Part shown: piece by piece, positions 1 through 64,000 of the stretch
Layout of the letters: every line of letters starts with the position of its first letter
How positions within the stretch are numbered: position 1 is the stretch's first letter
NCBI RefSeq assembly: GCF_007197735.1
Contig: NZ_CP041637.1
Coordinates: 1,302,001-1,366,000 of the forward strand
From: Formosa sediminum
GTDB lineage: Bacteria > Bacteroidota > Bacteroidia > Flavobacteriales > Flavobacteriaceae
Direction: 5' to 3'
Length of the DNA stretch: 64,000 nt
Notes under the pieces: model-generated
What the model was told of the DNA's origin: nothing
Seen by the model: the letters and a program-made list of their open reading frames with translations, nothing else
Database searches by the model: none
Translations under genes and position numbers: made by a program

Positions 1-674
1 ATCATTTTTTTAACTTCCGTTTTATTAATATCTCCAGCGACTATTAGTACGGCATTATTAGGAATATAGAATTTTTTGTTAAATGCCTGAAACTCTTCTA
101 GGGTGGCAGCATCTAAATGTTCCATTTTTCCAATGGTAGTCCAGCGGTAAGGGTGATTTTTAAACAGATTAACTTTAACTTGTTCTAGAAATTTCCCGTA
201 AGGCTGATTGTCTACTCGCATACGTTTTTCTTCTTTAACAACTTCATTTTGTGTGTCTACACCAATTTGATTAATAACAGGGTGCATTAATCGTTCAGAT
301 TCTAACCATAAACCAAGTTCTACTTTGTTTGAAGGGAATACTTCATAGTAGTAAGTTCTATCATCTGTGGTGTTAGCATTAAATTTTCCGCCGTTTGCAG
401 GAATAATTTTCATGAATTCTCCACGCTCTATATTTTCAGTACCTTCAAACAATAAGTGTTCAAAAAAATGAGCAAATCCAGTTCGATCTGGGTTTTCGTC
501 TTTGGCTCCTACGTGATACATTACCGATGTGGTTACCACTGGAGCAGTATTGTCTTGGTGTAAGATAACATGTAGTCCGTTGTCTAAATCGTATTCTTCA
601 AATTCAACTTTTTGTGCAGTAGCTAAATGGCCTACGAGCAACAAAGAAGCTAAAGAAAATAAGCATTTTTTCAT
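1..674 (-). CDS. M16 family zinc metallopeptidase, partial at window edge
   Basis: Reading the minus strand from the ATG at 674 gives 224 residues that run off the left edge, so the C-terminus is missing. The first 20 residues look like a Sec signal peptide ending in LATA. The inverted zinc motif HFFEH lies at residues 69-73, and the expected downstream glutamate ligand follows about 75 residues later in EVVKEEKRMR (144-153). This spacing is typical of insulinase/pitrilysin (M16) peptidases. Exported M16 proteins in this phylum are periplasmic or envelope-associated; the substrate cannot be inferred. Further M16 domains or a partner gene may lie outside the window. Confidence 0.9.
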   Translation of the reverse strand, partial: MKKCLFSLASLLLVGHLATAQKVEFEEYDLDNGLHVILHQDNTAPVVTTSVMYHVGAKDENPDRTGFAHFFEHLLFEGTENIERGEFMKIIPANGGKFNANTTDDRTYYYEVFPSNKVELGLWLESERLMHPVINQIGVDTQNEVVKEEKRMRVDNQPYGKFLEQVKVNLFKNHPYRWTTIGKMEHLDAATLEEFQAFNKKFYIPNNAVLIVAGDINKTEVKKM

Positions 675-1039
675 TGTAAGTTGGTGTTTTAGTTGTTTTC
701 TGATTTATAAATATGTCTAATAGCTGTTAAGATCATTACATAAATTACGAAAATAAACAATGATAAATGATTTAGAGGTAAATGTTTTAAAAAAAAAGGA
801 AATATAAGTTTATCTTTTTGATACTGTTTTTGTTTAGAGTTTAGTTCTAGAAGCTTGTAAGCTTGTTTTTTTATTTTTATAAAAGTCTGTAACAGTATTA
901 AAATGTAAATAATGTAGATTGAGTATTAGTGAAAAGAAATAAATTTATTTCAAATCGCATAAAAGGTTTGTAGATTAATTAATTAGATGTATATTTGCAC
1001 TCATTTTTGAATAAAATTTAATAATTAAAACGTTACGCT
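675..1039. other. Intergenic region between the M16 peptidase and rplU
   Basis: This 365-base AT-rich stretch separates divergent genes. It holds the rplU promoter near its right end and presumably the peptidase promoter near its left end, for which I see no good -7 box. A short AAGC/GCTT repeat followed by a T-run lies near 850-880, but the 4-bp stem is too weak to call a terminator. I see no coding sequence. Confidence 0.6.
968..997 (+). promoter_or_regulatory. Promoter of rplU-rpmA
   Basis: A TTG at 968-970 is followed after 19 bases by TATATTTG at 990-997. This fits the Bacteroidota sigma-A pattern (TTTG, about 19 bases, TAnnTTTG). The start codon is 43 bases downstream. Confidence 0.7.
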
Positions 1040-1660
1040 ATGTACGCAATTGTAGAGATAGCAGGGCAACAATTTAAAGTTGAAAAAGACCAAAAAGTGT
1101 TTGTTCACCGTTTAGCTTCTGAAGAAGGAGATGCAGTATCTTTTGATAATGTACTTCTTATAGGAGATGGTGACAATGTAACTTTAGGCGCCCCAGCTAT
1201 AGACGGAGCACAAGTAAGTGCAAAAGTCTTAAAACACCTTCAAGGTGATAAAGTTATTGTTTTCAAGAAAAAGAGACGTAAAGGATACCGTGTTAAAAAC
1301 GGACACCGTCAAGCTCTTACTGAAATCGTAATTGAAAGCATTGCTGCTTCTGGAGCTAAAAAAGCTGCACCAGCAAAAAAAGCTAAAAAAGCAACTGCTA
1401 CTAAGGCAGATGATTTAAAGAAAATCGAAGGTGCTGGACCTAAAGCTGCTGAAGCTTTAGTAAACGCAGGAATCGATACTTTCGCTAAAGTTGCTAATAC
1501 TCCTGCTGAGAAATTAAGCGAAGTATTAACGGCTGCAAGCTCAAGATTATCTCACATCGTTACAGAAACTTGGCCAAAACAAGCCCAGTTAGCTGCAGAT
1601 GGTAAATGGGATGAATTAAAAGAGTTACAAGACAGATTAGACGGTGGAATTGAAAAATAA
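1040..1660 (+). CDS. rplU: 50S ribosomal protein L21 with C-terminal helix-hairpin-helix extension
   Basis: Residues 1-101 are a normal bL21: N-terminus MYAIVEIAGQQFKV, and the basic RNA-binding stretch KKKRRKGYRVKNGHRQ near 76-91. L21 binds 23S rRNA in the large subunit. The family is usually about 100 residues, but this protein has 206. After a Lys/Ala-rich linker (about 102-125) comes a helix-hairpin-helix-like segment with IEGAGPKAAEALVNAGI and a final acidic helix. Such extended L21 proteins are, to my knowledge, common in Flavobacteriia; the role of the extension is not known to me. The gene starts 43 bases after a strong promoter and is followed 44 bases later by rpmA, the usual L21-L27 operon. 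Confidence 0.97.
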   Translation: MYAIVEIAGQQFKVEKDQKVFVHRLASEEGDAVSFDNVLLIGDGDNVTLGAPAIDGAQVSAKVLKHLQGDKVIVFKKKRRKGYRVKNGHRQALTEIVIESIAASGAKKAAPAKKAKKATATKADDLKKIEGAGPKAAEALVNAGIDTFAKVANTPAEKLSEVLTAASSRLSHIVTETWPKQAQLAADGKWDELKELQDRLDGGIEK

Positions 1661-1704
1661 TTTTTTCAAATTCATTATTATTAACAATATAAAACCTTAA
1701 GACA

Positions 1705-1965
1705 ATGGCTCATAAAAAAGGGGTAGGTAGTTCTAAAAACGGTAGAGAATCAGAATCAAAACGCTTAGGTGTTAAGATTTTTGGTGGTCAAGCTGCAATT
1801 GCTGGAAATATCATCATAAGACAAAGAGGTAATACACATCACGCAGGTGAAAATGTATACGCTGGTAAAGACCACACATTACACGCTAAAGTTGATGGTG
1901 TTGTGAAATTTACAAAGAAAAAAGACAACAAGTCTTACGTTTCTATAGTGCCTTTCGAGGCTTAA
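1705..1965 (+). CDS. rpmA: 50S ribosomal protein L27
   Basis: The 86 residues match bL27 throughout: [20 protein letters not shown] at the start, then GNIIIRQRG and a GKDHTLHA segment. L27 reaches the peptidyl-transferase centre with its N-terminal arm. There is no Firmicutes-type cleavable N-terminal extension. It follows rplU in the same operon and is closed by a strong terminator 21 bases downstream. Confidence 0.98.
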
Positions 1966-1986
1966 GAAATCGTTTCTTAACACTAT

Positions 1987-2018
1987 AAAGTCCTTGCAAT
2001 TTTTTGTAAGGACTTTTT
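1987..2018 (+). terminator. Terminator of rplU-rpmA
   Basis: An 11-bp stem (AAAGTCCTTGC with GTAAGGACTTT, one G-U pair) and an 8-base loop end in a run of T at 2014-2018. Confidence 0.85.
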
Positions 2019-2075
2019 GTGTTGGAGTAAACTTATGTTGCTTCAACGTTATTGAAACTTTCGTTTTTTTTATAA

Positions 2076-2109
2076 AAAAATCCCAAACAAATACATGCTC
2101 GGGATTTTT
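2076..2109 (-). terminator. Terminator of ahcY
   Basis: The perfect 9-bp pair AAAAATCCC / GGGATTTTT flanks a 16-base loop. Read on the minus strand it ends in seven T (complement of 2074-2080), 46 bases past the ahcY stop. Confidence 0.8.
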
Positions 2110-2154
2110 AATATTTATAAAACAGTGGCTAATACATTAGCAACGTATGTCTAT

Positions 2155-3471
2155 TTAGTATCTGTAGTACTCAGGTTTAAAAGGTCCTTCAACCGTTACT
2201 CCAATATATTCAGCTTGGTCTGGTTTTAACTCAGTAAGTTCAACACCAATTTTAGCTAAGTGTAATTTTGCTACTTTTTCATCTAAATGCTTAGGTAACA
2301 TGTAGACTTCGTTTTTGTAAGCATCTCTGTTAGTCCACAATTCGATTTGAGCTAAAGTTTGGTTCGTAAATGAGTTACTCATTACAAAACTTGGGTGTCC
2401 AGTTGCACAACCTAAGTTTACTAAACGACCTTCGGCTAATAAGATAATATCTTTACCATCAATTGTATATTTATCTACTTGTGGCTTAATTGTGTTTTTA
2501 GTATCTCCGTAGTTTTCATTTAACCAGCCCACTTGTATTTCGTTATCGAAGTGACCAATGTTACAAACAATGGTTTTATCTTTCATAGCTTTAAAGTGCT
2601 CGCCACGTACAATATCTTTATTTCCTGTAGTAGTAATTACGATATCGGCAGTTGATACTACAGTTTCTAATTTCTTAACTTCAAAACCATCCATTGCAGC
2701 TTGTAAGGCACAAATAGGGTCTATTTCTGTAACGGTAACAATACTACCTGCACCTTTAAAAGAGGCAGCTGTACCTTTACCAACATCGCCATAACCACAA
2801 ACTACAACACGCTTTCCTGCTAACATCACATCAGTTGCACGGCGAATAGCATCTACAGCACTTTCGCGACATCCGTATTTGTTATCGAATTTAGATTTAG
2901 TAACCGAATCATTAATGTTAATTGCTGGCATTGGTAATGTACCGTTTTTCATACGTTCGTATAAACGGTGTACACCAGTTGTAGTTTCTTCAGATAATCC
3001 GTTAATACCATTAACTAATTCAGGATATTTATCTAAAACCATATTGGTTAAATCTCCACCATCATCTAAAATCATGTTTAGTGGTTTTCTGTCTTCACCA
3101 AAAAATAAGGTTTGTTCTATACACCAATCAAATTCTTCTTCATTTAAGCCTTTCCAAGCGTAAACAGCAGTACCACCTTCTGCTATTGCAGCAGCAGCTT
3201 GATCTTGTGTAGAGAAAATGTTACAAGAACTCCATGTTACTTCTGCTCCTAAAGCTTTTAAAGTTTCAATTAAAACTGCAGTTTGAATGGTCATGTGTAA
3301 ACATCCAGCAATTCTAGCACCTTTTAAAGGTTGGCTGTCTTTATACTCTTCACGAAGGCTCATTAAACCAGGCATTTCTGCTTCAGCTAATTCTATTTCT
3401 TTTCTTCCCCAAGCAGCAAGCGACATGTCTTTTACTTTATAAGGTACGTATGGAATCGTTTTTGTATTCAT
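2155..3471 (-). CDS. ahcY: Adenosylhomocysteinase
   Basis: The 438-residue cytosolic enzyme hydrolyses S-adenosylhomocysteine to adenosine and homocysteine, which relieves product inhibition of methyltransferases in the methionine cycle. The NAD-binding Rossmann motif GYGDVGKG lies near residue 225. The family signatures [11 protein letters not shown] and [18 protein letters not shown] are intact, and the protein ends with the typical PFKPEYYRY tail. Length is normal for the family. The gene is transcribed alone, with its own terminator downstream and a probable -7 box 32 bases upstream of the start. The neighbouring phosphopantetheinyl transferase is divergent. Confidence 0.98.
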
Positions 3472-3476
3472 AATTG

Positions 3477-3484
3477 TATATTTG
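3477..3484 (+). promoter_or_regulatory. Candidate -7 box for the phosphopantetheinyl transferase operon
   Basis: TATATTTG matches TAnnTTTG and lies 50 bases before the ATG at 3534. No TTG is found at the right distance upstream, so only the -7 half is supported. Confidence 0.4.
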
Positions 3485-3502
3485 TCTCTAAATTTAAGAG
3501 GA

Positions 3503-3510
3503 CAAAGTTA
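3503..3510 (-). promoter_or_regulatory. Candidate -7 box for ahcY
   Basis: On the minus strand TAACTTTG matches TAnnTTTG, 32 bases before the ahcY start codon. It interleaves with the divergent -7 box at 3477-3484, so polymerases could not occupy both at once. Confidence 0.4.
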
Positions 3511-3533
3511 CATAATAAGTACGAGAAATATAA

Positions 3534-4160
3534 ATGCCAGTATATAAAACCATACATCCAAACTCACAAACTACTGTTAAGATTTGGAAGATCACAGAAT
3601 CTTATCATGAATTGTTTCAGGGAGTTAAGTTAAAACCTGAAAGTTTAGATCGTGTTTTAGGCATGAAAAGCGAAATACACCAACGTGGTTTTTTAAGTGT
3701 ACGACATCTTTTAGCCAATTTTGGGTATACAGATTCTGATTTGTATTACGACGATAATGGGAAACCACATTTAAAAGATGGTAGATATATCTCTATTACA
3801 CATTCGTTTACGTTTTCTGGAATTATAATAAGTAATAATAAAACAGGAATAGATATTGAGAAAAATAGAGAAAAAGTAAAATTAATAGCCCATAAATTTT
3901 CAAATTATGAATTCTGTTACTTAAATGAAGATGAAATTGATTATGTTAAAAAACTTACCGTTATTTGGGGTGCAAAGGAAGCCTTGTATAAGTTATATGC
4001 TACTCCAGGATTGAGTTTTTATAGCCATATTTTGGTTATTCCTTTCGATTTAAAAGAAAACAGGACAGTAGCCTGGATAGATTATAAAGAACACAAAAGT
4101 CGTTACGATATCTATTTTTTAGAATTGGAAGATTTTACGTGTGTATACACAGTAACATAA
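3534..4160 (+). CDS. 4'-phosphopantetheinyl transferase superfamily protein (Sfp type)
   Basis: The 208 residues carry the three Sfp/EntD-type signatures in order: a histidine-containing ISITHS at 86-91, the metal-binding GIDIE at 105-109 (usually G-[IV]-D-[IVL]-E), and WGAKEALYK at 145-153 with the catalytic W-x-x-KEA pattern. The enzyme transfers phosphopantetheine from CoA to a serine on a carrier protein, probably the fatty-acid acyl carrier protein or a secondary-metabolism carrier. The ether-lipid gene starts two bases after its stop, so they are probably cotranscribed. Confidence 0.92.
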   Translation: MPVYKTIHPNSQTTVKIWKITESYHELFQGVKLKPESLDRVLGMKSEIHQRGFLSVRHLLANFGYTDSDLYYDDNGKPHLKDGRYISITHSFTFSGIIISNNKTGIDIEKNREKVKLIAHKFSNYEFCYLNEDEIDYVKKLTVIWGAKEALYKLYATPGLSFYSHILVIPFDLKENRTVAWIDYKEHKSRYDIYFLELEDFTCVYTVT

Positions 4161-4162
4161 GA

Positions 4163-4888
4163 ATGAACGTATTAAATCATATTTTAAATAATATTTTTAG
4201 CAATAAGAAACAATTAGCTGTATTAATTGATCCTGAAAAAATTAGATTAAGTGATGTTAAAAGGTTTGTTAGAAAAATTAATCAATCTGTAGCGAATTAT
4301 ATTTTTGTAGGTGGTAGTACAGTACCTGTAGATCTTACAGAACCCCTAGTGTTAGAAATAAAAAAACATACTAATCTTCCTGTTGTACTATTTCCAGGAG
4401 ATGTTGTGCAAATTACAGATAAAGCAAATTCATTATTGTTTCTTTCTCTATTGTCAGGTAGAAATCCTGCTTATTTAATAGGAAAGCATGTAGAAGCCAT
4501 ACCACGATTAAAAGAAACCAGTTTAGAAATTATACCCACTGGGTATTTGTTAATTGAAAATGGCGAAACGACTATGGTACAGAAAGTCACAGCTACCGAG
4601 CCAATGCCATCTAAACATGTTGAAAATATAGTTAATACGGCGCTGGCAGGAGAATTATTAGGGATGCGATTAATGTATCTAGAAGCTGGTAGTGGTGCTA
4701 AAAGCCCTGTATCTCCAGAAATTATAAAAGCAGTAAGTAACGATTTAAGTATTCCTTTAATAGTTGGTGGAGGTATTAAAACCAAAGCACAAATGGAAGA
4801 TGCTTTTAATGCAGGAGCTAATTTAGTGGTTATTGGCACCGCATTAGAGCAAAATGAAGATCTATTTAATGATCTTAAACGCTGGTAA
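4163..4888 (+). CDS. Geranylgeranylglyceryl phosphate synthase family protein
   Basis: This TIM-barrel prenyltransferase family joins sn-glycerol-1-phosphate to a polyprenyl diphosphate, the first step of archaeal-type ether lipids. A group II branch occurs in Bacteroidota. Signatures are LIDPEK (21-26, metal-binding Asp), FVGGS (48-52), VLFPGD (75-80), YLEAGSGAK (172-180), VGGGI (201-205) and NAGANLVVIGTA near 216-227. I start at the ATG at 4163, two bases after the upstream stop, giving 241 residues. A GTG at 4139 would overlap the upstream gene by 22 bases. The lipid substrate and stereochemistry in this organism are not shown by sequence. Confidence 0.9.
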   Translation: MNVLNHILNNIFSNKKQLAVLIDPEKIRLSDVKRFVRKINQSVANYIFVGGSTVPVDLTEPLVLEIKKHTNLPVVLFPGDVVQITDKANSLLFLSLLSGRNPAYLIGKHVEAIPRLKETSLEIIPTGYLLIENGETTMVQKVTATEPMPSKHVENIVNTALAGELLGMRLMYLEAGSGAKSPVSPEIIKAVSNDLSIPLIVGGGIKTKAQMEDAFNAGANLVVIGTALEQNEDLFNDLKRW

Positions 4889-4935
4889 ACTTTTAATTTA
4901 GTTATAAATAACTTCATATAAACTAAAATCCTTAG

Positions 4936-4943
4936 TATTTTTG
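4936..4943 (+). promoter_or_regulatory. Candidate -7 box upstream of the DUF77-pnuC operon
   Basis: TATTTTTG matches TAnnTTTG and lies 54 bases before the start at 4998. No -33 element is visible, and I see no riboswitch in this leader. Confidence 0.35.
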
Positions 4944-4997
4944 ATTACTTAACTTAGAGATTTCGTCTCGTTTCAATTAATCAATACACGTATTATA

Positions 4998-5258
4998 ATG
5001 GAAATATCAGTAGAATTAACATTAATGCCATTACAAGCAGATTACGAACCACCAATTCAAGAGTTTATTAAAGCCCTTAGAGCTTCCGAATTTACAGTCC
5101 TAGAAAATCCGTTAAGTACTCAAGTATATGGCGATTTTAATAAGGTTATGCCGTTTTTAACCGAAGCTTTAAAAACCTCGTTTGATCATTTAGACGGTGT
5201 GATTGCTAACATGAAAATTGTGAAGAGCGATAGAAGCGATTATGTCCCAAATTTTTAA
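4998..5258 (+). CDS. YkoF/DUF77-like small protein, possible thiamine-binding protein
   Basis: This 86-residue cytosolic protein begins MEISVELTLMPLQADYEPPI and contains LSTQVYGDFNKVM, which fits the MTH1187/YkoF ferredoxin-like fold family. Some members bind thiamine or its pyrimidine moiety. The last 17 bases overlap the start of pnuC, so the two are translationally coupled. The pairing with a vitamin transporter and a TPP-controlled receptor downstream supports a role in thiamine handling. The fold call is moderately sure; the ligand is inference. Confidence 0.7.
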   Translation: MEISVELTLMPLQADYEPPIQEFIKALRASEFTVLENPLSTQVYGDFNKVMPFLTEALKTSFDHLDGVIANMKIVKSDRSDYVPNF

Positions 5259-5877
5259 TTTTTTATTTGGTCAATACCAAGGCTATCAAACCATTAATAT
5301 AGTATTAGAAATTGTAGCTGTAATTTTTGGTTTTCTTTCTGTTTGGTATTCTAAAAAGAACAACATATTGGTTTTTCCAACGGGTATGATAAGTACACTT
5401 ATTTTTGTGTATTTGTTATTGCATTGGGGCTTGTTAGGCGATATGATGATTAATGCTTATTATTTTATAATGAGTGTATACGGCTGGTATATTTGGACCA
5501 GACCAACAGGCGATAACAATGTGTTAACTCCTATATCTACAATGTCACGTACAGAATACAAGTTAGGTGCCGGAATCTTTTTTGCCACAATGGTTTTTGT
5601 ATATGTAATATATACCATATTTAATAAATTAAATAGTTGGACCGCTTGGGTAGATATACTTACAACCGCACTGTTTTTTGTAGGTATGTGGCTTATGGCA
5701 AAACGCAAAATAGAAAATTGGATTTTTTGGATTATAGCAGATGTGATTTCAATTCCGCTATACTTTTATAAAGGATTTACCTTTACAAGTCTTCAATATT
5801 TAGGATTTACATTTATAGCAATTTCAGGATATTACGCATGGAAGCATACCTTAAACAAAAACCTTCAAAAAATATAA
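5242..5877 (+). CDS. pnuC: PnuC-family vitamin transporter (nicotinamide riboside or thiamine)
   Basis: A 211-residue inner-membrane protein with about seven hydrophobic segments. Family motifs are NAYYFIMSVYGWYIW (71-85), ENWIFWIIADVISIPLYFYK (158-177) and the C-terminal LQYLGF...GYYAWK. PnuC-type carriers move an unphosphorylated vitamin, and a cytosolic kinase traps it. PnuC carries nicotinamide riboside, PnuT thiamine. Context is mixed: the next gene resembles the NadR nicotinamide riboside kinase, whereas the upstream DUF77 protein and the downstream TPP-riboswitch receptor suggest thiamine. It overlaps the upstream gene by 17 bases and the downstream gene by 40, a tight operon. Confidence 0.9.
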   Translation: MSQIFNFLFGQYQGYQTINIVLEIVAVIFGFLSVWYSKKNNILVFPTGMISTLIFVYLLLHWGLLGDMMINAYYFIMSVYGWYIWTRPTGDNNVLTPISTMSRTEYKLGAGIFFATMVFVYVIYTIFNKLNSWTAWVDILTTALFFVGMWLMAKRKIENWIFWIIADVISIPLYFYKGFTFTSLQYLGFTFIAISGYYAWKHTLNKNLQKI

Positions 5878-6404
5878 AAGTTGTTTTGTTTGGTCCAGAA
5901 TCTACCGGTAAAACTGTGTTGGCAAGACAACTAGCATCACATTATAAAACCGTTTTTGTTCCAGAATATTCTAGAACTTATGCTTTGGAGAAATTAAAAA
6001 AAAACGAAACCTTAACCGAAGCAGATGTAATGCCAATTGCAAAAGGGCAAATATTTTTAGAGAATGAGTTAAGCCAAACAGCTGAAAAACTTTTAATTTG
6101 CGATACAAATTTATTAGAAACTAAAGTATATGCAGAAGTTTATTACAACGGGTTTAACAATGAAATTTTAAAAGCATCTGCCATTAAAAATCATTATAAT
6201 TTATACTTTTTAACTTATATTGATATCCCTTGGGAAGCAGATGAAGTGCGAGACAAACCAAATGAAAGAGAAACAATGTTTCAAGCTTTCGAAAAAGCGT
6301 TAATCGATTACAACAAACCCTATGTATTACTAAAAGGAACTTATAAAGAACGTTTCGATTTAGCCGTAAAACACATAGACAAATTAATATTAAAACACTC
6401 ATGA
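5838..6404 (+). CDS. NadR-type P-loop kinase (ribosylnicotinamide kinase-like ATPase)
   Basis: The 188 residues correspond to the C-terminal kinase domain of NadR as a stand-alone protein. The Walker A motif GPESTGKT lies at 19-26 and the NadR-like VPEYSRTYA at 41-49. A further acidic motif, LICDTNLLETKVYAE, follows near residue 85. NadR's kinase phosphorylates nicotinamide riboside; stand-alone relatives next to PnuC-type carriers probably trap the imported vitamin. Whether this one acts on nicotinamide riboside or thiamine is open. The start overlaps pnuC by 40 bases and its end overlaps the DUF4301 gene by four (ATGA), consistent with coupled translation. Confidence 0.85.
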   Translation: MEAYLKQKPSKNIKVVLFGPESTGKTVLARQLASHYKTVFVPEYSRTYALEKLKKNETLTEADVMPIAKGQIFLENELSQTAEKLLICDTNLLETKVYAEVYYNGFNNEILKASAIKNHYNLYFLTYIDIPWEADEVRDKPNERETMFQAFEKALIDYNKPYVLLKGTYKERFDLAVKHIDKLILKHS

Positions 6405-7954
6405 ATTTTTCAGAAAAAGATTTAAAGTACATAGACAAAAAAGGTCTGACCCTTCAAAAAATAGATAGGCAAATACAACAATTCCAGGACGGCATTCCTT
6501 TTATAGATTTAGAATCTCCAGCCATAATTAATCATGGGATTTTAAAATTTGACCAAGCAGAACGTGACGCATATGTTAATGCATACGATGCAAAACGCGA
6601 TACATTATCCGTTTTAAAATTTGTGCCAGCTTCTGGAGCAGCCACAAGAATGTTTAAAAACCTATTTAATTTTGTAGCTAATTTTAACCCAGAAGGTACT
6701 GCATCTTTTAGTAGTTATGTAGAGACTCATAACGATAAAAATTTGGAAACATTTTTTAAGGGTCTAGAACAACTTCCATTTTACGATGTTGTAATGGATG
6801 TTATCGCTAAAAATTATCCAGATTATGAATCATTTAATGAGGATAAGAAAAAATGGATTTTTGTAAATGTTATGCTTGACGAAAAATTTTTAGATTACGG
6901 CGCATATCCAAAAGGCTTATTACCTTTTCATAAATACAAAGATCATCTAGCTACAGCTTTTGAAGAGCATTTATTTGAAGCTGAATCTTATGCTTCTGCA
7001 AATGGAAAAGCAAACCTACATTTTACAATTTCAGAAACCCATAATGATAAATTTAATGCAGAGTTTGAAAAAATTAAACCTCAGGTAGAAGAAACGACGG
7101 GATTAGATTATAATATTTCGTTTTCATACCAAAAACAATCTACAGATACCATTGCCCTTACACCAGAAAAAGAACCTTTTCGTGAGGCAGATGGCAGTTT
7201 GCTTTTTAGACCTTCAGGACATGGAGCTTTAATAGAAAATTTAAACGATTTAGATGCAGATGTTATTTTTATTAAAAATATAGATAATGTAGTAGTGTCT
7301 AAATATAAAGAGAATATTATTGAGTATAAAAAAGTGCTTGCAGGTGTGCTTTTAGGACTTCAAGATCAGGCTTTTAAATATTTAAATGAGTTAGATAGAG
7401 GAGAGGCCGATGAAGCAAAATTAATAGAAATAGCAGAGTTTCTTAAGCGTAAGTTAAATGTAGATATAGCAATGGATTTTGAAAGATTTGCAACTACTTA
7501 CCAGATAGAATATTTACAAGAAAAACTAAATAAACCTATCCGTGTTTGTGGTATGGTTAAAAATGAAGGTGAACCTGGTGGAGGTCCATTTTGGGTAGAA
7601 GATCTTAACGGAAATCTATCGCTTCAAATTGTAGAATCTGCTCAAATAGATTTAGAAAATAAAATTCAGAAAGACATATTAAATGGATCTACGCATTTTA
7701 ATCCTGTAGACTTAGTTTGTGGTACAAAAGATTATCAAGGCAATGCATTCGATTTATTAAAGTTTGTAGATCCTAAAACAGGATTTATCACTCAAAAAAC
7801 AAAAGAAGGTAAAGCTTTATTAGCTTTAGAGTTACCAGGATTATGGAATGGAGCTATGGCCAATTGGAATACAGTATTTGTAGAAGTTCCTTTAAATACT
7901 TTTAATCCTGTAAAGACAGTAGCAGATTTATTAAAACCAATGCATCAAAATTAA
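6401..7954 (+). CDS. DUF4301 domain-containing protein
   Basis: This 517-residue soluble protein matches the Bacteroidota DUF4301 family. It has a conserved VPASGAATRMFKNL segment near residues 77-90, a second glycine-rich RPSGHGALIENLNDLDAD segment near 267, and VCGMVKNEGEPGGGPFWVED near 384. The first of these resembles phosphate-binding loops of sugar nucleotidyltransferases, so a nucleotidyltransferase-like role is possible but unproven. There is no signal peptide or membrane segment. It starts within the ATGA overlap of the NadR-like gene and is followed three bases later by arfB. Confidence 0.85.
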   Translation: MNFSEKDLKYIDKKGLTLQKIDRQIQQFQDGIPFIDLESPAIINHGILKFDQAERDAYVNAYDAKRDTLSVLKFVPASGAATRMFKNLFNFVANFNPEGTASFSSYVETHNDKNLETFFKGLEQLPFYDVVMDVIAKNYPDYESFNEDKKKWIFVNVMLDEKFLDYGAYPKGLLPFHKYKDHLATAFEEHLFEAESYASANGKANLHFTISETHNDKFNAEFEKIKPQVEETTGLDYNISFSYQKQSTDTIALTPEKEPFREADGSLLFRPSGHGALIENLNDLDADVIFIKNIDNVVVSKYKENIIEYKKVLAGVLLGLQDQAFKYLNELDRGEADEAKLIEIAEFLKRKLNVDIAMDFERFATTYQIEYLQEKLNKPIRVCGMVKNEGEPGGGPFWVEDLNGNLSLQIVESAQIDLENKIQKDILNGSTHFNPVDLVCGTKDYQGNAFDLLKFVDPKTGFITQKTKEGKALLALELPGLWNGAMANWNTVFVEVPLNTFNPVKTVADLLKPMHQN

Positions 7955-7957
7955 AGC

Positions 7958-8365
7958 ATGACAGATGAAGCTCAACTTATATCAGAAGTTTCCTTTAAAG
8001 CCATACGTAGTTCTGGCGCAGGCGGACAACATGTAAATAAGGTGGCTACTAAAATAGAATTGAGTTTTAATATATTAGATTCTTTAGCTTTAAATGAAGA
8101 AGAAAAAAAACGACTCATAACCAAGCTTAAGCCGAGATTAACTAAAAATCAGGTGTTATTATTGCAATGCGGAGAAAGTCGCAGTCAGCATAAAAACAAG
8201 GCATTGGTTGTAAGTCGTTTTTTACATATTATACAAGCCGGGCTAAAGCAATCTAAACCTAGAAAAGCTACAAAAATCCCAAAATCTGCAATTAAAAAAC
8301 GTCTGAAAAGTAAGCGTGTAGTGTCTGAGCGTAAGGCTAATAGACGAAAACCTAAAATAGAGTAG
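7958..8365 (+). CDS. arfB: Peptidyl-tRNA hydrolase ArfB (class I release-factor domain)
   Basis: The 135-residue protein has the release-factor catalytic motif GGQ at 22-24 inside SSGAGGQHVNK (18-28). It also has a very basic C-terminal tail (KAIKKR-like runs from about residue 100) that in ArfB/YaeJ enters the empty mRNA channel. It frees ribosomes stalled without a stop codon by hydrolysing peptidyl-tRNA. Length is normal for ArfB, and domains of full release factors (PrfA/PrfB) are absent. It is the last gene of the run from 4998; a new promoter and riboswitch follow. Confidence 0.93.
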   Translation: MTDEAQLISEVSFKAIRSSGAGGQHVNKVATKIELSFNILDSLALNEEEKKRLITKLKPRLTKNQVLLLQCGESRSQHKNKALVVSRFLHIIQAGLKQSKPRKATKIPKSAIKKRLKSKRVVSERKANRRKPKIE

Positions 8366-8404
8366 AATTTTATCTAAAAAATTAGAAGAATCGAGAATAG
8401 TTAT

Positions 8405-8412
8405 TACATTTG
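8405..8412 (+). promoter_or_regulatory. Candidate -7 box for the TPP-riboswitch transcript
   Basis: TACATTTG matches TAnnTTTG. Transcription would begin near 8418-8420, just where the aptamer begins, which supports the assignment. A TTG at the expected -33 position is absent. Confidence 0.5.
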
Positions 8413-8416
8413 TAGC

Positions 8417-8497
8417 GTTCTCATAAAGGGGTGCCTAATATCGGCTGAGATCATACCCATTGAACCTAGAACAGATAATGCTGTTTAGGAATCGAGC
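8417..8497 (+). promoter_or_regulatory. TPP riboswitch (THI element)
   Basis: The aptamer's conserved blocks are all present: GGGGTGCC at 8428-8435, GGCTGAGATCATACCC at 8443-8458, GAACCT at 8462-8467 (canonical ACCTGA region), and ACAGATAATGCTGTTTAGGAA at its 3' side (8471-8491). It senses thiamine pyrophosphate and represses the downstream gene when TPP is plentiful. Only the TonB receptor follows on this strand, so it is the regulated gene. Confidence 0.95.
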
Positions 8498-8710
8498 ATT
8501 AAAAATATGGTTAAATATTTTTAATAATGCAATGCGATAATCAATGTTGTTTTTTTAATTAATAATCTAAGCATGATAGCAGTTATTTCATGTTAAGGTT
8601 TAATCTTATAAAAAGGACAATTTATTTCGTATTATATTACTTGCTCAATGTATTTAACAATTTAAAATAAAGAATAAGGGCCTCTTTTTATTCGATTAAA
8701 ACGATATCGA
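8498..8710 (+). other. Long leader between the TPP aptamer and the receptor gene
   Basis: About 210 bases separate aptamer and start codon. An imperfect AT-rich hairpin (GCATTAAAAATAT with ATATTTTTAATAATGC, 8496-8530) follows the aptamer directly and is followed by a T-run only at 8549-8555. A second hairpin, ATTCGAT / ATCGAAT (8690-8696 with 8706-8712), covers the start codon at 8711. Either could be the expression platform. I see no open reading frame. Confidence 0.5.
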
Positions 8711-10900
8711 ATGAAACATTTTTTTGTTTTAGCCTGCTGTTTATTTTCAGCCAGTTCAGTATTTTCACAAAACGAAAAGCTGCAAGATTCTACAACTGTT
8801 CCTACCGAGACTTTAGACGAGATTTTGGTTACTGCCGTACGTGTGCAAGCCACTTCGCCTATTACGCATTCTAATGTAGATAAAGCGACATTAGCTAAGC
8901 GTAACTTAGGGCAGGATTTACCTATACTTTTAAATTATTTACCTTCAGTTGTTACCACTAGTGATGCTGGAGCAGGAATTGGTTATACGGGAATTCGAGT
9001 GCGTGGTGTTAGTGCACAATCTACAAATGTTACAATTAACGGAATTCCTTATAACGATGCAGAGTCTTTAGGAACTTTCTGGGTTAATTTAGGAGATATA
9101 GCATCGTCTGTAGAAAGTTTGCAACTACAACGAGGTGTAGGAACATCTACAAACGGTTCTGGTGCATTTGGAGCAAGTATTAATGTATTAACTGATGCTG
9201 TTTCTAAAGATGCTTACGCCGAAATATCTAATAGTTTTGGAAGTTTCAATACAAGAAAACACAATGCAAAATTTAGTTCTGGTTTGTTAAACGATCACGT
9301 AGAAATTGCTGGACGTTTATCTATTATTAAATCTGATGGGTATGTAGATCGTGCATCTACAGATTTAAAATCGTATTTTTTACAAGCCGCGTATGTAGAT
9401 GATAATACTTTAATAAAAGCTGTAGTTTTTGGTGGACACGAAAACACCTATCAATCTTGGAATGGAATAGATAAGGAAACTTTAGAAGATGATAGAACCT
9501 ATAATTCTGCAGGTATTTACACCGATGAAGATGGGACTGTAAAATTTTATGATAATGAAGTAGACGATTATCAGCAAGATCACTATCAATTACATTGGAA
9601 TGAACGCTACAATAATAATTGGTCTACTAATTTAGGTTTAAATTATACCAAAGGGAGTGGGTATTTTGAGCAGTATAAGGAAGATGAATCTTTTGAAGAT
9701 TACGGATTAAATAATGTAACCATTGGCGGAGAGACTATTGAAACTACAGATATAATTCGTCGGCGTTGGTTAGACAATGATTTTTATGTAATCAATGCAA
9801 ATGCAAATTATAAAAATGAGTTTGTAAATGCCATTTTTGGAGGATCTTATAGTACGTATGATGGCGACCATTTTGGAGAAATTATTTGGTCTAAATATGC
9901 TAGTAATAGCGAAATTCGTGACCATTATTACGATGGGAATGGTAAGAAAACAGATGTAAGCCTTTTTGCAAAAGCTACCTACAGATTAAATACACAATGG
10001 AGTTTATTTGGAGATCTACAAATGCGCTTTGTAGATTATAAAACAACAGGTATAGATTCTGATCGAACACCCTTGAATATAGATGAGCAATACAGTTTTT
10101 TTAATCCAAAAGCAGGTATTACGTACGAGCTTGATAAAAATAATAATATGTATTTTTCTTATGCGCGAGCAAATAGAGAACCAACAAGAGACGATTTTCA
10201 AAATAACCCAGATATAAAACCAGAACAATTAAATGATTTTGAATTGGGGTGGAGACACGAAAAGCAACGTTTTAAATTTAATGCCAATGTGTATTATATG
10301 CATTATAACGAACAATTGGTGTTGTCTGGAAATATAGACGATGTTGGAAATCCAATTCGTACTAATAGTGGCGAAAGTTACAGGTTAGGATTAGAAATTG
10401 AGTCGGCAATAGGGCTTTCTAAAGGGTTTTCAATTCAGCCAAATGTAACGTTTAGTACTAATAAAAATAAATCAATTTATCAGTCTTTTAATGGTGAATT
10501 AAAAGATTTTGGATCAACAAACATTTCATTCTCACCAGATATTGTTTTAGGTAATGCCATTGTGTATCAACCAAATGATGCTTTGCAAATTTCTTTATTA
10601 AGTAAATTTGTAGGAGAGCAATATATGGGAAACACAGACTCAGAAGTTTCTAAATTAGATAGCTATTTTGTAAATGATTTAAATCTTACTTACGAAATAA
10701 AAATGGAATCTATTTTTAAAGCAATTGTATTAAGCGGTGTTGTAAATAATATCTTTAATGAAAAATATGTATCTAATGGTTATTATTATACTTATGATGA
10801 TACTTGGAGCGATCCAAATGTTATTACAACTATAGAAGGAGCTGGTTATTACCCGCAAGCGACAACCAATTTTTTAGTTGGAGCGACTTTAAAATTTTAA
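8711..10900 (+). CDS. TonB-dependent receptor, TPP-regulated (probable thiamine receptor)
   Basis: This 729-residue outer-membrane protein has a signal peptide (1-20, ending SVFSQ) and a TonB box-like DEILVTAVR near residue 38. The plug domain has GIRVRGVSAQSTNVTINGIP, and the rest is a long beta-barrel ending in phenylalanine (GATLKF), as expected for BamA insertion. There is no SusC-type carboxypeptidase-like N-terminal domain. The upstream TPP riboswitch strongly suggests it imports thiamine or a precursor, in line with the known TPP-regulated outer-membrane receptors of Bacteroidota. The energised TonB complex is not encoded nearby, apart from a TonB-like protein at 16578-17366. Confidence 0.93.
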   Translation: MKHFFVLACCLFSASSVFSQNEKLQDSTTVPTETLDEILVTAVRVQATSPITHSNVDKATLAKRNLGQDLPILLNYLPSVVTTSDAGAGIGYTGIRVRGVSAQSTNVTINGIPYNDAESLGTFWVNLGDIASSVESLQLQRGVGTSTNGSGAFGASINVLTDAVSKDAYAEISNSFGSFNTRKHNAKFSSGLLNDHVEIAGRLSIIKSDGYVDRASTDLKSYFLQAAYVDDNTLIKAVVFGGHENTYQSWNGIDKETLEDDRTYNSAGIYTDEDGTVKFYDNEVDDYQQDHYQLHWNERYNNNWSTNLGLNYTKGSGYFEQYKEDESFEDYGLNNVTIGGETIETTDIIRRRWLDNDFYVINANANYKNEFVNAIFGGSYSTYDGDHFGEIIWSKYASNSEIRDHYYDGNGKKTDVSLFAKATYRLNTQWSLFGDLQMRFVDYKTTGIDSDRTPLNIDEQYSFFNPKAGITYELDKNNNMYFSYARANREPTRDDFQNNPDIKPEQLNDFELGWRHEKQRFKFNANVYYMHYNEQLVLSGNIDDVGNPIRTNSGESYRLGLEIESAIGLSKGFSIQPNVTFSTNKNKSIYQSFNGELKDFGSTNISFSPDIVLGNAIVYQPNDALQISLLSKFVGEQYMGNTDSEVSKLDSYFVNDLNLTYEIKMESIFKAIVLSGVVNNIFNEKYVSNGYYYTYDDTWSDPNVITTIEGAGYYPQATTNFLVGATLKF

Positions 10901-10903
10901 ATT

Positions 10904-10939
10904 AAAAAGGCGATTCTTTAATATGAATCGCCTTTTTTT
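10904..10939. terminator. Bidirectional terminator between the receptor and the lipoprotein gene
   Basis: AAAAAGGCGATTC and GAATCGCCTTTTT form a perfect 13-bp stem with an 8-base loop, ending in T7 on the plus strand and T5 on the minus strand. The same stem core recurs at 29478-29510. Confidence 0.9.
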
Positions 10940-11384
10940 ATTCGTTATAAACTCTAATGGTCGAGCCAGATACTTTTACAAAATAAGGTTTCAAAGTGTA
11001 TTCTCCATCTGTATCACCTTCTGGATACCCATTAACAATATTATAAGTATTCTCGTCATCACAGCCACAAGTTGCTAAAATACCATCAATTTCTAATACA
11101 GAACAGGTCGTAACATTATGGTTCGGGTCTGTAAGCTCATAAGCTGTATACATGCTAGAGCCTACGTAATATAAAACGACACCATTAACGCCATAGCTAT
11201 CTAAAATTATATAATTTCCAGGAAAGTTTAATGCATTATATTTTGGTAAAGTTGTATTAATTAAAGTTCCTGTATCAAACTTGTAATCTGGAATGTAAGG
11301 ATTATCTTCATAAGTGTCGCTAGTACTACAATTCATTAATAATAATAGAAGTAGAGTAGCTAAAAAAAGTTTTTTCATAGTCAT
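10938..11384 (-). CDS. Lipoprotein with a Rieske-like domain lacking the cluster histidines
   Basis: A lipoprotein signal (MTMKKLFLATLLLLLLMNC, acylated Cys at 19) precedes a roughly 125-residue domain. The pattern CSVLEIDGILATCGCD...YNIVNGYPEG...LKPYFVKV resembles the Rieske ferredoxin fold. However, the C-x-H and C-x-x-H ligand pairs are not complete, so a 2Fe-2S cluster is doubtful. I start at the ATG at 11384; an ATG at 11378 (MKKLFL) is equally possible, and a TTG at 11399 is unlikely. The stop lies inside the shared terminator. Similar lipoproteins occur beside greA in Flavobacteria as I recall; function unknown. Confidence 0.7.
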   Translation of the reverse strand: MTMKKLFLATLLLLLLMNCSTSDTYEDNPYIPDYKFDTGTLINTTLPKYNALNFPGNYIILDSYGVNGVVLYYVGSSMYTAYELTDPNHNVTTCSVLEIDGILATCGCDDENTYNIVNGYPEGDTDGEYTLKPYFVKVSGSTIRVYNE

Positions 11385-11434
11385 AATTTCGAATTGCAAT
11401 TTACAACAAAAAGCAGTTTGGTGTAAAAATTTTG

Positions 11435-11442
11435 TATATTTG
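11435..11442 (+). promoter_or_regulatory. Candidate -7 box of greA
   Basis: TATATTTG matches the consensus. A TTTG lies at 11417-11420, but the 14-base spacing is shorter than usual. The hairpin ATCTCG-TATTG-CGAGAT (11450-11466) followed by six T would form the very 5' end of this transcript. Confidence 0.5.
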
Positions 11443-11528
11443 TGAATTGATCTCGTATTGCGAGATTTTTTATGTTTTATAAGCTAAGGTTTGTGAAACA
11501 TATTTTTTTTAATTAAAACGATGAAGTT

Positions 11529-12002
11529 ATGAGTAAAGTATCTTATTACACTGCAGAAGGACTAAAAAAGTTAAGAGACGAACTAAGACAACTAAAAGAT
11601 ATAGAAAGACCACGAGCATCTCAAGCCATTGCTGAAGCTCGTGATAAAGGAGATTTAAGTGAAAATGCCGAATACGATGCTGCTAAAGAAGCACAAGGCA
11701 TGTTAGAAATGAAAATTTCTAAATTAGAAGAAATTTTAGCAGGAGCACGTGTTATTGACGAATCTCAATTAGACACGTCTAAGATTTTGGTGCTTTCTAA
11801 AGTGAAAATTAAAAACCAAACCAATGGTATGGAAATGAATTACACTTTAGTTGCAGATGGCGAAGCCGATTTAAAGTCTGGTAAGATTTCAGTAAATTCT
11901 CCTATCGGAAAAGGATTATTAGGTAAATCTGTTGGAGATGTAGCCGAAATTCAAGTGCCAAGTGGTGTTATGAAATTTGATATTGTTGAAATTTCAAGAT
12001 AA
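11529..12002 (+). CDS. greA: Transcription elongation factor GreA
   Basis: At 157 residues it has the two-domain GreA plan. An N-terminal antiparallel coiled coil (about 1-77) carries the GDLSENAEYDAAKE tip region that reaches the RNA polymerase active site. The C-terminal FKBP-like domain (about 80-157) has SPIGKGLLGKSVGD. It rescues backtracked polymerase by stimulating RNA cleavage. The leader contains a compact hairpin and a three-codon frame (ATG AAG TTA TGA) whose stop overlaps the greA start. The transcript ends at a strong terminator at 12025-12088. Confidence 0.97.
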   Translation: MSKVSYYTAEGLKKLRDELRQLKDIERPRASQAIAEARDKGDLSENAEYDAAKEAQGMLEMKISKLEEILAGARVIDESQLDTSKILVLSKVKIKNQTNGMEMNYTLVADGEADLKSGKISVNSPIGKGLLGKSVGDVAEIQVPSGVMKFDIVEISR

Positions 12003-12024
12003 TTATAAGATCTAAACAAATAGA

Positions 12025-12088
12025 GATTTCTAAAGTTTTAAAATTGAAAACAGTTTCAAGTCACTCTAAAACTTTAGGAATCTTTTTT
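12025..12088 (+). terminator. Terminator of greA
   Basis: GATTTCTAAAGTTTTA (12025-12040) pairs over 16 bp with TAAAACTTTAGGAATC (12067-12082), with one G-U pair. An inner TTGAAA/TTTCAA stem adds to it, and T6 follows at 12083-12088. Confidence 0.9.
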
Positions 12089-12112
12089 ATATTTACTTAA
12101 AAATATAATATT

Positions 12113-12502
12113 ATGGCTTCTATTTTTAGCAAAATCATTTCAGGCGAAATTCCATGTTACAAGGTTGCAGAAACCGAAGATTTTTTAGCTTTTTTGGATA
12201 TAAATCCTAATGCCAAAGGACATACATTATGTATCCCTAAGCAAGAAGTAGATAAAATATTTGATTTAGATGATGCGCTGTATATAGAATTGATGAAGTT
12301 TTCAAAAAAAGTAGCCATTGCTTTAGAAAAAACTGTGCCATGTAAGCGCGTTGGTATGACTGTTATTGGTCTAGAAGTACCCCATGCTCATGTACATTTA
12401 ATTCCGTTAAATACAATGGAAGACGCTGTGTTTTCTAAGAAAGTAACGCTTACAAAAGACGAGTTTGAGAACATTGCAAATGCAATTGGTAAGGCCATGT
12501 AA
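12113..12502 (+). CDS. HIT family protein
   Basis: The histidine triad H-x-H-x-H appears as HAHVHLIPL at 91-99, with the catalytic histidine central. The protein is 129 residues, normal for HIT nucleotide hydrolases or transferases such as the HinT/Fhit relatives. The N-terminal SIFSKIISGEIPCYKV and GHTLCIPK segments fit bacterial HinT-like members, which cleave AMP-linked phosphoramidates. The physiological substrate is unclear. The stop codon abuts that of the convergent histidine kinase gene with no spacer. Confidence 0.92.
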   Translation: MASIFSKIISGEIPCYKVAETEDFLAFLDINPNAKGHTLCIPKQEVDKIFDLDDALYIELMKFSKKVAIALEKTVPCKRVGMTVIGLEVPHAHVHLIPLNTMEDAVFSKKVTLTKDEFENIANAIGKAM

Positions 12503-13675
12503 TTAAACTTTACGTACATTATGTTTATTCAATTTTAAAGTGATTTGCATAGTGGTTCCTTTACCAATTTCGGAATGAGATATCTTTATTTTCCCGTCAT
12601 GAAAATCTTCAATTATACGTTTAGCTAAAGACAACCCAAGTCCCCATCCTCTTTTTTTTGTAGTAAATCCGGGTTCAAAGATCTTGTTAAATTGATTTTT
12701 ATGTAGCCCTTTTCCTGTGTCTGAGACAAAGATTTTTACATCATGATCGTTAGGTTCAATTCTCACAGCTATTTTTCCTCTACCTTTCATAGCATCAATA
12801 GCATTTTTAACCAAATTTTCAATAGTCCAACTATATAATTGTGGATTTAGTAAAACTGGTACTTCTGTATTTGGAATGTCTATACTAAATTCAATTAATT
12901 TAGACGATCTTGATTTTAAGTAATCATACGCATCAATAGTGGCTCTCACTACATTGGTAGGTTCTAATGTTGGGATAGAACCAATTTTGCTAAATCGTTC
13001 TGTAATGGTTTCTAGCCGGCTAATATCTTTTTCAATTTCTGTAATATATTCGGGATTAATTTCTTCAATTTTTAAAATTTCTGTCCAGCCAATTAAAGAC
13101 GATAATGGTGTGCCAATTTGGTGTGCCGTTTCTTTAGCCATTCCAGACCATAATTTATTTTGTGTAGCAATTTTTGTACTGCGATAGAAACTGTACACTA
13201 ATCCTGCAAATAATACCAGAATGAGAACAAAAGCTATTGGGTAATACTTTAATTTGTTTAATAATGGCGAGTTGCCATAATATAAAGTGTTTAAAACGCG
13301 TCCGTCGTAAATAATTTCAATAGGTTTATTTTCTTGTTCAAAATCTAAAATAAGCTCGTTAATATAATCGTCATCTTCAATTTTGGTTTCGTCTAAATTA
13401 TTATGCTCAATATTACCATCTAAATCTACCATTATCATTGGTGTGGTGGTATTGCTTTGTAAAATTTGGAGAGGTAATTCGCCTATGTCTCCATCTAAAT
13501 TTGTGCTTTTTATTAAATCGCGCTGTGCAGCAGACCAATTTTCCATCTTTATACGTTCTTCAGCTTTAAAACTCTGAAAAAACATATAGGTATTCCATAA
13601 AATTAAAGAGATAATTACAAACGAAAATCCAATAAATATCCAACGGATAACGTTTTTATGTTTGGTAAAAAGCAT
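12503..13675 (-). CDS. Membrane-bound sensor histidine kinase (orphan)
   Basis: This 390-residue protein has two membrane segments (about 11-32 and 146-165) flanking a roughly 110-residue extracytoplasmic sensor. The dimerisation/phosphoacceptor helix has H185 in AKETAHQIGTPLSSL, and the HATPase domain has ENLVKNAIDAM (286-296), DTGKG (319-323) and GWGLGL (343-348). The H-box reads HQIGTP rather than HELKTP, a variant I associate with a Bacteroidota subgroup. No response regulator lies nearby, so the partner is unknown. It ends directly against the HIT gene. Confidence 0.9.
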   Translation of the reverse strand: MLFTKHKNVIRWIFIGFSFVIISLILWNTYMFFQSFKAEERIKMENWSAAQRDLIKSTNLDGDIGELPLQILQSNTTTPMIMVDLDGNIEHNNLDETKIEDDDYINELILDFEQENKPIEIIYDGRVLNTLYYGNSPLLNKLKYYPIAFVLILVLFAGLVYSFYRSTKIATQNKLWSGMAKETAHQIGTPLSSLIGWTEILKIEEINPEYITEIEKDISRLETITERFSKIGSIPTLEPTNVVRATIDAYDYLKSRSSKLIEFSIDIPNTEVPVLLNPQLYSWTIENLVKNAIDAMKGRGKIAVRIEPNDHDVKIFVSDTGKGLHKNQFNKIFEPGFTTKKRGWGLGLSLAKRIIEDFHDGKIKISHSEIGKGTTMQITLKLNKHNVRKV

Positions 13676-13747
13676 GGAAACTATTTTTAATGGTAATATA
13701 ATGCAAATCTGTTAATAATATTGTGCAATCAAGTGGTCAAATCATTT

Positions 13748-13776
13748 TTTGTTATTTAATAGAATAGTTACCTTTG
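13748..13776 (+). promoter_or_regulatory. Promoter inside the 13676-14193 gap
   Basis: TTTG at 13748-13751, 17 bases, then TACCTTTG at 13769-13776 fits the Bacteroidota consensus. The first gene downstream starts more than 400 bases away. Confidence 0.55.
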
Positions 13777-14101
13777 TAGCGTATTAAAAAGGTAAACTGA
13801 TGTGATTTTGAACTTAAGTAATTAATTTTATTGCTGTTAAATGCTTAAGTATAGAGTGAAAAGGTAGAAGAATGTTAGATTATATTACTATTTAGTTTTT
13901 AATATAGGTCGTAAAATCTATCAATTTTGATGTTTTAGGCAAAAGATTCATTCAAAATAATTCAGAAAATCATAGGTGTGTAAGAGAAAATCTTTAATTA
14001 GGTTGTAATTATTATTGTAAATTACGACTTAATAAAACAGATGCCTTAAAATTGTACTGAATGTGAGCATGGCGTTAATGAATAAGAAGAATAAAACCAC
14101 C

Positions 14102-14145
14102 GTTTTAATTTTATAATGAGTTAAAATTGAAACAAAAGTTTTTTT
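14102..14145 (+). terminator. Terminator-like hairpin upstream of DUF3127
   Basis: GTTTTAATTTTA pairs with TTAAAATTGAAAC over 12 bp (one G-U pair); after five bases comes T7 at 14139-14145. The gap before the T-run and the AT-rich stem lower confidence. Confidence 0.4.
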
Positions 14146-14193
14146 ATCTTAAAGCATAAATATAAAGAGAGTTTTTAATAGAAATTAAATGTA

Positions 14194-14568
14194 ATGGAAG
14201 TACAAGGAAAAGTAAAAATGATAGGAGAAACCCAAACCTTTGGTAGTAATGGGTTTAGAAAAAGAGAATTGGTAGTTACAACCGAAGAACAATATCCTCA
14301 ACATATATTAGTAGAATTTGTTCAAGATAAAACAGATTTACTAAACAGTTACAGCGTAGGACAAAACGTAAAAGTGAGTATTAATTTAAGAGGTAGAGAA
14401 TGGGTTAATCCTCAAGGAGAAACTAAATATTTTAACTCAATTCAAGGTTGGAGAATAGAAGCCGTACAAGATGCAGCTTCAGGTTCTGTTCCTCCAGTAC
14501 CACCAGCAGATGCTTTTGAACCAGCATCTAGCTTAAATGAAGACGATCACGACGATTTACCTTTCTAG
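14194..14568 (+). CDS. DUF3127 domain-containing protein with SSB-like acidic tail
   Basis: The 124-residue protein matches DUF3127, a Bacteroidota family. The predicted small beta-rich domain spans about 1-95 and includes KVSINLRGREWVNPQG and YFNSIQGWRIE. The low-complexity tail ends DDHDDLPF, closely resembling the acidic DDxPF tip of single-stranded DNA-binding protein that recruits repair and replication proteins. A role on single-stranded nucleic acid is therefore a reasonable inference, not established. A terminator follows at 14604, before aat. Confidence 0.85.
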   Translation: MEVQGKVKMIGETQTFGSNGFRKRELVVTTEEQYPQHILVEFVQDKTDLLNSYSVGQNVKVSINLRGREWVNPQGETKYFNSIQGWRIEAVQDAASGSVPPVPPADAFEPASSLNEDDHDDLPF

Positions 14569-14603
14569 TCGAAGGTATACAATGACTAATTCAAAGTGTG
14601 ATT

Positions 14604-14640
14604 AACCTCAATATCTAACGATATTGGGGTTTTTATTTTT
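14604..14640 (+). terminator. Terminator after DUF3127
   Basis: A 12-bp stem, AACCTCAATATC with GATATTGGGGTT (one G-U pair), has a four-base TAAC loop. It runs into TTTTTATTTTT. Confidence 0.85.
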
Positions 14641-14668
14641 ATATCGATACTTTTTATAAATTAGGAGC

Positions 14669-15292
14669 ATGAAATTTTTAAATGATAAAATAGAGTTTCC
14701 TAATATTGAAGAAGCGACATCGGAAGGATTAATTGCTGTTGGTGGAGATTTATCTACAGACCGCTTACTATTAGCGTACAAACGTGGTATATTCCCTTGG
14801 TTTGAAGATGATAAAGCTATTTTATGGTGGTCTCCAGATCCACGTTTTGTATTGTATCCAGAAGAACTTAAAGTGTCTAAAAGTATGCGACAGTTTTTAC
14901 GTAATTGTGATTTAACAGTTACAGTAAATACTGCATTTCCTGATGTAATTAAAGCGTGCGCAAGTATTAAACGTAATGGTCAGGAAGGTACGTGGATAAC
15001 TAATAATATGACTAAGGCATATATAGAATTACATGAAATGGGCTTTGCAAAATCTGTTGAGGTCTGGCAAGATAAACAACTTGTAGGTGGTTTTTATGGT
15101 CTGGATTTAGGTAATAATGTATTTTGCGGTGAAAGCATGTTTTCCAAAATAAGTAATGCCAGTAAAGCAGCTTTTATCACGTTTGTTCAAAATACAAATT
15201 ATAAAGTTATAGATTGCCAAATTTATACACACCATTTAGAAAGCTTAGGAGGACGTTCTATACCAAGAGCGACATATTTAAGTTATCTTTAA
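14669..15292 (+). CDS. aat: Leucyl/phenylalanyl-tRNA-protein transferase
   Basis: This cytosolic enzyme adds Leu or Phe to proteins starting with Arg or Lys, marking them for ClpAP degradation through the N-end rule. Its signatures are intact: GLIAVGGDLSTDRLLLAYKR near 20-39, FPWFEDD...WWSPDPRF near 43-62, and GFYGLDLGNNVFCGESMFS near 145-163. Length (207) is normal. It is preceded by a terminator and ends eight bases from the convergent tag gene. Confidence 0.96.
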   Translation: MKFLNDKIEFPNIEEATSEGLIAVGGDLSTDRLLLAYKRGIFPWFEDDKAILWWSPDPRFVLYPEELKVSKSMRQFLRNCDLTVTVNTAFPDVIKACASIKRNGQEGTWITNNMTKAYIELHEMGFAKSVEVWQDKQLVGGFYGLDLGNNVFCGESMFSKISNASKAAFITFVQNTNYKVIDCQIYTHHLESLGGRSIPRATYLSYL

Positions 15293-15299
15293 TTTATTT

Positions 15300-15863
15300 T
15301 TAAACTTCATTATACCTAAAGCAATTTACTTCATGGTCGTTTACCATTCCGGTAGCTTGCATATGCGCATAAATAACTGTAGAACCTACAAACTTAAAGC
15401 CACGTTTTTTTAAATCTTTACTTATGGCATCGCTTAAGGGTGTGTTTGCTGGAGTATCTTTATAACTCTTAAAACTATTTTTTATTGGCTTACCATTAAC
15501 AAAATCCCAAATGTAAGTGCTAAAACTTCCAAATTCTTCTTGTATTTTAATAAACGCCTGAGCATTACTTATGGTTGCATTTATTTTAAGTTTATTTCTT
15601 ACTATTCCTGGATCTTGTGTTAGGGCTTTGCGTTTAGCATCATCGTATTTTGCTATTTTTTTATAATCGAAATTATCGAATGCCTTTCTGAAATTTTCAC
15701 GTTTTCTAAGAATGGTAATCCAGCTTAAACCAGCTTGAAACGTTTCAAGAATTAAAAACTCAAAGAGAGTGGCATCATCTTTTACGGGTACACCCCATTC
15801 TAAATCATGGTAAGCCTCATATAAATCATCATTTTTACACCAGCCACATCTGTGTATTTCCAT
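15300..15863 (-). CDS. tag: DNA-3-methyladenine glycosylase I
   Basis: This repair enzyme excises 3-methyladenine from alkylated DNA. The 187 residues begin with the Tag zinc-binding segment RCGWCKNDDLYEAYHDLEWG. They also contain ETFQAGLSWITILRKRENFR and end with the remaining His/Cys ligands in HAMQATGMVNDHEVNCFR. A perfect inverted repeat (15884-15901) lies 21 bases upstream of the start, in the spacer shared with the divergent thioredoxin-like gene. Confidence 0.96.
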   Translation of the reverse strand: MEIHRCGWCKNDDLYEAYHDLEWGVPVKDDATLFEFLILETFQAGLSWITILRKRENFRKAFDNFDYKKIAKYDDAKRKALTQDPGIVRNKLKINATISNAQAFIKIQEEFGSFSTYIWDFVNGKPIKNSFKSYKDTPANTPLSDAISKDLKKRGFKFVGSTVIYAHMQATGMVNDHEVNCFRYNEV

Positions 15864-15883
15864 CTTGTAAGGTTTTAAATATA

Positions 15884-15901
15884 TTGTTACTAATGTAACA
15901 A
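15884..15901. promoter_or_regulatory. Inverted repeat between divergent tag and thioredoxin-like genes
   Basis: TTGTTACTAATGTAACAA has perfect 7-base arms around TAAT. It includes the spacing TGTTA-N6-TAACA, which resembles operators of CRP/FNR-family regulators. It sits where it could control both divergent genes. The regulator is unknown. Confidence 0.45.
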
Positions 15902-15930
15902 CAGTTACCTAAATAAATACATTTAAGAAG

Positions 15931-15938
15931 TAAATTTG
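15931..15938 (+). promoter_or_regulatory. Candidate -7 box of the thioredoxin-like gene
   Basis: TAAATTTG matches TAnnTTTG and lies 23 bases before the ATG at 15961. It favours that start over the ATG at 15952, which would leave a leader of only about eight bases. Confidence 0.4.
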
Positions 15939-15960
15939 TAAGGTAAAATTAATGTATTAT

Positions 15961-16581
15961 ATGGAAGCAACACAACAAATCGTAAAAAATGAGATTATTC
16001 AATCGGGTTTAGATCACTCTATGTCTTATCAAGAGTTTAGAGAATTAGTTAAAACATTATCTAAAACAGGAGGAGCAACTGGTCATGAGCAAACGGCAGC
16101 TTTAGTTGGATATACTAAAGTTAATGAAAGTCGCATGAAGCGTTGGGATAAAACTTTAAAAGTGTCAGAAAAAGATACTAAATCTATTCAAGATTTTAAA
16201 GGCGATATTACCTGGTTGGTGATTGCAGAAAGCTGGTGTGGAGATGCTGCACACGTTATGCCTGTAATAAATAAAGTAGCAGAATTAAATGATAATATAA
16301 ACTTAAGGGTTGTATTACGTGACGATCATGATGCATTAATGAATCTTTTTTTAACTAATGGAGGGAAATCAATTCCAAAATTAATTATGATTGACAATAC
16401 AACTGGAGAGGTTGTAAACACATTTGGACCAAGACCTACAATAGCAACAAAACTAGTTGCAGACTATAAAGCGGAACACGGGGTTTTAACAGCAGAATTT
16501 AAAGAATCTTTACAAACTTGGTATAATTTAAATAAGGGGCAAAGTACAATTGCAGATTTAATAGAGCTACTTAAATATTAG
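15961..16581 (+). CDS. Thioredoxin-family protein with a single-cysteine active site
   Basis: The protein (206 residues from 15961) has a thioredoxin fold core from about residue 80, with LVIAESWCGDA (86-96), then VVLRDD and KSIPKLIMID carrying the cis-proline. The usual CxxC is reduced to one cysteine (C93, WCGD), so it cannot act as a classical disulfide oxidoreductase; a thiol-binding or glutathione-linked role is possible. An in-frame ATG at 15952 adds MYY. The gene is divergent from tag and shares a palindromic site with it. Its stop overlaps the convergent TonB-like gene by four bases. Confidence 0.85.
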   Translation: MEATQQIVKNEIIQSGLDHSMSYQEFRELVKTLSKTGGATGHEQTAALVGYTKVNESRMKRWDKTLKVSEKDTKSIQDFKGDITWLVIAESWCGDAAHVMPVINKVAELNDNINLRVVLRDDHDALMNLFLTNGGKSIPKLIMIDNTTGEVVNTFGPRPTIATKLVADYKAEHGVLTAEFKESLQTWYNLNKGQSTIADLIELLKY

Positions 16582-17366
16582 TGTTTCCCTTCAAAATAAA
16601 ATGTTATTGAACCTATTTGAGACGGTTTTGAAGCATCTGGATTAAAACGTGCTTTTTTAGCATACTCTATAGCACTGCTAATTAAGCACTCGTTTTTTGA
16701 TGTAGAAGCATTATTTAAATAGGTGTCTGTTACATCTCCTGCGGCATTTACAGTAATGTTTATAATAATCTTTCCGCTAGCTTCGCATAGATAAATTGGT
16801 GTAGGCAGATATTCATGAGTACGGTCTTTTAAAGAGTAATGCATGCTACTATTCTTATTAACCGATGCATTCATGCCTATTTTTTTACTAGAATTGTTCC
16901 CATTAGAGGCATTAGATTGCTGTTTTTTCTGGGTTCTTTTTTTTAATATACTGTTTACACTATTATAAGCAGATAATTCATCTGTAAGATGATCATTGTC
17001 TGTTAATGCCGTGTTAGTGTTTTCAATGAGTTCCTTAGCTTCTGTAATCTCTTCTGTTTGAGTTAGCCTTGAATTTTCATAGTCTTTTGGAGGAGCTATA
17101 GGGTTGTATGCTTTGGCAAAACGTTTGGAATTGTCTGTTTCATTAAAAGCTTTATTCGTTTCTGCTTTTGCTTGGTCCGACTGTTTTGTAAGTTCTTTTT
17201 GTTCAAGTTTCTTTTCTGTGTCTTGTTCGGGTTGTAAGTCGTAAAAGGTTTCAGAAAGTAAAGTATCGTTTTTTTTAAGCTGTATATTAAAAACAATAAG
17301 TAGCACAGTGCCTGCAATGAGAGCTGTAATTAAAGCTGCTTTATGAGTGTCTGCTAATTTCAACAA
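16578..17366 (-). CDS. TonB C-terminal-like protein
   Basis: The 262 residues contain one N-terminal membrane helix (about 11-27) and a long charged linker rich in K, E, T and N. A C-terminal domain (about 180-262) with GKIIINITVNAAGDV and ARFNPDASKPSQIGSITF matches the TonB_C fold. It could energise outer-membrane receptors, but ExbB/ExbD partners are not adjacent and the linker lacks the usual Pro-Lys repeats. It is the last gene of the minus-strand run that starts with ftsX, 50 bases downstream of truB. Confidence 0.75.
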   Translation of the reverse strand: MLKLADTHKAALITALIAGTVLLIVFNIQLKKNDTLLSETFYDLQPEQDTEKKLEQKELTKQSDQAKAETNKAFNETDNSKRFAKAYNPIAPPKDYENSRLTQTEEITEAKELIENTNTALTDNDHLTDELSAYNSVNSILKKRTQKKQQSNASNGNNSSKKIGMNASVNKNSSMHYSLKDRTHEYLPTPIYLCEASGKIIINITVNAAGDVTDTYLNNASTSKNECLISSAIEYAKKARFNPDASKPSQIGSITFYFEGKH

Positions 17367-17416
17367 AGTAGGTGTTATTGTAAATAGAAAAACTAATATA
17401 CGTTTTTTCTTTAGTC

Positions 17417-18112
17417 TTAGTCTTTTAATTGAGCTATAAACTGTTCAGGACTTACCGCATCTTTAACTTTAAAATCGCCAATTCTTGTACGGCACAGTTC
17501 AGCTAAGTGTGCTCCAGAATTTAAAGCTTTACCAAAATCGTTAGCCAAAGAACGTATGTAAGTGCCTTTGCTACAAATTACTCTAAATTCGACTTTCGTA
17601 TCAGAGATATTGGTAATTTCAAATTCAGTAATTTGAATGGTTCTGGGTTTTATATCTACCGCAACACCAGCTCGAGCTAATTCGTACATACGTTTACCAT
17701 CTTTTTTAATGGCAGAAAATACGGGCGGATATTGTTGTATCTCGCCAATAAATTGTTGTGTTGTAGCGTGAATTAATTCAGGTGTAATGTGAGCTGTAGG
17801 AAAGGTTTCGTTTATTTCGGTTTCTAAATCAAAAGAAGGTGTTGTGCTTCCTAATACAATAGTACCAGTGTATTCTTTTATCTGCCCTTGAAAAGTGTCT
17901 ATTTGCTTAGTCATTTTACCCGTGCAAATCACTAATAATCCAGTAGCTAACGGGTCTAACGTGCCGGCATGACCAACTTTTATTTTTTTTATATTAAACG
18001 CCTGACGGATTTCCCAACGCAGTTTATTTACCGCCTGAAACGACGTCCAGTGTAATGGTTTGTCTATTAGTAATACTTGTCCGTCTATGTAATCGTCTAG
18101 TGTTTTCTTCAT
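17417..18112 (-). CDS. truB: tRNA pseudouridine(55) synthase
   Basis: TruB converts U55 in the T-loop of tRNAs to pseudouridine. The catalytic aspartate is D53 in GHAGTLDPLATGLL (48-61). The substrate-binding segments QYPPVFSAIKKDGKRMYELA and RVICSKGTYIRSLANDFG are present. Length (231) is at the short end because the C-terminal PUA-like region is reduced. It starts one base after the uppP stop, indicating a shared transcript. Confidence 0.97.
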   Translation of the reverse strand: MKKTLDDYIDGQVLLIDKPLHWTSFQAVNKLRWEIRQAFNIKKIKVGHAGTLDPLATGLLVICTGKMTKQIDTFQGQIKEYTGTIVLGSTTPSFDLETEINETFPTAHITPELIHATTQQFIGEIQQYPPVFSAIKKDGKRMYELARAGVAVDIKPRTIQITEFEITNISDTKVEFRVICSKGTYIRSLANDFGKALNSGAHLAELCRTRIGDFKVKDAVSPEQFIAQLKD

Positions 18113-18113
18113 A

Positions 18114-18908
18114 TTAATTTAAAACTGTATATCCAATGGCAATACACCCTACAATAGCACAATAAATAGCAAAATATGATAATTTACTTTTTTTAACTAA
18201 CGAAATCATCCAAGTACAAGCAAAAAGCCCACATATAAAAGCTGCTACAAAACCAGCAGAAAGTGCTGTAATGTTTGTGCTTTCTAAATTTAATTCTCCT
18301 CCTAAAATGTCTTTAGCGATTTTTCCGAAGATTAATGGTACAACCATTAAAAACGAAAAACGTGCGGCTTTAGTTTTGTCGTTTCCGAGTAAAACAGAAG
18401 TCGAAATTGTAGCTCCAGATCTTGAAATACCCGGAAGCATGGCAATTGCTTGAGAAATTCCAATAATAAACGCATTCATAAAAGTTACCGGTTTACCAGT
18501 GTCTTTAGCTTTGTCTGCTAAGAATAGTAATACAGCAGTAATTAGTAACATAGCGCCTACTAAAAGTAAGTTTCCGCCAAAAAGCGCCTCTAATTGTTCT
18601 TCAAAAAATAAACCAATAATTACCGCTGGTAGCATTGAAAGTGCAATTTTAGCAATGAATTGTAAATCTTCGTTCCACTCAAATTTTAAAGCACCTTTAA
18701 TAAGCTCAAAAATATCTTTTCTAAAGATAACCATGGTACTTAAAGCTGTAGCAAAATGTAGTACAACAGTAAAAAGTAAGCTTTCTTCTGGTACAGAATG
18801 GTCGCCCAATATGGCTTTACCAATTTCTAAATGTCCACTAGAGGATACTGGTAAAAATTCGGTAAGCCCTTGAATAATGCCAAGGATAATTGCATCTATA
18901 GTTTCCAT
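18114..18908 (-). CDS. uppP: Undecaprenyl-diphosphatase
   Basis: This inner-membrane enzyme removes a phosphate from undecaprenyl diphosphate, recycling the lipid carrier for peptidoglycan and other surface polymers. The diagnostic motifs are GLTEFLPVSSSGHLEIG near 14-30 and PGISRSGATISTSVLLG near 158-174, within about eight hydrophobic segments in 264 residues. Its start overlaps the DUF3098 stop by one base, so the two are coupled. Confidence 0.97.
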   Translation of the reverse strand: METIDAIILGIIQGLTEFLPVSSSGHLEIGKAILGDHSVPEESLLFTVVLHFATALSTMVIFRKDIFELIKGALKFEWNEDLQFIAKIALSMLPAVIIGLFFEEQLEALFGGNLLLVGAMLLITAVLLFLADKAKDTGKPVTFMNAFIIGISQAIAMLPGISRSGATISTSVLLGNDKTKAARFSFLMVVPLIFGKIAKDILGGELNLESTNITALSAGFVAAFICGLFACTWMISLVKKSKLSYFAIYCAIVGCIAIGYTVLN

Positions 18909-19162
18909 TATTTTTTATTCGGATTTAAAAGTATAGCATAAATCTGAATCCCGAAACCGATAAGGACTAGTGTTGGTGCAAGTCTAATACGTCTAAAACT
19001 AAAAATATCTGGACTAAATACGTTAGGGTCGTCACTACCTCCACCAGACATTAAAATAAATCCTAAAGCAATTACACCTAATCCAATAAGCATAAATTTA
19101 TAGTTTTTCTTTCCAAAGATAAATTCGTTTTCAGAAAGTTTTTTTTGTTTTTGTTCTCCCAT
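18908..19162 (-). CDS. DUF3098 small membrane protein
   Basis: The 84-residue protein has a charged N-terminus and two hydrophobic segments (about 25-42 and 60-78) joined by a loop with GGGSDDPNVFSPDIFSFRR. This matches DUF3098, found in Bacteroidota between ftsX and uppP. A role in cell division or envelope assembly is suggested only by that conserved order. Confidence 0.85.
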   Translation of the reverse strand: MGEQKQKKLSENEFIFGKKNYKFMLIGLGVIALGFILMSGGGSDDPNVFSPDIFSFRRIRLAPTLVLIGFGIQIYAILLNPNKK

Positions 19163-19245
19163 ATCTATTTGTAATTAAGCTTTAAACAGAAAGCTTTGCA
19201 AATTAAAGGTTTTATTTAGAAAGAGTTCTTAAAGTGGTTTTAAAA

Positions 19246-19890
19246 TTACTCTAATATCACAGTATCTAAAATGTTATGTAAAGCTGCTTTTTCTTGGTCG
19301 TTGGTATACGATAAGATAAAAGATATACTAAATCCATAACGTACTAAGCAGTAAAATTCTTGTTGTACATTATATGCCCCAAATGTAGCTTTAGCCCTTA
19401 AAACGTCGAAGGTTTCACCTCCAAGTTTTTTAGTGTCTAGAGTTTCTTCAAATTGATATTGTGCAGGGGTTTGCTTTAATAATTCTTTAGAATTAAATAA
19501 ATAATCACGACCACGTTTTACAGTTGGTGTTCCAGAAACATTCTCTGCAACAACAGATAAAGATGCATTATAACTTTGAGTAGATTTTAAAGGGTGCTTA
19601 AATAATGAAAACAAATACGCCGTATTAACTTGAGATGCTTTTAGGATGGAACCCATTTTGGTGTTTTCTCTAGCCAAATATTTTTCACCTTTATCTGTAA
19701 TTGCCTTTATGTTGTGTTTAGATTGTTGTGTCCAATCTTCTGGATATTGAAAAGATAGTCCAAAATACGGATTGGTGTATGTATAGTCTTTGGTCTCCCC
19801 AAAATCAAAATCTTCTGGTAGGTTTTTAACTTCTTTTTTACAGCTTAATACGCATAAAAAGAGAAGCGTATAACATAAGGATTTTATCAT
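19246..19890 (-). CDS. Lipoprotein of unknown function
   Basis: The signal peptide ends in a lipobox (LCVLSC, Cys at 17), so the mature protein is membrane-anchored, probably in the periplasm or outer membrane. The rest (214 residues in all) contains NPYFGLSFQYPEDW near 41-54, a start seen in PsbP-like domains, with no recognisable catalytic motif. It lies one base after ftsX and before DUF3098, so it probably belongs to the division/envelope operon. I do not recognise a specific family. Confidence 0.75.
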   Translation of the reverse strand: MIKSLCYTLLFLCVLSCKKEVKNLPEDFDFGETKDYTYTNPYFGLSFQYPEDWTQQSKHNIKAITDKGEKYLARENTKMGSILKASQVNTAYLFSLFKHPLKSTQSYNASLSVVAENVSGTPTVKRGRDYLFNSKELLKQTPAQYQFEETLDTKKLGGETFDVLRAKATFGAYNVQQEFYCLVRYGFSISFILSYTNDQEKAALHNILDTVILE

Positions 19891-19891
19891 A

Positions 19892-20770
19892 TTAATAGTA
19901 GAGTTGATCTGTTTTTAAATTTAAGAAACGTTGAGTCGCAATAAATGTACTAATCCACGTAATTACTATACCTAAAATAAATATGGTTACAAACAAGCCA
20001 CCAATAAGAATCGGGTTATTTAGTAATTCTAAATCTGGGAAGGTTTTATTTAAATAATAAAAAACTATAGCCATACCAATTAAAGCTAAAACCGCACCAA
20101 TAATGCCAAGTTTTACACTCTTCCAAACAAAAGGGCGTCTTATAAAATGCTTAGTAGCACCAACCATTTGCATGGTTTTAATGGTAAAGCGTTTTGAGTA
20201 TACAGAAAGTCTGATCGAACTGTTAATTAATAATACAGCTATTAATGTAAAAATACCGCTTACTACTAAAATCCAGAAACTAATGCGTTTTACATTTTCA
20301 TTCATTAATGTCACCAAATCGTTATCGTAGCGTACTTCGTCCACAAATGTTTTAGATAGCGCTTCATCAGATATTGTTTTTAAATGTTCTGAGGTTACAT
20401 AATCGGCTTTTAAGTGTACATCTATAGAGTTTTGTAAGGGATTAAAGCCTAAAAAGTTCATAAAATCTTCACCGTTTTCAGCTTTCATAAATTCTGCAGC
20501 TTGCTCCTTAGATACATATTCGGTAGTCTTAACATAATCGGCCATAGTTAGGCTTTTTTCAAGCTGTTTGGTTTCCACCTCTTTGGCAGTATCTTTTAAA
20601 TAAATAGTTACCACAACTTGCTCCTTAAAATGGTCGGCAAGTTTTTTGGTGTTCAGTACAAGCATACCTAGTAAACCAAGTAAAAATAATACTAAAGCAA
20701 TACTCAATACCACAGAAAAATAAGACGATATTAATCGGCGTTTTTGATAGTTTTCAAAAGATGAGCTCAT
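19892..20770 (-). CDS. ftsX: Cell division protein FtsX
   Basis: FtsX is the permease-like partner of the ATPase FtsE and activates peptidoglycan hydrolases at the septum. The 292 residues show the expected layout: a cytoplasmic N-terminus, a first membrane segment (about 17-38) and an extracytoplasmic domain (about 40-165) containing VVVTIYLKDTAKEVE. Three C-terminal membrane segments follow, with NSSIRLSVYSKRFTIKTMQ between the first two. ftsE is not adjacent, as is usual in Bacteroidota. It is the first gene of the minus-strand operon. Confidence 0.95.
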   Translation of the reverse strand: MSSSFENYQKRRLISSYFSVVLSIALVLFLLGLLGMLVLNTKKLADHFKEQVVVTIYLKDTAKEVETKQLEKSLTMADYVKTTEYVSKEQAAEFMKAENGEDFMNFLGFNPLQNSIDVHLKADYVTSEHLKTISDEALSKTFVDEVRYDNDLVTLMNENVKRISFWILVVSGIFTLIAVLLINSSIRLSVYSKRFTIKTMQMVGATKHFIRRPFVWKSVKLGIIGAVLALIGMAIVFYYLNKTFPDLELLNNPILIGGLFVTIFILGIVITWISTFIATQRFLNLKTDQLYY

Positions 20771-20861
20771 ATAAGGTGTAAATTTGTTTGTAAAAATATA
20801 AAAGAAATCTATTTCCTTTAGGATAACAACGTTTAAACTTTCAACATTGTTATATTAAGCT

Positions 20862-20869
20862 TAAATTTG
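20862..20869 (+). promoter_or_regulatory. Candidate -7 box of leuS
   Basis: TAAATTTG matches TAnnTTTG and lies 35 bases before the leuS ATG. The nearest TTG (20847-20849) is only 12 bases upstream, so the -33 half is unsupported. Confidence 0.4.
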
Positions 20870-20896
20870 CGGCTTTATTAAGCCGAATTCACAAAG

Positions 20897-23725
20897 ATGA
20901 CTTATAATTTTAACGACATAGAAGCCAAATGGCAAAAATATTGGGCAGAACACAAAACGTTTCAAGCCAAAAATCAATCTGAAAAACCTAAATATTATGT
21001 ACTCGACATGTTTCCTTATCCTTCGGGAGCAGGATTGCACGTAGGGCATCCGTTAGGATATATTGCTTCAGATATTTATGCCCGTTATAAACGTCATAAA
21101 GGGTTTAATGTATTGCACCCACAAGGTTACGATAGCTTTGGTTTACCGGCAGAGCAATATGCCATACAAACAGGGCAGCACCCTGCAATTACTACCGAGA
21201 CTAATATTGCAACCTACCGTAGACAATTAGATAAGATTGGATTTTCGTTCGATTGGTCTCGCGAAGTGCGTACCTCGAATCCGGAATATTATAAATGGAC
21301 ACAATGGATTTTTATTCAGTTGTTCAATTCTTGGTTTAATAACGATACTGCTAAAGCCGAAGCAATTTCAACTTTAGAAACTCTTTTTTCTAAAGAAGGT
21401 AATGCTACTGTAAATGCGGTATGCGACGATAATGTTGAAGCGTTTACAGCAGAAGATTGGAACGGATTTTCTGCAGATAAAAAACAAGCTGTTTTATTAC
21501 AATACCGTTTAACCTATTTGGCAGAAACTGAAGTAAATTGGTGCCCAGAATTAGGAACCGTTTTAGCAAACGACGAGATTGTAAATGGCGTGTCTGAGCG
21601 TGGAGGATATCCTGTAATTCGAAAAAAAATGACCCAATGGAGCATGCGTATTTCTGCTTATGCAGAGCGTTTACTTCAAGGCTTAAATGATATTGACTGG
21701 ACGGATTCGTTGAAAGAAAGTCAGCGCAACTGGATTGGAAAATCGGTTGGTGCTTCGGTAACCTTTAATGTAAAAGGCTACGACGATAAAATTGAGGTAT
21801 TTACTACACGTCCCGATACGATTTTTGGTGTGAGTTTCATGACCTTGGCACCAGAGCACGAATTGGTGTCTAAAATTGTAACGGCCGACCAAAAAGAGGC
21901 TGTAGAAGCTTATATTGAAAAAACAGCTAAACGTAGCGAGCGCGAGCGTATGGCCGATGTAAAAACCATTTCGGGTGTGTTTACAGGAGCCTATGCCGAG
22001 CATCCGTTTACTAAAGAACCTATTGCGATTTGGATTGGAGATTACGTGTTAGCGAGCTACGGTACAGGAGCTGTTATGGCGGTACCTTGTGGTGACCAAC
22101 GTGATTACGATTTCGCAAAACATTTTGATATCGCTATTCCAAATATTTTTGAAGGCGTAGATATTTCTGAAGCTGCTTTCGGGGAAAAAGGAAACACAAA
22201 ACTTACAAATAGTGATTTTTTAAACGGATTGGCGTATAAAGAAGCAACCAAAAAAGTAATTGCCGAATTAGAATCACTTGGGCAAGGAGAAGGAAAAACA
22301 AACTACCGTTTACGCGATGCCGTGTTTAGTCGTCAGCGCTATTGGGGAGAGCCATTTCCGGTGTATTATGTAAATGGAAAACCACAAATGATTGCAACCG
22401 AACATTTACCAATTCGTTTGCCAGAAGTAGAAAAATATTTACCAACCGAAACCGGAGAGCCACCTTTAGGTCGTGCCGATGTTTGGGCTTGGTGTACAGA
22501 AACTCATACCGTTGTTAGCAACGAAAACATAAATAATACCACTGTATTTCCATTAGAGTTAAACACTATGCCAGGTTGGGCGGGAAGCTCTTGGTATTTC
22601 TTCCGTTATATGGAAGAAGCGTCTAAACGCGGCGATGCCTTTGCTAGCGAAGAGGCGCTTAACTATTGGGAAAGCGTTGATTTATATATTGGTGGTAGCG
22701 AACATGCCACTGGGCATTTATTGTATTCTCGTTTCTGGGTGAAATTTTTAAAAGACCGCGGATTTGTAAATATTGAAGAACCTTTTAAAAAGCTGATTAA
22801 CCAAGGGATGATTTTGGGGACTAGTGCTTTTGTATATCGTGAAGAAGGAACAAATACTTACCTTTCTCATGGTTTAATTGAAGGAAAAAAGGTGACGCCT
22901 ATACATGTAAAAGTACAATATGTAAATGCTTCAGATGAATTAGATATTGATGGATTAAAAACTGATGGTGAATTTGGAGAAGATTTTAAAGATGCTGAAT
23001 TTATTTTAGAAGATGATGTGTACAAAGTAGGTCGCGAAGTCGAAAAAATGTCGAAATCTAAATACAATGTGGTTAACCCAGACCAGATTTGTGTGGATTA
23101 CGGCGCAGATAGTTTAAGACTTTACGAAATGTTCTTAGGGCCATTAGAGCAAGCGAAACCTTGGAATACAGCCGGAATTACAGGAGTAGATGGATTCCTT
23201 AAAAAAGTTTGGAAGCTATATGTTGGTGAAGATGGTTTAAATGTAACTGATGTAGAGCCAACAAAAGACAACCTTAAAACGCTTCATAAAACCATTAAAA
23301 AGGTACAAGAAGACATCGAGAATTTCTCTTTTAATACGTCGGTATCTACGTTTATGATTGCGGTAAACGAGTTTAATGCACAAAAATGTGTAAGTAAATC
23401 GGTATTAGAGCCGTTTTTAATCTTGTTATCGCCTTATGCGCCACATATTGCAGAAGAATTATGGAGTCAGTTAGGGAATTCAGAATCTATTTCTGAAGCA
23501 CCTTTCCCAGAGTTTGATGCGAGTCAGTTGGTAGAGAGTAGTAAAGTATACCCTATATCTTTTAACGGGAAAATGCGTTTCACTCTAGAGTTATCTCTAG
23601 ATTTATCTAAAGACGAATTAGAGAAAATAGTAATGGCTCACGAGAAAACCCAAGAGCAATTACAAGGGCGTACTCCTAAAAAGGTAATTGTAGTGCCAGG
23701 AAAAATTATAAATATTGTTGGGTAA
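20897..23725 (+). CDS. leuS: Leucyl-tRNA synthetase
   Basis: This class I synthetase charges tRNA-Leu. The HIGH-type signature PSGAGLHVGH lies at 42-51 and the KMSKS loop near residue 717. Between them are the editing domain and the conserved GTGAVMAVPCGDQRDYDFA and MPGWAGSSWYFFRYM segments. At 942 residues it is longer than many bacterial LeuRS (about 860); the extra lies partly in an insertion before KMSKS (about 650-710), a pattern I associate with Bacteroidota. It is monocistronic and followed by a very strong terminator. Confidence 0.98.
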   Translation: MTYNFNDIEAKWQKYWAEHKTFQAKNQSEKPKYYVLDMFPYPSGAGLHVGHPLGYIASDIYARYKRHKGFNVLHPQGYDSFGLPAEQYAIQTGQHPAITTETNIATYRRQLDKIGFSFDWSREVRTSNPEYYKWTQWIFIQLFNSWFNNDTAKAEAISTLETLFSKEGNATVNAVCDDNVEAFTAEDWNGFSADKKQAVLLQYRLTYLAETEVNWCPELGTVLANDEIVNGVSERGGYPVIRKKMTQWSMRISAYAERLLQGLNDIDWTDSLKESQRNWIGKSVGASVTFNVKGYDDKIEVFTTRPDTIFGVSFMTLAPEHELVSKIVTADQKEAVEAYIEKTAKRSERERMADVKTISGVFTGAYAEHPFTKEPIAIWIGDYVLASYGTGAVMAVPCGDQRDYDFAKHFDIAIPNIFEGVDISEAAFGEKGNTKLTNSDFLNGLAYKEATKKVIAELESLGQGEGKTNYRLRDAVFSRQRYWGEPFPVYYVNGKPQMIATEHLPIRLPEVEKYLPTETGEPPLGRADVWAWCTETHTVVSNENINNTTVFPLELNTMPGWAGSSWYFFRYMEEASKRGDAFASEEALNYWESVDLYIGGSEHATGHLLYSRFWVKFLKDRGFVNIEEPFKKLINQGMILGTSAFVYREEGTNTYLSHGLIEGKKVTPIHVKVQYVNASDELDIDGLKTDGEFGEDFKDAEFILEDDVYKVGREVEKMSKSKYNVVNPDQICVDYGADSLRLYEMFLGPLEQAKPWNTAGITGVDGFLKKVWKLYVGEDGLNVTDVEPTKDNLKTLHKTIKKVQEDIENFSFNTSVSTFMIAVNEFNAQKCVSKSVLEPFLILLSPYAPHIAEELWSQLGNSESISEAPFPEFDASQLVESSKVYPISFNGKMRFTLELSLDLSKDELEKIVMAHEKTQEQLQGRTPKKVIVVPGKIINIVG

Positions 23726-23742
23726 ATTTAAATTATCTTATT

Positions 23743-23781
23743 AAAAAATAAGGGTTAAAAAGTTTTTAACCCTTATTTTTT
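23743..23781 (+). terminator. Terminator of leuS
   Basis: A perfect palindrome with arms AAAAAATAAGGGTTAAAAA and TTTTTAACCCTTATTTTTT ends in T6. It is the longest perfect stem in the window after the inverted repeat before pckA. Confidence 0.95.
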
Positions 23782-23832
23782 AAGGGGTCAATGTTGTAAA
23801 TGTGTAAATATTTTAACTTGACCCTTCTTTTT
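23782..23832 (+). terminator. Second, tandem terminator downstream of leuS
   Basis: AAGGGGTCAA (23782-23791) pairs with TTGACCCTT (23818-23826) with one bulged G, and T6 follows at 23828-23833. It lies back-to-back with the first terminator and before ald. Confidence 0.6.
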
Positions 23833-23884
23833 TATGGGGGTCTCGATAAAAAATACGAATTTTGGGTGATAAAATATATTTATC

Positions 23885-24988
23885 ATGAAAATTGGTGTTC
23901 CAAAAGAAATTAAAAACAACGAGAATCGCGTAGGGATGACTCCGGCAGGAGTTTTCGAATTAGTTAATCAAGGTCATACCGTTTATGTGCAATCTACAGC
24001 GGGAGAAGGTAGTGGTTTTTTTGATGAGGTGTATCAGGAAGCTGGCGCCATCATTTTAGAAACTATTCAAGATGTTTATCAGTCTAGCGATATGATAGTT
24101 AAAGTGAAAGAACCTATACAAGAAGAATATGATTTAATTCAGCCCAATCAAATCGTATTTACCTATTTTCATTTTGCGTCTAGTGAAGCATTAACCTTAG
24201 CGATGTTAAAAAGTAATGCGGTTTGTATTGCTTATGAGACTGTTGAAGATGAAGATGGAACCTTGCCTTTACTAACACCAATGTCTGAAGTTGCAGGTAG
24301 AATGGCCATTCAGCAAGGAGCTAAATATTTAGAAAAACCTATTAAAGGTCGTGGTATCTTATTAGGTGGTGTACCTGGTGTTACACCCGGAAAAGTGTTA
24401 ATTTTGGGTGCTGGAGTTGTAGGCGTACAAGCCGCCAAAATGGCCGCTGGATTAGGCGCACATGTAACCATTATGGATGTTAATATGAAACGTTTACGCT
24501 ACGTTAACGATATTATGCCAAGCCATGTGGTAACCGAATATTCTAGTGTATATAATATTAAAAAACACATTCAAACACACGATTTAATTATTGGAGGTGT
24601 GCTTCTAAAAGGAGGTAAAGCACCTAAATTAATTACAAGAGCAATGTTAAAAGATATGCGACCAGGAACGGTGTTGGTTGATGTCGCTGTAGACCAGGGT
24701 GGATGCATGGAAACGACTAAAGCAACGACGCACGAAGACCCAACTTTTATAATAGATGATATTGTACACTATTGTGTTGCAAATATGCCGGGCGCTGTAC
24801 CTTATACATCTACTTTAGCATTAACAAATGTAACTTTACCTTATGTATTAAAATTAGCTAATAAGGGATGGGAAAAAGCTTGTGCCGAAGATGCATCTTT
24901 AGCGTACGGATTAAACATTGTAAATGGTAAAATTGTATACAAAGAAATTACAGAAGCGTTTGAATGGGGTGTAGAATATTATGCTTAA
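23885..24988 (+). CDS. ald: Alanine dehydrogenase
   Basis: The NAD-dependent enzyme interconverts L-alanine and pyruvate plus ammonia. It opens with the family signature MKIGVPKEIKNNENRVGMTP and has LILGAGVVGVQAAKMAAGLG as the Rossmann motif near residue 175. VDVAVDQGGCMETTKATTH follows near 262. The length (367) is typical of Ald, not of the longer PntA transhydrogenase subunit, which it resembles in the N-terminal part. It appears monocistronic. Confidence 0.97.
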   Translation: MKIGVPKEIKNNENRVGMTPAGVFELVNQGHTVYVQSTAGEGSGFFDEVYQEAGAIILETIQDVYQSSDMIVKVKEPIQEEYDLIQPNQIVFTYFHFASSEALTLAMLKSNAVCIAYETVEDEDGTLPLLTPMSEVAGRMAIQQGAKYLEKPIKGRGILLGGVPGVTPGKVLILGAGVVGVQAAKMAAGLGAHVTIMDVNMKRLRYVNDIMPSHVVTEYSSVYNIKKHIQTHDLIIGGVLLKGGKAPKLITRAMLKDMRPGTVLVDVAVDQGGCMETTKATTHEDPTFIIDDIVHYCVANMPGAVPYTSTLALTNVTLPYVLKLANKGWEKACAEDASLAYGLNIVNGKIVYKEITEAFEWGVEYYA

Positions 24989-25066
24989 GCCCTGACAAAA
25001 TTTCTTAATTTTAATTTGGCTTATTATTTGCTATATTATAGTAAATTTAATCATAAAAATTAAAAG

Positions 25067-25762
25067 ATGTATACATATTATATCCTTATAGGAGCTATTG
25101 CCTTAGTAAGTTGGTTGGTGAGTAATAAGCTTAAATCTAAATTTAAGACCTACTCTAAAGTACATTTAAGAAATGGCATGACTGGTAAAGAAATTGCTGA
25201 AAAAATGCTAGCGGATAATGGTATTCGCGATGTTCGAGTTATTTCTACCCCAGGACAATTAACAGACCATTACAATCCAGCAAACAAAACGGTAAATTTA
25301 AGCGAGTCGGTGTATTTACATGCTAATGCCGCGGCAGCAGCTGTTGCAGCTCACGAATGTGGTCATGCAGTTCAGCATGCTCAAGCATATAGTTGGTTAA
25401 CTATGCGCTCTCAATTAGTTCCAGCTGTTAATATATTTTCTAAAATGTCACAATGGTTGGTATTTGGAGGTTTAGTTTTAGGAGCTGCCTCTGGTGCAGG
25501 TATAGGGTTTTGGGTGTCTATTGTAGGTTTATTAATGATGGGTATTGCAACTCTATTTAGTTTTATAACGTTACCAGTAGAATATGATGCGAGTAATAGA
25601 GCTTTGGCTTGGTTAAAAAATAAAAATATGCTTGCTCCTAATGAATATGATGGTGCAGAAGATGCTCTTAAATGGGCTGCAAGAACATATTTAGTAGCTG
25701 CTTTAGGTGCTTTAGCCTCTTTATTATATTGGGCCATGCAAATTTTAGGAAACAGAAATTAA
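25067..25762 (+). CDS. Membrane-anchored neutral zinc metallopeptidase (YugP family)
   Basis: The 231-residue protein has an N-terminal membrane helix (about 3-20), the zinc motif HECGH at 96-100 within AAVAAHECGHAVQHA, and two further hydrophobic segments (about 130-170). A polar segment, PVEYDASNRALAWL, follows. This matches the YugP family of putative membrane peptidases. The substrate is unknown. The start is ATG with an A-rich leader, and a bidirectional terminator follows. Confidence 0.92.
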   Translation: MYTYYILIGAIALVSWLVSNKLKSKFKTYSKVHLRNGMTGKEIAEKMLADNGIRDVRVISTPGQLTDHYNPANKTVNLSESVYLHANAAAAAVAAHECGHAVQHAQAYSWLTMRSQLVPAVNIFSKMSQWLVFGGLVLGAASGAGIGFWVSIVGLLMMGIATLFSFITLPVEYDASNRALAWLKNKNMLAPNEYDGAEDALKWAARTYLVAALGALASLLYWAMQILGNRN

Positions 25763-25782
25763 ATATTAAAGTACTAATAATA

Positions 25783-25814
25783 AAAAAGGTCTAACTGTGT
25801 AGTTGGACCTTTTT
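25783..25814. terminator. Bidirectional terminator between the zinc peptidase and sodC
   Basis: AAAAAGGTCTAACT pairs with AGTTGGACCTTTTT over 14 bp with one G-U pair and a GTGT loop. T-runs follow on both strands, serving the two convergent genes. Confidence 0.9.
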
Positions 25815-25847
25815 GTTTGATGCTATTAAATGTTTGGGAGGTGCTAA

Positions 25848-26459
25848 TTATTTTATAGCACCACAAGCAATACGTTTACCTGCATCTCCTGTTGGTTGCG
25901 TGGTATAATCGTCTGTACCTTCATGAATAATAATACCGCGTCCTGTTATAGTCCTAGTGGTATCTTGGCATTTAATGCACCATTCATCGGTACTGAAATT
26001 TACTGTTGCTTTACCATTTTCGTCGGTAGTAAAATTTCCAATATCTCCACGGTGGTAACCTTGATCGTCTCCCCATTTTCCGTGTTTAGTATTGGTAGGA
26101 TTCCAGTGTCCTCCAGACGACTTCGCATCATGTGACGAGCAGTCGGCTTTTTCATGTAAATGTATAGCATGAACCGTTTTTGGGTTCAAGCCTTCTAATT
26201 CTGCTAACATTTTAACCGTATTATTTATTTCGGTAAATACCACTGTACCAGAAACTTTACTATCACTTTTAGCTTGTAATGTTACTTTAATTTGATTTGT
26301 GCTATCCATTTCCGTCTCTGTAGTATTATATGTACTAATACTGTCTGTATTAGGTGTATGGGTAGGATCAGACATTGGATGATTTTCTTTTTTCTTTTGA
26401 TCGCAAGCTGAAAAAGCTAGAAAGCATAAGGCGATCCATGTAAAATGTTTGAATGTCAT
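25848..26459 (-). CDS. sodC: Superoxide dismutase [Cu-Zn], lipoprotein
   Basis: It dismutates superoxide to oxygen and peroxide in the envelope. The signal peptide ends in a lipobox (LAFSAC, Cys 19) and is followed by a Thr/Ser-rich linker. The catalytic domain has the Cu/Zn ligands in VHAIHLHEKADC, GGHWNPTNTKHG, YHRGDIGN and HEGTDDY. It ends with GDAGKRIACG, carrying the conserved active-site arginine and disulfide cysteine. All metal ligands appear intact. It is convergent with the zinc peptidase gene. Confidence 0.96.
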   Translation of the reverse strand: MTFKHFTWIALCFLAFSACDQKKKENHPMSDPTHTPNTDSISTYNTTETEMDSTNQIKVTLQAKSDSKVSGTVVFTEINNTVKMLAELEGLNPKTVHAIHLHEKADCSSHDAKSSGGHWNPTNTKHGKWGDDQGYHRGDIGNFTTDENGKATVNFSTDEWCIKCQDTTRTITGRGIIIHEGTDDYTTQPTGDAGKRIACGAIK

Positions 26460-26560
26460 AATGTTGATTTTTAATTATTTAATTCGAAATTAAAAAAACA
26501 ACACAGTAAAAATTAATGGAAAAGCTTAAAAAACTAACTCAAATAATAAAAGCAAAACCA

Positions 26561-27034
26561 TTAAATTGGAATTTGTCTATCTATTTGTTGCTGAAGCGAG
26601 ATAAAAGTTTCAGTTCTAGAAACCCCTACAATAGATTGGATATCTTTATTTAGAAGCTGCATAAGGTGTTCGTTGTCACGGCAAAGAATTTTAATAAAAA
26701 TACTCCAATTACCCGTTGTGTAATGACATTCTATAACTTCAGGAATTTTTTTTAGCTGTTTAACAGCTTCGGGATTACTCATGGCTTTATCTAAGTAAAT
26801 ACCTATAAATGCCATAGTAGTATATCCTAATACTTTAGGATTAATTGTAAATTTAGAACCCGATATTAATCCAGATTTTTCTAATTTACGTAAGCGCTGA
26901 TGAATTGCTGCTCCAGAAATACCTACACTTCTGGCAATTTCTAGTATAGGAGTTCTGGCATCTTCCATTAAAGCACGAAGAATTTCCTTGTCTATACCAT
27001 CGATTTCAATATTTTGATTAGAAATTTTCATCAA
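26561..27034 (-). CDS. Lrp/AsnC family transcriptional regulator
   Basis: The 157 residues contain an N-terminal helix-turn-helix (about 10-60: ILRALMEDARTPILEIARSV, then GISGAAIHQRLRKLEKSGLI). A C-terminal RAM/AsnC ligand-binding domain (about 70-150) has MAFIGIYLDKA and ECHYTTGNWSIFIKI. Such regulators usually sense amino acids. The targets are unknown; ald, two genes upstream, is a common target of Lrp-type regulators in bacteria, but adjacency here is not direct. A second ATG lies one codon in. Confidence 0.93.
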   Translation of the reverse strand: MMKISNQNIEIDGIDKEILRALMEDARTPILEIARSVGISGAAIHQRLRKLEKSGLISGSKFTINPKVLGYTTMAFIGIYLDKAMSNPEAVKQLKKIPEVIECHYTTGNWSIFIKILCRDNEHLMQLLNKDIQSIVGVSRTETFISLQQQIDRQIPI

Positions 27035-27335
27035 TTATTCGTATTAGTAAAATATAAAAGTAACAAAAGTCTGTAATGCAGAAAGCGATCTTATAAATTA
27101 ATTAAGTTTTAAACTTTTTACCTTATTAATTGAATGAGTTTTGTGCTTTGTAATTAATTTCTTTCAGAGTGTTAAAAATACAGGTTTAAACAAAGTATTT
27201 AATGCATTTTTAATAGTTAAAGTCACTAAAATTTCCGAACTTTATAATAGAAATTAATTTACTGATATATTAATTATTCAAAAGTTCTTTGTAAGAACAA
27301 AATTGAAAAAATAAGATGTTTTTAGTCATTAGTTT
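27035..27335. other. Intergenic region between the Lrp-type regulator and DUF423 genes
   Basis: This 301-base AT-rich spacer separates divergent genes. I see no match to TAnnTTTG with a paired -33 element. A short perfect hairpin, GTTCTT-TGT-AAGAAC, lies at 27284-27298, 37 bases before the DUF423 start. No coding sequence is visible. Confidence 0.5.
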
Positions 27336-27728
27336 ATGGATAAAAAAATAGTAATTACTGGTGGTGTTTTAGGATGTTTAAGTGTAGGTATAGGAGCATT
27401 TGCAGCTCACGGATTAAAACCTTTACTAACAGTTGAATCTTTGCAAACTTTTGAAACAGGTGTGCGTTACCAAATGTACCACGCATTATTTTTAGTGTTT
27501 GTAGGAAGTACAAACATGTTATCTAAAGCTAAAAAAACAGTTGTTTTTTATTTGGTATTATTAGGGGTTATTTTGTTTTCTGGTTCTATTTACGGATTAG
27601 CAACAAATACTCTTTCTGCTTTTAATTTTAAAAGCATAGGTTTTGTAACACCTATAGGAGGAGTACTCATGATACTAGGTTGGTTGGTTATGATATTGTC
27701 TTGTTTTAATTCCAAACAAGATAATTAA
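27336..27728 (+). CDS. DUF423 family small membrane protein
   Basis: A 130-residue protein with four hydrophobic segments. It matches DUF423 (YgdD type): GVLGCLSVGIGAFAAHGLKP near 10-29, FETGVRYQMYHALFLVFVG near 39-57, and a glycine-rich FVTPIGGVLMILGW close to the end. Function is unknown in the family. It precedes pckA but is separated from it by a large inverted repeat. Confidence 0.92.
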   Translation: MDKKIVITGGVLGCLSVGIGAFAAHGLKPLLTVESLQTFETGVRYQMYHALFLVFVGSTNMLSKAKKTVVFYLVLLGVILFSGSIYGLATNTLSAFNFKSIGFVTPIGGVLMILGWLVMILSCFNSKQDN

Positions 27729-27755
27729 ATATATAACACATAACTCAAGTTAATA

Positions 27756-27814
27756 AGTACAAGTCTCAAAATTTTATATGGTAATGTACTAAATAAAATT
27801 TTGAGAGTTGTACT
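27756..27814. repeat. 22-bp inverted repeat in the pckA leader
   Basis: The arm at 27756-27777 (AGTACAAGTCTCAAAATTTT plus AT) is the reverse complement of 27793-27814 with one mismatch, around a 15-base loop. No T-run follows, so it is not a standard terminator. The right arm ends 17 bases before the pckA start at 27832. Confidence 0.85.
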
Positions 27815-27831
27815 GCAAAACAAGTCATATT

Positions 27832-29448
27832 ATGGTAGATAATATTCAAACTACGAAAACGATTTCGCTAGAATCTTACGGAATCAAAAATGCAGATGTT
27901 AAGTATCAATTGCCTTCAGAAGAACTGCACCAAATTACAATTGATAAAGGACAAGGTGTAGAAGCGTCCAGCGGAGCTTTAGCAATTAATACTGGAGAGT
28001 TTACGGGACGATCGCCTAAAGATCGTTTTATTGTTAAGGATGATATAACTAAAGATCGAGTTTGGTGGGGAGAAGTCAATATTCCATTTGCTCCAGAGAA
28101 ATTTGATGCTTTGTATAATAAGGTAACCGAATATTTGTCTAATAAAGAGGTTTTTGTTAGAGATAGTTATGCTTGTGCAGATCCAAATTACAAATTAAAT
28201 ATACGTGTAATTACAGAAACGCCTTGGAGTAATATGTTTGCGTATAATATGTTTTTAAGACCTTCTGCCCTAGAATTAGAGAATTTTAAACCAGAATGGA
28301 GTATTGTATGTGCGCCTAGTTTTATGGCCGTACCTGCAGAAGATGGTACCCGCCAGCATAATTTCGCAATTCTAAATTTCACCAAAAAAATAGCTTTAAT
28401 TGGTGGTACAGGATATACTGGAGAAATTAAAAAAGGAATTTTTTCGGCTTTAAACTTTATCCTTCCTGTCTTTAAAAATACGTTGCCTATGCACTGTAGT
28501 GCAAATGTGGGAGAGCAAGGAGATACCGCTATTTTCTTTGGATTATCGGGGACAGGAAAAACAACACTTTCAGCCGATCCTAATCGAAAATTAATAGGTG
28601 ATGATGAGCACGGTTGGACTAACGAAAATACTGTGTTTAATTTTGAAGGCGGTTGCTATGCAAAGGTAATAAACCTATGTAAAGAAAACGAACCAGATAT
28701 CTATAATGCCATTAAACCTGGAGCTATACTTGAAAATGTAGTTTTAGATACAGAAGGGCATGTCGATTTTGAAGATACATCTATCACTCAAAACACACGT
28801 GTTAGTTACCCTATAAATTTTATAGAAAATATACAAGTGCCATCCATAGGTAAAAATCCTAAAAATATTTTTTTCCTAACTGCAGATGCGTTTGGGGTTT
28901 TACCTCCAATATCTAAACTAACGCCAGCTCAAGCAGCCTATCATTTTATTTCGGGTTATACTGCTAAAGTGGCTGGAACAGAAGCAGGGGTTAAAGAGCC
29001 TGTACCATCCTTTTCTGCTTGTTTTGGAGCGCCATTTATGCCTTTGCATCCTGCAAAGTATGCAGAAATGTTAAGTAATAAAATGAAGGAAGCTGGTGTA
29101 AATGTTTGGCTTATAAATACAGGTTGGACTGGTGGTCCTTATGGTATAGGTACACGTATGAAATTAAAATATACGCGTGCAATGATTAATGCAGTACTAA
29201 ATGGAGATTTAGGGTTATATACGCATCATGATTATCATATTCATTCTGTGTTTGGAGTAGCACAGCCACGAACTTGTCCTAGTGTCCCAACATCGGTTTT
29301 AAGTCCGAGAGCTACTTGGAATAATGATGAAGCATATTATAAAACAGCATTTAAATTATCTAATGCTTTTAGAAAAAACTTTGAACAATTTGAAAGTATT
29401 GCTAGCGAAGAAATTAGACGTGGCGGTCCGCAACGTTACAACCCATAA
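27832..29448 (+). CDS. pckA: Phosphoenolpyruvate carboxykinase (ATP)
   Basis: It converts oxaloacetate and ATP to phosphoenolpyruvate, the entry step of gluconeogenesis. The P-loop GLSGTGKTTLSADPNRKLIG lies near residue 236-255, followed by DDEHGW with metal-binding Asp. Other family blocks are GEFTGRSPKDRF near 51 and NTGWTGGPYG near 435. From 27832 the protein has 538 residues, normal for the ATP-type enzyme. A frame opening at 27808 would add eight residues, but it begins inside the inverted repeat at 27793-27814, so I prefer 27832. Confidence 0.97.
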   Translation: MVDNIQTTKTISLESYGIKNADVKYQLPSEELHQITIDKGQGVEASSGALAINTGEFTGRSPKDRFIVKDDITKDRVWWGEVNIPFAPEKFDALYNKVTEYLSNKEVFVRDSYACADPNYKLNIRVITETPWSNMFAYNMFLRPSALELENFKPEWSIVCAPSFMAVPAEDGTRQHNFAILNFTKKIALIGGTGYTGEIKKGIFSALNFILPVFKNTLPMHCSANVGEQGDTAIFFGLSGTGKTTLSADPNRKLIGDDEHGWTNENTVFNFEGGCYAKVINLCKENEPDIYNAIKPGAILENVVLDTEGHVDFEDTSITQNTRVSYPINFIENIQVPSIGKNPKNIFFLTADAFGVLPPISKLTPAQAAYHFISGYTAKVAGTEAGVKEPVPSFSACFGAPFMPLHPAKYAEMLSNKMKEAGVNVWLINTGWTGGPYGIGTRMKLKYTRAMINAVLNGDLGLYTHHDYHIHSVFGVAQPRTCPSVPTSVLSPRATWNNDEAYYKTAFKLSNAFRKNFEQFESIASEEIRRGGPQRYNP

Positions 29449-29477
29449 TATATAATTGTCCTAATTTCTTTTAAACC

Positions 29478-29510
29478 AAAAAAGGCGATTCTTATTACAG
29501 AATCGCCTTT
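29478..29510 (-). terminator. Terminator of hemD, convergent with pckA
   Basis: AAAGGCGATTCT / AGAATCGCCTTT is a perfect 12-bp stem with a TATTAC loop. On the minus strand six T follow. The stem core GGCGATTC is identical to that at 10904-10939. Confidence 0.85.
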
Positions 29511-29529
29511 CGTAATTTATATAAGGGTG

Positions 29530-30279
29530 TTATTTTCCTTTATTTACTTTTTCAATGTATTTTTCTAAAGCCATAGTCATAGATGGTGTTTCTTTAGTAG
29601 GTGCAGCAATATCTACACGTAATCCTTTTTCTTCAACAGCCTTAATAGTTGTATTTCCAAATACTGCTATACGCGTATCGTTTTGTTTAAAATCAGGGAA
29701 GTTGTGAAATAAAGATTCAATACCAGAAGGGCTAAAGAACACTAAAACATCGTATAAAACATCTGCTAAATCAGATAAGTCGCTAATTACAGTTCTGTAA
29801 AATACAGCTTCTTTCCAATTAATACCTAAACCATTTAAGATTTGCGGCACTTCAGGTTTTAGTTTGTCTGTTGTAGGTAATAAAAATTTTTCGTCCTTAT
29901 ACTTTTTAATAAGAGGTGTTAATTCAGAAAATGTACGTTTTCCTACATATATTTTCCTTTTTCTGTAAACCACATATTTTTGAAGGTAATACGCTACGGC
30001 TTCAGATTGGCAGAAATATTTCATTGAATCTGGGACTTTAAAACGCATTTCTTCTGCAACTCTAAAAAAGTGATCTACCGCATTACGGCTAGTTAAAATA
30101 ATAGCAGTGTAGTTGTTTAAGTCTACTTTTTGCTGTCTAATTTCTTTTGCTGGAACTCCTTCTACGTGAATAAAAGGTCGGAAATCAATTTTTACTTTTT
30201 GCTTTTCTTGAAGATCAAAATATGGAGAATTTTCTATTTTAGGTTCTGGCTGAGAGACTAAAATTGTTTTCACTTTCAT
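29530..30279 (-). CDS. hemD: Uroporphyrinogen-III synthase family protein (HemD-like)
   Basis: HemD closes hydroxymethylbilane to uroporphyrinogen III in heme synthesis. The 249 residues show the two-lobed HEM4 pattern: AIILTSRNAVDHFFRVAEE near 59-77, then FFSPSGIESLFHNFPDFKQ near 181-199, with IAVFGNTTIKAVEEKGL after it. HemD sequences diverge strongly, so the family call is sound while activity is inferred. Its partner genes for heme synthesis are not nearby. It lies 23 bases after the DUF4271 gene and ends at a strong terminator. Confidence 0.85.
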   Translation of the reverse strand: MKVKTILVSQPEPKIENSPYFDLQEKQKVKIDFRPFIHVEGVPAKEIRQQKVDLNNYTAIILTSRNAVDHFFRVAEEMRFKVPDSMKYFCQSEAVAYYLQKYVVYRKRKIYVGKRTFSELTPLIKKYKDEKFLLPTTDKLKPEVPQILNGLGINWKEAVFYRTVISDLSDLADVLYDVLVFFSPSGIESLFHNFPDFKQNDTRIAVFGNTTIKAVEEKGLRVDIAAPTKETPSMTMALEKYIEKVNKGK

Positions 30280-30302
30280 GAGCGTTTTTTATTAAGTTGA
30301 CC

Positions 30303-30950
30303 CTAATATGATGTAATTAATTTATACAAAATTATATAAGGTGCGATTTCGAGAGTGCAAAGATATAAAATAAAATAAAAAAGGTTAGATTTAATTAGTT
30401 TTTGATAACGTTTTAATGAAGTTGATAAACGTAAGACTAAAATAATTAGGAATATGGAAAATACCACATACAAAATTGTTTTTGATGGAGTTACACTATA
30501 AATTAAAAATGCATTTATAGGAATAAAAAACATCCCAAAGTAATTCTTATATGTTTTCTTCTGAAAAATGTAATGCTCAATAATCTCATCAATATTAAAA
30601 ATATTTGCAATGACTCTTTCTATAAGTAATTTTAAAAATAAAAAAGCTCCTATACAAACCGTAATAGTTAGCATTAAATGAGTTTCTATTTGTGAGTTTG
30701 AAAAAAAAGTACTGTAGCAAATACTTGTAAAAATTGCTGTAGAGATTATAAAATTGGTTAAAAGTAAAATGTCAAAAAAATCAATTAGTTTTTGATCTCT
30801 AGAATAAATATTAAAATATTTAGATGTCGTTAAAATGGCTGCTAAATCATTAAATCTATGTGTAAATTTAGCTTTAGCAATAGTAATACTAATTAAGCCT
30901 ACCATAATTAGAATGGTAAATATTTCATTATATGTGACTTCTCTAAGCAT
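30303..30950 (-). CDS. DUF4271 domain-containing membrane protein
   Basis: The 215-residue protein has about six to seven hydrophobic segments with a central LFLKLLIERVIANIFNIDE and YIFQKKTYKNYFG, matching DUF4271 of Bacteroidota. The order DUF4271-hemD with the divergent polyprenol-phosphate mannosyltransferase and dihydroorotase is, as I recall, conserved in Flavobacteriaceae. Function unknown. On the minus strand TAATTTTG ends only four bases before the ATG, so the message could be nearly leaderless, or the true start may be further in. Confidence 0.85.
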   Translation of the reverse strand: MLREVTYNEIFTILIMVGLISITIAKAKFTHRFNDLAAILTTSKYFNIYSRDQKLIDFFDILLLTNFIISTAIFTSICYSTFFSNSQIETHLMLTITVCIGAFLFLKLLIERVIANIFNIDEIIEHYIFQKKTYKNYFGMFFIPINAFLIYSVTPSKTILYVVFSIFLIILVLRLSTSLKRYQKLIKSNLFYFILYLCTLEIAPYIILYKLITSY

Positions 30951-31029
30951 GCACCAAAATTATTTAAAATAATAATAGTCACATGGCATTATTAAGAAAT
31001 ATTTTAAAAAAAGAAATTACTAAATAATG

Positions 31030-31037
31030 TACATTTG
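31030..31037 (+). promoter_or_regulatory. Candidate -7 box of the mannosyltransferase-pyrC operon
   Basis: TACATTTG matches TAnnTTTG, 22 bases before the GTG start at 31060. No -33 TTG is visible. Confidence 0.45.
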
Positions 31038-31059
31038 TAAACTTAATAGCAATTAATAA

Positions 31060-31785
31060 GTGAGAGACTCTATAGTCATAATCCCTACATATAACGAGAT
31101 TGAAAATATTGAGGCCATAATTAGAGCCGTATTTTCACAAGAAAAAGACTTTGATGTTTTAGTTGTCGATGATAATTCGCCAGATTTAACAGCTTTAAAA
31201 GTAAAAGCACTACAAGCATATTTTCCTGAGCGTCTATTTTTAGAAGTAAGACAAGATAAATCGGGTTTAGGTACAGCATATATTCACGGTTTTAAATGGT
31301 GTTTAAAACGTACTTATAAATATATTTTTGAAATGGATGCCGATTTTTCTCATAATCCAACAGATTTAGTACGTTTGTATAACGCTTGTGCAAATTCTGG
31401 AGCCGATTTGTCTATTGGATCTCGATATGTAAAAGGCGTAAATGTAGTAAATTGGCCTATGAATCGTGTATTAATGTCTTATATGGCATCTAAATACGTA
31501 CGTCTTATTACAGGTATGAAAATTCATGACACCACTGCAGGATTTGTATGCTATAAACGTGAAGTTTTAGAAGCTATTAATTTAGATAAAATTAAATTTG
31601 TAGGCTACGCATTTCAAATCGAAATGAAATTTAAAGCTTATATTAAGCAATTTAAAATAGAAGAAGTACCGGTAATTTTTACCGATAGAACTAAAGGAGA
31701 ATCGAAATTAAGTTCAGGGATAATTTCTGAAGCCATTTTTGGTGTAATTTCAATGAAATTGAAAAGTATTTTTAAAAGAGAGTAA
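31060..31785 (+). CDS. Polyprenol monophosphomannose synthase (Dpm1-like GT2)
   Basis: This GT2 enzyme would transfer mannose from GDP-mannose to a polyprenyl phosphate on the cytoplasmic face. Dpm1-type signatures are IIPTYNEIENIEAII near 7-21, VVDDNSPD near 35-42 and the DxD-type EMDADFSHNP near 90-99. GFVCYKREVLEAI and an FTDRTKGESKLS segment lie near the C-terminus. At 241 residues it has only the catalytic domain without membrane helices. The start codon is GTG. It lies one base before pyrC in the same operon. Confidence 0.9.
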   Translation: MRDSIVIIPTYNEIENIEAIIRAVFSQEKDFDVLVVDDNSPDLTALKVKALQAYFPERLFLEVRQDKSGLGTAYIHGFKWCLKRTYKYIFEMDADFSHNPTDLVRLYNACANSGADLSIGSRYVKGVNVVNWPMNRVLMSYMASKYVRLITGMKIHDTTAGFVCYKREVLEAINLDKIKFVGYAFQIEMKFKAYIKQFKIEEVPVIFTDRTKGESKLSSGIISEAIFGVISMKLKSIFKRE

Positions 31786-31786
31786 C

Positions 31787-33136
31787 ATGATGCAGCTAAA
31801 ACAAGTACTAATAAAAAATGCTAAAATTGTAAATGAAGGCGAGATTTTTGAAGGCGACATTTTAATTGAAGGCGAATTTATTAAAGAAGTAGGAGAATCT
31901 ATTAGTGCAAAATCTTCGGATGTTCAGGTTTTTGATGTAGAAGGGAAGTATGTAATGCCAGGAGTTATAGATGATCAGGTGCATTTTAGAGAACCAGGTT
32001 TAACACAAAAAGCAAATATAGCTACAGAGTCTAAGGCAGCAATTGCTGGTGGAATCACATCTTTTATAGAGATGCCTAACACCATTCCGCAAACTACAAC
32101 CCTTGAAAAATTAGATGAAAAATTTGCCATCGCAGCAGAAACATCTCACGCTAATTATTCGTTTATGTTTGGTGGTACTAACGATAACTTAGAAGAAATT
32201 TTAAAAGTAGATACTAAAAACGTAGCTGCTTTAAAGCTGTTTTTAGGCTCGTCTACAGGTAATATGCTTGTAGATAACCCAAAGGTTTTAGAAGAAATAT
32301 TTTCTAAAGTAAAGATGTTAATTGCAGTACATTGTGAGGATGAAGACACTATTAAAGCAAATTTAGAAACTTTTAAAGAAAAGTACGGCGAAGATATTCC
32401 AATTAAATACCACCCAGAAATTAGAAGTGAAGAAGCTTGTTATTTATCCTCTTCAAAAGCTATCGAATTGGCTAAAAAAACAGGAGCAAGGTTGCATGTA
32501 TTTCACCTATCTACAGGTAAAGAAACAAAACTGTTTTCTAATAAAATACCTTTAAAGGATAAGAAAATTACTGCCGAAGTTTGTATTCACCATCTATGGT
32601 TTACAGATGATGATTATGAGAAAAAAGGAACTTTCATTAAATGGAATCCTGCTGTAAAAACAGAAAAAGATCAAGATCAACTTTGGGAGGCACTTTTAGA
32701 TGGGCGTATAGATGTGGTAGCTACAGACCATGCACCACATACGTTAGAAGAAAAACAAAATATATATACTAAAGCACCGTCTGGCGGACCGTTAGTACAA
32801 CATGCATTACCAGCTATGTTAGAAATGCATCATCGTGGAAAAATTTCTTTTGAGAAAGTGGTAGAAAAAATGTGCCATAACCCTGCAATTTTATTTCAAG
32901 TAGAAAAACGTGGGTTTATTAAAGTAGGACACTATGCAGATTTAGTGGTAGTCGATTTAAATAATCCATGGACAGTTACTAAAGAAAATATTTTATATAA
33001 GTGCCAATGGTCTCCTTTTGAAGGGACTACATTTAAATCGCGTATAACAGATACTTTTTTAAATGGAGAGTTGGTGTATCATAATTTTAAATTTAACAAC
33101 GTTAGAGCTGCAAAACGTTTAACTTTTAACAGATAA
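31787..33136 (+). CDS. pyrC: Dihydroorotase
   Basis: It cyclises carbamoyl-aspartate to dihydroorotate in pyrimidine synthesis. The amidohydrolase core has the carboxylated Lys K150 in LKLFLGSSTGNM, H182 in AVHCEDEDT, H240 in HVFHLSTGKE and the catalytic D314 in VATDHAPH. The first metal motif reads DDQVHFREPG (62-71), with Gln in place of the first His of the usual H-x-H. I recall this from Bacteroidota relatives, so it is probably family-typical. Length (449) is normal for the long-type enzyme. DUF4296 follows with no gap. Confidence 0.93.
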   Translation: MMQLKQVLIKNAKIVNEGEIFEGDILIEGEFIKEVGESISAKSSDVQVFDVEGKYVMPGVIDDQVHFREPGLTQKANIATESKAAIAGGITSFIEMPNTIPQTTTLEKLDEKFAIAAETSHANYSFMFGGTNDNLEEILKVDTKNVAALKLFLGSSTGNMLVDNPKVLEEIFSKVKMLIAVHCEDEDTIKANLETFKEKYGEDIPIKYHPEIRSEEACYLSSSKAIELAKKTGARLHVFHLSTGKETKLFSNKIPLKDKKITAEVCIHHLWFTDDDYEKKGTFIKWNPAVKTEKDQDQLWEALLDGRIDVVATDHAPHTLEEKQNIYTKAPSGGPLVQHALPAMLEMHHRGKISFEKVVEKMCHNPAILFQVEKRGFIKVGHYADLVVVDLNNPWTVTKENILYKCQWSPFEGTTFKSRITDTFLNGELVYHNFKFNNVRAAKRLTFNR

Positions 33137-33619
33137 ATGAAACGTTTATTAATAGCTATTCTTACTTTTTTTTGTGTCTTATCTTGTCACCAAGTTTCTA
33201 AACCCAAGAAACCAAAAAACTTGATATCTAGGGAGAAAATGGTCGACATTATTATAGACATGAGTTTGTTAACTTCTACTAGAGGATTTGATAAAAAAAA
33301 TCTGGATAGTAATGGGATTACTGTACAATCTTATATTTACGATAAATATAATATTGATAGTTTACAGTTTGCAGAAAGTAATGAGTATTATATATTTAAT
33401 TTAGATGAATATGATGCTCTATACGAAAAAGTAGACGACAGCTTAAAGGTCTTAAAAAAACAGTTTCAGGAAATACAAGACCAAGAAGAGGAGGCTAAAC
33501 GTAAAAAAGATTCTTTAGATAAATTAAAGGAGCCTGATTTAATTCCTATAAAACATAGGGAAGTTAAAAATCTAAAGCCTGAGAACTTAGATGTGGAGGC
33601 GTTAAAAAAGAAAGATTAA
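33137..33619 (+). CDS. DUF4296 domain-containing lipoprotein
   Basis: The signal peptide ends at a lipobox (CVLSC, Cys 17). The mature part (to residue 160) carries the DUF4296 pattern: LISREKMVDIIIDMSLL near 30-46, YIYDKYNIDSLQFAESNEYY near 67-86, then a coiled-coil-like, highly charged C-terminus. DUF4296 lipoproteins are restricted to Bacteroidota and have no known function. It abuts pyrC directly and overlaps the convergent epimerase gene by four bases. Confidence 0.88.
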   Translation: MKRLLIAILTFFCVLSCHQVSKPKKPKNLISREKMVDIIIDMSLLTSTRGFDKKNLDSNGITVQSYIYDKYNIDSLQFAESNEYYIFNLDEYDALYEKVDDSLKVLKKQFQEIQDQEEEAKRKKDSLDKLKEPDLIPIKHREVKNLKPENLDVEALKKKD

Positions 33620-34620
33620 AGTTCGTTTTTAAACTGTTTGCAAATAGATTGTATAGTAGTATCAATAGCAGTCCATTTATAGTTTAAAAGCGCTGTTATT
33701 TTTTCTGAACTATATTGTGATTGACTTACAATGGTTTTCGCCATTTGCTTACTAAGACTGCGCTTTTTTCCAGTTACTTTATGGCGTAGCCAATCTAATC
33801 GCCAGCCCAGTTTCGCTTGCCAAGGTTGTATCTCATTATGAGGTATTTTAACCCCTAAGTGCTTGGCTATAGTTTGTAACAGTTTTTTATAACTCCAATG
33901 TTCGGAGACTAAAATGTAATTTTGGTTTTTAATATCCATTGCCATCAAAGTCATCATAATATCTACAACATCTTCTACCGCAACAAATCCCGTAATGCCA
34001 TTGGTGTAATAATTTAAATGATTGTAAACCTTATAAAATAAATTCCCGCTGCCTTGATTCCAAGCACCACTTCCTAAAATTACTCCTGGATTAACAATAA
34101 TGGCATCTAAACCTTCTTGTGTACCGCGCCAAACTTCCATTTCTGCGCCATATTTAGTAATGGCATACACATTATTATCTTCTTCAGGATTCCAAAAAGT
34201 TTCTTCTGTAATAGGAGTATCTGTAAGCGATTGCCCTAAAGTGGCAACAGAACTTACATAACATAATTTACTAACTTTATAACTTAAGCATAGGTTAACA
34301 ATATTTGCTGTGCCTAAAGTATTGGTACGTTTTAGTGCAATATAATCGTTAGGGTCAAAAGAAACCAAAGCAGCGCAGTGATAAACCTGTGTAACATTCT
34401 TAAAAGCAGCTTCTAAATCAGGTAAATTTAAGAGGTCTGTTTTTACCCATTCAATAGATTCAAATAACGACGTGTCTGATGTATAATAAGAAAAGATTTT
34501 TTTAGCAACCTCCAGTTTCGCTTCCGATCTGTAAATTGCTCTTATTTTTTTTGAATTATTCGCTAATTTATAAAGTAAATGCGAACCAACAAGTCCTGTG
34601 CCTCCCGTAACTAAAATCAT
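33616..34620 (-). CDS. NAD-dependent epimerase/dehydratase family protein
   Basis: An extended short-chain dehydrogenase of 334 residues. The nucleotide-binding TGGTGLVG is at 5-12, and the catalytic Y-x-x-x-K appears as YAITK near residue 152, with SSVATLG (Ser of the triad) before it. It resembles dihydroflavonol-reductase-like epimerases acting on sugar nucleotides or small ketones. The substrate cannot be told from the sequence. It is divergent from tyrS and convergent with DUF4296. Confidence 0.9.
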   Translation of the reverse strand: MILVTGGTGLVGSHLLYKLANNSKKIRAIYRSEAKLEVAKKIFSYYTSDTSLFESIEWVKTDLLNLPDLEAAFKNVTQVYHCAALVSFDPNDYIALKRTNTLGTANIVNLCLSYKVSKLCYVSSVATLGQSLTDTPITEETFWNPEEDNNVYAITKYGAEMEVWRGTQEGLDAIIVNPGVILGSGAWNQGSGNLFYKVYNHLNYYTNGITGFVAVEDVVDIMMTLMAMDIKNQNYILVSEHWSYKKLLQTIAKHLGVKIPHNEIQPWQAKLGWRLDWLRHKVTGKKRSLSKQMAKTIVSQSQYSSEKITALLNYKWTAIDTTIQSICKQFKNEL

Positions 34621-34671
34621 AAAACTAAGGTAAAGAATTATTTAATATAGGGGTAATTATACTACGATTTT

Positions 34672-34679
34672 TATCTTTG
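34672..34679 (+). promoter_or_regulatory. Candidate -7 box of tyrS
   Basis: TATCTTTG matches TAnnTTTG. Transcription would begin near 34686, after an in-frame start candidate at 34677, so the ATG at 34707 must be the real start. Confidence 0.5.
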
Positions 34680-34706
34680 CAGGAGATTATTAAAATTTTA
34701 GAAATA

Positions 34707-36011
34707 ATGACTGAAAATTTTGTTGAAGAATTAACCTGGAGAGGTTTAGTGCATGATATAATGCCTGGAACTGAAGATCAATTAAATAAAGAAATGACAA
34801 CGGCCTATATAGGTTTCGATCCAACTTCAGATTCTTTACATATTGGAAGTTTAGTACCAATTATAATTTTAGTTCATTTAGAAAAAGCAGGGCATAAGCC
34901 TATAGCTTTAGTTGGTGGAGCCACAGGTATGATTGGAGATCCTTCTGGAAAAAGTGATGAGCGTAATTTACTGGATGAAGCTACATTAGAAAAAAATGTT
35001 GCAGGTATAAAAAGTGTATTATCTCGATTTTTAAATTTCAATTCAAAAGCAGATAATGCTCCTGTATTGGTGAATAATTACGATTGGATGAAAGATTTTT
35101 CATTCATTGATTTTGCGCGTGATGTAGGAAAACGTATTACTGTTAATTACATGATGGCTAAAGACTCGGTTAAAAAACGTTTTTCTGGTGAAGAAGGAAG
35201 TGTTGGGATGTCGTTTACCGAATTTACGTATCAATTAATTCAAGGTTACGACTTTTACCATTTACATAAACACCATAACTGTTTATTACAAATGGGAGGT
35301 AGCGACCAATGGGGAAATATTACTACAGGAACAGAATTGGTAAGACGTATGAATGTTGGAGTAGAAGCTAAGGCATATGCGATGACTTGTCCGTTAATTA
35401 CTAAAGCAGATGGCTCTAAATTTGGAAAAAGCGAAGGTGGTAATGTGTGGTTAGATGCCGACAAAACATCGGTATACAAGTTTTATCAATTTTGGTTGAA
35501 CACGACAGATGAAGATGCAGAAAAATATATCAAAATTTTTACATTTTTAGACAAAGCTACTATTGAAGCTTTAATTTCAGAACACAAAGAGACACCGCAT
35601 TTAAGATTATTACAAAAGAAATTAGCCGAAGAGTTAACCACATTTGTACATTCAAAAGCAGAGTTTGAAAATGCAGAAAAAGCATCTAATATTCTTTTTT
35701 CTAAATCGTTTAAAGCAGATATTAAAACCCTAGACGAGAAAACATTTTTAGATGTATTTGAAGGTGTACCAATGGCAGAACTTCCTAAAGCTGATTTAGA
35801 AAATATAGACATGATAGGAGTGTTGGCAGCTAAAACCAATTTCTTAGCATCTAATAGCGAAGCCCGAAGAGCTTTAAAAGAAAATGCTATAGCTGTTAAT
35901 AAGGAAAAAGTTAAAGAAGATTATAAAATTAGCACAGACGATTTAATTAACGATAGCTATATTATAATTAATAAAGGAAAACGTAATACCTATATTATAA
36001 AAGTGGTTTAA
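34707..36011 (+). CDS. tyrS: Tyrosyl-tRNA synthetase
   Basis: This class I synthetase charges tRNA-Tyr. The HIGH-type motif is HIGS at 45-48 and the KMSKS-type loop KFGKS near 237-241 (DGSKFGKSEGGN). A C-terminal S4 RNA-binding domain ends the protein (about 365-434). The 434-residue length is normal. I place the start at 34707 (MTENFVEELTWRG) because the -7 box overlaps the earlier in-frame codon. It appears monocistronic. Confidence 0.97.
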   Translation: MTENFVEELTWRGLVHDIMPGTEDQLNKEMTTAYIGFDPTSDSLHIGSLVPIIILVHLEKAGHKPIALVGGATGMIGDPSGKSDERNLLDEATLEKNVAGIKSVLSRFLNFNSKADNAPVLVNNYDWMKDFSFIDFARDVGKRITVNYMMAKDSVKKRFSGEEGSVGMSFTEFTYQLIQGYDFYHLHKHHNCLLQMGGSDQWGNITTGTELVRRMNVGVEAKAYAMTCPLITKADGSKFGKSEGGNVWLDADKTSVYKFYQFWLNTTDEDAEKYIKIFTFLDKATIEALISEHKETPHLRLLQKKLAEELTTFVHSKAEFENAEKASNILFSKSFKADIKTLDEKTFLDVFEGVPMAELPKADLENIDMIGVLAAKTNFLASNSEARRALKENAIAVNKEKVKEDYKISTDDLINDSYIIINKGKRNTYIIKVV

Positions 36012-36053
36012 AAAAATAGTGAAGCCGGATTACAATATATAATCCGGCTTCAC
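36011..36053 (-). terminator. Strong hairpin with minus-strand T-run between tyrS and the LuxE-like gene
   Basis: GTGAAGCCGGATTA and TAATCCGGCTTCAC form a perfect 14-bp GC-containing stem around seven bases. Seven A (36011-36017) lie two bases to the left, giving a T-run on the minus strand; A7 lies to the right. It fits a terminator for minus-strand transcription from 37180, though it is about 150 bases past that stop. Confidence 0.65.
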
Positions 36054-36091
36054 AAAAAAACCAACTAACCATTAAAAACCAACCTAACTTT

Positions 36092-36166
36092 ATGAATAAA
36101 AAGCTTAGGATGTATAATTATAGTCGGTATTTAATCTCCTTACTTTCAGTACACTTTGTAAATTAA
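36092..36166 (+). pseudogene. Orphan 24-codon frame behind an A/C-rich leader
   Basis: A leader with CCAACTAACCATTAAAAACC and AACCAACCTAACTTT precedes an ATG that opens MNKKLRMYNYSRYLISLLSV and stops after 24 codons. Charged start plus hydrophobic stretch looks like the beginning of an export signal. It may be a remnant of an outer-membrane protein gene, a tiny peptide, or chance. No continuation is visible in other frames. Confidence 0.25.
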
Positions 36167-36199
36167 ATGTTAAAGTTTATTATGCAAGACTCTTGTGGT

Positions 36200-37180
36200 T
36201 TATAACACCATTAAATTACAGCCACGAATATCAGAATTATCAAAACGCCCAATGATTTCAAAGGCATTATCACCTGTAATTTTACCTAAATCTTGAGTAG
36301 CTATAAAGGCGCACGAATTTACATTGGCCAAATCAATAACATTTATACCTCCTGTTTTTCCTTCTGTTTGAATGGTTAATGCGTCTTCAGGATCTCTAGT
36401 TAAGATTTTCATCCAAGGTGGACAGTTAAAAATGCCATGCCCTTTAGAATATCCTTGACTTAAAAGTTCAGTCATGCCATATTCACTATGAATTTCTGAC
36501 ACTCCAAATCCCGCTTTTAAAATAGCGTGCAATTCTGTTCTAATAAGTTCTTTCCTGCGGCCTTTCATACCACCAGTTTCCATAACTATAGTGTGTTTTA
36601 ATTGAAATTGAAAGGTTTCAACTAAATCTAATAAAGCAAAAGATACACCTATTAAAAGTACTTTTTGCCCACGAGTATCTAATTCGATTAACTTTGATTT
36701 TAAATCAGATAAATTATTTAAATAAAATCCGCTTTCTGGGTGTTGCGATTGGTTAATCATATCGTTAACCATATATATTAAAGAGGAACCATTACGTTCT
36801 AAATATGAAGGTAGCAAAGCCAAAACAGCATAATTTTTAATATCTCCATAAGCTTCCTTAAAGCCATTTCTAAAGCTGTCTTCGTAAATAGAAACATCGG
36901 TTACCAAATGTTTACTGGTTGTATTACCTGTTGTACCGCTACTGGAAAATGTACATTGTACAGGGTCTTGACTGCTTAAAATTGTTTTAGATTTAAAAAA
37001 ATCTATAGGTAAAAAAGGGATGTCTCTGTAGTGTTTAATATCGCTCGGATGAATGTAGAGCAAATCACAAAACGATCTGTAAGTACGATTGTTTTTAAAC
37101 TGAAATTGAAATACGTCTAATGCATGTTCGTTAAATTGATTTTCCGTTTTAATATTAAATATAGCTTGAGTATTAATCAT
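36200..37180 (-). CDS. LuxE/PaaK-like acyl-activating enzyme
   Basis: The 326 residues belong to the LuxE (acyl-protein synthetase) branch of adenylate-forming enzymes. The ATP-binding loop is SSSGTTGNT at 79-87, and the adenylate-binding block is SEYGMTELLSQ near 235-245. IGRFDNSDIRGCNLMVL closes the protein. It lacks the large C-terminal lid of full acyl-CoA synthetases, as LuxE does. In luminous bacteria LuxE activates fatty acids; here no luciferase genes are near, so the substrate is unknown. Downstream of it on the same strand lies only a terminator-like hairpin. Confidence 0.85.
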   Translation of the reverse strand: MINTQAIFNIKTENQFNEHALDVFQFQFKNNRTYRSFCDLLYIHPSDIKHYRDIPFLPIDFFKSKTILSSQDPVQCTFSSSGTTGNTTSKHLVTDVSIYEDSFRNGFKEAYGDIKNYAVLALLPSYLERNGSSLIYMVNDMINQSQHPESGFYLNNLSDLKSKLIELDTRGQKVLLIGVSFALLDLVETFQFQLKHTIVMETGGMKGRRKELIRTELHAILKAGFGVSEIHSEYGMTELLSQGYSKGHGIFNCPPWMKILTRDPEDALTIQTEGKTGGINVIDLANVNSCAFIATQDLGKITGDNAFEIIGRFDNSDIRGCNLMVL

Positions 37181-37219
37181 AGTTTCAAAGTAAAAAACAA
37201 ATGTAAAAATAGTTAAAAT

Positions 37220-37248
37220 AAAAAAGCATTGCCAAGAGCAACGCTTTT
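37220..37248 (-). terminator. Terminator of the T9SS-sorted protein gene
   Basis: On the minus strand AAAAGCGTTGC pairs with GCAATGCTTTT over 11 bp (one G-U pair, loop TCTTG) and runs into six T. It lies 56 bases past the stop at 37304. Confidence 0.8.
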
Positions 37249-37303
37249 AAAATTTTTATAATATAAACAGAAAAAGTATAGCAATAATAGGTTGTTTTAA
37301 CCG

Positions 37304-37636
37304 TTATCTAACTACAAGTTTTCTGGTTGTAGAAATATTGTTTTCTTTAATTTTAATAATATAAATTCCAGGATTTAATTTAGAAATGTTTACCTCTTTA
37401 CCAAATAAAGTGGTTTGAAAGATAAGCTTACCTAATACATTAAAAATTTCGATGTCTTTAGTTAGATTCTCTTTCGTAACAATATATAACTTACCATTCA
37501 TCACTGGATTAGGATAAATAGAAAGCTCCTCAATGTTTTGAGATATATTCGCTTCTATCGACTGGGCATGCGTGGTATGCGATACTACAAAAAACAAGAA
37601 ACACGTTAAAAAAGTAAATAAGTAGTTTTTTCCCAT
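37304..37636 (-). CDS. Minimal protein with a T9SS type A sorting domain
   Basis: The 110 residues consist of a Sec signal peptide (about 1-24, ending THAQ), a spacer of about ten residues and then a complete T9SS C-terminal domain. The latter has LSIYPNPVMNGKLYI near 38-52, EIFNVLGKLIFQT, LNPGIYIIKI and the terminal KLVVR. Type A domains direct cargo through the type IX secretion system to the cell surface, where they are cleaved. Here almost no cargo remains, so the protein may be a degraded remnant or a decoy/short-peptide substrate. It is divergent from the phoB-like gene. Confidence 0.88.
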   Translation of the reverse strand: MGKNYLFTFLTCFLFFVVSHTTHAQSIEANISQNIEELSIYPNPVMNGKLYIVTKENLTKDIEIFNVLGKLIFQTTLFGKEVNISKLNPGIYIIKIKENNISTTRKLVVR

Positions 37637-37694
37637 CTAAATTAATTAATATATAAAAGTAATAAAAGTGCAGCAAATTCTAAGCCAAAAAATG

Positions 37695-37732
37695 TTAAAC
37701 TGTTTTAAAATCGGCTTAAATTATTAAACTGT
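37695..37732. promoter_or_regulatory. Direct repeat upstream of the response-regulator gene
   Basis: TTAAACTGT occurs at 37695-37703 and again at 37724-37732, 29 bases apart (nearly three helical turns), about 100 bases before the start at 37833. OmpR/PhoB-type regulators bind direct repeats, so it may be an autoregulatory site. Confidence 0.35.
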
Positions 37733-37794
37733 AATATTCAGGTTACGTTATTGTTATTAAAAAATTGTTTCTTAAGAATGATTGTTATATATTT

Positions 37795-37802
37795 TATCTT
37801 TG
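37795..37802 (+). promoter_or_regulatory. Candidate -7 box of the two-component operon
   Basis: TATCTTTG matches TAnnTTTG, 30 bases before the ATG at 37833. The -33 half is not recognisable at normal spacing. Confidence 0.45.
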
Positions 37803-37832
37803 AAGATTAAATAACATTTTAATAAACTAAAA

Positions 37833-38507
37833 ATGAATATAAAAATTTTGTTGGTTGATGATGAGCCGGATATTTTAGAAATAGTAGGTTATAATTTATC
37901 TTCTGAAGGCTATGAAGTCATTACCGCAGAAAATGGTGCCGAAGCTGTTAAAAAAGCAAAAAAAGAACGTCCGCAGCTTATTATTATGGATGTAATGATG
38001 CCGGAAATGGATGGGATTGAAGCTTGCGAACAGATTAGAAATATTCCAGAATTAAAAGAAACTATTATTACTTTTTTAACAGCAAGAGGTGAAGATTATT
38101 CTCAAGTTGCAGGTTTTGATGCTGGAGCAGACGATTATATTACAAAACCAGTAAAACCAAAAGTATTAATAAGTAAAGTAAAAGCTTTATTAAGACGTTT
38201 AAAGGAAGAAACTGTAAACGAATCTATAGTTAAAATTGGTTCGTTAACCATAAATAGAGATGAATATAAAATTGTGTTAGACAACGAAGAAATTGTTTTA
38301 CCAAGAAAAGAATTTGAATTATTATCTTTATTAGCATCTAAACCAGGCAAAGTATTTAAACGTGAAGAAATACTAGATAAAGTTTGGGGTAACGAAGTGG
38401 TTGTTGGAGGCAGAACTATTGATGTACATATACGTAAACTTCGTGAAAAAATTGGAGACAAAAGTTTTAAAACTGTAAAAGGTGTAGGGTACAAGTTTGT
38501 AGATTAA
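37833..38507 (+). CDS. Response regulator, OmpR/PhoB family
   Basis: The receiver domain (about 1-118) has the acidic pair DD at 9-10, the phosphoacceptor D53 in IIMDVMMPEMDG and the conserved K105 in ITKPVKP. A winged-helix DNA-binding domain (about 127-224) follows, with KEFELLSLLASKPGKVFKRE and VDVHIRKLREKIG-like recognition helix. Length (224) is normal for PhoB. The stop overlaps the kinase start (TAATG), so the pair is coupled. A phosphate-response role is plausible but unproven. Confidence 0.95.
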   Translation: MNIKILLVDDEPDILEIVGYNLSSEGYEVITAENGAEAVKKAKKERPQLIIMDVMMPEMDGIEACEQIRNIPELKETIITFLTARGEDYSQVAGFDAGADDYITKPVKPKVLISKVKALLRRLKEETVNESIVKIGSLTINRDEYKIVLDNEEIVLPRKEFELLSLLASKPGKVFKREEILDKVWGNEVVVGGRTIDVHIRKLREKIGDKSFKTVKGVGYKFVD

Positions 38508-39550
38508 TGCAAAAAAAAACTAAAAAAACATACAAATTTGCAGTTAAAACTGCGGGGTATTCGTCTTTATTATTAGGGTTTTTATTTAGTATTTATACAT
38601 CTATATTTTTTGTATTTAATATTTTTCATGTCTTACTTTTTGTAGGACTGTTTTTCTTTGGCTGTTTTTCTATTATACAATATCGTGTAGAACTTTTTAT
38701 TTATAAAAGAGTAAAAAAAATATACGACGATTTAACACTTCTAGAATCTACCACACTTAGAAAAAAACGAATTACTACAGATATGGCTACGCTTACTCAA
38801 GAAATTGACAAGTATGCTAAGGATAAAAAAATAGAAATCGAAATGTTGCAAGTTCGTGAGGAATATAGAAAAGAATTTTTAGGAAATATTTCTCACGAAT
38901 TAAAAACTCCTTTGTTTACCGTGCAAGGGTATATTTTAACTCTGCTTGAAGGCGCTGGTAACGATAAAAATATTAGAGAAAAATACTTAGATCGTGCCAG
39001 TAAAGGTGTAGAACGTTTAATTTATATCGTAAACGATCTAGACATGATTACCAAACTCGAGGTAGGTGATTTACGACTAGAATTGGAAGAATTTGATATT
39101 GTTGAATTGGTTTCAAATGTATTTGATATGTTTGAAATGAAAGCCGCTAAAAAACGTATTACACTTACTTTCGACAGGGCGTATTCTGAACCAATTTTGG
39201 TGTATGCAGATAAAGAACGCATACAACAAGTACTTACAAATTTGGTGGTAAATTCCATTAAATATGGTCACGATAAAGGGACTACAGAAGTGAGTATTGA
39301 AAATTTAATTAAAAACAAAGTTATAGTCCGTGTTACCGATAATGGAGAAGGGATTCTTCCAAACCATATCCCAAGACTTTTTGAGCGGTTTTATAGGGTT
39401 GATAAAAGTGGTTCTAGAAAAGAAGGTGGTTCTGGTCTTGGGTTAGCTATTGTTAAACATATCATTGAGGCTCACGACGAAAAAATTTATGTAGAAAGTG
39501 ATTTTGGTGTAGGTAGTGAGTTTTCTTTTACGTTAGAAAAGACTAAATAA
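38507..39550 (+). CDS. Sensor histidine kinase, PhoR-like
   Basis: The 347 residues have two closely spaced membrane helices (about 18-38 and 40-58) with almost no external loop, a linker, and the HisKA helix with H130 in GNISHELKTPLFTVQGY. The HATPase domain has NLVVNSIKYG, DNGEGI and GGSGLGLAIVKHIIEAH. It would phosphorylate the regulator encoded just upstream. The missing periplasmic sensor loop means it senses within the membrane or through partners, as PhoR does. Its last 18 bases overlap the convergent glycosyltransferase gene. Confidence 0.95.
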   Translation: MQKKTKKTYKFAVKTAGYSSLLLGFLFSIYTSIFFVFNIFHVLLFVGLFFFGCFSIIQYRVELFIYKRVKKIYDDLTLLESTTLRKKRITTDMATLTQEIDKYAKDKKIEIEMLQVREEYRKEFLGNISHELKTPLFTVQGYILTLLEGAGNDKNIREKYLDRASKGVERLIYIVNDLDMITKLEVGDLRLELEEFDIVELVSNVFDMFEMKAAKKRITLTFDRAYSEPILVYADKERIQQVLTNLVVNSIKYGHDKGTTEVSIENLIKNKVIVRVTDNGEGILPNHIPRLFERFYRVDKSGSRKEGGSGLGLAIVKHIIEAHDEKIYVESDFGVGSEFSFTLEKTK

Positions 39551-40579
39551 ATCCTTAAAATTAGCTGATGTATTTTGCCCGTACAAACCTTTGTAATCTG
39601 TAATTGTTTCAAGTTTATCTAAAGTAAACTCATTTTGCTTACAATACGGAACGAGTTTTAATTCATCTAAGCGTTCGGCTAAATATTCTTGTTCAAATTG
39701 GCCAGGAGTTGGAATAAAAAAGGCTTTTTTTCCTAAAACTGAAAGGTCCATAACAGTCGTGTATCCAGATCTTGACACAATTATTTTACTGCTATTTAAT
39801 GCCTTTTCTAAGGCTTTTCCAGTCATAAAATTAGTCATGGTTAGGTTGCCTGCAGTAATAGTGGTCTGTTCTTTTTCAATAACCCCACGTACACATAATA
39901 TGCGTCTAGAGTCCTCCTTAAACGTGTTAGTAAGTTTGTCTTCTAAGAGTGTGCGCTGAGGTTCTGGTCCTGATAGCAATAACATGATATCGTATTCAGG
40001 TTTTAATTCTTGTCTTTCAAACCGGCTTAAAGGACCTAAGTATTTAATAGGAATTTCAATATTTTTCATATGGCCAAGTTTTCCACTTAAACTCGGTTCG
40101 TTCTCATGGTCAGGAACCCAGCACTGATCAAATTTTTCAATAATGCGTTGGTGCATTTTTGTGCTTAACCACGTTGTGGTTCCGCTTAGCACTTGAAGTT
40201 GATGGGTTATAAATACCGAAGGGATTTTTTTACTATATACACCAAGCCTATTGTCTGATATTACACCGTCTATATTATGTGTACTTATTATCGCTTTTGT
40301 TGCTTTTTTTTCAGCTTTAATTGCTTTTAATAATTTAGGCGAATCTTTAATAAGTTTTAATTTAAAAAAATGCCCTTTTTTGGCGTACTTAATGTCGTAA
40401 GCAGGAAGCTCTACTGTTTCTACATCAGGAAATTCTTTTTTTAAAAGTGCTAGGGCAATACCGTCGCTTGCTATAACAGGTATGTAATTATGTGTAATTA
40501 GCATGTTTATAATTGGTATGCAGCGAGTTGCATGGCCTAAGCCCCAGTTTAAAGGAGCAATTAGTATTCTTTTTTTCAT
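39533..40579 (-). CDS. Glycosyltransferase, MurG-like (GT28/GT1 fold)
   Basis: The 348-residue soluble protein has an N-terminal IAPLNWGLGHATRCIPII near 6-23 (glycine-rich acceptor loop of GT-B enzymes). The C-terminal nucleotide-sugar site has SSKIIVSRSGYTTVMDL near 259-275, and IPTPGQFEQEYLAERL follows near 283-298. It resembles uncharacterised glycosyltransferases related to MurG. Donor and acceptor are unknown; no peptidoglycan gene cluster is near. It overlaps the 3' end of the histidine kinase gene by 18 bases. Confidence 0.85.
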   Translation of the reverse strand: MKKRILIAPLNWGLGHATRCIPIINMLITHNYIPVIASDGIALALLKKEFPDVETVELPAYDIKYAKKGHFFKLKLIKDSPKLLKAIKAEKKATKAIISTHNIDGVISDNRLGVYSKKIPSVFITHQLQVLSGTTTWLSTKMHQRIIEKFDQCWVPDHENEPSLSGKLGHMKNIEIPIKYLGPLSRFERQELKPEYDIMLLLSGPEPQRTLLEDKLTNTFKEDSRRILCVRGVIEKEQTTITAGNLTMTNFMTGKALEKALNSSKIIVSRSGYTTVMDLSVLGKKAFFIPTPGQFEQEYLAERLDELKLVPYCKQNEFTLDKLETITDYKGLYGQNTSANFKDLFSLF

Positions 40580-40737
40580 AAAAAAGTAGAGATAAACCCT
40601 TTGTTGTATTTCAAAATTACCTTAAAAAATGATATATAAAGAGGTTTAAATATCTATAAAAAGATTCAATTTTATATGACTAAATTTTTATAAAAATCTT
40701 TATTAATTATTAAATTTTAAAACTAAAGGCAAAAAAA

Positions 40738-40769
40738 TTGTAAATTAATAACTGTCTGCCGTATTTTTA
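40738..40769 (+). promoter_or_regulatory. Candidate promoter of trmB
   Basis: A TTG at 40738-40740 is followed after 21 bases by TATTTTTA (40762-40769), one base short of TAnnTTTG. The GTG start lies 29 bases downstream. Confidence 0.35.
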
Positions 40770-40797
40770 CACCTATTTTATAAGTAAATTTTAAAAA

Positions 40798-41472
40798 GTG
40801 GGAAGTAAAAATAAGCTTAAGCGATTTAGAGAAAATGAAACTTTTAATAATGTGTTTCAGCCAACTCGTGAAGAATTAGTAAATAATACGTTTGCTCTTA
40901 AAGGAAACTGGAATAAAAAAGTATTTAAAAATAGCAATCCTTTAGTTCTAGAATTGGGTTGTGGCAAAGGAGAATACTCTGTTGGATTGGCTCAAAAATT
41001 TCCAAACAAAAATTTTGTAGGTATTGATATAAAAGGTGCTAGATTTTGGAGAGGAGCAAAGACTGCAATAGAAGAAAATATTACTAACGTTGCTTTTTTA
41101 AGAACACAAATTGAATTAATTGAATATGCTTTTGCAGAAAATGAAGTTGATGAAATTTGGATTACTTTCCCCGATCCACAAATAAAATATAAGCGTACTA
41201 AGCATAGAATGACAAATAGTTCATTTTTAGAAAAATATAAAGCCGTTTTAAAACCAGAAGGTGTTGTTAATTTAAAAACAGACAGCGAGTTTATGCATGG
41301 GTATACCTTAGGACTATTACATGGTGCAGGCCATGAGGTATTGTATGCAAATCATGATGTTTATAAACAAGAAGGAAGTCCAGAAGAAGTAACCGAAATC
41401 CAAACGTTTTACGAATCTCAGTATCTAGAGAAAGGTAAAGCGATTACTTATATTAGATTTAAAATAAAATAA
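40798..41472 (+). CDS. trmB: tRNA (guanine(46)-N7)-methyltransferase
   Basis: It methylates G46 in the variable loop of tRNAs using S-adenosylmethionine. The SAM-binding motif VLELGCGKGEY lies near 50-60, IDIKGARFWRGAKTA near 77-91, and the TrmB-specific ITFPDPQIKYKRTKHR near 122-137. Length (224) is normal. The start codon is GTG; no upstream in-frame ATG exists. The LysE-type gene starts three bases after its stop. Confidence 0.95.
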   Translation: MGSKNKLKRFRENETFNNVFQPTREELVNNTFALKGNWNKKVFKNSNPLVLELGCGKGEYSVGLAQKFPNKNFVGIDIKGARFWRGAKTAIEENITNVAFLRTQIELIEYAFAENEVDEIWITFPDPQIKYKRTKHRMTNSSFLEKYKAVLKPEGVVNLKTDSEFMHGYTLGLLHGAGHEVLYANHDVYKQEGSPEEVTEIQTFYESQYLEKGKAITYIRFKIK

Positions 41473-41475
41473 GGT

Positions 41476-42114
41476 TTGAATATTACGCTAATCTTTTTTT
41501 TAGGCTTTATTGTGTCTTTGGTAGGAGTTATTCCGCCTGGACTTTTAAACATGACTGCTGCAAAAATTAGTTTAAAAGAAGGGTTTACGCGTGGTGTTGT
41601 GTTTTCAATTGGCGCTTGTATTATTGTATTATTACAAACCTTTATTGCTGCCATTTTTGCTAGGTATTTAACCAAACACCCCGATGTTGTTAATGTGTTA
41701 CAACGCGTAGCTTTGGTTATTTTTATTTTAATCTCTTTATACTTTTTTTTTATTGCAAAAGGAGATGGCGATCTTAAAAATGATAAAATCCCTGAAGTAC
41801 GCAGTAAAAGTAGTCGATTTTTTCAAGGCATATTAATGTCTGCATTAAATATGTTTCCAATTCCTTTCCAAGCCTACATGAGCGTGACTTTAGCATCTTT
41901 TGGATGGTTAACGTTTGAGCATACAGATATTTTTGCATATGTATTTGGGGCTGCAATGGGGTCTTTTGTAATGCTCTACATGTATATGGTTTTTTTCGAT
42001 AAGATAGAAAACACAACATTTAAATCCCAAAAAAACATGAATCGCTTTATTGGAGGTATTACTGCTTTAGTAGCATTAGTAACACTAATACATGTAATAA
42101 GAGATGTGATATGA
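41476..42114 (+). CDS. LysE/RhtB family transporter
   Basis: A 212-residue inner-membrane protein with about six hydrophobic segments. It carries the family motif near its N-terminus, GVIPPGLLNMTAAKISLKEG (17-36), whose core is G-x-x-P-G-P-x. LysE-type proteins export amino acids. The substrate is unknown. The start is a TTG three bases after trmB, and the next ATG is about 25 codons in and would remove part of the first helix. The end overlaps the alkyltransferase-like gene by four bases. Confidence 0.85.
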   Translation: MNITLIFFLGFIVSLVGVIPPGLLNMTAAKISLKEGFTRGVVFSIGACIIVLLQTFIAAIFARYLTKHPDVVNVLQRVALVIFILISLYFFFIAKGDGDLKNDKIPEVRSKSSRFFQGILMSALNMFPIPFQAYMSVTLASFGWLTFEHTDIFAYVFGAAMGSFVMLYMYMVFFDKIENTTFKSQKNMNRFIGGITALVALVTLIHVIRDVI

Positions 42115-42458
42115 AACCAGAAACACTTCGTTTTTTTGACCGTGTGTATGAGGTAGTAAAGCAAATTCCTTATGGAAAAGTTACAAATTATGGCGCTATA
42201 GCTAGATATTTAGGAGCAGCAAAAAGTGCAAGAATTGTGGGGTATGCGATGAATGCTTCCCATAATATGGACGATGTTCCTGCGCATCGCGTTGTTAATA
42301 GAAACGGCTTATTAACCGGAAAATTTCATTTTGAAGGCACTAACCTTATGCAGCAATTGTTAGAAAGTGAAGGTGTTCTAATTAAAAATAATCAAGTGCA
42401 AAACCTAGATACTTATTTCTGGGATCCTTCCAAAGCTTTAAAGGATTTAGAACCATAG
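42111..42458 (+). CDS. Alkyltransferase-like protein (ATL), MGMT family
   Basis: The 115-residue protein has the DNA-binding helix and active-site region of O6-alkylguanine-DNA alkyltransferases: IPYGKVTNYGAIARYLG near 19-35 and SARIVGYAMNAS near 39-50. The reactive PCHR is replaced by PAHR (57-60), so it cannot accept an alkyl group. Such ATL proteins bind O6-alkylguanine and hand the lesion to nucleotide excision repair. It is translationally coupled to the LysE-type gene. Confidence 0.93.
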   Translation: MKPETLRFFDRVYEVVKQIPYGKVTNYGAIARYLGAAKSARIVGYAMNASHNMDDVPAHRVVNRNGLLTGKFHFEGTNLMQQLLESEGVLIKNNQVQNLDTYFWDPSKALKDLEP

Positions 42459-42476
42459 AAAAGCATAACCATTTTT

Positions 42477-42496
42477 AGTGGTTTTTATTATCTTGT
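42477..42496 (+). terminator. Probable terminator after the trmB operon
   Basis: AACCAT pairs with GTGGTT (one G-U pair) around TTTTA and leads into T5. The stem is short, so confidence is moderate. Confidence 0.5.
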
Positions 42497-42515
42497 AAGC
42501 CAATACTCTTTGCTT

Positions 42516-45065
42516 ATGAAATTTAATATTGCTTTTGTACTCCTATGTTGTTGTTTATGGTCTTGTAAAAAAGACTCTAAAACACATTTTAAAATTGAAC
42601 CTGGTGTGTCTCTAGAATTAGCACAGCACAGAAAAAAAGTAATTTCTAATACTCATTACCATTTAAGTTTTAAGTTACCAGCGAACCAAACAGCTCCTAT
42701 CCCAGCAAACTTAGATTTAAGTTTTAATTTGAGTGAGGTTAATGGCCCTTTAGTTTTAGATTTTAGTCCCAATAATACTGTGAAACCCGAAGTGTTTTTG
42801 ATTACAGGTCCTATTGAAGTGACTTTTAAAGATGAGCATCTTATTATTCCAAAGCGGTATTTGAAAACGGGTAGAAATGAATTTAAAATAAAATTTCAAG
42901 CGGGCGATCAGTACTTAAACAGAACTGATAAATATTTATATACTTTATCTGTACCAGATCATGCTCGGGCTTTATTTCCGTGTTTTGATCAGCCAAATTT
43001 AAAAGCCACTTTTAAGTTAGATCTTGTAACACCTCATCATTGGCAAGTGTTAAGTGCAACCACACCTGGTTTTAAAAGCAAAACAGAAGAACATACAACT
43101 CACGTTTTTGAAACTTCAGATTTAATGAGCACGTATTTATTTTCGTTTGTAGCAGGAGAATTTAATGAGATTACTAAAGATAATCACCGTTTTTTATTTA
43201 GAGAACAAGATTCGCTTAAAATAACAGAGAGTTTAGATCCTATTTTTAATTTACACGAAAAGGCTATAGTTTTCTTAGAAGATTATACGAATTACGAATT
43301 TCCGTTTAAAAAGTTAGACTTCGCTGCTATTCCATTTTTTCCTTTTGGAGGGATGGAGCATGTTGGGGCAATACAGTATAAAGAATCTTCTTTATTTTTT
43401 GAAGATTATATGCCTAAACTTACACATTGGAATCGGGCTAATTTAATAGCTCACGAGGTGTCTCATATGTGGTTTGGAAATTTAGTGACAATGGATTGGT
43501 TTGACGATGTGTGGCTAAAAGAAGTTTTTGCAAATTTTATGGCAGCCAAAGTTGTAAATCCTAATTTTCCAGAATTAAATTTTGATCTTTTAACCTTAGT
43601 AACTAAAACGCCTAGAGCATATGCTGTAGATCGTACTTTGGGTACAAATGCAATTCGTCAGGATTTAGATAACCTTAACAATGCAGGAAGTTTGTACGGC
43701 GGTATTATATATAATAAAGCTCCAATTATGATGAAACAGTTAGAAATGCTTTTGGGAGAAGAGCAATTTCAACAGGGACTACAAGATTATATTAAATCGT
43801 ATGCCAATAGTAATGCCACTTGGAATGATTTGGTAACAATTTTCGATGAAAAATCTGATGCTGATATAAAAGCTTGGAGTGAAGTTTGGGTAAATAAATC
43901 TAGTCGTCCTGTGTTTGCACACGATTTTAAATATACAAATAATAACATATCTTCTCTTGCATTACACCAATACGCAGAAGATGGCAGTGAGAATTTGTGG
44001 CCACAACAATTAGAAATTGCCTTAATTTATAAAGATTCAATTGCGAAGCGAACTACTTATGTTAATCAAAGCACTCAGTTTTTAGACGTTTTAGAGGGGT
44101 TACCAAAACCAGAAACAATTGTCTATAATAGTGATGGTGCTGGTTATGGTGTTTTTCCTGTAGATGTGAACACTGCCTTAACTAGCTTTAAGATAGAAGA
44201 CGATGTGGTTAGAGCTTCTAACTATATAAATATTTACGAGAATGCACTGTCGGGAAAGATACCAGTTCAGACTGCATTACAAACATTTTTTAATGGCTTG
44301 CAACATGAAACTAACGAATTAATTATTGGCATGATTAGTTCAAATTTTGGAAGCTTATATTGGGACTTTTTAAGCGAATCTGAGCGTGTAAAACTTCAGC
44401 CAGAATTTGCAGAGGCGTTATGGGAACGTCTAAACTCAACATTATCAACATCCATAAAAAAGAGTGTGTATTCAGCATTTTCTAATATAGCATATACAGG
44501 CGAAAGTTTAGAACAATTATACGCGATATGGCATAAGGATGTGGTTATAGATAGTTTAAAATTAAACGAAAAAGATTTTACAAATTTAGCGATGAATTTA
44601 GCTCTCTATAATCATCCAAAACATGACGCTATTTTAAAATCTGCAGTTACACAAATTTCTAGTACAGACGACAAAGAACGATTTCAATATTTATTACCAG
44701 CCTTAGCTTTAGATAATGAAGTACGTAAAGCCATGTTTCTATCTTTTAAAGCAGTAGAGAATAGAAAAAACACAAGTTGGGTTGCAACAGCTAACCATTA
44801 TATTCATCATCCATTACATCAAAAGGATGCTGTAAAATATCTGGCTTTAAGTTTGGATGCTTTAGAGGATGTAAAGGCAACAAGCGATTTATTTTTTCCG
44901 TTAAAATGGTTAAACTCTACTATTGGTAAATATCAATCTAAAGAAGCAAAAGCGTTGCTAGATAAATATTTAAAAGCAAATCCAAATTTAAACACCCAGT
45001 TAAAAGCTAAAATTTTACAAGCCACAGATAATTTAAGACGTTATCAAGAGATGATTAAGGATTAA
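42516..45065 (+). CDS. M1 family aminopeptidase, lipoprotein
   Basis: An envelope-anchored zinc aminopeptidase of 849 residues from the ATG at 42516. A TTG two codons earlier is less likely. The signal peptide ends in a lipobox (CLWSC, Cys 17). The substrate-recognition motif, normally GAMEN, reads GGMEH at 278-282. The zinc motif HEVSH is at 313-317 with the distal glutamate in WLKEVFANF, so the catalytic site is intact. A roughly 350-residue C-terminal helical domain follows. It probably releases N-terminal amino acids from peptides taken from outside the cell. Confidence 0.93.
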   Translation: MKFNIAFVLLCCCLWSCKKDSKTHFKIEPGVSLELAQHRKKVISNTHYHLSFKLPANQTAPIPANLDLSFNLSEVNGPLVLDFSPNNTVKPEVFLITGPIEVTFKDEHLIIPKRYLKTGRNEFKIKFQAGDQYLNRTDKYLYTLSVPDHARALFPCFDQPNLKATFKLDLVTPHHWQVLSATTPGFKSKTEEHTTHVFETSDLMSTYLFSFVAGEFNEITKDNHRFLFREQDSLKITESLDPIFNLHEKAIVFLEDYTNYEFPFKKLDFAAIPFFPFGGMEHVGAIQYKESSLFFEDYMPKLTHWNRANLIAHEVSHMWFGNLVTMDWFDDVWLKEVFANFMAAKVVNPNFPELNFDLLTLVTKTPRAYAVDRTLGTNAIRQDLDNLNNAGSLYGGIIYNKAPIMMKQLEMLLGEEQFQQGLQDYIKSYANSNATWNDLVTIFDEKSDADIKAWSEVWVNKSSRPVFAHDFKYTNNNISSLALHQYAEDGSENLWPQQLEIALIYKDSIAKRTTYVNQSTQFLDVLEGLPKPETIVYNSDGAGYGVFPVDVNTALTSFKIEDDVVRASNYINIYENALSGKIPVQTALQTFFNGLQHETNELIIGMISSNFGSLYWDFLSESERVKLQPEFAEALWERLNSTLSTSIKKSVYSAFSNIAYTGESLEQLYAIWHKDVVIDSLKLNEKDFTNLAMNLALYNHPKHDAILKSAVTQISSTDDKERFQYLLPALALDNEVRKAMFLSFKAVENRKNTSWVATANHYIHHPLHQKDAVKYLALSLDALEDVKATSDLFFPLKWLNSTIGKYQSKEAKALLDKYLKANPNLNTQLKAKILQATDNLRRYQEMIKD

Positions 45066-45152
45066 CTTTTTTGCTTTCATTTAGTAGAGATTGTTGGTTG
45101 TAATTAACAAATCTTTGCAAGTCAAGTGTTTCAATAATTAAACAATTCACAG

Positions 45153-45160
45153 TATATTTG
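45153..45160 (+). promoter_or_regulatory. Candidate -7 box of the mrp-ferredoxin operon
   Basis: TATATTTG matches TAnnTTTG, 112 bases before the start at 45272, leaving a leader of about 105 bases. The leader includes a small AAAGC/GCTTT hairpin near 45228-45248. No clear -33 TTG. Confidence 0.5.
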
Positions 45161-45271
45161 TGACTTAGAATTAATCTAAATTAATAATTTCTGAATTTAT
45201 TGTAAGACCTTCAGTATTAGCACTACTAAAAGCGTCTCTAGCTTTATAATTTCACAAAGAATAAATTAAAA

Positions 45272-46408
45272 ATGAAGATACAAAAAGAAGATGTTTTAAA
45301 AGCATTGCAAACCATTACTGTACCTGGAGAAGGACAAAATATGGTTGAAAGTGGTGCTGTTAAAAATGTAATAGTTTTTGGTGACGAAGTTGTTGTAGAT
45401 ATAACCATTGCAAACCCAAGCTTACAAGCAAAAAAAAGAACCGAAGTAGATATTTTAAAAACCATTCACGATTTAGTATACGAGAAAGCTAAAATTAAAG
45501 TGAATTTAAAAGTAGACGCTCCGGCAGCACAACCTAAAAATGAAATTAAAGGGAAAAAAATTCCTGGAATAAAAAATATAGTTGCCGTAGCCTCGGGTAA
45601 AGGCGGTGTAGGAAAATCTACAGTAACAGCAAATTTAGCGGTAACCCTATCAAAAATGGGCTTTAATGTAGGTGTTTTAGATGCAGATATCTACGGGCCA
45701 TCTATGCCAATTATGTTTGATGTAGAAGCAGAACGCCCATTAGCAGTTACAATTGATGGTAAATCAAAAATGAAACCCGTAGAAAATTACGGCGTTAAAG
45801 TATTGTCTATCGGATTTTTTACAAAGCCAGACCAAGCCGTAGTTTGGAGAGGGCCAATGGCAGCAAAAGCCTTAAATCAAATGATTTTTGATGCACATTG
45901 GGGCGAATTAGATTTCTTATTATTAGACTTACCTCCAGGAACTGGGGACATTCATTTAAGTATTATGCAATCGCTACCAATTACTGGAGCAGTTGTTGTA
46001 AGTACACCTCAAAATGTAGCGTTAGCCGATGCTAAAAAAGGAGTCGCTATGTTTCAACAAGAAAGCATTAATGTTCCTGTATTAGGTATCATAGAAAATA
46101 TGGCCTATTTTGCACCTGAAGAATTACCAGATAATAAATATTATATTTTTGGTGAAGCGGGTGCAAAACATTTGGCAGACGATTTAAAAGTGCCATTTTT
46201 AGGAGAATTACCTCTAGTACAAAGTATACGCGAAGCAGGAGACGTTGGACGACCAGCAGCATTGCAAACCGCAACAATTTTAGAACAATCTTTCGAGAAG
46301 TTAACTCAAAATGTTGTACAAGAAGTTGTTAGACGTAATAGTGATTTACCTCCAACAGAAGCAATTAAAATTACAACTATGGCTGGTTGTTCAGCAGTTA
46401 AAAAATAA
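45272..46408 (+). CDS. apbC: Mrp/NBP35 family Fe-S cluster carrier ATPase
   Basis: The N-terminal domain (about 1-85) is the DUF59/MIP18-like fold. The ATPase follows with the deviant Walker A GKGGVGKST at 109-117 and DLPPGTGD later. These proteins carry Fe-S clusters to target enzymes. The C-x-x-C that holds the bridging cluster in many Mrp proteins is missing: the region reads ENMAYFAPEELPDNKYYIFG. As I recall this is common in Bacteroidota. A NifU-like CxxC protein is encoded three bases downstream, which may compensate. Confidence 0.93.
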   Translation: MKIQKEDVLKALQTITVPGEGQNMVESGAVKNVIVFGDEVVVDITIANPSLQAKKRTEVDILKTIHDLVYEKAKIKVNLKVDAPAAQPKNEIKGKKIPGIKNIVAVASGKGGVGKSTVTANLAVTLSKMGFNVGVLDADIYGPSMPIMFDVEAERPLAVTIDGKSKMKPVENYGVKVLSIGFFTKPDQAVVWRGPMAAKALNQMIFDAHWGELDFLLLDLPPGTGDIHLSIMQSLPITGAVVVSTPQNVALADAKKGVAMFQQESINVPVLGIIENMAYFAPEELPDNKYYIFGEAGAKHLADDLKVPFLGELPLVQSIREAGDVGRPAALQTATILEQSFEKLTQNVVQEVVRRNSDLPPTEAIKITTMAGCSAVKK

Positions 46409-46411
46409 GTT

Positions 46412-46651
46412 ATGACTTCAGAAGAAATAAAATTAAACGTTGAAAAAGCGTTAGACGAAATTCGCCCGTTTTTAGAAAGTGATGGTGGAGATATCTCTTT
46501 AATTTCTATTGAAGATGATAAATTGGTTCGTGTACAACTGCAAGGCGCATGTGTAGGGTGTAGTGTAAACCAAATGACGCTAAAGTCGGGGGTAGAAATG
46601 ACTATTAAAAAATACGTGCCGCAGATTGAACAAGTGATAAATGTAGAATAA
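46412..46651 (+). CDS. NifU-like Fe-S scaffold domain protein
   Basis: The 79 residues are a stand-alone NifU C-terminal domain. The cluster-binding C-x-x-C is CVGC at 47-50 in LQGACVGCSVNQMTLKSGVE. It binds a 4Fe-4S cluster between two subunits and passes it to apoproteins. The start lies three bases after the Mrp gene. The order Mrp, NifU-like, ferredoxin reductase, ferredoxin suggests a joint Fe-S delivery and electron-supply unit. Confidence 0.95.
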   Translation: MTSEEIKLNVEKALDEIRPFLESDGGDISLISIEDDKLVRVQLQGACVGCSVNQMTLKSGVEMTIKKYVPQIEQVINVE

Positions 46652-46684
46652 AAAAGTAGAGATACTTTTTAGAAGATAGTATAG

Positions 46685-47746
46685 ATGATTAAAACAGATA
46701 TTCTAATTATTGGCGCTGGGCCAACAGGGTTATTTACCGTTTTTGAAGCTGGGTTATTAAAATTAAAGTGTCATTTAATTGATGCTTTACCTCAAGCTGG
46801 CGGACAATGTTCTGAATTATATCCAAAAAAACCTATATACGATATTCCAGGATTTCCAGAAGTGTTGGCAGGCGATTTAACTAAAAATTTATTAGAACAG
46901 TCTAAACAATTTGAACCGGGGTTTACTTTAGGCGAGCGTGCAGAAACAGTAGAGAAACAAGAAGATGGTACATTTATAGTGACTACCAATAAAGGCACAA
47001 AACATCAAGCGCCTGTTGTTGCTATTGCCGGTGGTTTGGGTAGTTTTGAACCTAGAAAACCGTTAATTGCTAATATTGCGTCTTTTGAAGACCATGGGGT
47101 AGAATATTTTATTAAAGACCCAGAAGTATATCGCAATAAACGTGTTGTAATTTCTGGCGGTGGAGATTCTGCTTTAGATTGGAGTATCTTTTTAGCCGAT
47201 GTAGCCTCTGAAGTCACTTTAATTCACAGACGAAACGAGTTCCGTGGGGCACTAGATTCTGTAGAGAAAGTACAAGAATTAAAATCTCAAGGTAAAATTA
47301 ATTTAATTACACCTGCCGAAGTAATTAATGTTATTGGCCATGGTAAGGTTGAAGGTGTTGTTGTATCTCAATCTCAGCATATCGAAAAAGAATTTATTGT
47401 AGAAACAGATCACTTTATTCCGCTATTTGGATTGTCGCCTAAACTAGGGCCAATTGCCAATTGGGGACTAGAAATTGAAAAGAATGCGATAAAGGTGAAT
47501 AATGCTTTAGATTATCAAACCAATATCCCAGGAATTTATGCTATTGGAGATGTAAATACCTATCCTGGAAAATTAAAGTTAATTTTATGTGGGTTCCACG
47601 AAGCGACTTTAATGTGTCAATCGGCTTATCAGCGAATAAATCCGGGTAAAAAATATGTTCTTAAGTATACTACGGTTAGTGGTATAGATGGTTTTGATGG
47701 TTCTAGAAAAGAATCGCCAAAAGCTGTAGTTAAGGCTATTAAATAA
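46685..47746 (+). CDS. Ferredoxin-NADP reductase, thioredoxin reductase-like
   Basis: A 353-residue flavoprotein. FAD motif IIGAGPTGLFTVFEAG near 7-22, NADPH motif VVISGGGDSALDWS near 157-170, and the second FAD block GIYAIGDVNTYPGKLKLI near 279-296 are in place. The C-x-x-C of true thioredoxin reductases is absent: the region after DALPQAGGQCSELYP has a single Cys. This matches the type 2 ferredoxin/flavodoxin-NADP reductases. The gene for the likely partner ferredoxin follows 61 bases downstream. Confidence 0.92.
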   Translation: MIKTDILIIGAGPTGLFTVFEAGLLKLKCHLIDALPQAGGQCSELYPKKPIYDIPGFPEVLAGDLTKNLLEQSKQFEPGFTLGERAETVEKQEDGTFIVTTNKGTKHQAPVVAIAGGLGSFEPRKPLIANIASFEDHGVEYFIKDPEVYRNKRVVISGGGDSALDWSIFLADVASEVTLIHRRNEFRGALDSVEKVQELKSQGKINLITPAEVINVIGHGKVEGVVVSQSQHIEKEFIVETDHFIPLFGLSPKLGPIANWGLEIEKNAIKVNNALDYQTNIPGIYAIGDVNTYPGKLKLILCGFHEATLMCQSAYQRINPGKKYVLKYTTVSGIDGFDGSRKESPKAVVKAIK

Positions 47747-47807
47747 AAAAATAAAAGTGTAGTTTTGGTTGACGCTTTATTAATCAACCAATCGAGTAGT
47801 TCAAACT

Positions 47808-48143
47808 ATGGAAGAGCAAGATATAAATATTAAGATTACAGATAGAGAAGGGGTTACACACGATATTGTGGCGCCTACAGATATGGCAATGAACCTTATG
47901 GAAGTTGTGCGTTCTTACGAGCTAGCTCCAGAAGGCACTATTGGTGTGTGTGGCGGTATGGCTATGTGTGCTTCATGTCAGTGTTATGTGGAGTCTGATA
48001 CCGTATTACCAGAAATGCAAGACGATGAGGAAGCGATGCTTTCTGAAGCATTTAATGTAAAAGAAAACAGTCGTTTAGGGTGTCAGATTCAAATGACACC
48101 AGAAATGGAAGGCTTAATTGTTACATTAGCCCCAGAGAGTTAA
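47808..48143 (+). CDS. 2Fe-2S ferredoxin
   Basis: The 111 residues are an adrenodoxin/ISC-type ferredoxin. The cluster cysteines are C48, C54, C57 (GVCGGMAMCASCQCYV) and C92 (LGCQIQ). The acidic surface patch DDEEAML fits docking to a reductase. An extra C59 is present. The upstream reductase is the obvious electron donor; acceptors could include Fe-S assembly and biosynthetic enzymes. Confidence 0.95.
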   Translation: MEEQDINIKITDREGVTHDIVAPTDMAMNLMEVVRSYELAPEGTIGVCGGMAMCASCQCYVESDTVLPEMQDDEEAMLSEAFNVKENSRLGCQIQMTPEMEGLIVTLAPES

Positions 48144-48177
48144 GCCATTTTTTTACACGTATATAAGTTTTAAATAT

Positions 48178-48217
48178 AATACCCAAAATAACTTGATTTC
48201 AAGTTGTTTTGGGTATT
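48178..48217. terminator. Terminator-like hairpin between ferredoxin and trmN6
   Basis: AATACCCAAAATAACTTG pairs with CAAGTTGTTTTGGGTATT over 18 bp with one G-U pair and a four-base loop. There is no T-run on either side, but it lies exactly between convergent stops. Confidence 0.65.
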
Positions 48218-48234
48218 GTAGCTTTAAGCGCTTT

Positions 48235-48948
48235 TTACATGTTCAAGTAAAAATCTTTTGTAAGATTAATATAGTCTTCTGTATATTTATGGCGTTCCGT
48301 TTCTATAATAAGTTCGGTGATTTCTGTAGCTGTTTCTGAAAATGAAAATGCAATTAAACTGCGCTTGATTTCTGAGTTTGGATTGCCTTTAACACGTAAA
48401 ATTTTGTTAGGAAATAAGTTTGCTTTTGAAGCTAAATTAATGATGTTTGCTTCTTCCTTAAACGGTACTATTACACAAAAGATACCCTGCTTAGATAATA
48501 ATTTTGAAGCACTATCTATTAAATGATCAAAAGGAAGTGCATCTGCAAACCGTGCTAAATCGCGTTGCTCGTTATCTGTTTTATAATCTTCAGCGTAAAA
48601 CGGAGGGTTAGAAACAATCAGATCATATTGGTCTTCAATTTCATCAACAAATTCTTCTAAGGCGGCATGATAACAAAAGAGACGATCTCCCCAAGGAGCA
48701 TTTTCAAAATTGTTTACACATTGTTCATAGGCATCATCATCAATTTCCATGGCGTCAATGAGTTCTGCCGAACTTCGTTGTGCTAACATTAGTGCAATTA
48801 CACCTGTTCCAGCTCCAATATCTAGAATAGAAAAAGGGTTATGCTCTATGTCGGCCCAGGCTCCAAGTAATACGCCATCTGTACCAATTTTCATAGCACA
48901 ACGGTCTTGGTTAATGGTGAAAGCCTTAAATTTGAATGGTTTACTCAT
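48235..48948 (-). CDS. trmN6: tRNA1(Val) (adenine(37)-N6)-methyltransferase family protein
   Basis: The 237 residues show a SAM-dependent N6-adenine methyltransferase: motif I ILDIGAGTGVIALMLAQR near 41-58 and the catalytic NPPF in LIVSNPPFYAEDY near 110-122. The N-terminal FTINQDRCAMKIGTDGVLLG is characteristic of the YfiC/TrmN6 group, which modifies A37 of tRNA-Val. It is cytosolic and not overlapping its neighbours. Confidence 0.92.
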   Translation of the reverse strand: MSKPFKFKAFTINQDRCAMKIGTDGVLLGAWADIEHNPFSILDIGAGTGVIALMLAQRSSAELIDAMEIDDDAYEQCVNNFENAPWGDRLFCYHAALEEFVDEIEDQYDLIVSNPPFYAEDYKTDNEQRDLARFADALPFDHLIDSASKLLSKQGIFCVIVPFKEEANIINLASKANLFPNKILRVKGNPNSEIKRSLIAFSFSETATEITELIIETERHKYTEDYINLTKDFYLNM

Positions 48949-49014
48949 AATTTTATTTGTAGTGTATCATTCTAAATGATGAGGTGCTAAAGCGTTTGTT
49001 TATAAAAAACTTGT

Positions 49015-49545
49015 TTAGTCTTCTAAATATAAATCTATTAAACCTTCAGGCGTTTCAACAAAAATTGTTTTATTGGGTTTGTCTACTTTCGAGATAAACT
49101 CGTCGTTCATAGGGATCAAGATTTCAGTACCATCGCGGTCTATTTCAAACAGTGCTTGAGCAGTAGAATCATTAACAGATGTAATGATGCCTACTTTTCC
49201 AAAATTAAGATCTTCAACTGTAAAGCCTATGATTTCATGAAAATAGAATTTATTGCCTTCTAACTCTGGTAAAAAATCTAGGGGCAGATATAAATCAGAT
49301 TTTAATAAGGTTTCAGCATCTGCTTCACTATCTACATCTTCAAATTTAATGCGAAGTAATTCCGATTTATGTAATTGAGACGATTCTATAAAGAACGGCA
49401 CTAAATTGTTTCTTAAATCAATAAATACCGAATCCATATCTTCAAACAATTCAGGTTCGTCTGTATCTAGTTTTATAAGTAGTTCGCCTTTAAAACTATA
49501 TTTTTTCACAATCTTTCCTAGAAAGAAACAGTCTTCTTTTTTCAT
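49015..49545 (-). CDS. rimM: Ribosome maturation factor RimM
   Basis: RimM assists processing and assembly of the 30S head. The 176 residues have the N-terminal beta-barrel domain starting DCFFLGKIVKKYSFKGELL and a C-terminal PRC-barrel with FYFHEIIGFTVED-like sequence. The end, LIPMNDEFISKVDKPNKTIF, is typical. It follows rpsP on the same strand after a terminator hairpin in the 65-base spacer, so its level may be set below that of S16. Confidence 0.95.
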   Translation of the reverse strand: MKKEDCFFLGKIVKKYSFKGELLIKLDTDEPELFEDMDSVFIDLRNNLVPFFIESSQLHKSELLRIKFEDVDSEADAETLLKSDLYLPLDFLPELEGNKFYFHEIIGFTVEDLNFGKVGIITSVNDSTAQALFEIDRDGTEILIPMNDEFISKVDKPNKTIFVETPEGLIDLYLED

Positions 49546-49557
49546 ATTATTTCAAAT

Positions 49558-49588
49558 AAAAAAACCTGATAACAATGTATCAGGTTTT
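49558..49588 (-). terminator. Terminator or attenuator between rpsP and rimM
   Basis: On the minus strand AAAACCTGATA and TATCAGGTTTT form a perfect 11-bp stem with a six-base loop, followed by seven T. The hairpin sits between two genes usually cotranscribed. Confidence 0.85.
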
Positions 49589-49610
49589 AAAAGTATAAAA
49601 AATTAATTTT

Positions 49611-50135
49611 TTATTCTTCTTCGTTAGCAGTTTCTTCTGCAGTTTCAGCATTAGCAGCTTCTTCAGCAGCTTTTGCTTCTGCTTCTGCCTCAGCGACAGC
49701 AGCAGTTCTTGCATCATTAACAGCTTTTTCAGCTTCTAATGCTTTTGCTTTAGCATCAGCCTGAGCTTTTGCTAAACCATCTTCTTTAGAAGATACTTTT
49801 GCAGTTTTTTCTTCTAACCAAGCGTTGAATTTTTCTTCAGCTTGCTCTTCAGTTAAAGCACCTTTTCTAACTCCACCAGCAAGGTGATTTTTTAGTAATG
49901 CACCTTTGTAAGATAAAATTGCTTTTGCAGTATCTGTAGGTTGAGCACCGTTTTGTAACCAAGTTACAGCACCGTTTACATCTAATTCGATAGTTGCAGG
50001 GTTTGTGTTTGGATTGTAGATACCTAATTTTTCTAAGTATTTACCATCTCTTTTTGATCTTGCATCAGCAGCAACGATCCAGTAAAAAGGTTTTCCTTTT
50101 TTACCATGTCTTTGTAATCTAATTTTTACAGGCAT
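49611..50135 (-). CDS. rpsP: 30S ribosomal protein S16 with long acidic/alanine-rich tail
   Basis: Residues 1-80 are a normal bS16 (MPVKIRLQRHGKKGKPFYWI, then VADARSKRDGKYLEKLGIYN). S16 is an early assembly protein of the 30S subunit. The remainder to residue 174 is an Ala/Glu/Lys-rich segment with repeated A-E-A units, probably a long charged helix or coiled coil. Typical bS16 is about 80-90 residues; such tails occur in Bacteroidota as I recall. The leader contains a GAGGT/ACCTC hairpin at 50151-50165. Confidence 0.97.
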   Translation of the reverse strand: MPVKIRLQRHGKKGKPFYWIVAADARSKRDGKYLEKLGIYNPNTNPATIELDVNGAVTWLQNGAQPTDTAKAILSYKGALLKNHLAGGVRKGALTEEQAEEKFNAWLEEKTAKVSSKEDGLAKAQADAKAKALEAEKAVNDARTAAVAEAEAEAKAAEEAANAETAEETANEEE

Positions 50136-50510
50136 AATAATTAATTATTTGAGGTTCTCGACCTCGGTTATTAATAAGGCCGCAAAGATACTATAAAATT
50201 TTAATATCCAGTATTTTAATTTAAAAATGTTTTGTGATTTTTAAATGTAAGTGTGGTGAAGTACTTGTAATTTTTATATGGTTATTTTGCGAATATAATA
50301 TGTCCATTAAAATTATAAAGTCAATTTTAAAATAACTAGATATTAATTATCTAAAAATTTGATTTGTAATTAGTTTGCGAAAAATAATATTATATTAGCT
50401 AAGAGCTTTAATTTAGTTTTTAGCGATTTCTACAGACTTTTTTAATGCTAGAACTTAACCATAAAACCCCGTGTGTTTTTAAAAATCATTTCTAACCAAA
50501 CAGTTGTTTT
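50136..50510. other. Intergenic region between rpsP and the GT2 gene
   Basis: The first part is the rpsP leader with its small hairpin (50151-50165) and -7 box (50183-50190). The rest is AT-rich with no coding sequence and no clear plus-strand promoter for the GT2 gene. Confidence 0.5.
50183..50190 (-). promoter_or_regulatory. Candidate -7 box of rpsP
   Basis: On the minus strand TATCTTTG matches TAnnTTTG, 47 bases before the rpsP ATG. No -33 half was found. Confidence 0.45.
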
Positions 50511-51533
50511 TTGAAGCTTAGTATAATAATACCTGTCTATAATGCTGAAAATTTTGTGGGGCAATGTTTAGAAAGTATTTTAAATCAAAATATAGATCCT
50601 AGTGAGTTTGAAATAATCGCTGTGGATGATGGGTCTATAGATGGTAGTGTTTCTGTGTTGCAAACTTATGAGAAGAATAATGATAATATTTTAGTTGTTT
50701 TACAAAAAAACCAAGGTGTAGGTGCTGCAAGAAATAAAGGTATGGAGCTTGCCAAGGGGAAATATCTATATTTTTTAGATTCAGACGATTATTTAGCTTC
50801 TAATGTATTATTACCTATTTTAGAGTATGCACAAACTAATAATTTACAAATAGTAACTTTTCAATCTATAACTACTAAAAAACGTAATCTTTATACCTCT
50901 AGCCTTGCAGGTAAACATACTACAAAAGTGCAATCTGGACCAAATTATATAGGTGCAATAGGTTACAGAAATGAGGTATGGTGGTATATTGTAGAACGTA
51001 ATTTTGTTAAAGAATTAGGGTTAAAGTTTATTCTTGGACGTTGGATGGAAGATGCTATATTCACTACCCAATTATTTCTGGCAGCACAACGTATGTCAAA
51101 ACTACAAATAGATGCCCATAGATATGTTACTGTAAAGAATTCAGTAATGACAAATAAAAAACCTGAACATTATATTAAAGTAATATGCGATTTAAGTCAT
51201 GCTGCAGAAGTTTTTAACGATTTTATATATCGTGTAAAAGAAACTGAAACTGGACATAAACATGATTTATGTAAAAAACGTTTAGAAGAGAGACAACAAT
51301 CATTAGTGTTTTTTATGATGATACGTATGTTAAAGTCAAGAATTTCATTCAAAGAAGTTAAAACCATTATTAATCATTTGAATATTATTGGTGCGTATCC
51401 GTTAACTAACTTTGGACGAGTTGAAAATAGAGAATTAAGTTATGGGGTTTTAAAACATCTATTTAACATTAAGTGTTTATATTATAAAATATTTATATGC
51501 TGTAATCCAATTTTAAAACATATTTATAAATAA
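50511..51533 (+). CDS. Family 2 glycosyltransferase
   Basis: The 340-residue protein starts with the GT2 fold: MKLSIIIPVYNAENFVGQCL, then VDDGSIDGSV near 39-48 (nucleotide-binding Asp) and FLDSDDY near 92-98 (metal-binding D-x-D). RWMEDAIFT near 182 fits the acceptor-site ED motif. A helical region follows with no strong membrane segment. It probably builds a surface polysaccharide or glycolipid, but no polysaccharide cluster surrounds it. The start is TTG; I see no in-frame ATG at the N-terminus. Confidence 0.88.
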   Translation: MKLSIIIPVYNAENFVGQCLESILNQNIDPSEFEIIAVDDGSIDGSVSVLQTYEKNNDNILVVLQKNQGVGAARNKGMELAKGKYLYFLDSDDYLASNVLLPILEYAQTNNLQIVTFQSITTKKRNLYTSSLAGKHTTKVQSGPNYIGAIGYRNEVWWYIVERNFVKELGLKFILGRWMEDAIFTTQLFLAAQRMSKLQIDAHRYVTVKNSVMTNKKPEHYIKVICDLSHAAEVFNDFIYRVKETETGHKHDLCKKRLEERQQSLVFFMMIRMLKSRISFKEVKTIINHLNIIGAYPLTNFGRVENRELSYGVLKHLFNIKCLYYKIFICCNPILKHIYK

Positions 51534-51627
51534 TTTAATAGATATTATAAAGCAATATGTTTTATTAAGTTTTCTAAAGACCTATCAATTTTTATATTAT
51601 TTTACAGTTTTAATAAAAAAGTATTTG

Positions 51628-52143
51628 ATGATTAAAAATTGGTTTGTAGTAGTTTTAATGGGGGTAATAATGACTTCTTGCGGAGACAATTTAGAATTTA
51701 ATTACCCAGCACTTCAAGCAAAAAGAGATGGAGATTTGTGGAAAACAACATCGCAAAATGTATCTAATAATGCAGGCGTATTAACTATTAATGGGAATGG
51801 CAATGGTGCTTATATTACAATGGAGCTTCCAGAATTAAGTATAGGGACGTATTTATTTGGAACAGTAAGTGAAGATCAAGTTGCTACTGCTACTGCAACA
51901 TTTACAAATAAAGAGGGTGTCGTGTATTCTACATTGTTTAACGCTACAGATAATTTAAGTACTCCTAATATTGATGAAAGCGCGATTTACTATGCAGAAG
52001 GTACAATTGAAATAAATGATATTAATACTGCAGAAGGTTATATAAGTGGTGAGTTTTGGTTTACAGCTTATACGGAACTGGGAGGAGATAAAGTAGATTT
52101 AAATCAAGGGGTGTTTTACGAGGTGCCTTTTGTGTCAGAATAA
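51628..52143 (+). CDS. Lipoprotein, possibly DUF6252 family
   Basis: A lipobox (VIMTSC, Cys 18 from the ATG at 51628) follows a short hydrophobic signal. The mature domain is beta-rich with WKTTSQNV and GNGAYITMELPEL. The C-terminal part reads GTIEINDINTAEGYISGEF, like small Bacteroidota lipoproteins with a ligand- or lipid-binding fold. A TTG one codon earlier is a less likely start. Function unknown. A strong terminator follows. Confidence 0.75.
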   Translation: MIKNWFVVVLMGVIMTSCGDNLEFNYPALQAKRDGDLWKTTSQNVSNNAGVLTINGNGNGAYITMELPELSIGTYLFGTVSEDQVATATATFTNKEGVVYSTLFNATDNLSTPNIDESAIYYAEGTIEINDINTAEGYISGEFWFTAYTELGGDKVDLNQGVFYEVPFVSE

Positions 52144-52165
52144 ATTCAGACTTAACAGGTTATAT

Positions 52166-52194
52166 AAAGCAACACTATGGTGTTGCTTTTTTTT
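52166..52194 (+). terminator. Terminator of the lipoprotein gene
   Basis: AAAGCAACAC pairs perfectly with GTGTTGCTTT (10 bp, loop TATG) and runs into T8. Confidence 0.92.
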
Positions 52195-52280
52195 GTTTAT
52201 AAAACATTTAAAATCCAGGTTGAATACCTCATAATTATTCTTAATTTTAACCTCCTTATTTTTTTAGCAGAACAGATTTT

Positions 52281-55200
52281 ATGTATTTAATATTCGACAC
52301 CGAAACCACAGGTTTACCAAAGCGTTGGGATGCCCCTATTAGCGATTCAGACAATTGGCCAAGATGTATACAAATTGCTTGGCAATTACACGATGAGCTT
52401 GGAAACTGTATAGAGCATCAGGATTATTTGGTTAAACCTGAAGGATTTAATATTCCTTATGATGCAGAAAAAATACATGGCATTTCTACAGAACTTGCAG
52501 AGGAGCAAGGGATTTCTTTAGCAGAGGTTTTAGAAAAATTCAATATAGCATTAAGCAAAACAAAATTTATTGTAGGGCAAAATGTTGGGTTCGATGTTAA
52601 TATTATGGGAGCAGAATTCCATAGAGAAGATGTCACAAATGCTTTGCAGGAGCTTCCTGTATTAGATACATGTACAGAAATCACGGCAAACTTATGTCAG
52701 ATTCCTGGTGGCCGTGGTGGTCGGTTTAAATTGCCAACTTTAACAGAATTACATCAATTCTTATTTAATGTACCATTTGGTGAAGCGCATAATGCCACAG
52801 CCGATGTAGAGGCTACAACACGATGTTTTTTCGAATTAATAAGAAGAAAGCAATATACAGTTGAAGCTTTAGATGTTGCACCCGATTATTTTGAGCGTTT
52901 TAATAAAGCGAATCCTCAAGAAATTCAGCTTATAGGCTTAAAACATATTAACCTAAAGAAAGCAAGTGACAAAATTAGAGAGCGTTTACAAAAAACGCAA
53001 TCTACAGACTTGTCGGCAGCAGAAATTAAACAAAATATTTCTGATTTATCCGAAGTTAATTTTGCGCATTTACACAATCATTCTCAATTTTCAGTCTTAC
53101 AATCAACCATAAGTATACCTAATTTAGTTGCAGCAGCAGCTAAACAAAACATGATTGGTGTGGCGCTTACCGATCATGCAAATATGATGGGGGCATTTCA
53201 TTTTGTTCGAGCAGTTATTAATCATAATAAAAATGTTCAAGCTAAAAATGAAGAGGCCGTTGCAGCGGGTAAAGCACCTACTTTAAATGAAATGAAACCC
53301 ATTTTAGGATGTGAGTTTTTTGTGTGTGAAGATCACCTAGATAAAAGTAGAAAAGATAATGGCTATCAGATTGTTATTATCGCTAAAAATAAAAACGGCT
53401 ATCATAATTTAGCAAAATTATCGTCTGCAGCATTTACAGATGGGTTTTATTATGTGCCTAGAATTGATAAAAAATTAATACAACAATACAAAGAAGACCT
53501 AATTGTTTTAACAGGAAATTTATATGGTGAAGTACCAAGTAAAGTTCTTAATGTTGGAGAAAATCAGGCAGAAGAAGCCTTAATTTGGTGGAAAGAACAG
53601 TTTGGTGATGATTTGTATGTGGAACTAATGCGTCATAATCAGGAAGATGAAAATCGTGTTAACCCTGTACTGATCGAGTTAGCAAAGAAGCATAATGTTA
53701 AGCTAATTGCAACCAATAATACGTATTATGTAGATAAAAAAGATGCCAATGCACACGATATTTTATTATGTGTACGTGATGGAGAAAAGCAATCTACACC
53801 TATAGGTCGTGGTCGAGGCTATCGTTATGGTATGCCAAATCAGGAGTATTATTTTAAAACTTCAGACGAAATGAAGTCGCTGTTTAAAGATATACCCGAG
53901 GCTATTATTAATATTCAAGAGGTTGTAAATAAGATTGAAATTTTTGAATTAGCCAGAAATGTATTATTACCAAAATTTGATATCCCTGAAGAGTTTCAGC
54001 ATCCTGAAGATGAGGTAGATGGAGGAAAACGTGGTGAAAATGCGTTTTTAAGACATATTACTTATAAAGGCGCTAAAATTCGTTATGGTGAAGAACTTTC
54101 TCCAGAAGTTATAGAACGTTTAGATTTTGAGCTTTCTGTTATCGAAAAAACTGGGTATCCAGGATACTTCTTAATTGTAGAAGACTTTATTCGAGCTGCA
54201 CGACAAATGGATGTGTCTGTAGGCCCAGGGCGTGGTTCTGCAGCAGGGTCTGTGGTTGCATACTGTTTATGGATCACAAATATAGATCCTATGTTGTATA
54301 ACTTACTTTTTGAGCGTTTCTTGAATCCGGATCGTGTAAGTATGCCCGATATTGATATTGATTTTGATGATGAAGGTCGAAGCCGTGTAATGGATTATGT
54401 AATCGAGAAATACGGTAGTAATCAGGTAGCACAAATTATTACCTATGGTACCATGGCTGCCAAATCATCTATTCGTGATACGGCGCGTGTATTAGATTTG
54501 CCGCTTTTTGAAGCCGATAGAATAGCAAAATTAATTCCTAACATGTCTAAGCTAAATAAAATATTTGGTTTAGATGAGAAAGGGTTAAAAGAAAAATTCA
54601 GAGCAGAAGATCTTGAAAAAGTTAATGAACTTATCAGTCTTGCCGATGGGAAAAACCTCGAAGCAGATACTCTAAATTTAGCGCGACGCTTAGAAGGGTC
54701 TGTTAGAAATACTGGAATTCATGCTTGTGGTGTTATCATTACACCAGACGATATTACCAAGTTTGTTCCTGTATCCTTAGCCAAAGATTCAGATTTATAT
54801 GTTACCCAGTTCGATAACTCGGTGGTGGAAGATGCAGGACTTTTAAAGATGGACTTTTTAGGGTTAAAAACATTAACTCTTATTAAAGATACCGTTAAAA
54901 TTGTAAAGGCCAAACATGATATAGATCTCGACCCTGAAAACTTTCCTTTAGATGATGTAAAAACATACGAGCTATTCCAACGCGGAGAAACAATTGGAGT
55001 GTTTCAATACGAATCTCCTGGAATGCAAAAACACATGCAGTCTTTAAAGCCTACAGTGTTTGACGACCTTATTGCTATGAATGCCTTGTATAGACCAGGG
55101 CCAATGGAATATATTCCGAGTTTTATTAGAAGGAAACACGGAGAAGAAGAGATTGAATACGATTTACCAGCGATGGAAGAGTATTTAAAGGAAACTTACG

Positions 55201-56669
55201 GAATTACGGTTTATCAAGAGCAAGTAATGCTCTTATCGCAAAAGTTGGCAGACTTCACAAAAGGTGAAGCAGATGTATTGCGTAAGGCTATGGGTAAAAA
55301 GCAAATAGCTGTATTGGATAAAATGAAGCCTAAATTCATTAATCAAGCCAGTGAAAAAGGTCATGACCCTAAAAAGTTAGAGAAAATTTGGAAAGATTGG
55401 GAAGCCTTTGCGAGTTATGCTTTCAATAAATCGCACTCAACATGTTATGCGTGGATTGCTTACCAAACAGCATATTTAAAAGCGCATTATCCTGCCGAAT
55501 ATATGGCAGCAGTGTTATCTAATAACATGAACGATATTAAGCAGGTTACATTTTTTATGGAAGAATGTAAACGTATGAAGTTAGACGTTTTAGGTCCAGA
55601 TGTTAATGAATCGTTTTATAAATTCTCTGTAAATGATGATTATGCTGTTCGTTTTGGAATGGGAGCAGTAAAAGGTGTAGGGCATGGTGCGGTAAAAACA
55701 ATTGTTGAAAACAGAAAAAAAGACGGCCCATATAAATCAATTTTTGATTTGGCCAAACGCATAGATCTTCGCGCAGCAAATAAGAAAGCTTTTGAGAGTC
55801 TTGCATTGGCAGGAGGTTTTGATTGTTTTCAAGATACACATCGGGCTCAATATTTTCAGGATGAAGGAGACGGTGTTACCTTTCTAGAAAAAGCTATAAA
55901 ATATGGGAGCAAGCACCAAGAGAATGAAAACTCTGCTCAAGTGAGTTTATTTGGTGAAGCTAGTGATGTACAAATAGAAGAACCTTTAGTGCCTCCAGCA
56001 GAAGATTGGGGGACTATGGAAAAATTAGCTAGAGAAAAAGAAGTTATCGGAATTTATATCTCAGGACATCCTTTAGATGATTTTAAAATTGAGATGAAAA
56101 ATTTCTGTAATGCTAATTTAAGTATGCTTCGTAATTTGGAAGCGTGTTTAAATGCAGAACTCACTTTTGGAGGTGTTATCACAGATGTGCAACACCGTGT
56201 GAGTAAGATGGGAAAAGGCTGGGCATTGTTTACGATTATTGATTATAATGATAGTTATGAGTTTAGAATCTTTGGTGAAGATTATCTGAAATTTAGACAC
56301 TTTTTTGTGGTTAATAGTTTTGTGCATGTTAAGGTATTTGTAAGAGAAGGTTGGGTAAATAAAGATACGGGTAAGAAAAGTGAACCACGAATTCAGTTTA
56401 ACAGCTTTCAGTTATTACACGACGTTATGGATCAGTATGCTAAGAAATTATCAATTCAGCTTAATATTGCAAATTTGACAGAAACGAAAGTGTCTAATTT
56501 AAAAACGCTTTTCGATAATCATGTAGGAACTAAATTGTTGAATTTTTTAGTGTACGATCAAGAAGATAAAGTTAAATTACCTATGGTAAGTAGAACTCAA
56601 AAAATAACTATATCTCAAGAATTATTGCAAGCTTTAGATCGTGAAGAGGTGTATTATAAGTTAAATTAG
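52281..56669 (+). CDS. dnaE: DNA polymerase III alpha subunit with N-terminal proofreading exonuclease
   Basis: The main replicative polymerase subunit, 1462 residues against about 1160 in E. coli. The extra part is an N-terminal DnaQ-like exonuclease (about 1-200) with FDTETTG at 5-11 and the Exo III block HNATADVEAT near 172-181. Next come a PHP domain starting at FAHLHNHSQFSV with TDHANMMGAF, then the C-family polymerase core with the catalytic aspartates in PDIDIDFDD (689-697), and a C-terminal OB-fold region (about 1290-1400). Fusion of editing and polymerising domains removes the need for a separate epsilon subunit; as I recall this is typical of Bacteroidota. Confidence 0.97.
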   Translation: MYLIFDTETTGLPKRWDAPISDSDNWPRCIQIAWQLHDELGNCIEHQDYLVKPEGFNIPYDAEKIHGISTELAEEQGISLAEVLEKFNIALSKTKFIVGQNVGFDVNIMGAEFHREDVTNALQELPVLDTCTEITANLCQIPGGRGGRFKLPTLTELHQFLFNVPFGEAHNATADVEATTRCFFELIRRKQYTVEALDVAPDYFERFNKANPQEIQLIGLKHINLKKASDKIRERLQKTQSTDLSAAEIKQNISDLSEVNFAHLHNHSQFSVLQSTISIPNLVAAAAKQNMIGVALTDHANMMGAFHFVRAVINHNKNVQAKNEEAVAAGKAPTLNEMKPILGCEFFVCEDHLDKSRKDNGYQIVIIAKNKNGYHNLAKLSSAAFTDGFYYVPRIDKKLIQQYKEDLIVLTGNLYGEVPSKVLNVGENQAEEALIWWKEQFGDDLYVELMRHNQEDENRVNPVLIELAKKHNVKLIATNNTYYVDKKDANAHDILLCVRDGEKQSTPIGRGRGYRYGMPNQEYYFKTSDEMKSLFKDIPEAIINIQEVVNKIEIFELARNVLLPKFDIPEEFQHPEDEVDGGKRGENAFLRHITYKGAKIRYGEELSPEVIERLDFELSVIEKTGYPGYFLIVEDFIRAARQMDVSVGPGRGSAAGSVVAYCLWITNIDPMLYNLLFERFLNPDRVSMPDIDIDFDDEGRSRVMDYVIEKYGSNQVAQIITYGTMAAKSSIRDTARVLDLPLFEADRIAKLIPNMSKLNKIFGLDEKGLKEKFRAEDLEKVNELISLADGKNLEADTLNLARRLEGSVRNTGIHACGVIITPDDITKFVPVSLAKDSDLYVTQFDNSVVEDAGLLKMDFLGLKTLTLIKDTVKIVKAKHDIDLDPENFPLDDVKTYELFQRGETIGVFQYESPGMQKHMQSLKPTVFDDLIAMNALYRPGPMEYIPSFIRRKHGEEEIEYDLPAMEEYLKETYGITVYQEQVMLLSQKLADFTKGEADVLRKAMGKKQIAVLDKMKPKFINQASEKGHDPKKLEKIWKDWEAFASYAFNKSHSTCYAWIAYQTAYLKAHYPAEYMAAVLSNNMNDIKQVTFFMEECKRMKLDVLGPDVNESFYKFSVNDDYAVRFGMGAVKGVGHGAVKTIVENRKKDGPYKSIFDLAKRIDLRAANKKAFESLALAGGFDCFQDTHRAQYFQDEGDGVTFLEKAIKYGSKHQENENSAQVSLFGEASDVQIEEPLVPPAEDWGTMEKLAREKEVIGIYISGHPLDDFKIEMKNFCNANLSMLRNLEACLNAELTFGGVITDVQHRVSKMGKGWALFTIIDYNDSYEFRIFGEDYLKFRHFFVVNSFVHVKVFVREGWVNKDTGKKSEPRIQFNSFQLLHDVMDQYAKKLSIQLNIANLTETKVSNLKTLFDNHVGTKLLNFLVYDQEDKVKLPMVSRTQKITISQELLQALDREEVYYKLN

Positions 56670-56757
56670 GCTAGGTTTTAATAATAGAATCAATTAAGAC
56701 AATTTAGCAATAAATAAAACAAATAGTCTCTATGTAAGATTTAGCAAAATTTTTGAC

Positions 56758-56765
56758 TAATTTTG
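56758..56765 (+). promoter_or_regulatory. Candidate -7 box of trxA
   Basis: TAATTTTG matches TAnnTTTG, 36 bases before the trxA ATG. The -33 half is not recognisable. Confidence 0.35.
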
Positions 56766-56801
56766 TATAATTAAGAAGTAGAACATTAAAAATAAAAAAT
56801 A

Positions 56802-57119
56802 ATGGCATTAGAAATAACAGACGCAAATTTTGAGGAAACTGTATTAAAAAGTGACAAACCTGTAGTTGTAGATTTTTGGGCTGCTTGGTGTGGTCCTTGT
56901 CGTATGGTTGGTCCTATTATTGATGAAATAAGTACAGAATACGATGGTAAAGCCGTTGTAGGTAAAGTAGATGTTGACGCAAATCAAGATTTTGCTTCAA
57001 AATATGGTGTACGTAACATTCCAACTGTTTTGGTGTTCCAAAACGGAGAAGTTGTTGGTCGCCAAGTTGGTGTAGCGCCTAAAAAAGCATATACAGATGC
57101 TATCGATCAGCTTTTGTAA
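56802..57119 (+). CDS. trxA: Thioredoxin
   Basis: A classic cytosolic thioredoxin of 105 residues with the active site WCGPC at 29-33 (DFWAAWCGPCRMVGP), the cis-proline in VRNIPTVLVFQNGE and no signal peptide. It reduces disulfides in ribonucleotide reductase, methionine sulfoxide reductases and others. It is flanked by dnaE and a DUF58 gene, with its own terminator. Confidence 0.97.
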   Translation: MALEITDANFEETVLKSDKPVVVDFWAAWCGPCRMVGPIIDEISTEYDGKAVVGKVDVDANQDFASKYGVRNIPTVLVFQNGEVVGRQVGVAPKKAYTDAIDQLL

Positions 57120-57147
57120 TCGCTTATAAATAATAACACATGTATAT

Positions 57148-57177
57148 AAAGGTTTGGCTTAGTGCTAAACCTTTTTT
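57148..57177 (+). terminator. Terminator of trxA
   Basis: AAAGGTTTGGC pairs with GCTAAACCTTT (11 bp, one G-U pair, loop TTAGT) and is followed by T6 (57172-57177). Confidence 0.88.
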
Positions 57178-57204
57178 ATTTTTAGAAGGTATTAAAAGTA
57201 ATTC

Positions 57205-58134
57205 ATGGATATAAAGGAAGAGTTACAACATGTAGGCGGGTTTGTTAATCTGGAATTGTTGGCTAAACAAGTTGTAGAAGGGTTTATAGCAGGCATGCAT
57301 AAAAGTCCGTTTCATGGGTTTTCTGCAGAATTTGCTGAACATAAAATTTACAATCAAGGAGAAAGTACAAAACACATCGATTGGAAGTTGTATGCTAAGA
57401 CAGATAAACTCTATACTAAACGTTACGATGAAGAAACCAATTTACGCTGTCATTTAATTATAGACCATAGCAGCTCGATGCATTACCCAGCTTACCCGAG
57501 TTTTTCTTTAAATCAGTTAAATAAGAGTGCATTCTCGGCTTTAGCTTCTGCGTCTATAATGTACATCCTAAAAAAACAACGCGATGCTGTTGGTTTAAGT
57601 GTATATAGTAATACATATGATTATTATGCTCCTGAAAAAGGGAGTGATAGGCATCATCATATGCTTATTAATCAGTTAGAACATATGGTTAAGTCTCCAC
57701 CTAAGGCTAAAACAACAGATACTTATACATATTTACATCATATTGCAGAAAAACTTCATAAACGTTCTTTAATTGTTTTGTTTACAGATATGTTTCAAGA
57801 ATCTGTAAATAATGATCAATTATTTGAAGCTTTAAAGCACTTAAAATATAATAAACATGACGTTATTTTATTTCATGTGTTTGATGGTGAAAAAGAAAAG
57901 CTATTTAATTTTGATAATACTCCAAAACGTTTTGTTGATGTGGAAACAGGTGAATATATTAATGTATATGCAGATAATATAAAAGCAAATTACGAGAAGC
58001 AAATGGTAGATTATTTTGCTGCTTTAAAGTTAAAATGTGCACAGTATAAAATAAAATATGTTGAAGCAGATATAAATAATAAATTTGATAATGTGTTGAC
58101 TGCATTTATGTTAGAACGTTCCGGGTTTGTGTGA
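57205..58134 (+). CDS. DUF58 domain-containing protein (von Willebrand A-like)
   Basis: The 309 residues belong to DUF58. Conserved EHKIYNQGESTKHIDWKLYA lies near 45-64, and a metal-binding MIDAS-like D-x-S-x-S appears as DHSSSM (D87, S89, S91). In many bacteria DUF58 proteins work with a MoxR AAA ATPase and membrane BatA/BatB-type proteins as a chaperone-like complex; none of these is adjacent here. No membrane segment is present. Confidence 0.9.
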   Translation: MDIKEELQHVGGFVNLELLAKQVVEGFIAGMHKSPFHGFSAEFAEHKIYNQGESTKHIDWKLYAKTDKLYTKRYDEETNLRCHLIIDHSSSMHYPAYPSFSLNQLNKSAFSALASASIMYILKKQRDAVGLSVYSNTYDYYAPEKGSDRHHHMLINQLEHMVKSPPKAKTTDTYTYLHHIAEKLHKRSLIVLFTDMFQESVNNDQLFEALKHLKYNKHDVILFHVFDGEKEKLFNFDNTPKRFVDVETGEYINVYADNIKANYEKQMVDYFAALKLKCAQYKIKYVEADINNKFDNVLTAFMLERSGFV

Positions 58135-58167
58135 TAAAAAAATAATTTAAAAAAACACATAAAAAAT

Positions 58168-58197
58168 TTGTGTAGTTTAAAAAGCGTTGTATATTTG
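58168..58197 (+). promoter_or_regulatory. Promoter of the first tRNA-Asp gene
   Basis: TTG at 58168-58170, 19 bases, and TATATTTG at 58190-58197 fit the consensus. The tRNA starts 18 bases after the -7 box. Confidence 0.7.
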
Positions 58198-58215
58198 CAC
58201 TCGCAATAACGCAAC

Positions 58216-58289
58216 GGTCTGGTAGTTCAGCTGGTTAGAATACCTGCCTGTCACGCAGGGGGTCGCGGGTTCGAGTCCCGTCCAGACCG
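58216..58289 (+). tRNA. tRNA-Asp (anticodon GTC), copy 1
   Basis: A 74-base cloverleaf. The acceptor stem GGTCTGG pairs with CCAGACC, the anticodon arm CCTGC-CTGTCAC-GCAGG presents GTC, and the T-arm contains GGTTCGAGTCC. The discriminator is G and the CCA end is not encoded (the sequence continues CAAG). A terminator follows 12 bases downstream. Confidence 0.97.
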
Positions 58290-58301
58290 CAAGATTGCAT
58301 T

Positions 58302-58328
58302 AAGCTCCATAACGTGGAGCTTTTTTTT
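58302..58328 (+). terminator. Terminator after tRNA-Asp copy 1
   Basis: AAGCTCCA / TGGAGCTT, a perfect 8-bp stem with loop TAACG, runs into T8. Confidence 0.92.
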
Positions 58329-58351
58329 GCAACAAAAAGAAGTTGTGTTGT

Positions 58352-58394
58352 TTAGATAGACTTAGTGTCTGTCTAAGGTTTACGTTGTTAAACC
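58352..58394 (+). other. Stem-rich RNA-like segment after tRNA-Asp copy 1
   Basis: TTAGATAGAC (58352-58361) pairs with GTCTGTCTAA (58367-58376), followed directly by GGTTTA (58377-58382) with TAAACC (58389-58394). The same two stems occur in the second unit with changes that preserve pairing. Function unknown. Confidence 0.5.
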
Positions 58395-58402
58395 AATGAA
58401 AG

Positions 58403-58443
58403 GCTTTCCTTTTTTCAAATCTTGAAAATAGGGATGCTTTTTT
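58403..58443 (+). terminator. Second terminator in tRNA-Asp unit 1
   Basis: GCTTTCC with GGGATGC, and inside it TTTTCAA with TTGAAAA, form a long hairpin ending in T6. It is repeated in the second unit. Confidence 0.7.
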
Positions 58444-58566
58444 ATTTTAAGCCCTTTTGTGGCTCTAATAAATTGTTTTCTATGTGTTTATGTTTATTCT
58501 TTTTTTGAATTAAAATATCAGATAAAAAAATATGAAATATTATAGTTCAGTTATTAAAAAAGAGAG

Positions 58567-58574
58567 TATATTTG
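58567..58574 (+). promoter_or_regulatory. -7 box of the second tRNA-Asp gene
   Basis: TATATTTG is identical in position to copy 1, but the sequence where the -33 TTTG should be differs. Copy 2 may therefore be expressed more weakly. Confidence 0.5.
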
Positions 58575-58592
58575 CACTCGCAATAACGCAAC

Positions 58593-58666
58593 GGTCTGGT
58601 AGTTCAGCTGGTTAGAATACCTGCCTGTCACGCAGGGGGTCGCGGGTTCGAGTCCCGTCCAGACCG
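58593..58666 (+). tRNA. tRNA-Asp (anticodon GTC), copy 2
   Basis: Identical over all 74 bases to the tRNA at 58216-58289: GTC anticodon, acceptor GGTCTGG/CCAGACC and no encoded CCA. Confidence 0.97.
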
Positions 58667-58677
58667 CAAGATTGCTT

Positions 58678-58704
58678 AAGCTCCATAATTTGGAGCTTTT
58701 TTTT
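58678..58704 (+). terminator. Terminator after tRNA-Asp copy 2
   Basis: AAGCTCCA / TGGAGCTT with loop TAATT and T8; the loop differs from copy 1 but the stem is unchanged. Confidence 0.92.
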
Positions 58705-58727
58705 GCAACAAAAAGAAGTTGTGTTGT

Positions 58728-58770
58728 TTAGGTAGATCTAGTGTCTATCTAAGGTTTACGTTGTTAAACC
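58728..58770 (+). other. Stem-rich RNA-like segment after tRNA-Asp copy 2
   Basis: TTAGGTAGAT (58728-58737) pairs with GTCTATCTAA (58743-58752), followed by GGTTTA / TAAACC. Compared with copy 1, three stem bases differ and all still pair (as G-U, A-U or G-C). Confidence 0.5.
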
Positions 58771-58778
58771 AATGAAAT

Positions 58779-58820
58779 GCTTTCCTTTTTTCAAAAACTT
58801 GAAAATGGGGATGCTTTTTT
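58779..58820 (+). terminator. Second terminator in tRNA-Asp unit 2
   Basis: GCTTTCC with GGGGATGC and inner TTTTCAA / TTGAAAA, loop AAAC, followed by T6. Confidence 0.7.
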
Positions 58821-58849
58821 GTTTTATAGGTATGCTAGATTGTTAAATG

Positions 58850-58890
58850 AAAAAACTGGAAACAAACTATTAGTTGTAGTTCCAGTTTTT
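58850..58890 (-). terminator. Terminator of the transglutaminase/ATP-grasp operon
   Basis: AAAAACTGGAA and TTCCAGTTTTT form a perfect 11-bp stem with an 18-base loop. On the minus strand it ends in six T, 18 bases past the stop at 58908. Confidence 0.85.
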
Positions 58891-58907
58891 AAATATTTGG
58901 AATAAGA

Positions 58908-59795
58908 TTATGCAGGTCTAATATCTACAGCAACATTCATTTTATTTTTGCCTGTGCTATATACAACGCCTTTTAATGGTGGAACATCATAATAATCACG
59001 GCCCCAAGATACAGTAATGTGTTGGTTTTTTGGAATCTGATTATTAGTAGGGTCAAAATCTACCCAGCCAAAGGTTGGAATATAAACAGAGAACCATGCA
59101 TGCGAGGCATCTGTACCCACTAATTTTTCTTTTCCAGGTGGTGGTAAGGTTTCTATATATCCACTAACATAACGTGCAGGTAAACCCATAGAACGCACAC
59201 AAGCAATTGCTATTTGTGCAAAATCTTGGCAGACTCCTTTTTTTGCCTTAATAACTTCCTGTATTGGAGTTGCTATGGTACTAAATTCTGAATCGAATTT
59301 AAATTCTGTAAAAATACGTTGCATTAATTCAAAAGCAGCATCAAAAACAGAACGGTTTGGTTTGAATGATTTTTCTGCATAAGCTTTAACTTCAGGAGAA
59401 ATTTGTGCTATAAATATAGAATCTAGTATAAATTGTTTTATGTCTATAAACTCTTTATTGTTTGTTTCTAAAATAGATAGTGCCTCTTTTAAGGTTATGG
59501 TCTTTCCTGTTTCGGATAGGTCTATATTGGGCTCTAGCTCATAATTTCTATCAATAATGCTTCGAGCTGTAACATTTAATTTTTTGTGATGCTGCTGAAT
59601 TGAAAAGCGTGTGATTGTATTTCCAAAAAAATCTAAACGTTCTGTAATTTCTGAAGGTTTAGGGCTAATTTCCAACGTGTAATCTAAAAGTGTTTGCCCA
59701 ACCATTGTTTTTGGTTTTAACGTAGCAATATTATGGCAAAAAGTAACGCCACTATCATAATCGTAACTGGTGGTATGTGAGACTTTAAATTCCAT
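58908..59795 (-). CDS. Transglutaminase-like cysteine peptidase family protein
   Basis: The 295 residues have an N-terminal beta-rich domain (about 1-85), then a transglutaminase-like core. Its papain-type triad is C189 in KKGVCQDFAQI, H232 in TDASHAWFSVYI and D248 in WVDFDPTN. Bacterial members of this group act as peptidases or amide-exchange enzymes. There is no signal peptide, so it is probably cytosolic. It starts two bases after the ATP-grasp gene ends, and in many genomes this trio is clustered, implying that it trims or crosslinks the product of the neighbouring ligases. Confidence 0.92.
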   Translation of the reverse strand: MEFKVSHTTSYDYDSGVTFCHNIATLKPKTMVGQTLLDYTLEISPKPSEITERLDFFGNTITRFSIQQHHKKLNVTARSIIDRNYELEPNIDLSETGKTITLKEALSILETNNKEFIDIKQFILDSIFIAQISPEVKAYAEKSFKPNRSVFDAAFELMQRIFTEFKFDSEFSTIATPIQEVIKAKKGVCQDFAQIAIACVRSMGLPARYVSGYIETLPPPGKEKLVGTDASHAWFSVYIPTFGWVDFDPTNNQIPKNQHITVSWGRDYYDVPPLKGVVYSTGKNKMNVAVDIRPA

Positions 59796-59797
59796 AA

Positions 59798-62359
59798 TTA
59801 TAAATTGAAATTTTGATTAACTAATTGTTTTTGTTGGTAAGAATGATTAAAATAAGTGTCTGAAATGGCTAATGACATTTCGTGAAGTAAATCACTAAGT
59901 ACAGTTAATGCATCGTCTAAATTTTGCCTTATTACAGTGCCTTCTTTTATACTTAGTAAGGATTGTAAATTTAAATTTTGAATTAAACTATGAGCATCTG
60001 CAATGAACTTCTGGCAATCTGTAGTATCTCCTAAACTTTCAGGATGCGGTAATCTGTCTATATCTTTTTGAATACGTCTAAGCTGGTAAGCTAAAGATTT
60101 AGGATATTCATCGTCCAGTAAGATAAGTCCGATTACGTTTTCTGTGCTTAAATGCGAACGATAACTGTATCGGTAAATATTTAAACTTTCATGGCTAGAA
60201 AGTAAAGCCTCTAAAATTTCGTATTGAGGTTGTTCTTTATAATTTATTACTAATAGAGAACGGCATTTAGCAATACTCATCATAGATTGCTCGGATTGTA
60301 AACCAATAAAATATAAAAGTAAACCTTGTTCTACTAAAATACTTTCTTCTATAAGTCCCATAAATGCGATAAGTCTTGTAATAATCTTATCTAGTATTTT
60401 GACCATAGATTGTATGGATGTGTTTTCGTTAGCTTCTTCAATAAAAATTCTCCAATTTTTCTGAATTCCATCAAAAACACGCCACATGTCTTTAGACCAT
60501 AAATTACGTAAAGTGTAATACGAATTGTTAAAGCTTGACAGTGTTTGCGCAAAACTTCCAATTCTATTTTTATCAATTAAAATAGAAAGGATTTCTTTTA
60601 AAGGATCTTCTAAAGCAGATTTTCCTTTTTCACCTATAAATCCAGGAAAGGTAGATGTAATGTGTGTTATAGATTTTAATAAACAAACCAAGCTATCAGA
60701 CTTAACTTTTTGCTTGTTGTATTGTTCATTACTCATTTTATTTAGTACTGTTCTTAAATATCTAGCGGTCACCAATGCGCGACCTAAATACCGTCCAGAC
60801 CAATAAAGGTTTTCTGCTGTATTACTTGGCAAGTCATTAATGCCTGAAATAGAAATTTTACAACTATTGTCCCAAGAATAATTTTGAATACTTGTTTGAG
60901 GTTTATCAGTAACAACCCAAAAATCTTTACTTACCCCTCCACGATGATTAGAAACAAACAGGTCTTCACGCTCGGCAGCGACTCTAACTAATCCGCCAGG
61001 CATAATTGAATATCCGTCGTTTTTAGCTATTGAAAATGCTCTGCACATTACCTTGCGAGGTTCTAATTTTCCATTAATAAAATCTGGAGCTGTAGAGAAC
61101 ATAATTTTTTCTTGAGCAACAAACACATAAGGGTTGGTAATAATTTCTTTTTTAAGTTTTTCTAGGTCTTCTTTCTTTAAAAACTCACAAAATACAATGC
61201 TTTCTCTGTTAGATCGATCTATACGTTTTAAAACTAAATTTGTTAGGTTTTCTAAAACGTAATCGCGTTCTTTTTTTTGACCACACCACCATGAGCCAAT
61301 TTGGGGAAGAATTAAATCTTCTTTAAAAAAATATTTACAAACAGCATTCATAAATGGAATAAGGCCAGAGTTTTCTAAAATTCCGCTTCCTATTGGGTTT
61401 ACAATAGTTACTTGTTGTTCTCTAACCACATCAAGTAAACCGGCAACACCTAAATAAGAATCTTCACGGAGTTCTAAAGGATCCATAAACACATCGTCTA
61501 CGCGTTTTAAGATAACATCTACCTGTTTAAGTTCTTTTAAAGATTTCATCCATACTTTACCATCTCTAACAACCAAATCGTTTCCTGCAACTAAAGGATA
61601 ACCTAAAAAAGAAGACATGTATGCATGCTCAAAATAGGTTTCGTTTAAGGGGCCAGGTGTAAGTATAACAATATTTGGATTGTCTCTGTTTTGAGGCGCT
61701 GCATCCAAAAGCATTTTGTTAAAATCTGAAAAGAATGTTGTAGGTGGTTTTACATGAATATCCTTAAATATATCTGGTAAAATACGGCTAGTTGCATATC
61801 TGTTTTCTAAAGCGTATCCCATGCCAGAAGGCGCTTGCGTTCTATCGTTAACAACCCACATTCTGCCATCTGGCCCACGGGCAAGATCTGCAGAATGGAT
61901 TAATAAATTTTTAGCTGTTTTATATTGAATTTGATCGCACTGTCTTAAAAATCCACGATGTGCATATATAACCTCTAACGGAATAATTCCATTTTTTATA
62001 AGCTCGCGTTTGCCATAAATATCTTTTAACGTAAGGTTTAATAATTCCGAACGTTGTTGCATCCCTTTTTCAATGGTTTCCCATTCTTTTTCATGAATTA
62101 GAAAGGGTACAATGTTTAGTTGCCAAGAGCGGTGCATGCCTTTAGGGTCGTTGTAAACATTATACGTTACTCCGTTCTCGTCCATTAACCAATCCATCTC
62201 GTTTTGTTTTGAGATCATGGCTTTATTACCCATATGGGTAAGATTGTTTAGTAATTTTTCCCAATTTGGATTTACAGACATATTAGATTTTAAGACTTCG
62301 TCGTAATTCTTAAAGTCTGAAAAATAATTATCAAAAAGGGTGTTTTTATCAATGGGCAT
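59798..62359 (-). CDS. Circularly permuted ATP-grasp ligase fused to an alpha-E domain
   Basis: Residues about 1-480 are the permuted ATP-grasp type 2 domain with RGPDGRMWVVNDRTQAPSGM near 160, DDVFMDPLELREDS near 290, IVNPIGSGILENSG and IGSWWCGQ near 355. Residues about 505-840 are the helical alpha-E domain starting LPSNTAENLYWSGRYLGRA. The two halves are separate genes (COG2308 and COG2307) in many bacteria. ATP-grasp enzymes form amide bonds from a carboxylate and an amine. The fusion and the adjacent transglutaminase and DUF2126 genes point to synthesis of a small peptide-like compound or peptide tagging; the substrate is unknown. Confidence 0.93.
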   Translation of the reverse strand: MPIDKNTLFDNYFSDFKNYDEVLKSNMSVNPNWEKLLNNLTHMGNKAMISKQNEMDWLMDENGVTYNVYNDPKGMHRSWQLNIVPFLIHEKEWETIEKGMQQRSELLNLTLKDIYGKRELIKNGIIPLEVIYAHRGFLRQCDQIQYKTAKNLLIHSADLARGPDGRMWVVNDRTQAPSGMGYALENRYATSRILPDIFKDIHVKPPTTFFSDFNKMLLDAAPQNRDNPNIVILTPGPLNETYFEHAYMSSFLGYPLVAGNDLVVRDGKVWMKSLKELKQVDVILKRVDDVFMDPLELREDSYLGVAGLLDVVREQQVTIVNPIGSGILENSGLIPFMNAVCKYFFKEDLILPQIGSWWCGQKKERDYVLENLTNLVLKRIDRSNRESIVFCEFLKKEDLEKLKKEIITNPYVFVAQEKIMFSTAPDFINGKLEPRKVMCRAFSIAKNDGYSIMPGGLVRVAAEREDLFVSNHRGGVSKDFWVVTDKPQTSIQNYSWDNSCKISISGINDLPSNTAENLYWSGRYLGRALVTARYLRTVLNKMSNEQYNKQKVKSDSLVCLLKSITHITSTFPGFIGEKGKSALEDPLKEILSILIDKNRIGSFAQTLSSFNNSYYTLRNLWSKDMWRVFDGIQKNWRIFIEEANENTSIQSMVKILDKIITRLIAFMGLIEESILVEQGLLLYFIGLQSEQSMMSIAKCRSLLVINYKEQPQYEILEALLSSHESLNIYRYSYRSHLSTENVIGLILLDDEYPKSLAYQLRRIQKDIDRLPHPESLGDTTDCQKFIADAHSLIQNLNLQSLLSIKEGTVIRQNLDDALTVLSDLLHEMSLAISDTYFNHSYQQKQLVNQNFNL

Positions 62360-62366
62360 TAATTAT

Positions 62367-64000
62367 CTATTTTTTTCTTAGATCTAAAGTATATGGAAAC
62401 TCAAAATTAATTGGTTGTTCTATATATCTAAATTTACGAGAACCTTCATGGGTTTCTATATTTATACTAGAATTATTGTCGTCTTGTTCAATTTTTTCAA
62501 CTTCAAAAATTTCGCCTTGTGTATGACCTTGATCCCAAAAACGATTAATACGTCTTGATTCTGCCTCATAACTATTTACAGGGTAAGTCTTATATGAACG
62601 TCCTCCTGGATGAGAAACAAAATAAGTACAGCCTCCAATAGCGCGTTTGTTCCAAGTGTCAATAATATCAAAAACCAATGGGGTATCTACATCAATTGTT
62701 GGGTGTAAAGAGGAGTGTGGATTCCAAGCTTTATATCTAATGCTTGCAACATATTCGCCTTTAACACCAGTGTTATTTAAATTTACTTTAACACCGTTGC
62801 AAGTTAATACAAATCTTTCTTCTGTGAAATGAGAAACTTTTACTTGTAAGCGTTCTACAGAAGAATCTACATATCTTGCTGTACCGCCACCTGTCATTTC
62901 TTCACCGAGAACATTCCAAGGTTCGATAGCCGCACGTAGCTCTAGGTTTATATTGTTTATTTCTACCATTCCATGTAATGGAAATCTAAATTCGAAAAAT
63001 GGATCAAACCAATCTTCTTTAAATTTGTAACCTGCTTTATTCAGTTGGTTTACAATATCTTTAATGTCTTCTCTTACATAGTGTTCTGTTAAAAATTTAT
63101 CGTGTAGTTCTGTGCCCCAACGTACTAAATTATGTTCGTAAGGTTTTTTCCAGAACCAAGCGACTAATGTTCTAACTAATAAATTTTGCATTAAGCTCAT
63201 TTGTGGGTGTGGTGGCATATCAAAGGCGCGTAGCTCTAAAATACCTAAACGTCCGGAGGATGAGTCTGGTGAGTATAACTTATCTATACAGAATTCTGCA
63301 CGGTGTGTATTCCCTGTTAAATCGGTTAAAAGGTGTCGGAATAATCTATCGGTTAACCAAAACGGGACTTTACCATTTTTAGGAATCTGGCTAAAAGCAA
63401 TCTCCAATTCATAGAGGTTTTCCATTCTTGCTTCATCTATACGTGGTGCCTGACTTGTAGCCCCAATAAATGCGCCTGAAAACAAGTACGATAATCCTGG
63501 ATGGTGTTGCCAAAATGTTAGTAAACTGCGTAACAGGCTTGGTTTGCGTAATAGTGGGCTATCTGCAGGAGTAATACCTCCTAAAGTAACATGGTTACCA
63601 CCTCCAGTTCCAGTGTGTTTTCCATCTAACATGAATTTTTCAGTACCTAAACGAGATTCTTTAGCTAAACGGTATAATGTTAATGTGTTATGTGTAAGTT
63701 CTTCCCAGTTTTTAGCAGGCTGTACATTTACTTCAATCACACCAGGATCTGGCGTAATTTTCATGGATTCTAAACGGTTATCATGAGGTGGATTGTAACC
63801 TTCTAGTACAACAGGAATTTTTAATTCTTTTGCAGTAGATTCTATAGAGGCTATTAAATCTAAAAAGATTTCTGCAGAATCTAGAGGTGGTAAAAATAAA
63901 TGCAATTTTTGATCTCTAACTTCTGCACATATAGCTGTCCTGATAAAGTAATTACAATCGTCTTGCGTTATTCCTTCTTCATTAACTTTTCGAATACGTC
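62367..64000 (-). CDS. DUF2126 putative amidoligase, partial at window edge
   Basis: The frame is open from the stop at 62367 to the right edge, about 543 residues, so the N-terminus is missing. The visible part matches DUF2126 (putative amidoligase): DSAEIFLDLIASIESTAKEL, GKHTGTGGGNHVTLGG, ADSPLLRKPSLLRSLLTFWQ and RAEFCIDKLYSPDSSSGRLG. Full-length proteins are about 1100 residues with a transglutaminase-like domain at the N-terminus, which would lie outside. An in-frame TTG at 63903-63905 is not a likely start because upstream codons continue the family sequence. The ATP-grasp gene follows with a seven-base gap. Confidence 0.93.
   Translation of the reverse strand, partial: RIRKVNEEGITQDDCNYFIRTAICAEVRDQKLHLFLPPLDSAEIFLDLIASIESTAKELKIPVVLEGYNPPHDNRLESMKITPDPGVIEVNVQPAKNWEELTHNTLTLYRLAKESRLGTEKFMLDGKHTGTGGGNHVTLGGITPADSPLLRKPSLLRSLLTFWQHHPGLSYLFSGAFIGATSQAPRIDEARMENLYELEIAFSQIPKNGKVPFWLTDRLFRHLLTDLTGNTHRAEFCIDKLYSPDSSSGRLGILELRAFDMPPHPQMSLMQNLLVRTLVAWFWKKPYEHNLVRWGTELHDKFLTEHYVREDIKDIVNQLNKAGYKFKEDWFDPFFEFRFPLHGMVEINNINLELRAAIEPWNVLGEEMTGGGTARYVDSSVERLQVKVSHFTEERFVLTCNGVKVNLNNTGVKGEYVASIRYKAWNPHSSLHPTIDVDTPLVFDIIDTWNKRAIGGCTYFVSHPGGRSYKTYPVNSYEAESRRINRFWDQGHTQGEIFEVEKIEQDDNNSSINIETHEGSRKFRYIEQPINFEFPYTLDLRKK

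Follow-up and report, generated by a model that had tools for sequence, protein, structure and literature searches.

At the end of the window, which is the whole 64,000-nucleotide stretch of Formosa sediminum DNA that was analysed, lie three minus-strand genes encoding transglutaminase-like (TG), ATP-grasp, alpha-E and DUF2126 domains, together with a hairpin:

58851-58890, minus strand: terminator-like hairpin with a T run, closing the operon (folding compared with shuffles)
58908-59795, minus strand: TG1, a transglutaminase-like protein of 295 aa (open reading frame, Pfam, intact Cys-His-Asp)
59798-62359, minus strand: fusion of a circularly permuted ATP-grasp with alpha-E, 853 aa (open reading frame, Pfam, model, alignments, tree)
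62367-63998, minus strand: C-terminal half of a TG-DUF2126 protein, its open reading frame still open at the window edge, 64000 (open reading frame, Pfam)

The list of open reading frames confirms the gaps of 2 and 7 bases between the genes, and Pfam bears out the domain content first read from the letters, including the ATP-grasp/alpha-E fusion and the edge-crossing DUF2126 gene. TG1 matches Bact_transglu_N (PF08379, 1.7e-25) and Transglut_core (PF01841, 6.3e-21), and the fusion matches CP_ATPgrasp_2/CP_ATPgrasp_1 and Alpha-E (PF14403, 2.2e-145; PF04168, 1.6e-53). The in-window DUF2126 match covers model positions 318-826 of 826. Reading past 64000 on the same contig recovered the missing N-terminus and, with it, an unforeseen second TG domain (Bact_transglu_N and Transglut_core); the whole gene (L002:6368-9721, or 6368-9700 and encoding 1,110 aa if started at the ATG conserved in relatives) is matched full length by PF09899. 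The intact catalytic triad reported for TG1 stands, and 80 of 80 relatives have the Cys and His in both TG domains of the trio. The proposed terminator is real as a structure: the hairpin has a folding energy of -12.7 kcal/mol (z -3.7, none of 200 shuffles being equally stable) and is followed by T's. It was missed by a simple terminator scan, probably because its loop exceeds the 3-8 bases allowed there.

All 80 related loci have the trio in the same order and on the same strand; they are the best 80 of 525 and therefore near relatives. The gap between the fusion and the TG gene is at most 10 bases, overlaps counted, in all of these 80, and that between DUF2126 and the fusion at most 40 in 73; in L034 a short extra predicted open reading frame lies between the first two genes. 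Judged by gene order, TG-DUF2126, the ATP-grasp/alpha-E fusion and TG stay together as one unit among close relatives, and the operon-like arrangement is supported. The expectation that the genes travel together thus stood for the close loci and only partly beyond them. Among 11 further DUF2126 genomes from a sample of the phylum, the trio is collinear in three and linked with DUF2126 on the opposite strand in two (L187 and L191); in three its genes are dispersed, by 14 kb in the nearest case and over different contigs in the farthest, and three have no fusion. The commonest other clusters in the best 80 of 525 loci are a standalone ATP-grasp (25 loci) and alpha-E. A fixed extra gene adjoining the trio was sought in the same loci and rejected, the remaining blocks being common to at most 20 of the 80 and few of them annotated.

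Pseudomonadota and Acidobacteriota have the trio too, which makes it part of the set already predicted in 2009 (COG1305, COG2308, COG2307) rather than a new system. It resembles that set in all four domain types and in their tight linkage, so the membership claimed originally holds while the label of an undescribed system does not. The 2009 prediction, by Iyer et al., reportedly took in DUF2126 and the fusions. The set is cited as an existing prediction in the available parts of PMC5666114, PMC6376114 and PMC3597751, and, in agreement with the original prediction, no product of it was found in the literature searched. Two features set the present case apart from the 2009 set: the intact ATP-grasp/alpha-E pair lies away from the trio, and the metal motif is missing from the fused ATP-grasp.

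The metal site of the ATP-grasp superfamily is the motif E-x-N. Alignments were made to 3n6x, a putative glutathionylspermidine synthase from Methylobacillus flagellatus and the only solved relative found by sequence; it has VLEDN and a GGYG loop and was therefore grouped with the standalone type. In the fused protein of the window the motif reads N-D-R, and SNRES stands at the glycine-loop site. The comparison was extended to 106 fused rows (81 relatives, the window's own included, 13 from a family sample of 149 Flavobacteriaceae genomes, the taxonomic family of the window, and 12 from wider searches) and 62 standalone rows (26 relatives, 29 from the family sample and 7 from wider searches); five trio-adjacent standalone ATP-grasps of the family sample (L024, L026, L027, L030 and L031) were left out of the 62. 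Both row sets hold near-identical copies, some genomes were entered twice, and the standalone locus of the same genome, L019, is counted twice. The metal-motif Glu is present in none of the 106 fused rows and the Asn is replaced by Arg in every one; the full glycine loop and its third Gly are likewise found in 0 of 106, two of these rows being gapped across the loop region. E, N and GGYG are all intact in 62 of 62 standalone rows, and the own-genome copy at L019 (6708-8174) has both E-x-N, formed by E172 and N174, and GGYG. Several pocket residues are nevertheless retained in the fused rows (K in 101 of 106, and the equivalents of R287 in 105, R443 in 104 and K481 in 102), and binding of ATP or substrate is therefore possible.

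The AlphaFold model of the fused protein (pLDDT 85.9) has an ATP-grasp fold, and Foldseek matches it to 3n6x (1.1e-31) and to glutathione synthetase (5e-11). For the alpha-E fold no convincing solved relative was present among the best 50 of 402 Foldseek matches. After thinning at 80% identity to 44 fused and 19 standalone rows, the fused tips form a single clade (44 of 44, support 0.94). The alpha-E motif 'ER' reads 'GR' in the fused protein of the window; loss of this Glu was considered as a general mark of the fusions and discarded, since 11 of 106 fused rows retain the residue: those listed from outside the family, plus L191 and L193 from inside it. The ATP-grasp fold thus goes together with loss of the metal motif and glycine loop, a condition uniform among fused proteins of three phyla. 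The fused ATP-grasp is, on this comparison, probably a conserved pseudo-ligase, and its original casting as an amide-bond former finds no support, the catalytic residues being absent.

An intact ATP-grasp and alpha-E pair is encoded in the same genome about 195 kb from the trio, at L019, where ATP-grasp, alpha-E and a TG gene adjoin one another; the supposition that the operon is the pathway is consequently not supported. In the family sample a standalone alpha-E occurs in 14 of 14 DUF2126 genomes and in 18 of 135 others (p = 2.9e-11 by Fisher's test, which ignores kinship), and a standalone ATP-grasp adjoins 34 of 34 standalone alpha-E genes. The 18 genomes with the standalone set and no DUF2126 indicate that this set also works alone. 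The 11 further DUF2126 genomes from the phylum all have a standalone alpha-E too, which brings the total to 25 of the 25 DUF2126 genomes searched whole. Within the best 80 of 525 loci the pair adjoins the trio in 25, and its placement relative to the trio takes three forms; flanks are short in 9 of the 80, and among the 71 loci with full flanks the pair is present in 21. Nine of the 25 DUF2126 records in a plasmid collection were inspected, and in four of the nine regions the pair lies beside the trio; records of Enterobacter, Caballeronia and Burkholderia hold both together. Pfam identified three neighbours of one standalone set, L158, that were taken to be housekeeping proteins (a polyprenyl synthetase, an RlmN-like protein and a queuosine enzyme), as well as an ECF sigma factor; two more neighbours matched no family.

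It is unlikely that the trio makes the bond alone through an active but unusual fused ATP-grasp, in which the invariant Arg would neutralise charge at the metal site. The Arg and the other retained pocket residues do show a site under selection, and stretches from Granulicella, Azospirillum, Shinella and Caballeronia SBC2 hold the trio without the standalone pair, this absence applying to the inspected stretch only. Yet the Glu ligand, the Asn ligand and the nucleotide-holding glycine loop have changed together, and the whole-searched DUF2126 genomes all possess the standalone alpha-E. There is perhaps an even chance of a fuller account, in which the fusion would be an ancient conserved pseudo-ligase from a duplicated ATP-grasp, its metal site rebuilt around the invariant Arg ahead of its spread to three phyla or more; this protein would hold substrate or product for TG-DUF2126, and the sole canonical ATP-grasp activity would come from the separate standalone gene.

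For DUF2126 itself a ligase role has been proposed because of the Pfam name and motifs that presumably resemble those of glutamine synthetase. Comparison of DUF2126 with glutamine synthetase profiles by hhalign was not significant, the narrow profiles weakening the comparison. The weak model of TG-DUF2126 (pLDDT 65) gave Foldseek matches at E <0.001 for the TG half only, the sole one being 3isr, a TG-type protein.

Some guidance on function comes from related operons. The Anbu operon of Yersinia bercovieri and Pseudomonas has ATP-grasp, alpha-E and TG genes adjacent, like L019, whereas DUF2126 and the fused protein do not feature in it as described in the available text. The standalone-type relative from the Y. 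bercovieri operon was reported to release phosphate from ATP (PMC6376114, seen in part). One alternative is a protein-tagging and degradation system, tagging being an earlier proposal found in the same partial text. The ligases would add a peptide tag, which a peptidase would remove or degrade; this peptidase would be Anbu in other genomes and the metallopeptidase Peptidase_Mx here. Anbu-like proteins (PF00227 or similar) do adjoin the ATP-grasp/alpha-E pair in L143 and L195-L197, and parts of the set adjoin Peptidase_Mx in L144, L173, L194, L199 and L204 (the L199 record, like that of L201, looks frameshifted or split and was searched piecewise). Peptidase_Mx exceeds the cut-off in 9 of 149 family genomes, all nine among the 32 with alpha-E (p = 3.6e-7, again regardless of kinship), but in only 7 of 14 DUF2126 genomes; a tenth genome, whose match falls below the cut-off, lacks alpha-E. 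Anbu was rejected as the missing peptidase of the window's own genome, which has no PF00227 match, although this family does match the Anbu-like proteins of L171 and L143 (247 and 255 aa); moreover, no peptidase activity was found for Anbu in the part of PMC6376114 available. Tagging is accordingly doubtful, if less so than an active fused ligase. A connection with iridescence, suggested by a Tenacibaculum metallopeptidase, was also considered and dropped, transglutaminase and ATP-grasp not being mentioned in the available part of PMC12521978.

A third possibility, still short of an even chance and the strongest of these alternatives, is a small-molecule or storage-peptide pathway, whose product, similar to glutathionylspermidine or a nitrogen-reserve amide, would be made at low nitrogen and hydrolysed by the TG proteins. 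The structures nearest in fold to the ATP-grasp half are synthetases of glutathione, homoglutathione and glutathionylspermidine. Glutathionylspermidine synthetase/amidase and eukaryotic glutathione synthetase share the ATP-grasp fold with the fused protein of the window, which differs from them in lacking the metal motif. In glutathionylspermidine synthetase/amidase the ligase is paired with a cysteine amidase, and the TG fold is another cysteine hydrolase, different from that amidase. In Burkholderia the genes I35_5080-83 are activated by NtrC/sigma54, according to the available part of PMC5491218, and their listed products match the first four of six consecutive genes in another strain of B. 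cenocepacia (L174, GC-rich, frames located by tblastn): standalone ATP-grasp, alpha-E, TG, TG-DUF2126, fusion and TG. That region is a single contiguous stretch, whereas two distant loci are involved here. In addition, ntrBC and an amidase adjoin the Acidithiobacillus caldus copy, and in marine metagenomes the occurrence of DUF403/404/407 follows that of urea-metabolism domains (PMC3597751, in the part available). On the other side, NtrC control would equally fit induction for scavenging, and, the standalone pair aside, clusters around the trio recur in at most 20 of the best 80 of 525 loci and are mostly unannotated, so that a compound is not indicated by any substrate gene or transporter.

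The reading preferred here, with somewhat better than even confidence, is that the three genes in the window are one half of a dispersed set making and editing a peptide-type amide bond, its fused ATP-grasp being non-catalytic and the intact pair lying elsewhere. The standalone ATP-grasp, and possibly DUF2126 too, would use ATP to activate a carboxylate and couple this to an amine, and the fused protein may serve as a non-catalytic partner that holds the substrate, the product or a further subunit. Both TG domains of the trio would act as cysteine amidases or transamidases cutting or exchanging the bond, by analogy with the amidase half of glutathionylspermidine synthetase/amidase, which cuts an amide bond. 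By analogy with bacteria of other phyla, nitrogen limitation may switch the set on.

For a set predicted since 2009, it matters that one of the two presumed ligases is probably non-catalytic and that the competent copy is unlinked, which guides the choice of protein for assay and of joint deletions. The split of the set may also explain failure, if the three-gene operon alone were reconstituted.

The locus at the edge of the window consists of three minus-strand genes, recognized by ORF calling and family searches:

58908-59795, minus strand, transglutaminase-like (TG) protein, TG1
59798-62359, minus strand, circularly permuted ATP-grasp fused to alpha-E
62367 to the window edge, minus strand, DUF2126 protein, C-terminal part

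As first noted, the spacing between them is 2 and 7 bases, and the terminator expected at 58850-58890 corresponds to a minus-strand hairpin followed by a T run at 58851-58890, 3' of the trio (z -3.7). The continuation of the contig past position 64000 supplied the N-terminus of the DUF2126 protein, a second TG domain; the completed TG-DUF2126 protein comprises 1,117 aa if translated from the first ATG, or 1,110 aa from the ATG common to its relatives, and its DUF2126 match is full-length. The next gene upstream, 220 bases off, encodes a DUF2914-domain protein, and past it, upstream of the operon, lies a short ORF (L002:11461-11955, in the stretch continuing the trio), by eye a putative fragment of an M14-type carboxypeptidase. 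On the other side, a DUF58/VWA-like protein is encoded at 57205-58134, immediately after thioredoxin, and two tandem tRNA-Asp (GTC) genes sit inside a duplication of about 377 bases (58177-58298 and 58554-58675, with flanks at 58300-58448 and 58676-58824) that includes their own terminator-like hairpins.

The prediction that the three genes travel together held for close relatives and only in part beyond them. In the best 80 of 525 DUF2126 loci, nearly all from Flavobacteriaceae genera by title (the exceptions being one Bacteroidia bacterium and one Cytophaga sp.), the order is the same and on one strand in all 80; in L034 a small additional ORF is predicted between the first and second trio genes. 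The gap from the fusion to TG1 is at most 10 bases in 80/80 of these loci, overlaps counted, that from DUF2126 to the fusion is at most 40 in 73/80 (maximum 310), and both trio TG domains contain Cys and His in every locus. The closest named relative among the matches listed, where very near records may be absent, is Formosa algae (93%). The trio is thus a fixed unit in close relatives, and its linkage loosens with distance. In a phylum sample of 345 genomes DUF2126 is present in 12, the F. sediminum genome among them; of the 11 others, three of which belong to the F. sediminum family, the trio is collinear in three (L190, L193, L194), still clustered but with the DUF2126 gene reversed in strand in two (L187, L191), and dispersed in three (G237, G280, G425), over distances from 14 kb to separate contigs. 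The remaining three (L195-L197) come from a single family; there the DUF2126 gene is oriented divergently to an ATP-grasp/alpha-E/Anbu-like set, and no fusion was found anywhere in these genomes.

A second alpha-E gene of F. sediminum (C1:1164181, the window being C1:1302001-1366000) lies about 195 kb from the trio, within a set of three standalone genes (locus L019):

L019:6708-8174, standalone ATP-grasp
L019:8182-9126, standalone alpha-E
L019:9182-10036, TG-like protein of the standalone set

The family sample of 149 genomes includes 14 with DUF2126 and 32 with alpha-E. Each of the 14 DUF2126 genomes carries a fused alpha-E together with one or more standalone copies, against standalone alpha-E only in 18 of the 135 genomes without DUF2126 (Fisher p = 2.9e-11, uncorrected for kinship), and all 34 standalone alpha-E genes in this sample adjoin a standalone ATP-grasp. 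In the 11 further genomes of the phylum sample standalone alpha-E is present in 11 and the fused form in 8. In 25 of the 80 named loci (best 80 of 525) the trio has a standalone pair no more than about 2.1 kb away, which is downstream and convergent in 16 loci, upstream and divergent in 7, and downstream in the orientation of the trio in 2. Given this co-occurrence and repeated adjacency, the trio and the standalone pair are read as one set in two halves, repeatedly coming together. One type of standalone ATP-grasp/alpha-E/TG set has next to it a divergent gene for an ECF sigma factor (L158:3613-4191, assigned by Pfam in L158 only), a possible regulator; in several other standalone sets a similarly long gene occupies that position.

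Of 25 DUF2126 records in a plasmid collection, nine were examined. Four regions contain the pair and the trio (Enterobacter roggenkampii L172, Caballeronia L173, Burkholderia cenocepacia L174, Halomonas L199), four the trio without the pair within the stretch (Azospirillum L200, Shinella L202, Granulicella L203, Caballeronia L204), and one, Acidithiobacillus caldus L201, TG-DUF2126 domains and the pair without the fusion. In the E. roggenkampii plasmid (NZ_CP116251.1) the five-gene set is flanked on both sides by IS-element genes, which suggests that it can move as a unit.

The E-x-N motif binds metals in the ATP-grasp superfamily. In an alignment, the standalone copy and 3n6x, the structure of a putative glutathionylspermidine synthase of Methylobacillus flagellatus, have VLEDN and then PSG, and a K ahead of a GGYG loop; at the aligned sites the fused protein of the window has VVNDR and KRIDRSNRES. 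The E, the N, and every loop Gly are present in 62/62 standalone rows; in the fused rows E occurs in 0/106, R replaces N in 106/106, and the full glycine loop is found in 0/106, which speaks against the fused ATP-grasp as the bond-former originally proposed. When the profiles of the two types are aligned, they run collinearly, with no gaps at these sites. Both sets of rows include near copies, and thinning at 80% identity left 44 fused and 19 standalone sequences, in whose midpoint-rooted tree the fused ATP-grasps form one clade (support 0.94). The alpha-E moiety is also altered: the Glu of its Pfam 'ER' motif is present in 63/63 standalone rows versus 11/106 fused ones, the rest having G (82), A (10), or another residue (3); it is lost in most fused rows of the family and retained in L191 and L193 within the family and in the listed rows from outside it. 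At the position of the first metal Asp, 97 of the 106 fused rows have D and the other 9 have E, several other pocket residues are retained, and the AlphaFold model has an intact fold (pLDDT 85.9). With the metal motif and glycine loop lost, and the fold and other pocket residues kept, the fusion is most plausibly a conserved partner that does not catalyse, and less likely an enzyme whose chemistry has changed. Foldseek matched the model to 3n6x, then to glutathione, homoglutathione, and glutathionylspermidine synthetases and to Cp1B, described as a ligase of the fungal E-64 pathway (PMC12568646).

The TG of the F. sediminum standalone set has Ser in place of both Cys and His. Cys is retained in 27 of the 29 family standalone sets with a TG that were checked, both exceptions coming from the genus Formosa; of the six Formosa genomes compared, five lack Cys and three lack His, G489 retaining both. 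The frame stays open, with a dN/dS of about 0.16-0.38 between F. sediminum and the other genus genomes, whereas TG1 gives about 0.02-0.07 in four such comparisons out of five (the fifth saturated); the ratios are rough because dS is high. In all six genomes TG1 retains Cys and His, and the TG-DUF2126 frame is 1,114-1,126 aa long. Loss of these residues from the standalone-set TG while the trio TGs keep them fits, and does not prove, cutting by the trio TGs for both halves.

Peptidase_Mx (PF15887), or a similar protein, is encoded next to components of the set in L144, L173, L194, L199, and L204. In the family sample it exceeds the cut-off in nine genomes, all of which belong to the 32 that have alpha-E (p = 3.6e-7) and seven to the 14 that have DUF2126 (p = 4e-7); one more genome, without alpha-E, has a match below the cut-off. 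Within the alpha-E genomes the excess is modest (7/14 with DUF2126 versus 2/18 without, p = 0.02), and the F. sediminum metallopeptidase (C1:966717-967466, L205) is unlinked to the set. A proteasome-family match was found in 1 of the 14 DUF2126 genomes and none in F. sediminum.

In published work on relatives, a Yersinia standalone-type ATP-grasp releases phosphate from ATP, an activity that Anbu, glutamine, and glutamate did not stimulate (PMC6376114), a Burkholderia cluster (I35_5080-83) requires NtrC and sigma54 (PMC5491218), and Pseudomonas putida Anbu increases under nitrogen limitation (cited in PMC5666114). The A. caldus copy has ntrBC and a gene for an amidase as neighbours. In the proposed scheme the standalone ATP-grasp, possibly along with DUF2126, would activate a carboxylate, which would be joined to an amine, and the TG proteins would cut or exchange the bond, mainly under nitrogen shortage. 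The DUF2126 ligase step is the weakest part of this scheme; likeness of DUF2126 to glutamine synthetase was not demonstrated by profile comparison with narrow profiles or by a weak structure model.

The set is not the undescribed system for which it had been put forward as a candidate: papers citing Iyer et al. 2009 (PMC5666114, PMC6376114, PMC3597751) attribute its prediction to that work. In the portions of the literature on DUF2126 and on alpha-E with ATP-grasp that the search covered, neither a product of the set nor the degenerate fusion was found, which is no proof of novelty since these were open-licence papers only. The trio locus of F. sediminum belongs to a known predicted set, and the unusual state of its ATP-grasp deserves an assay.
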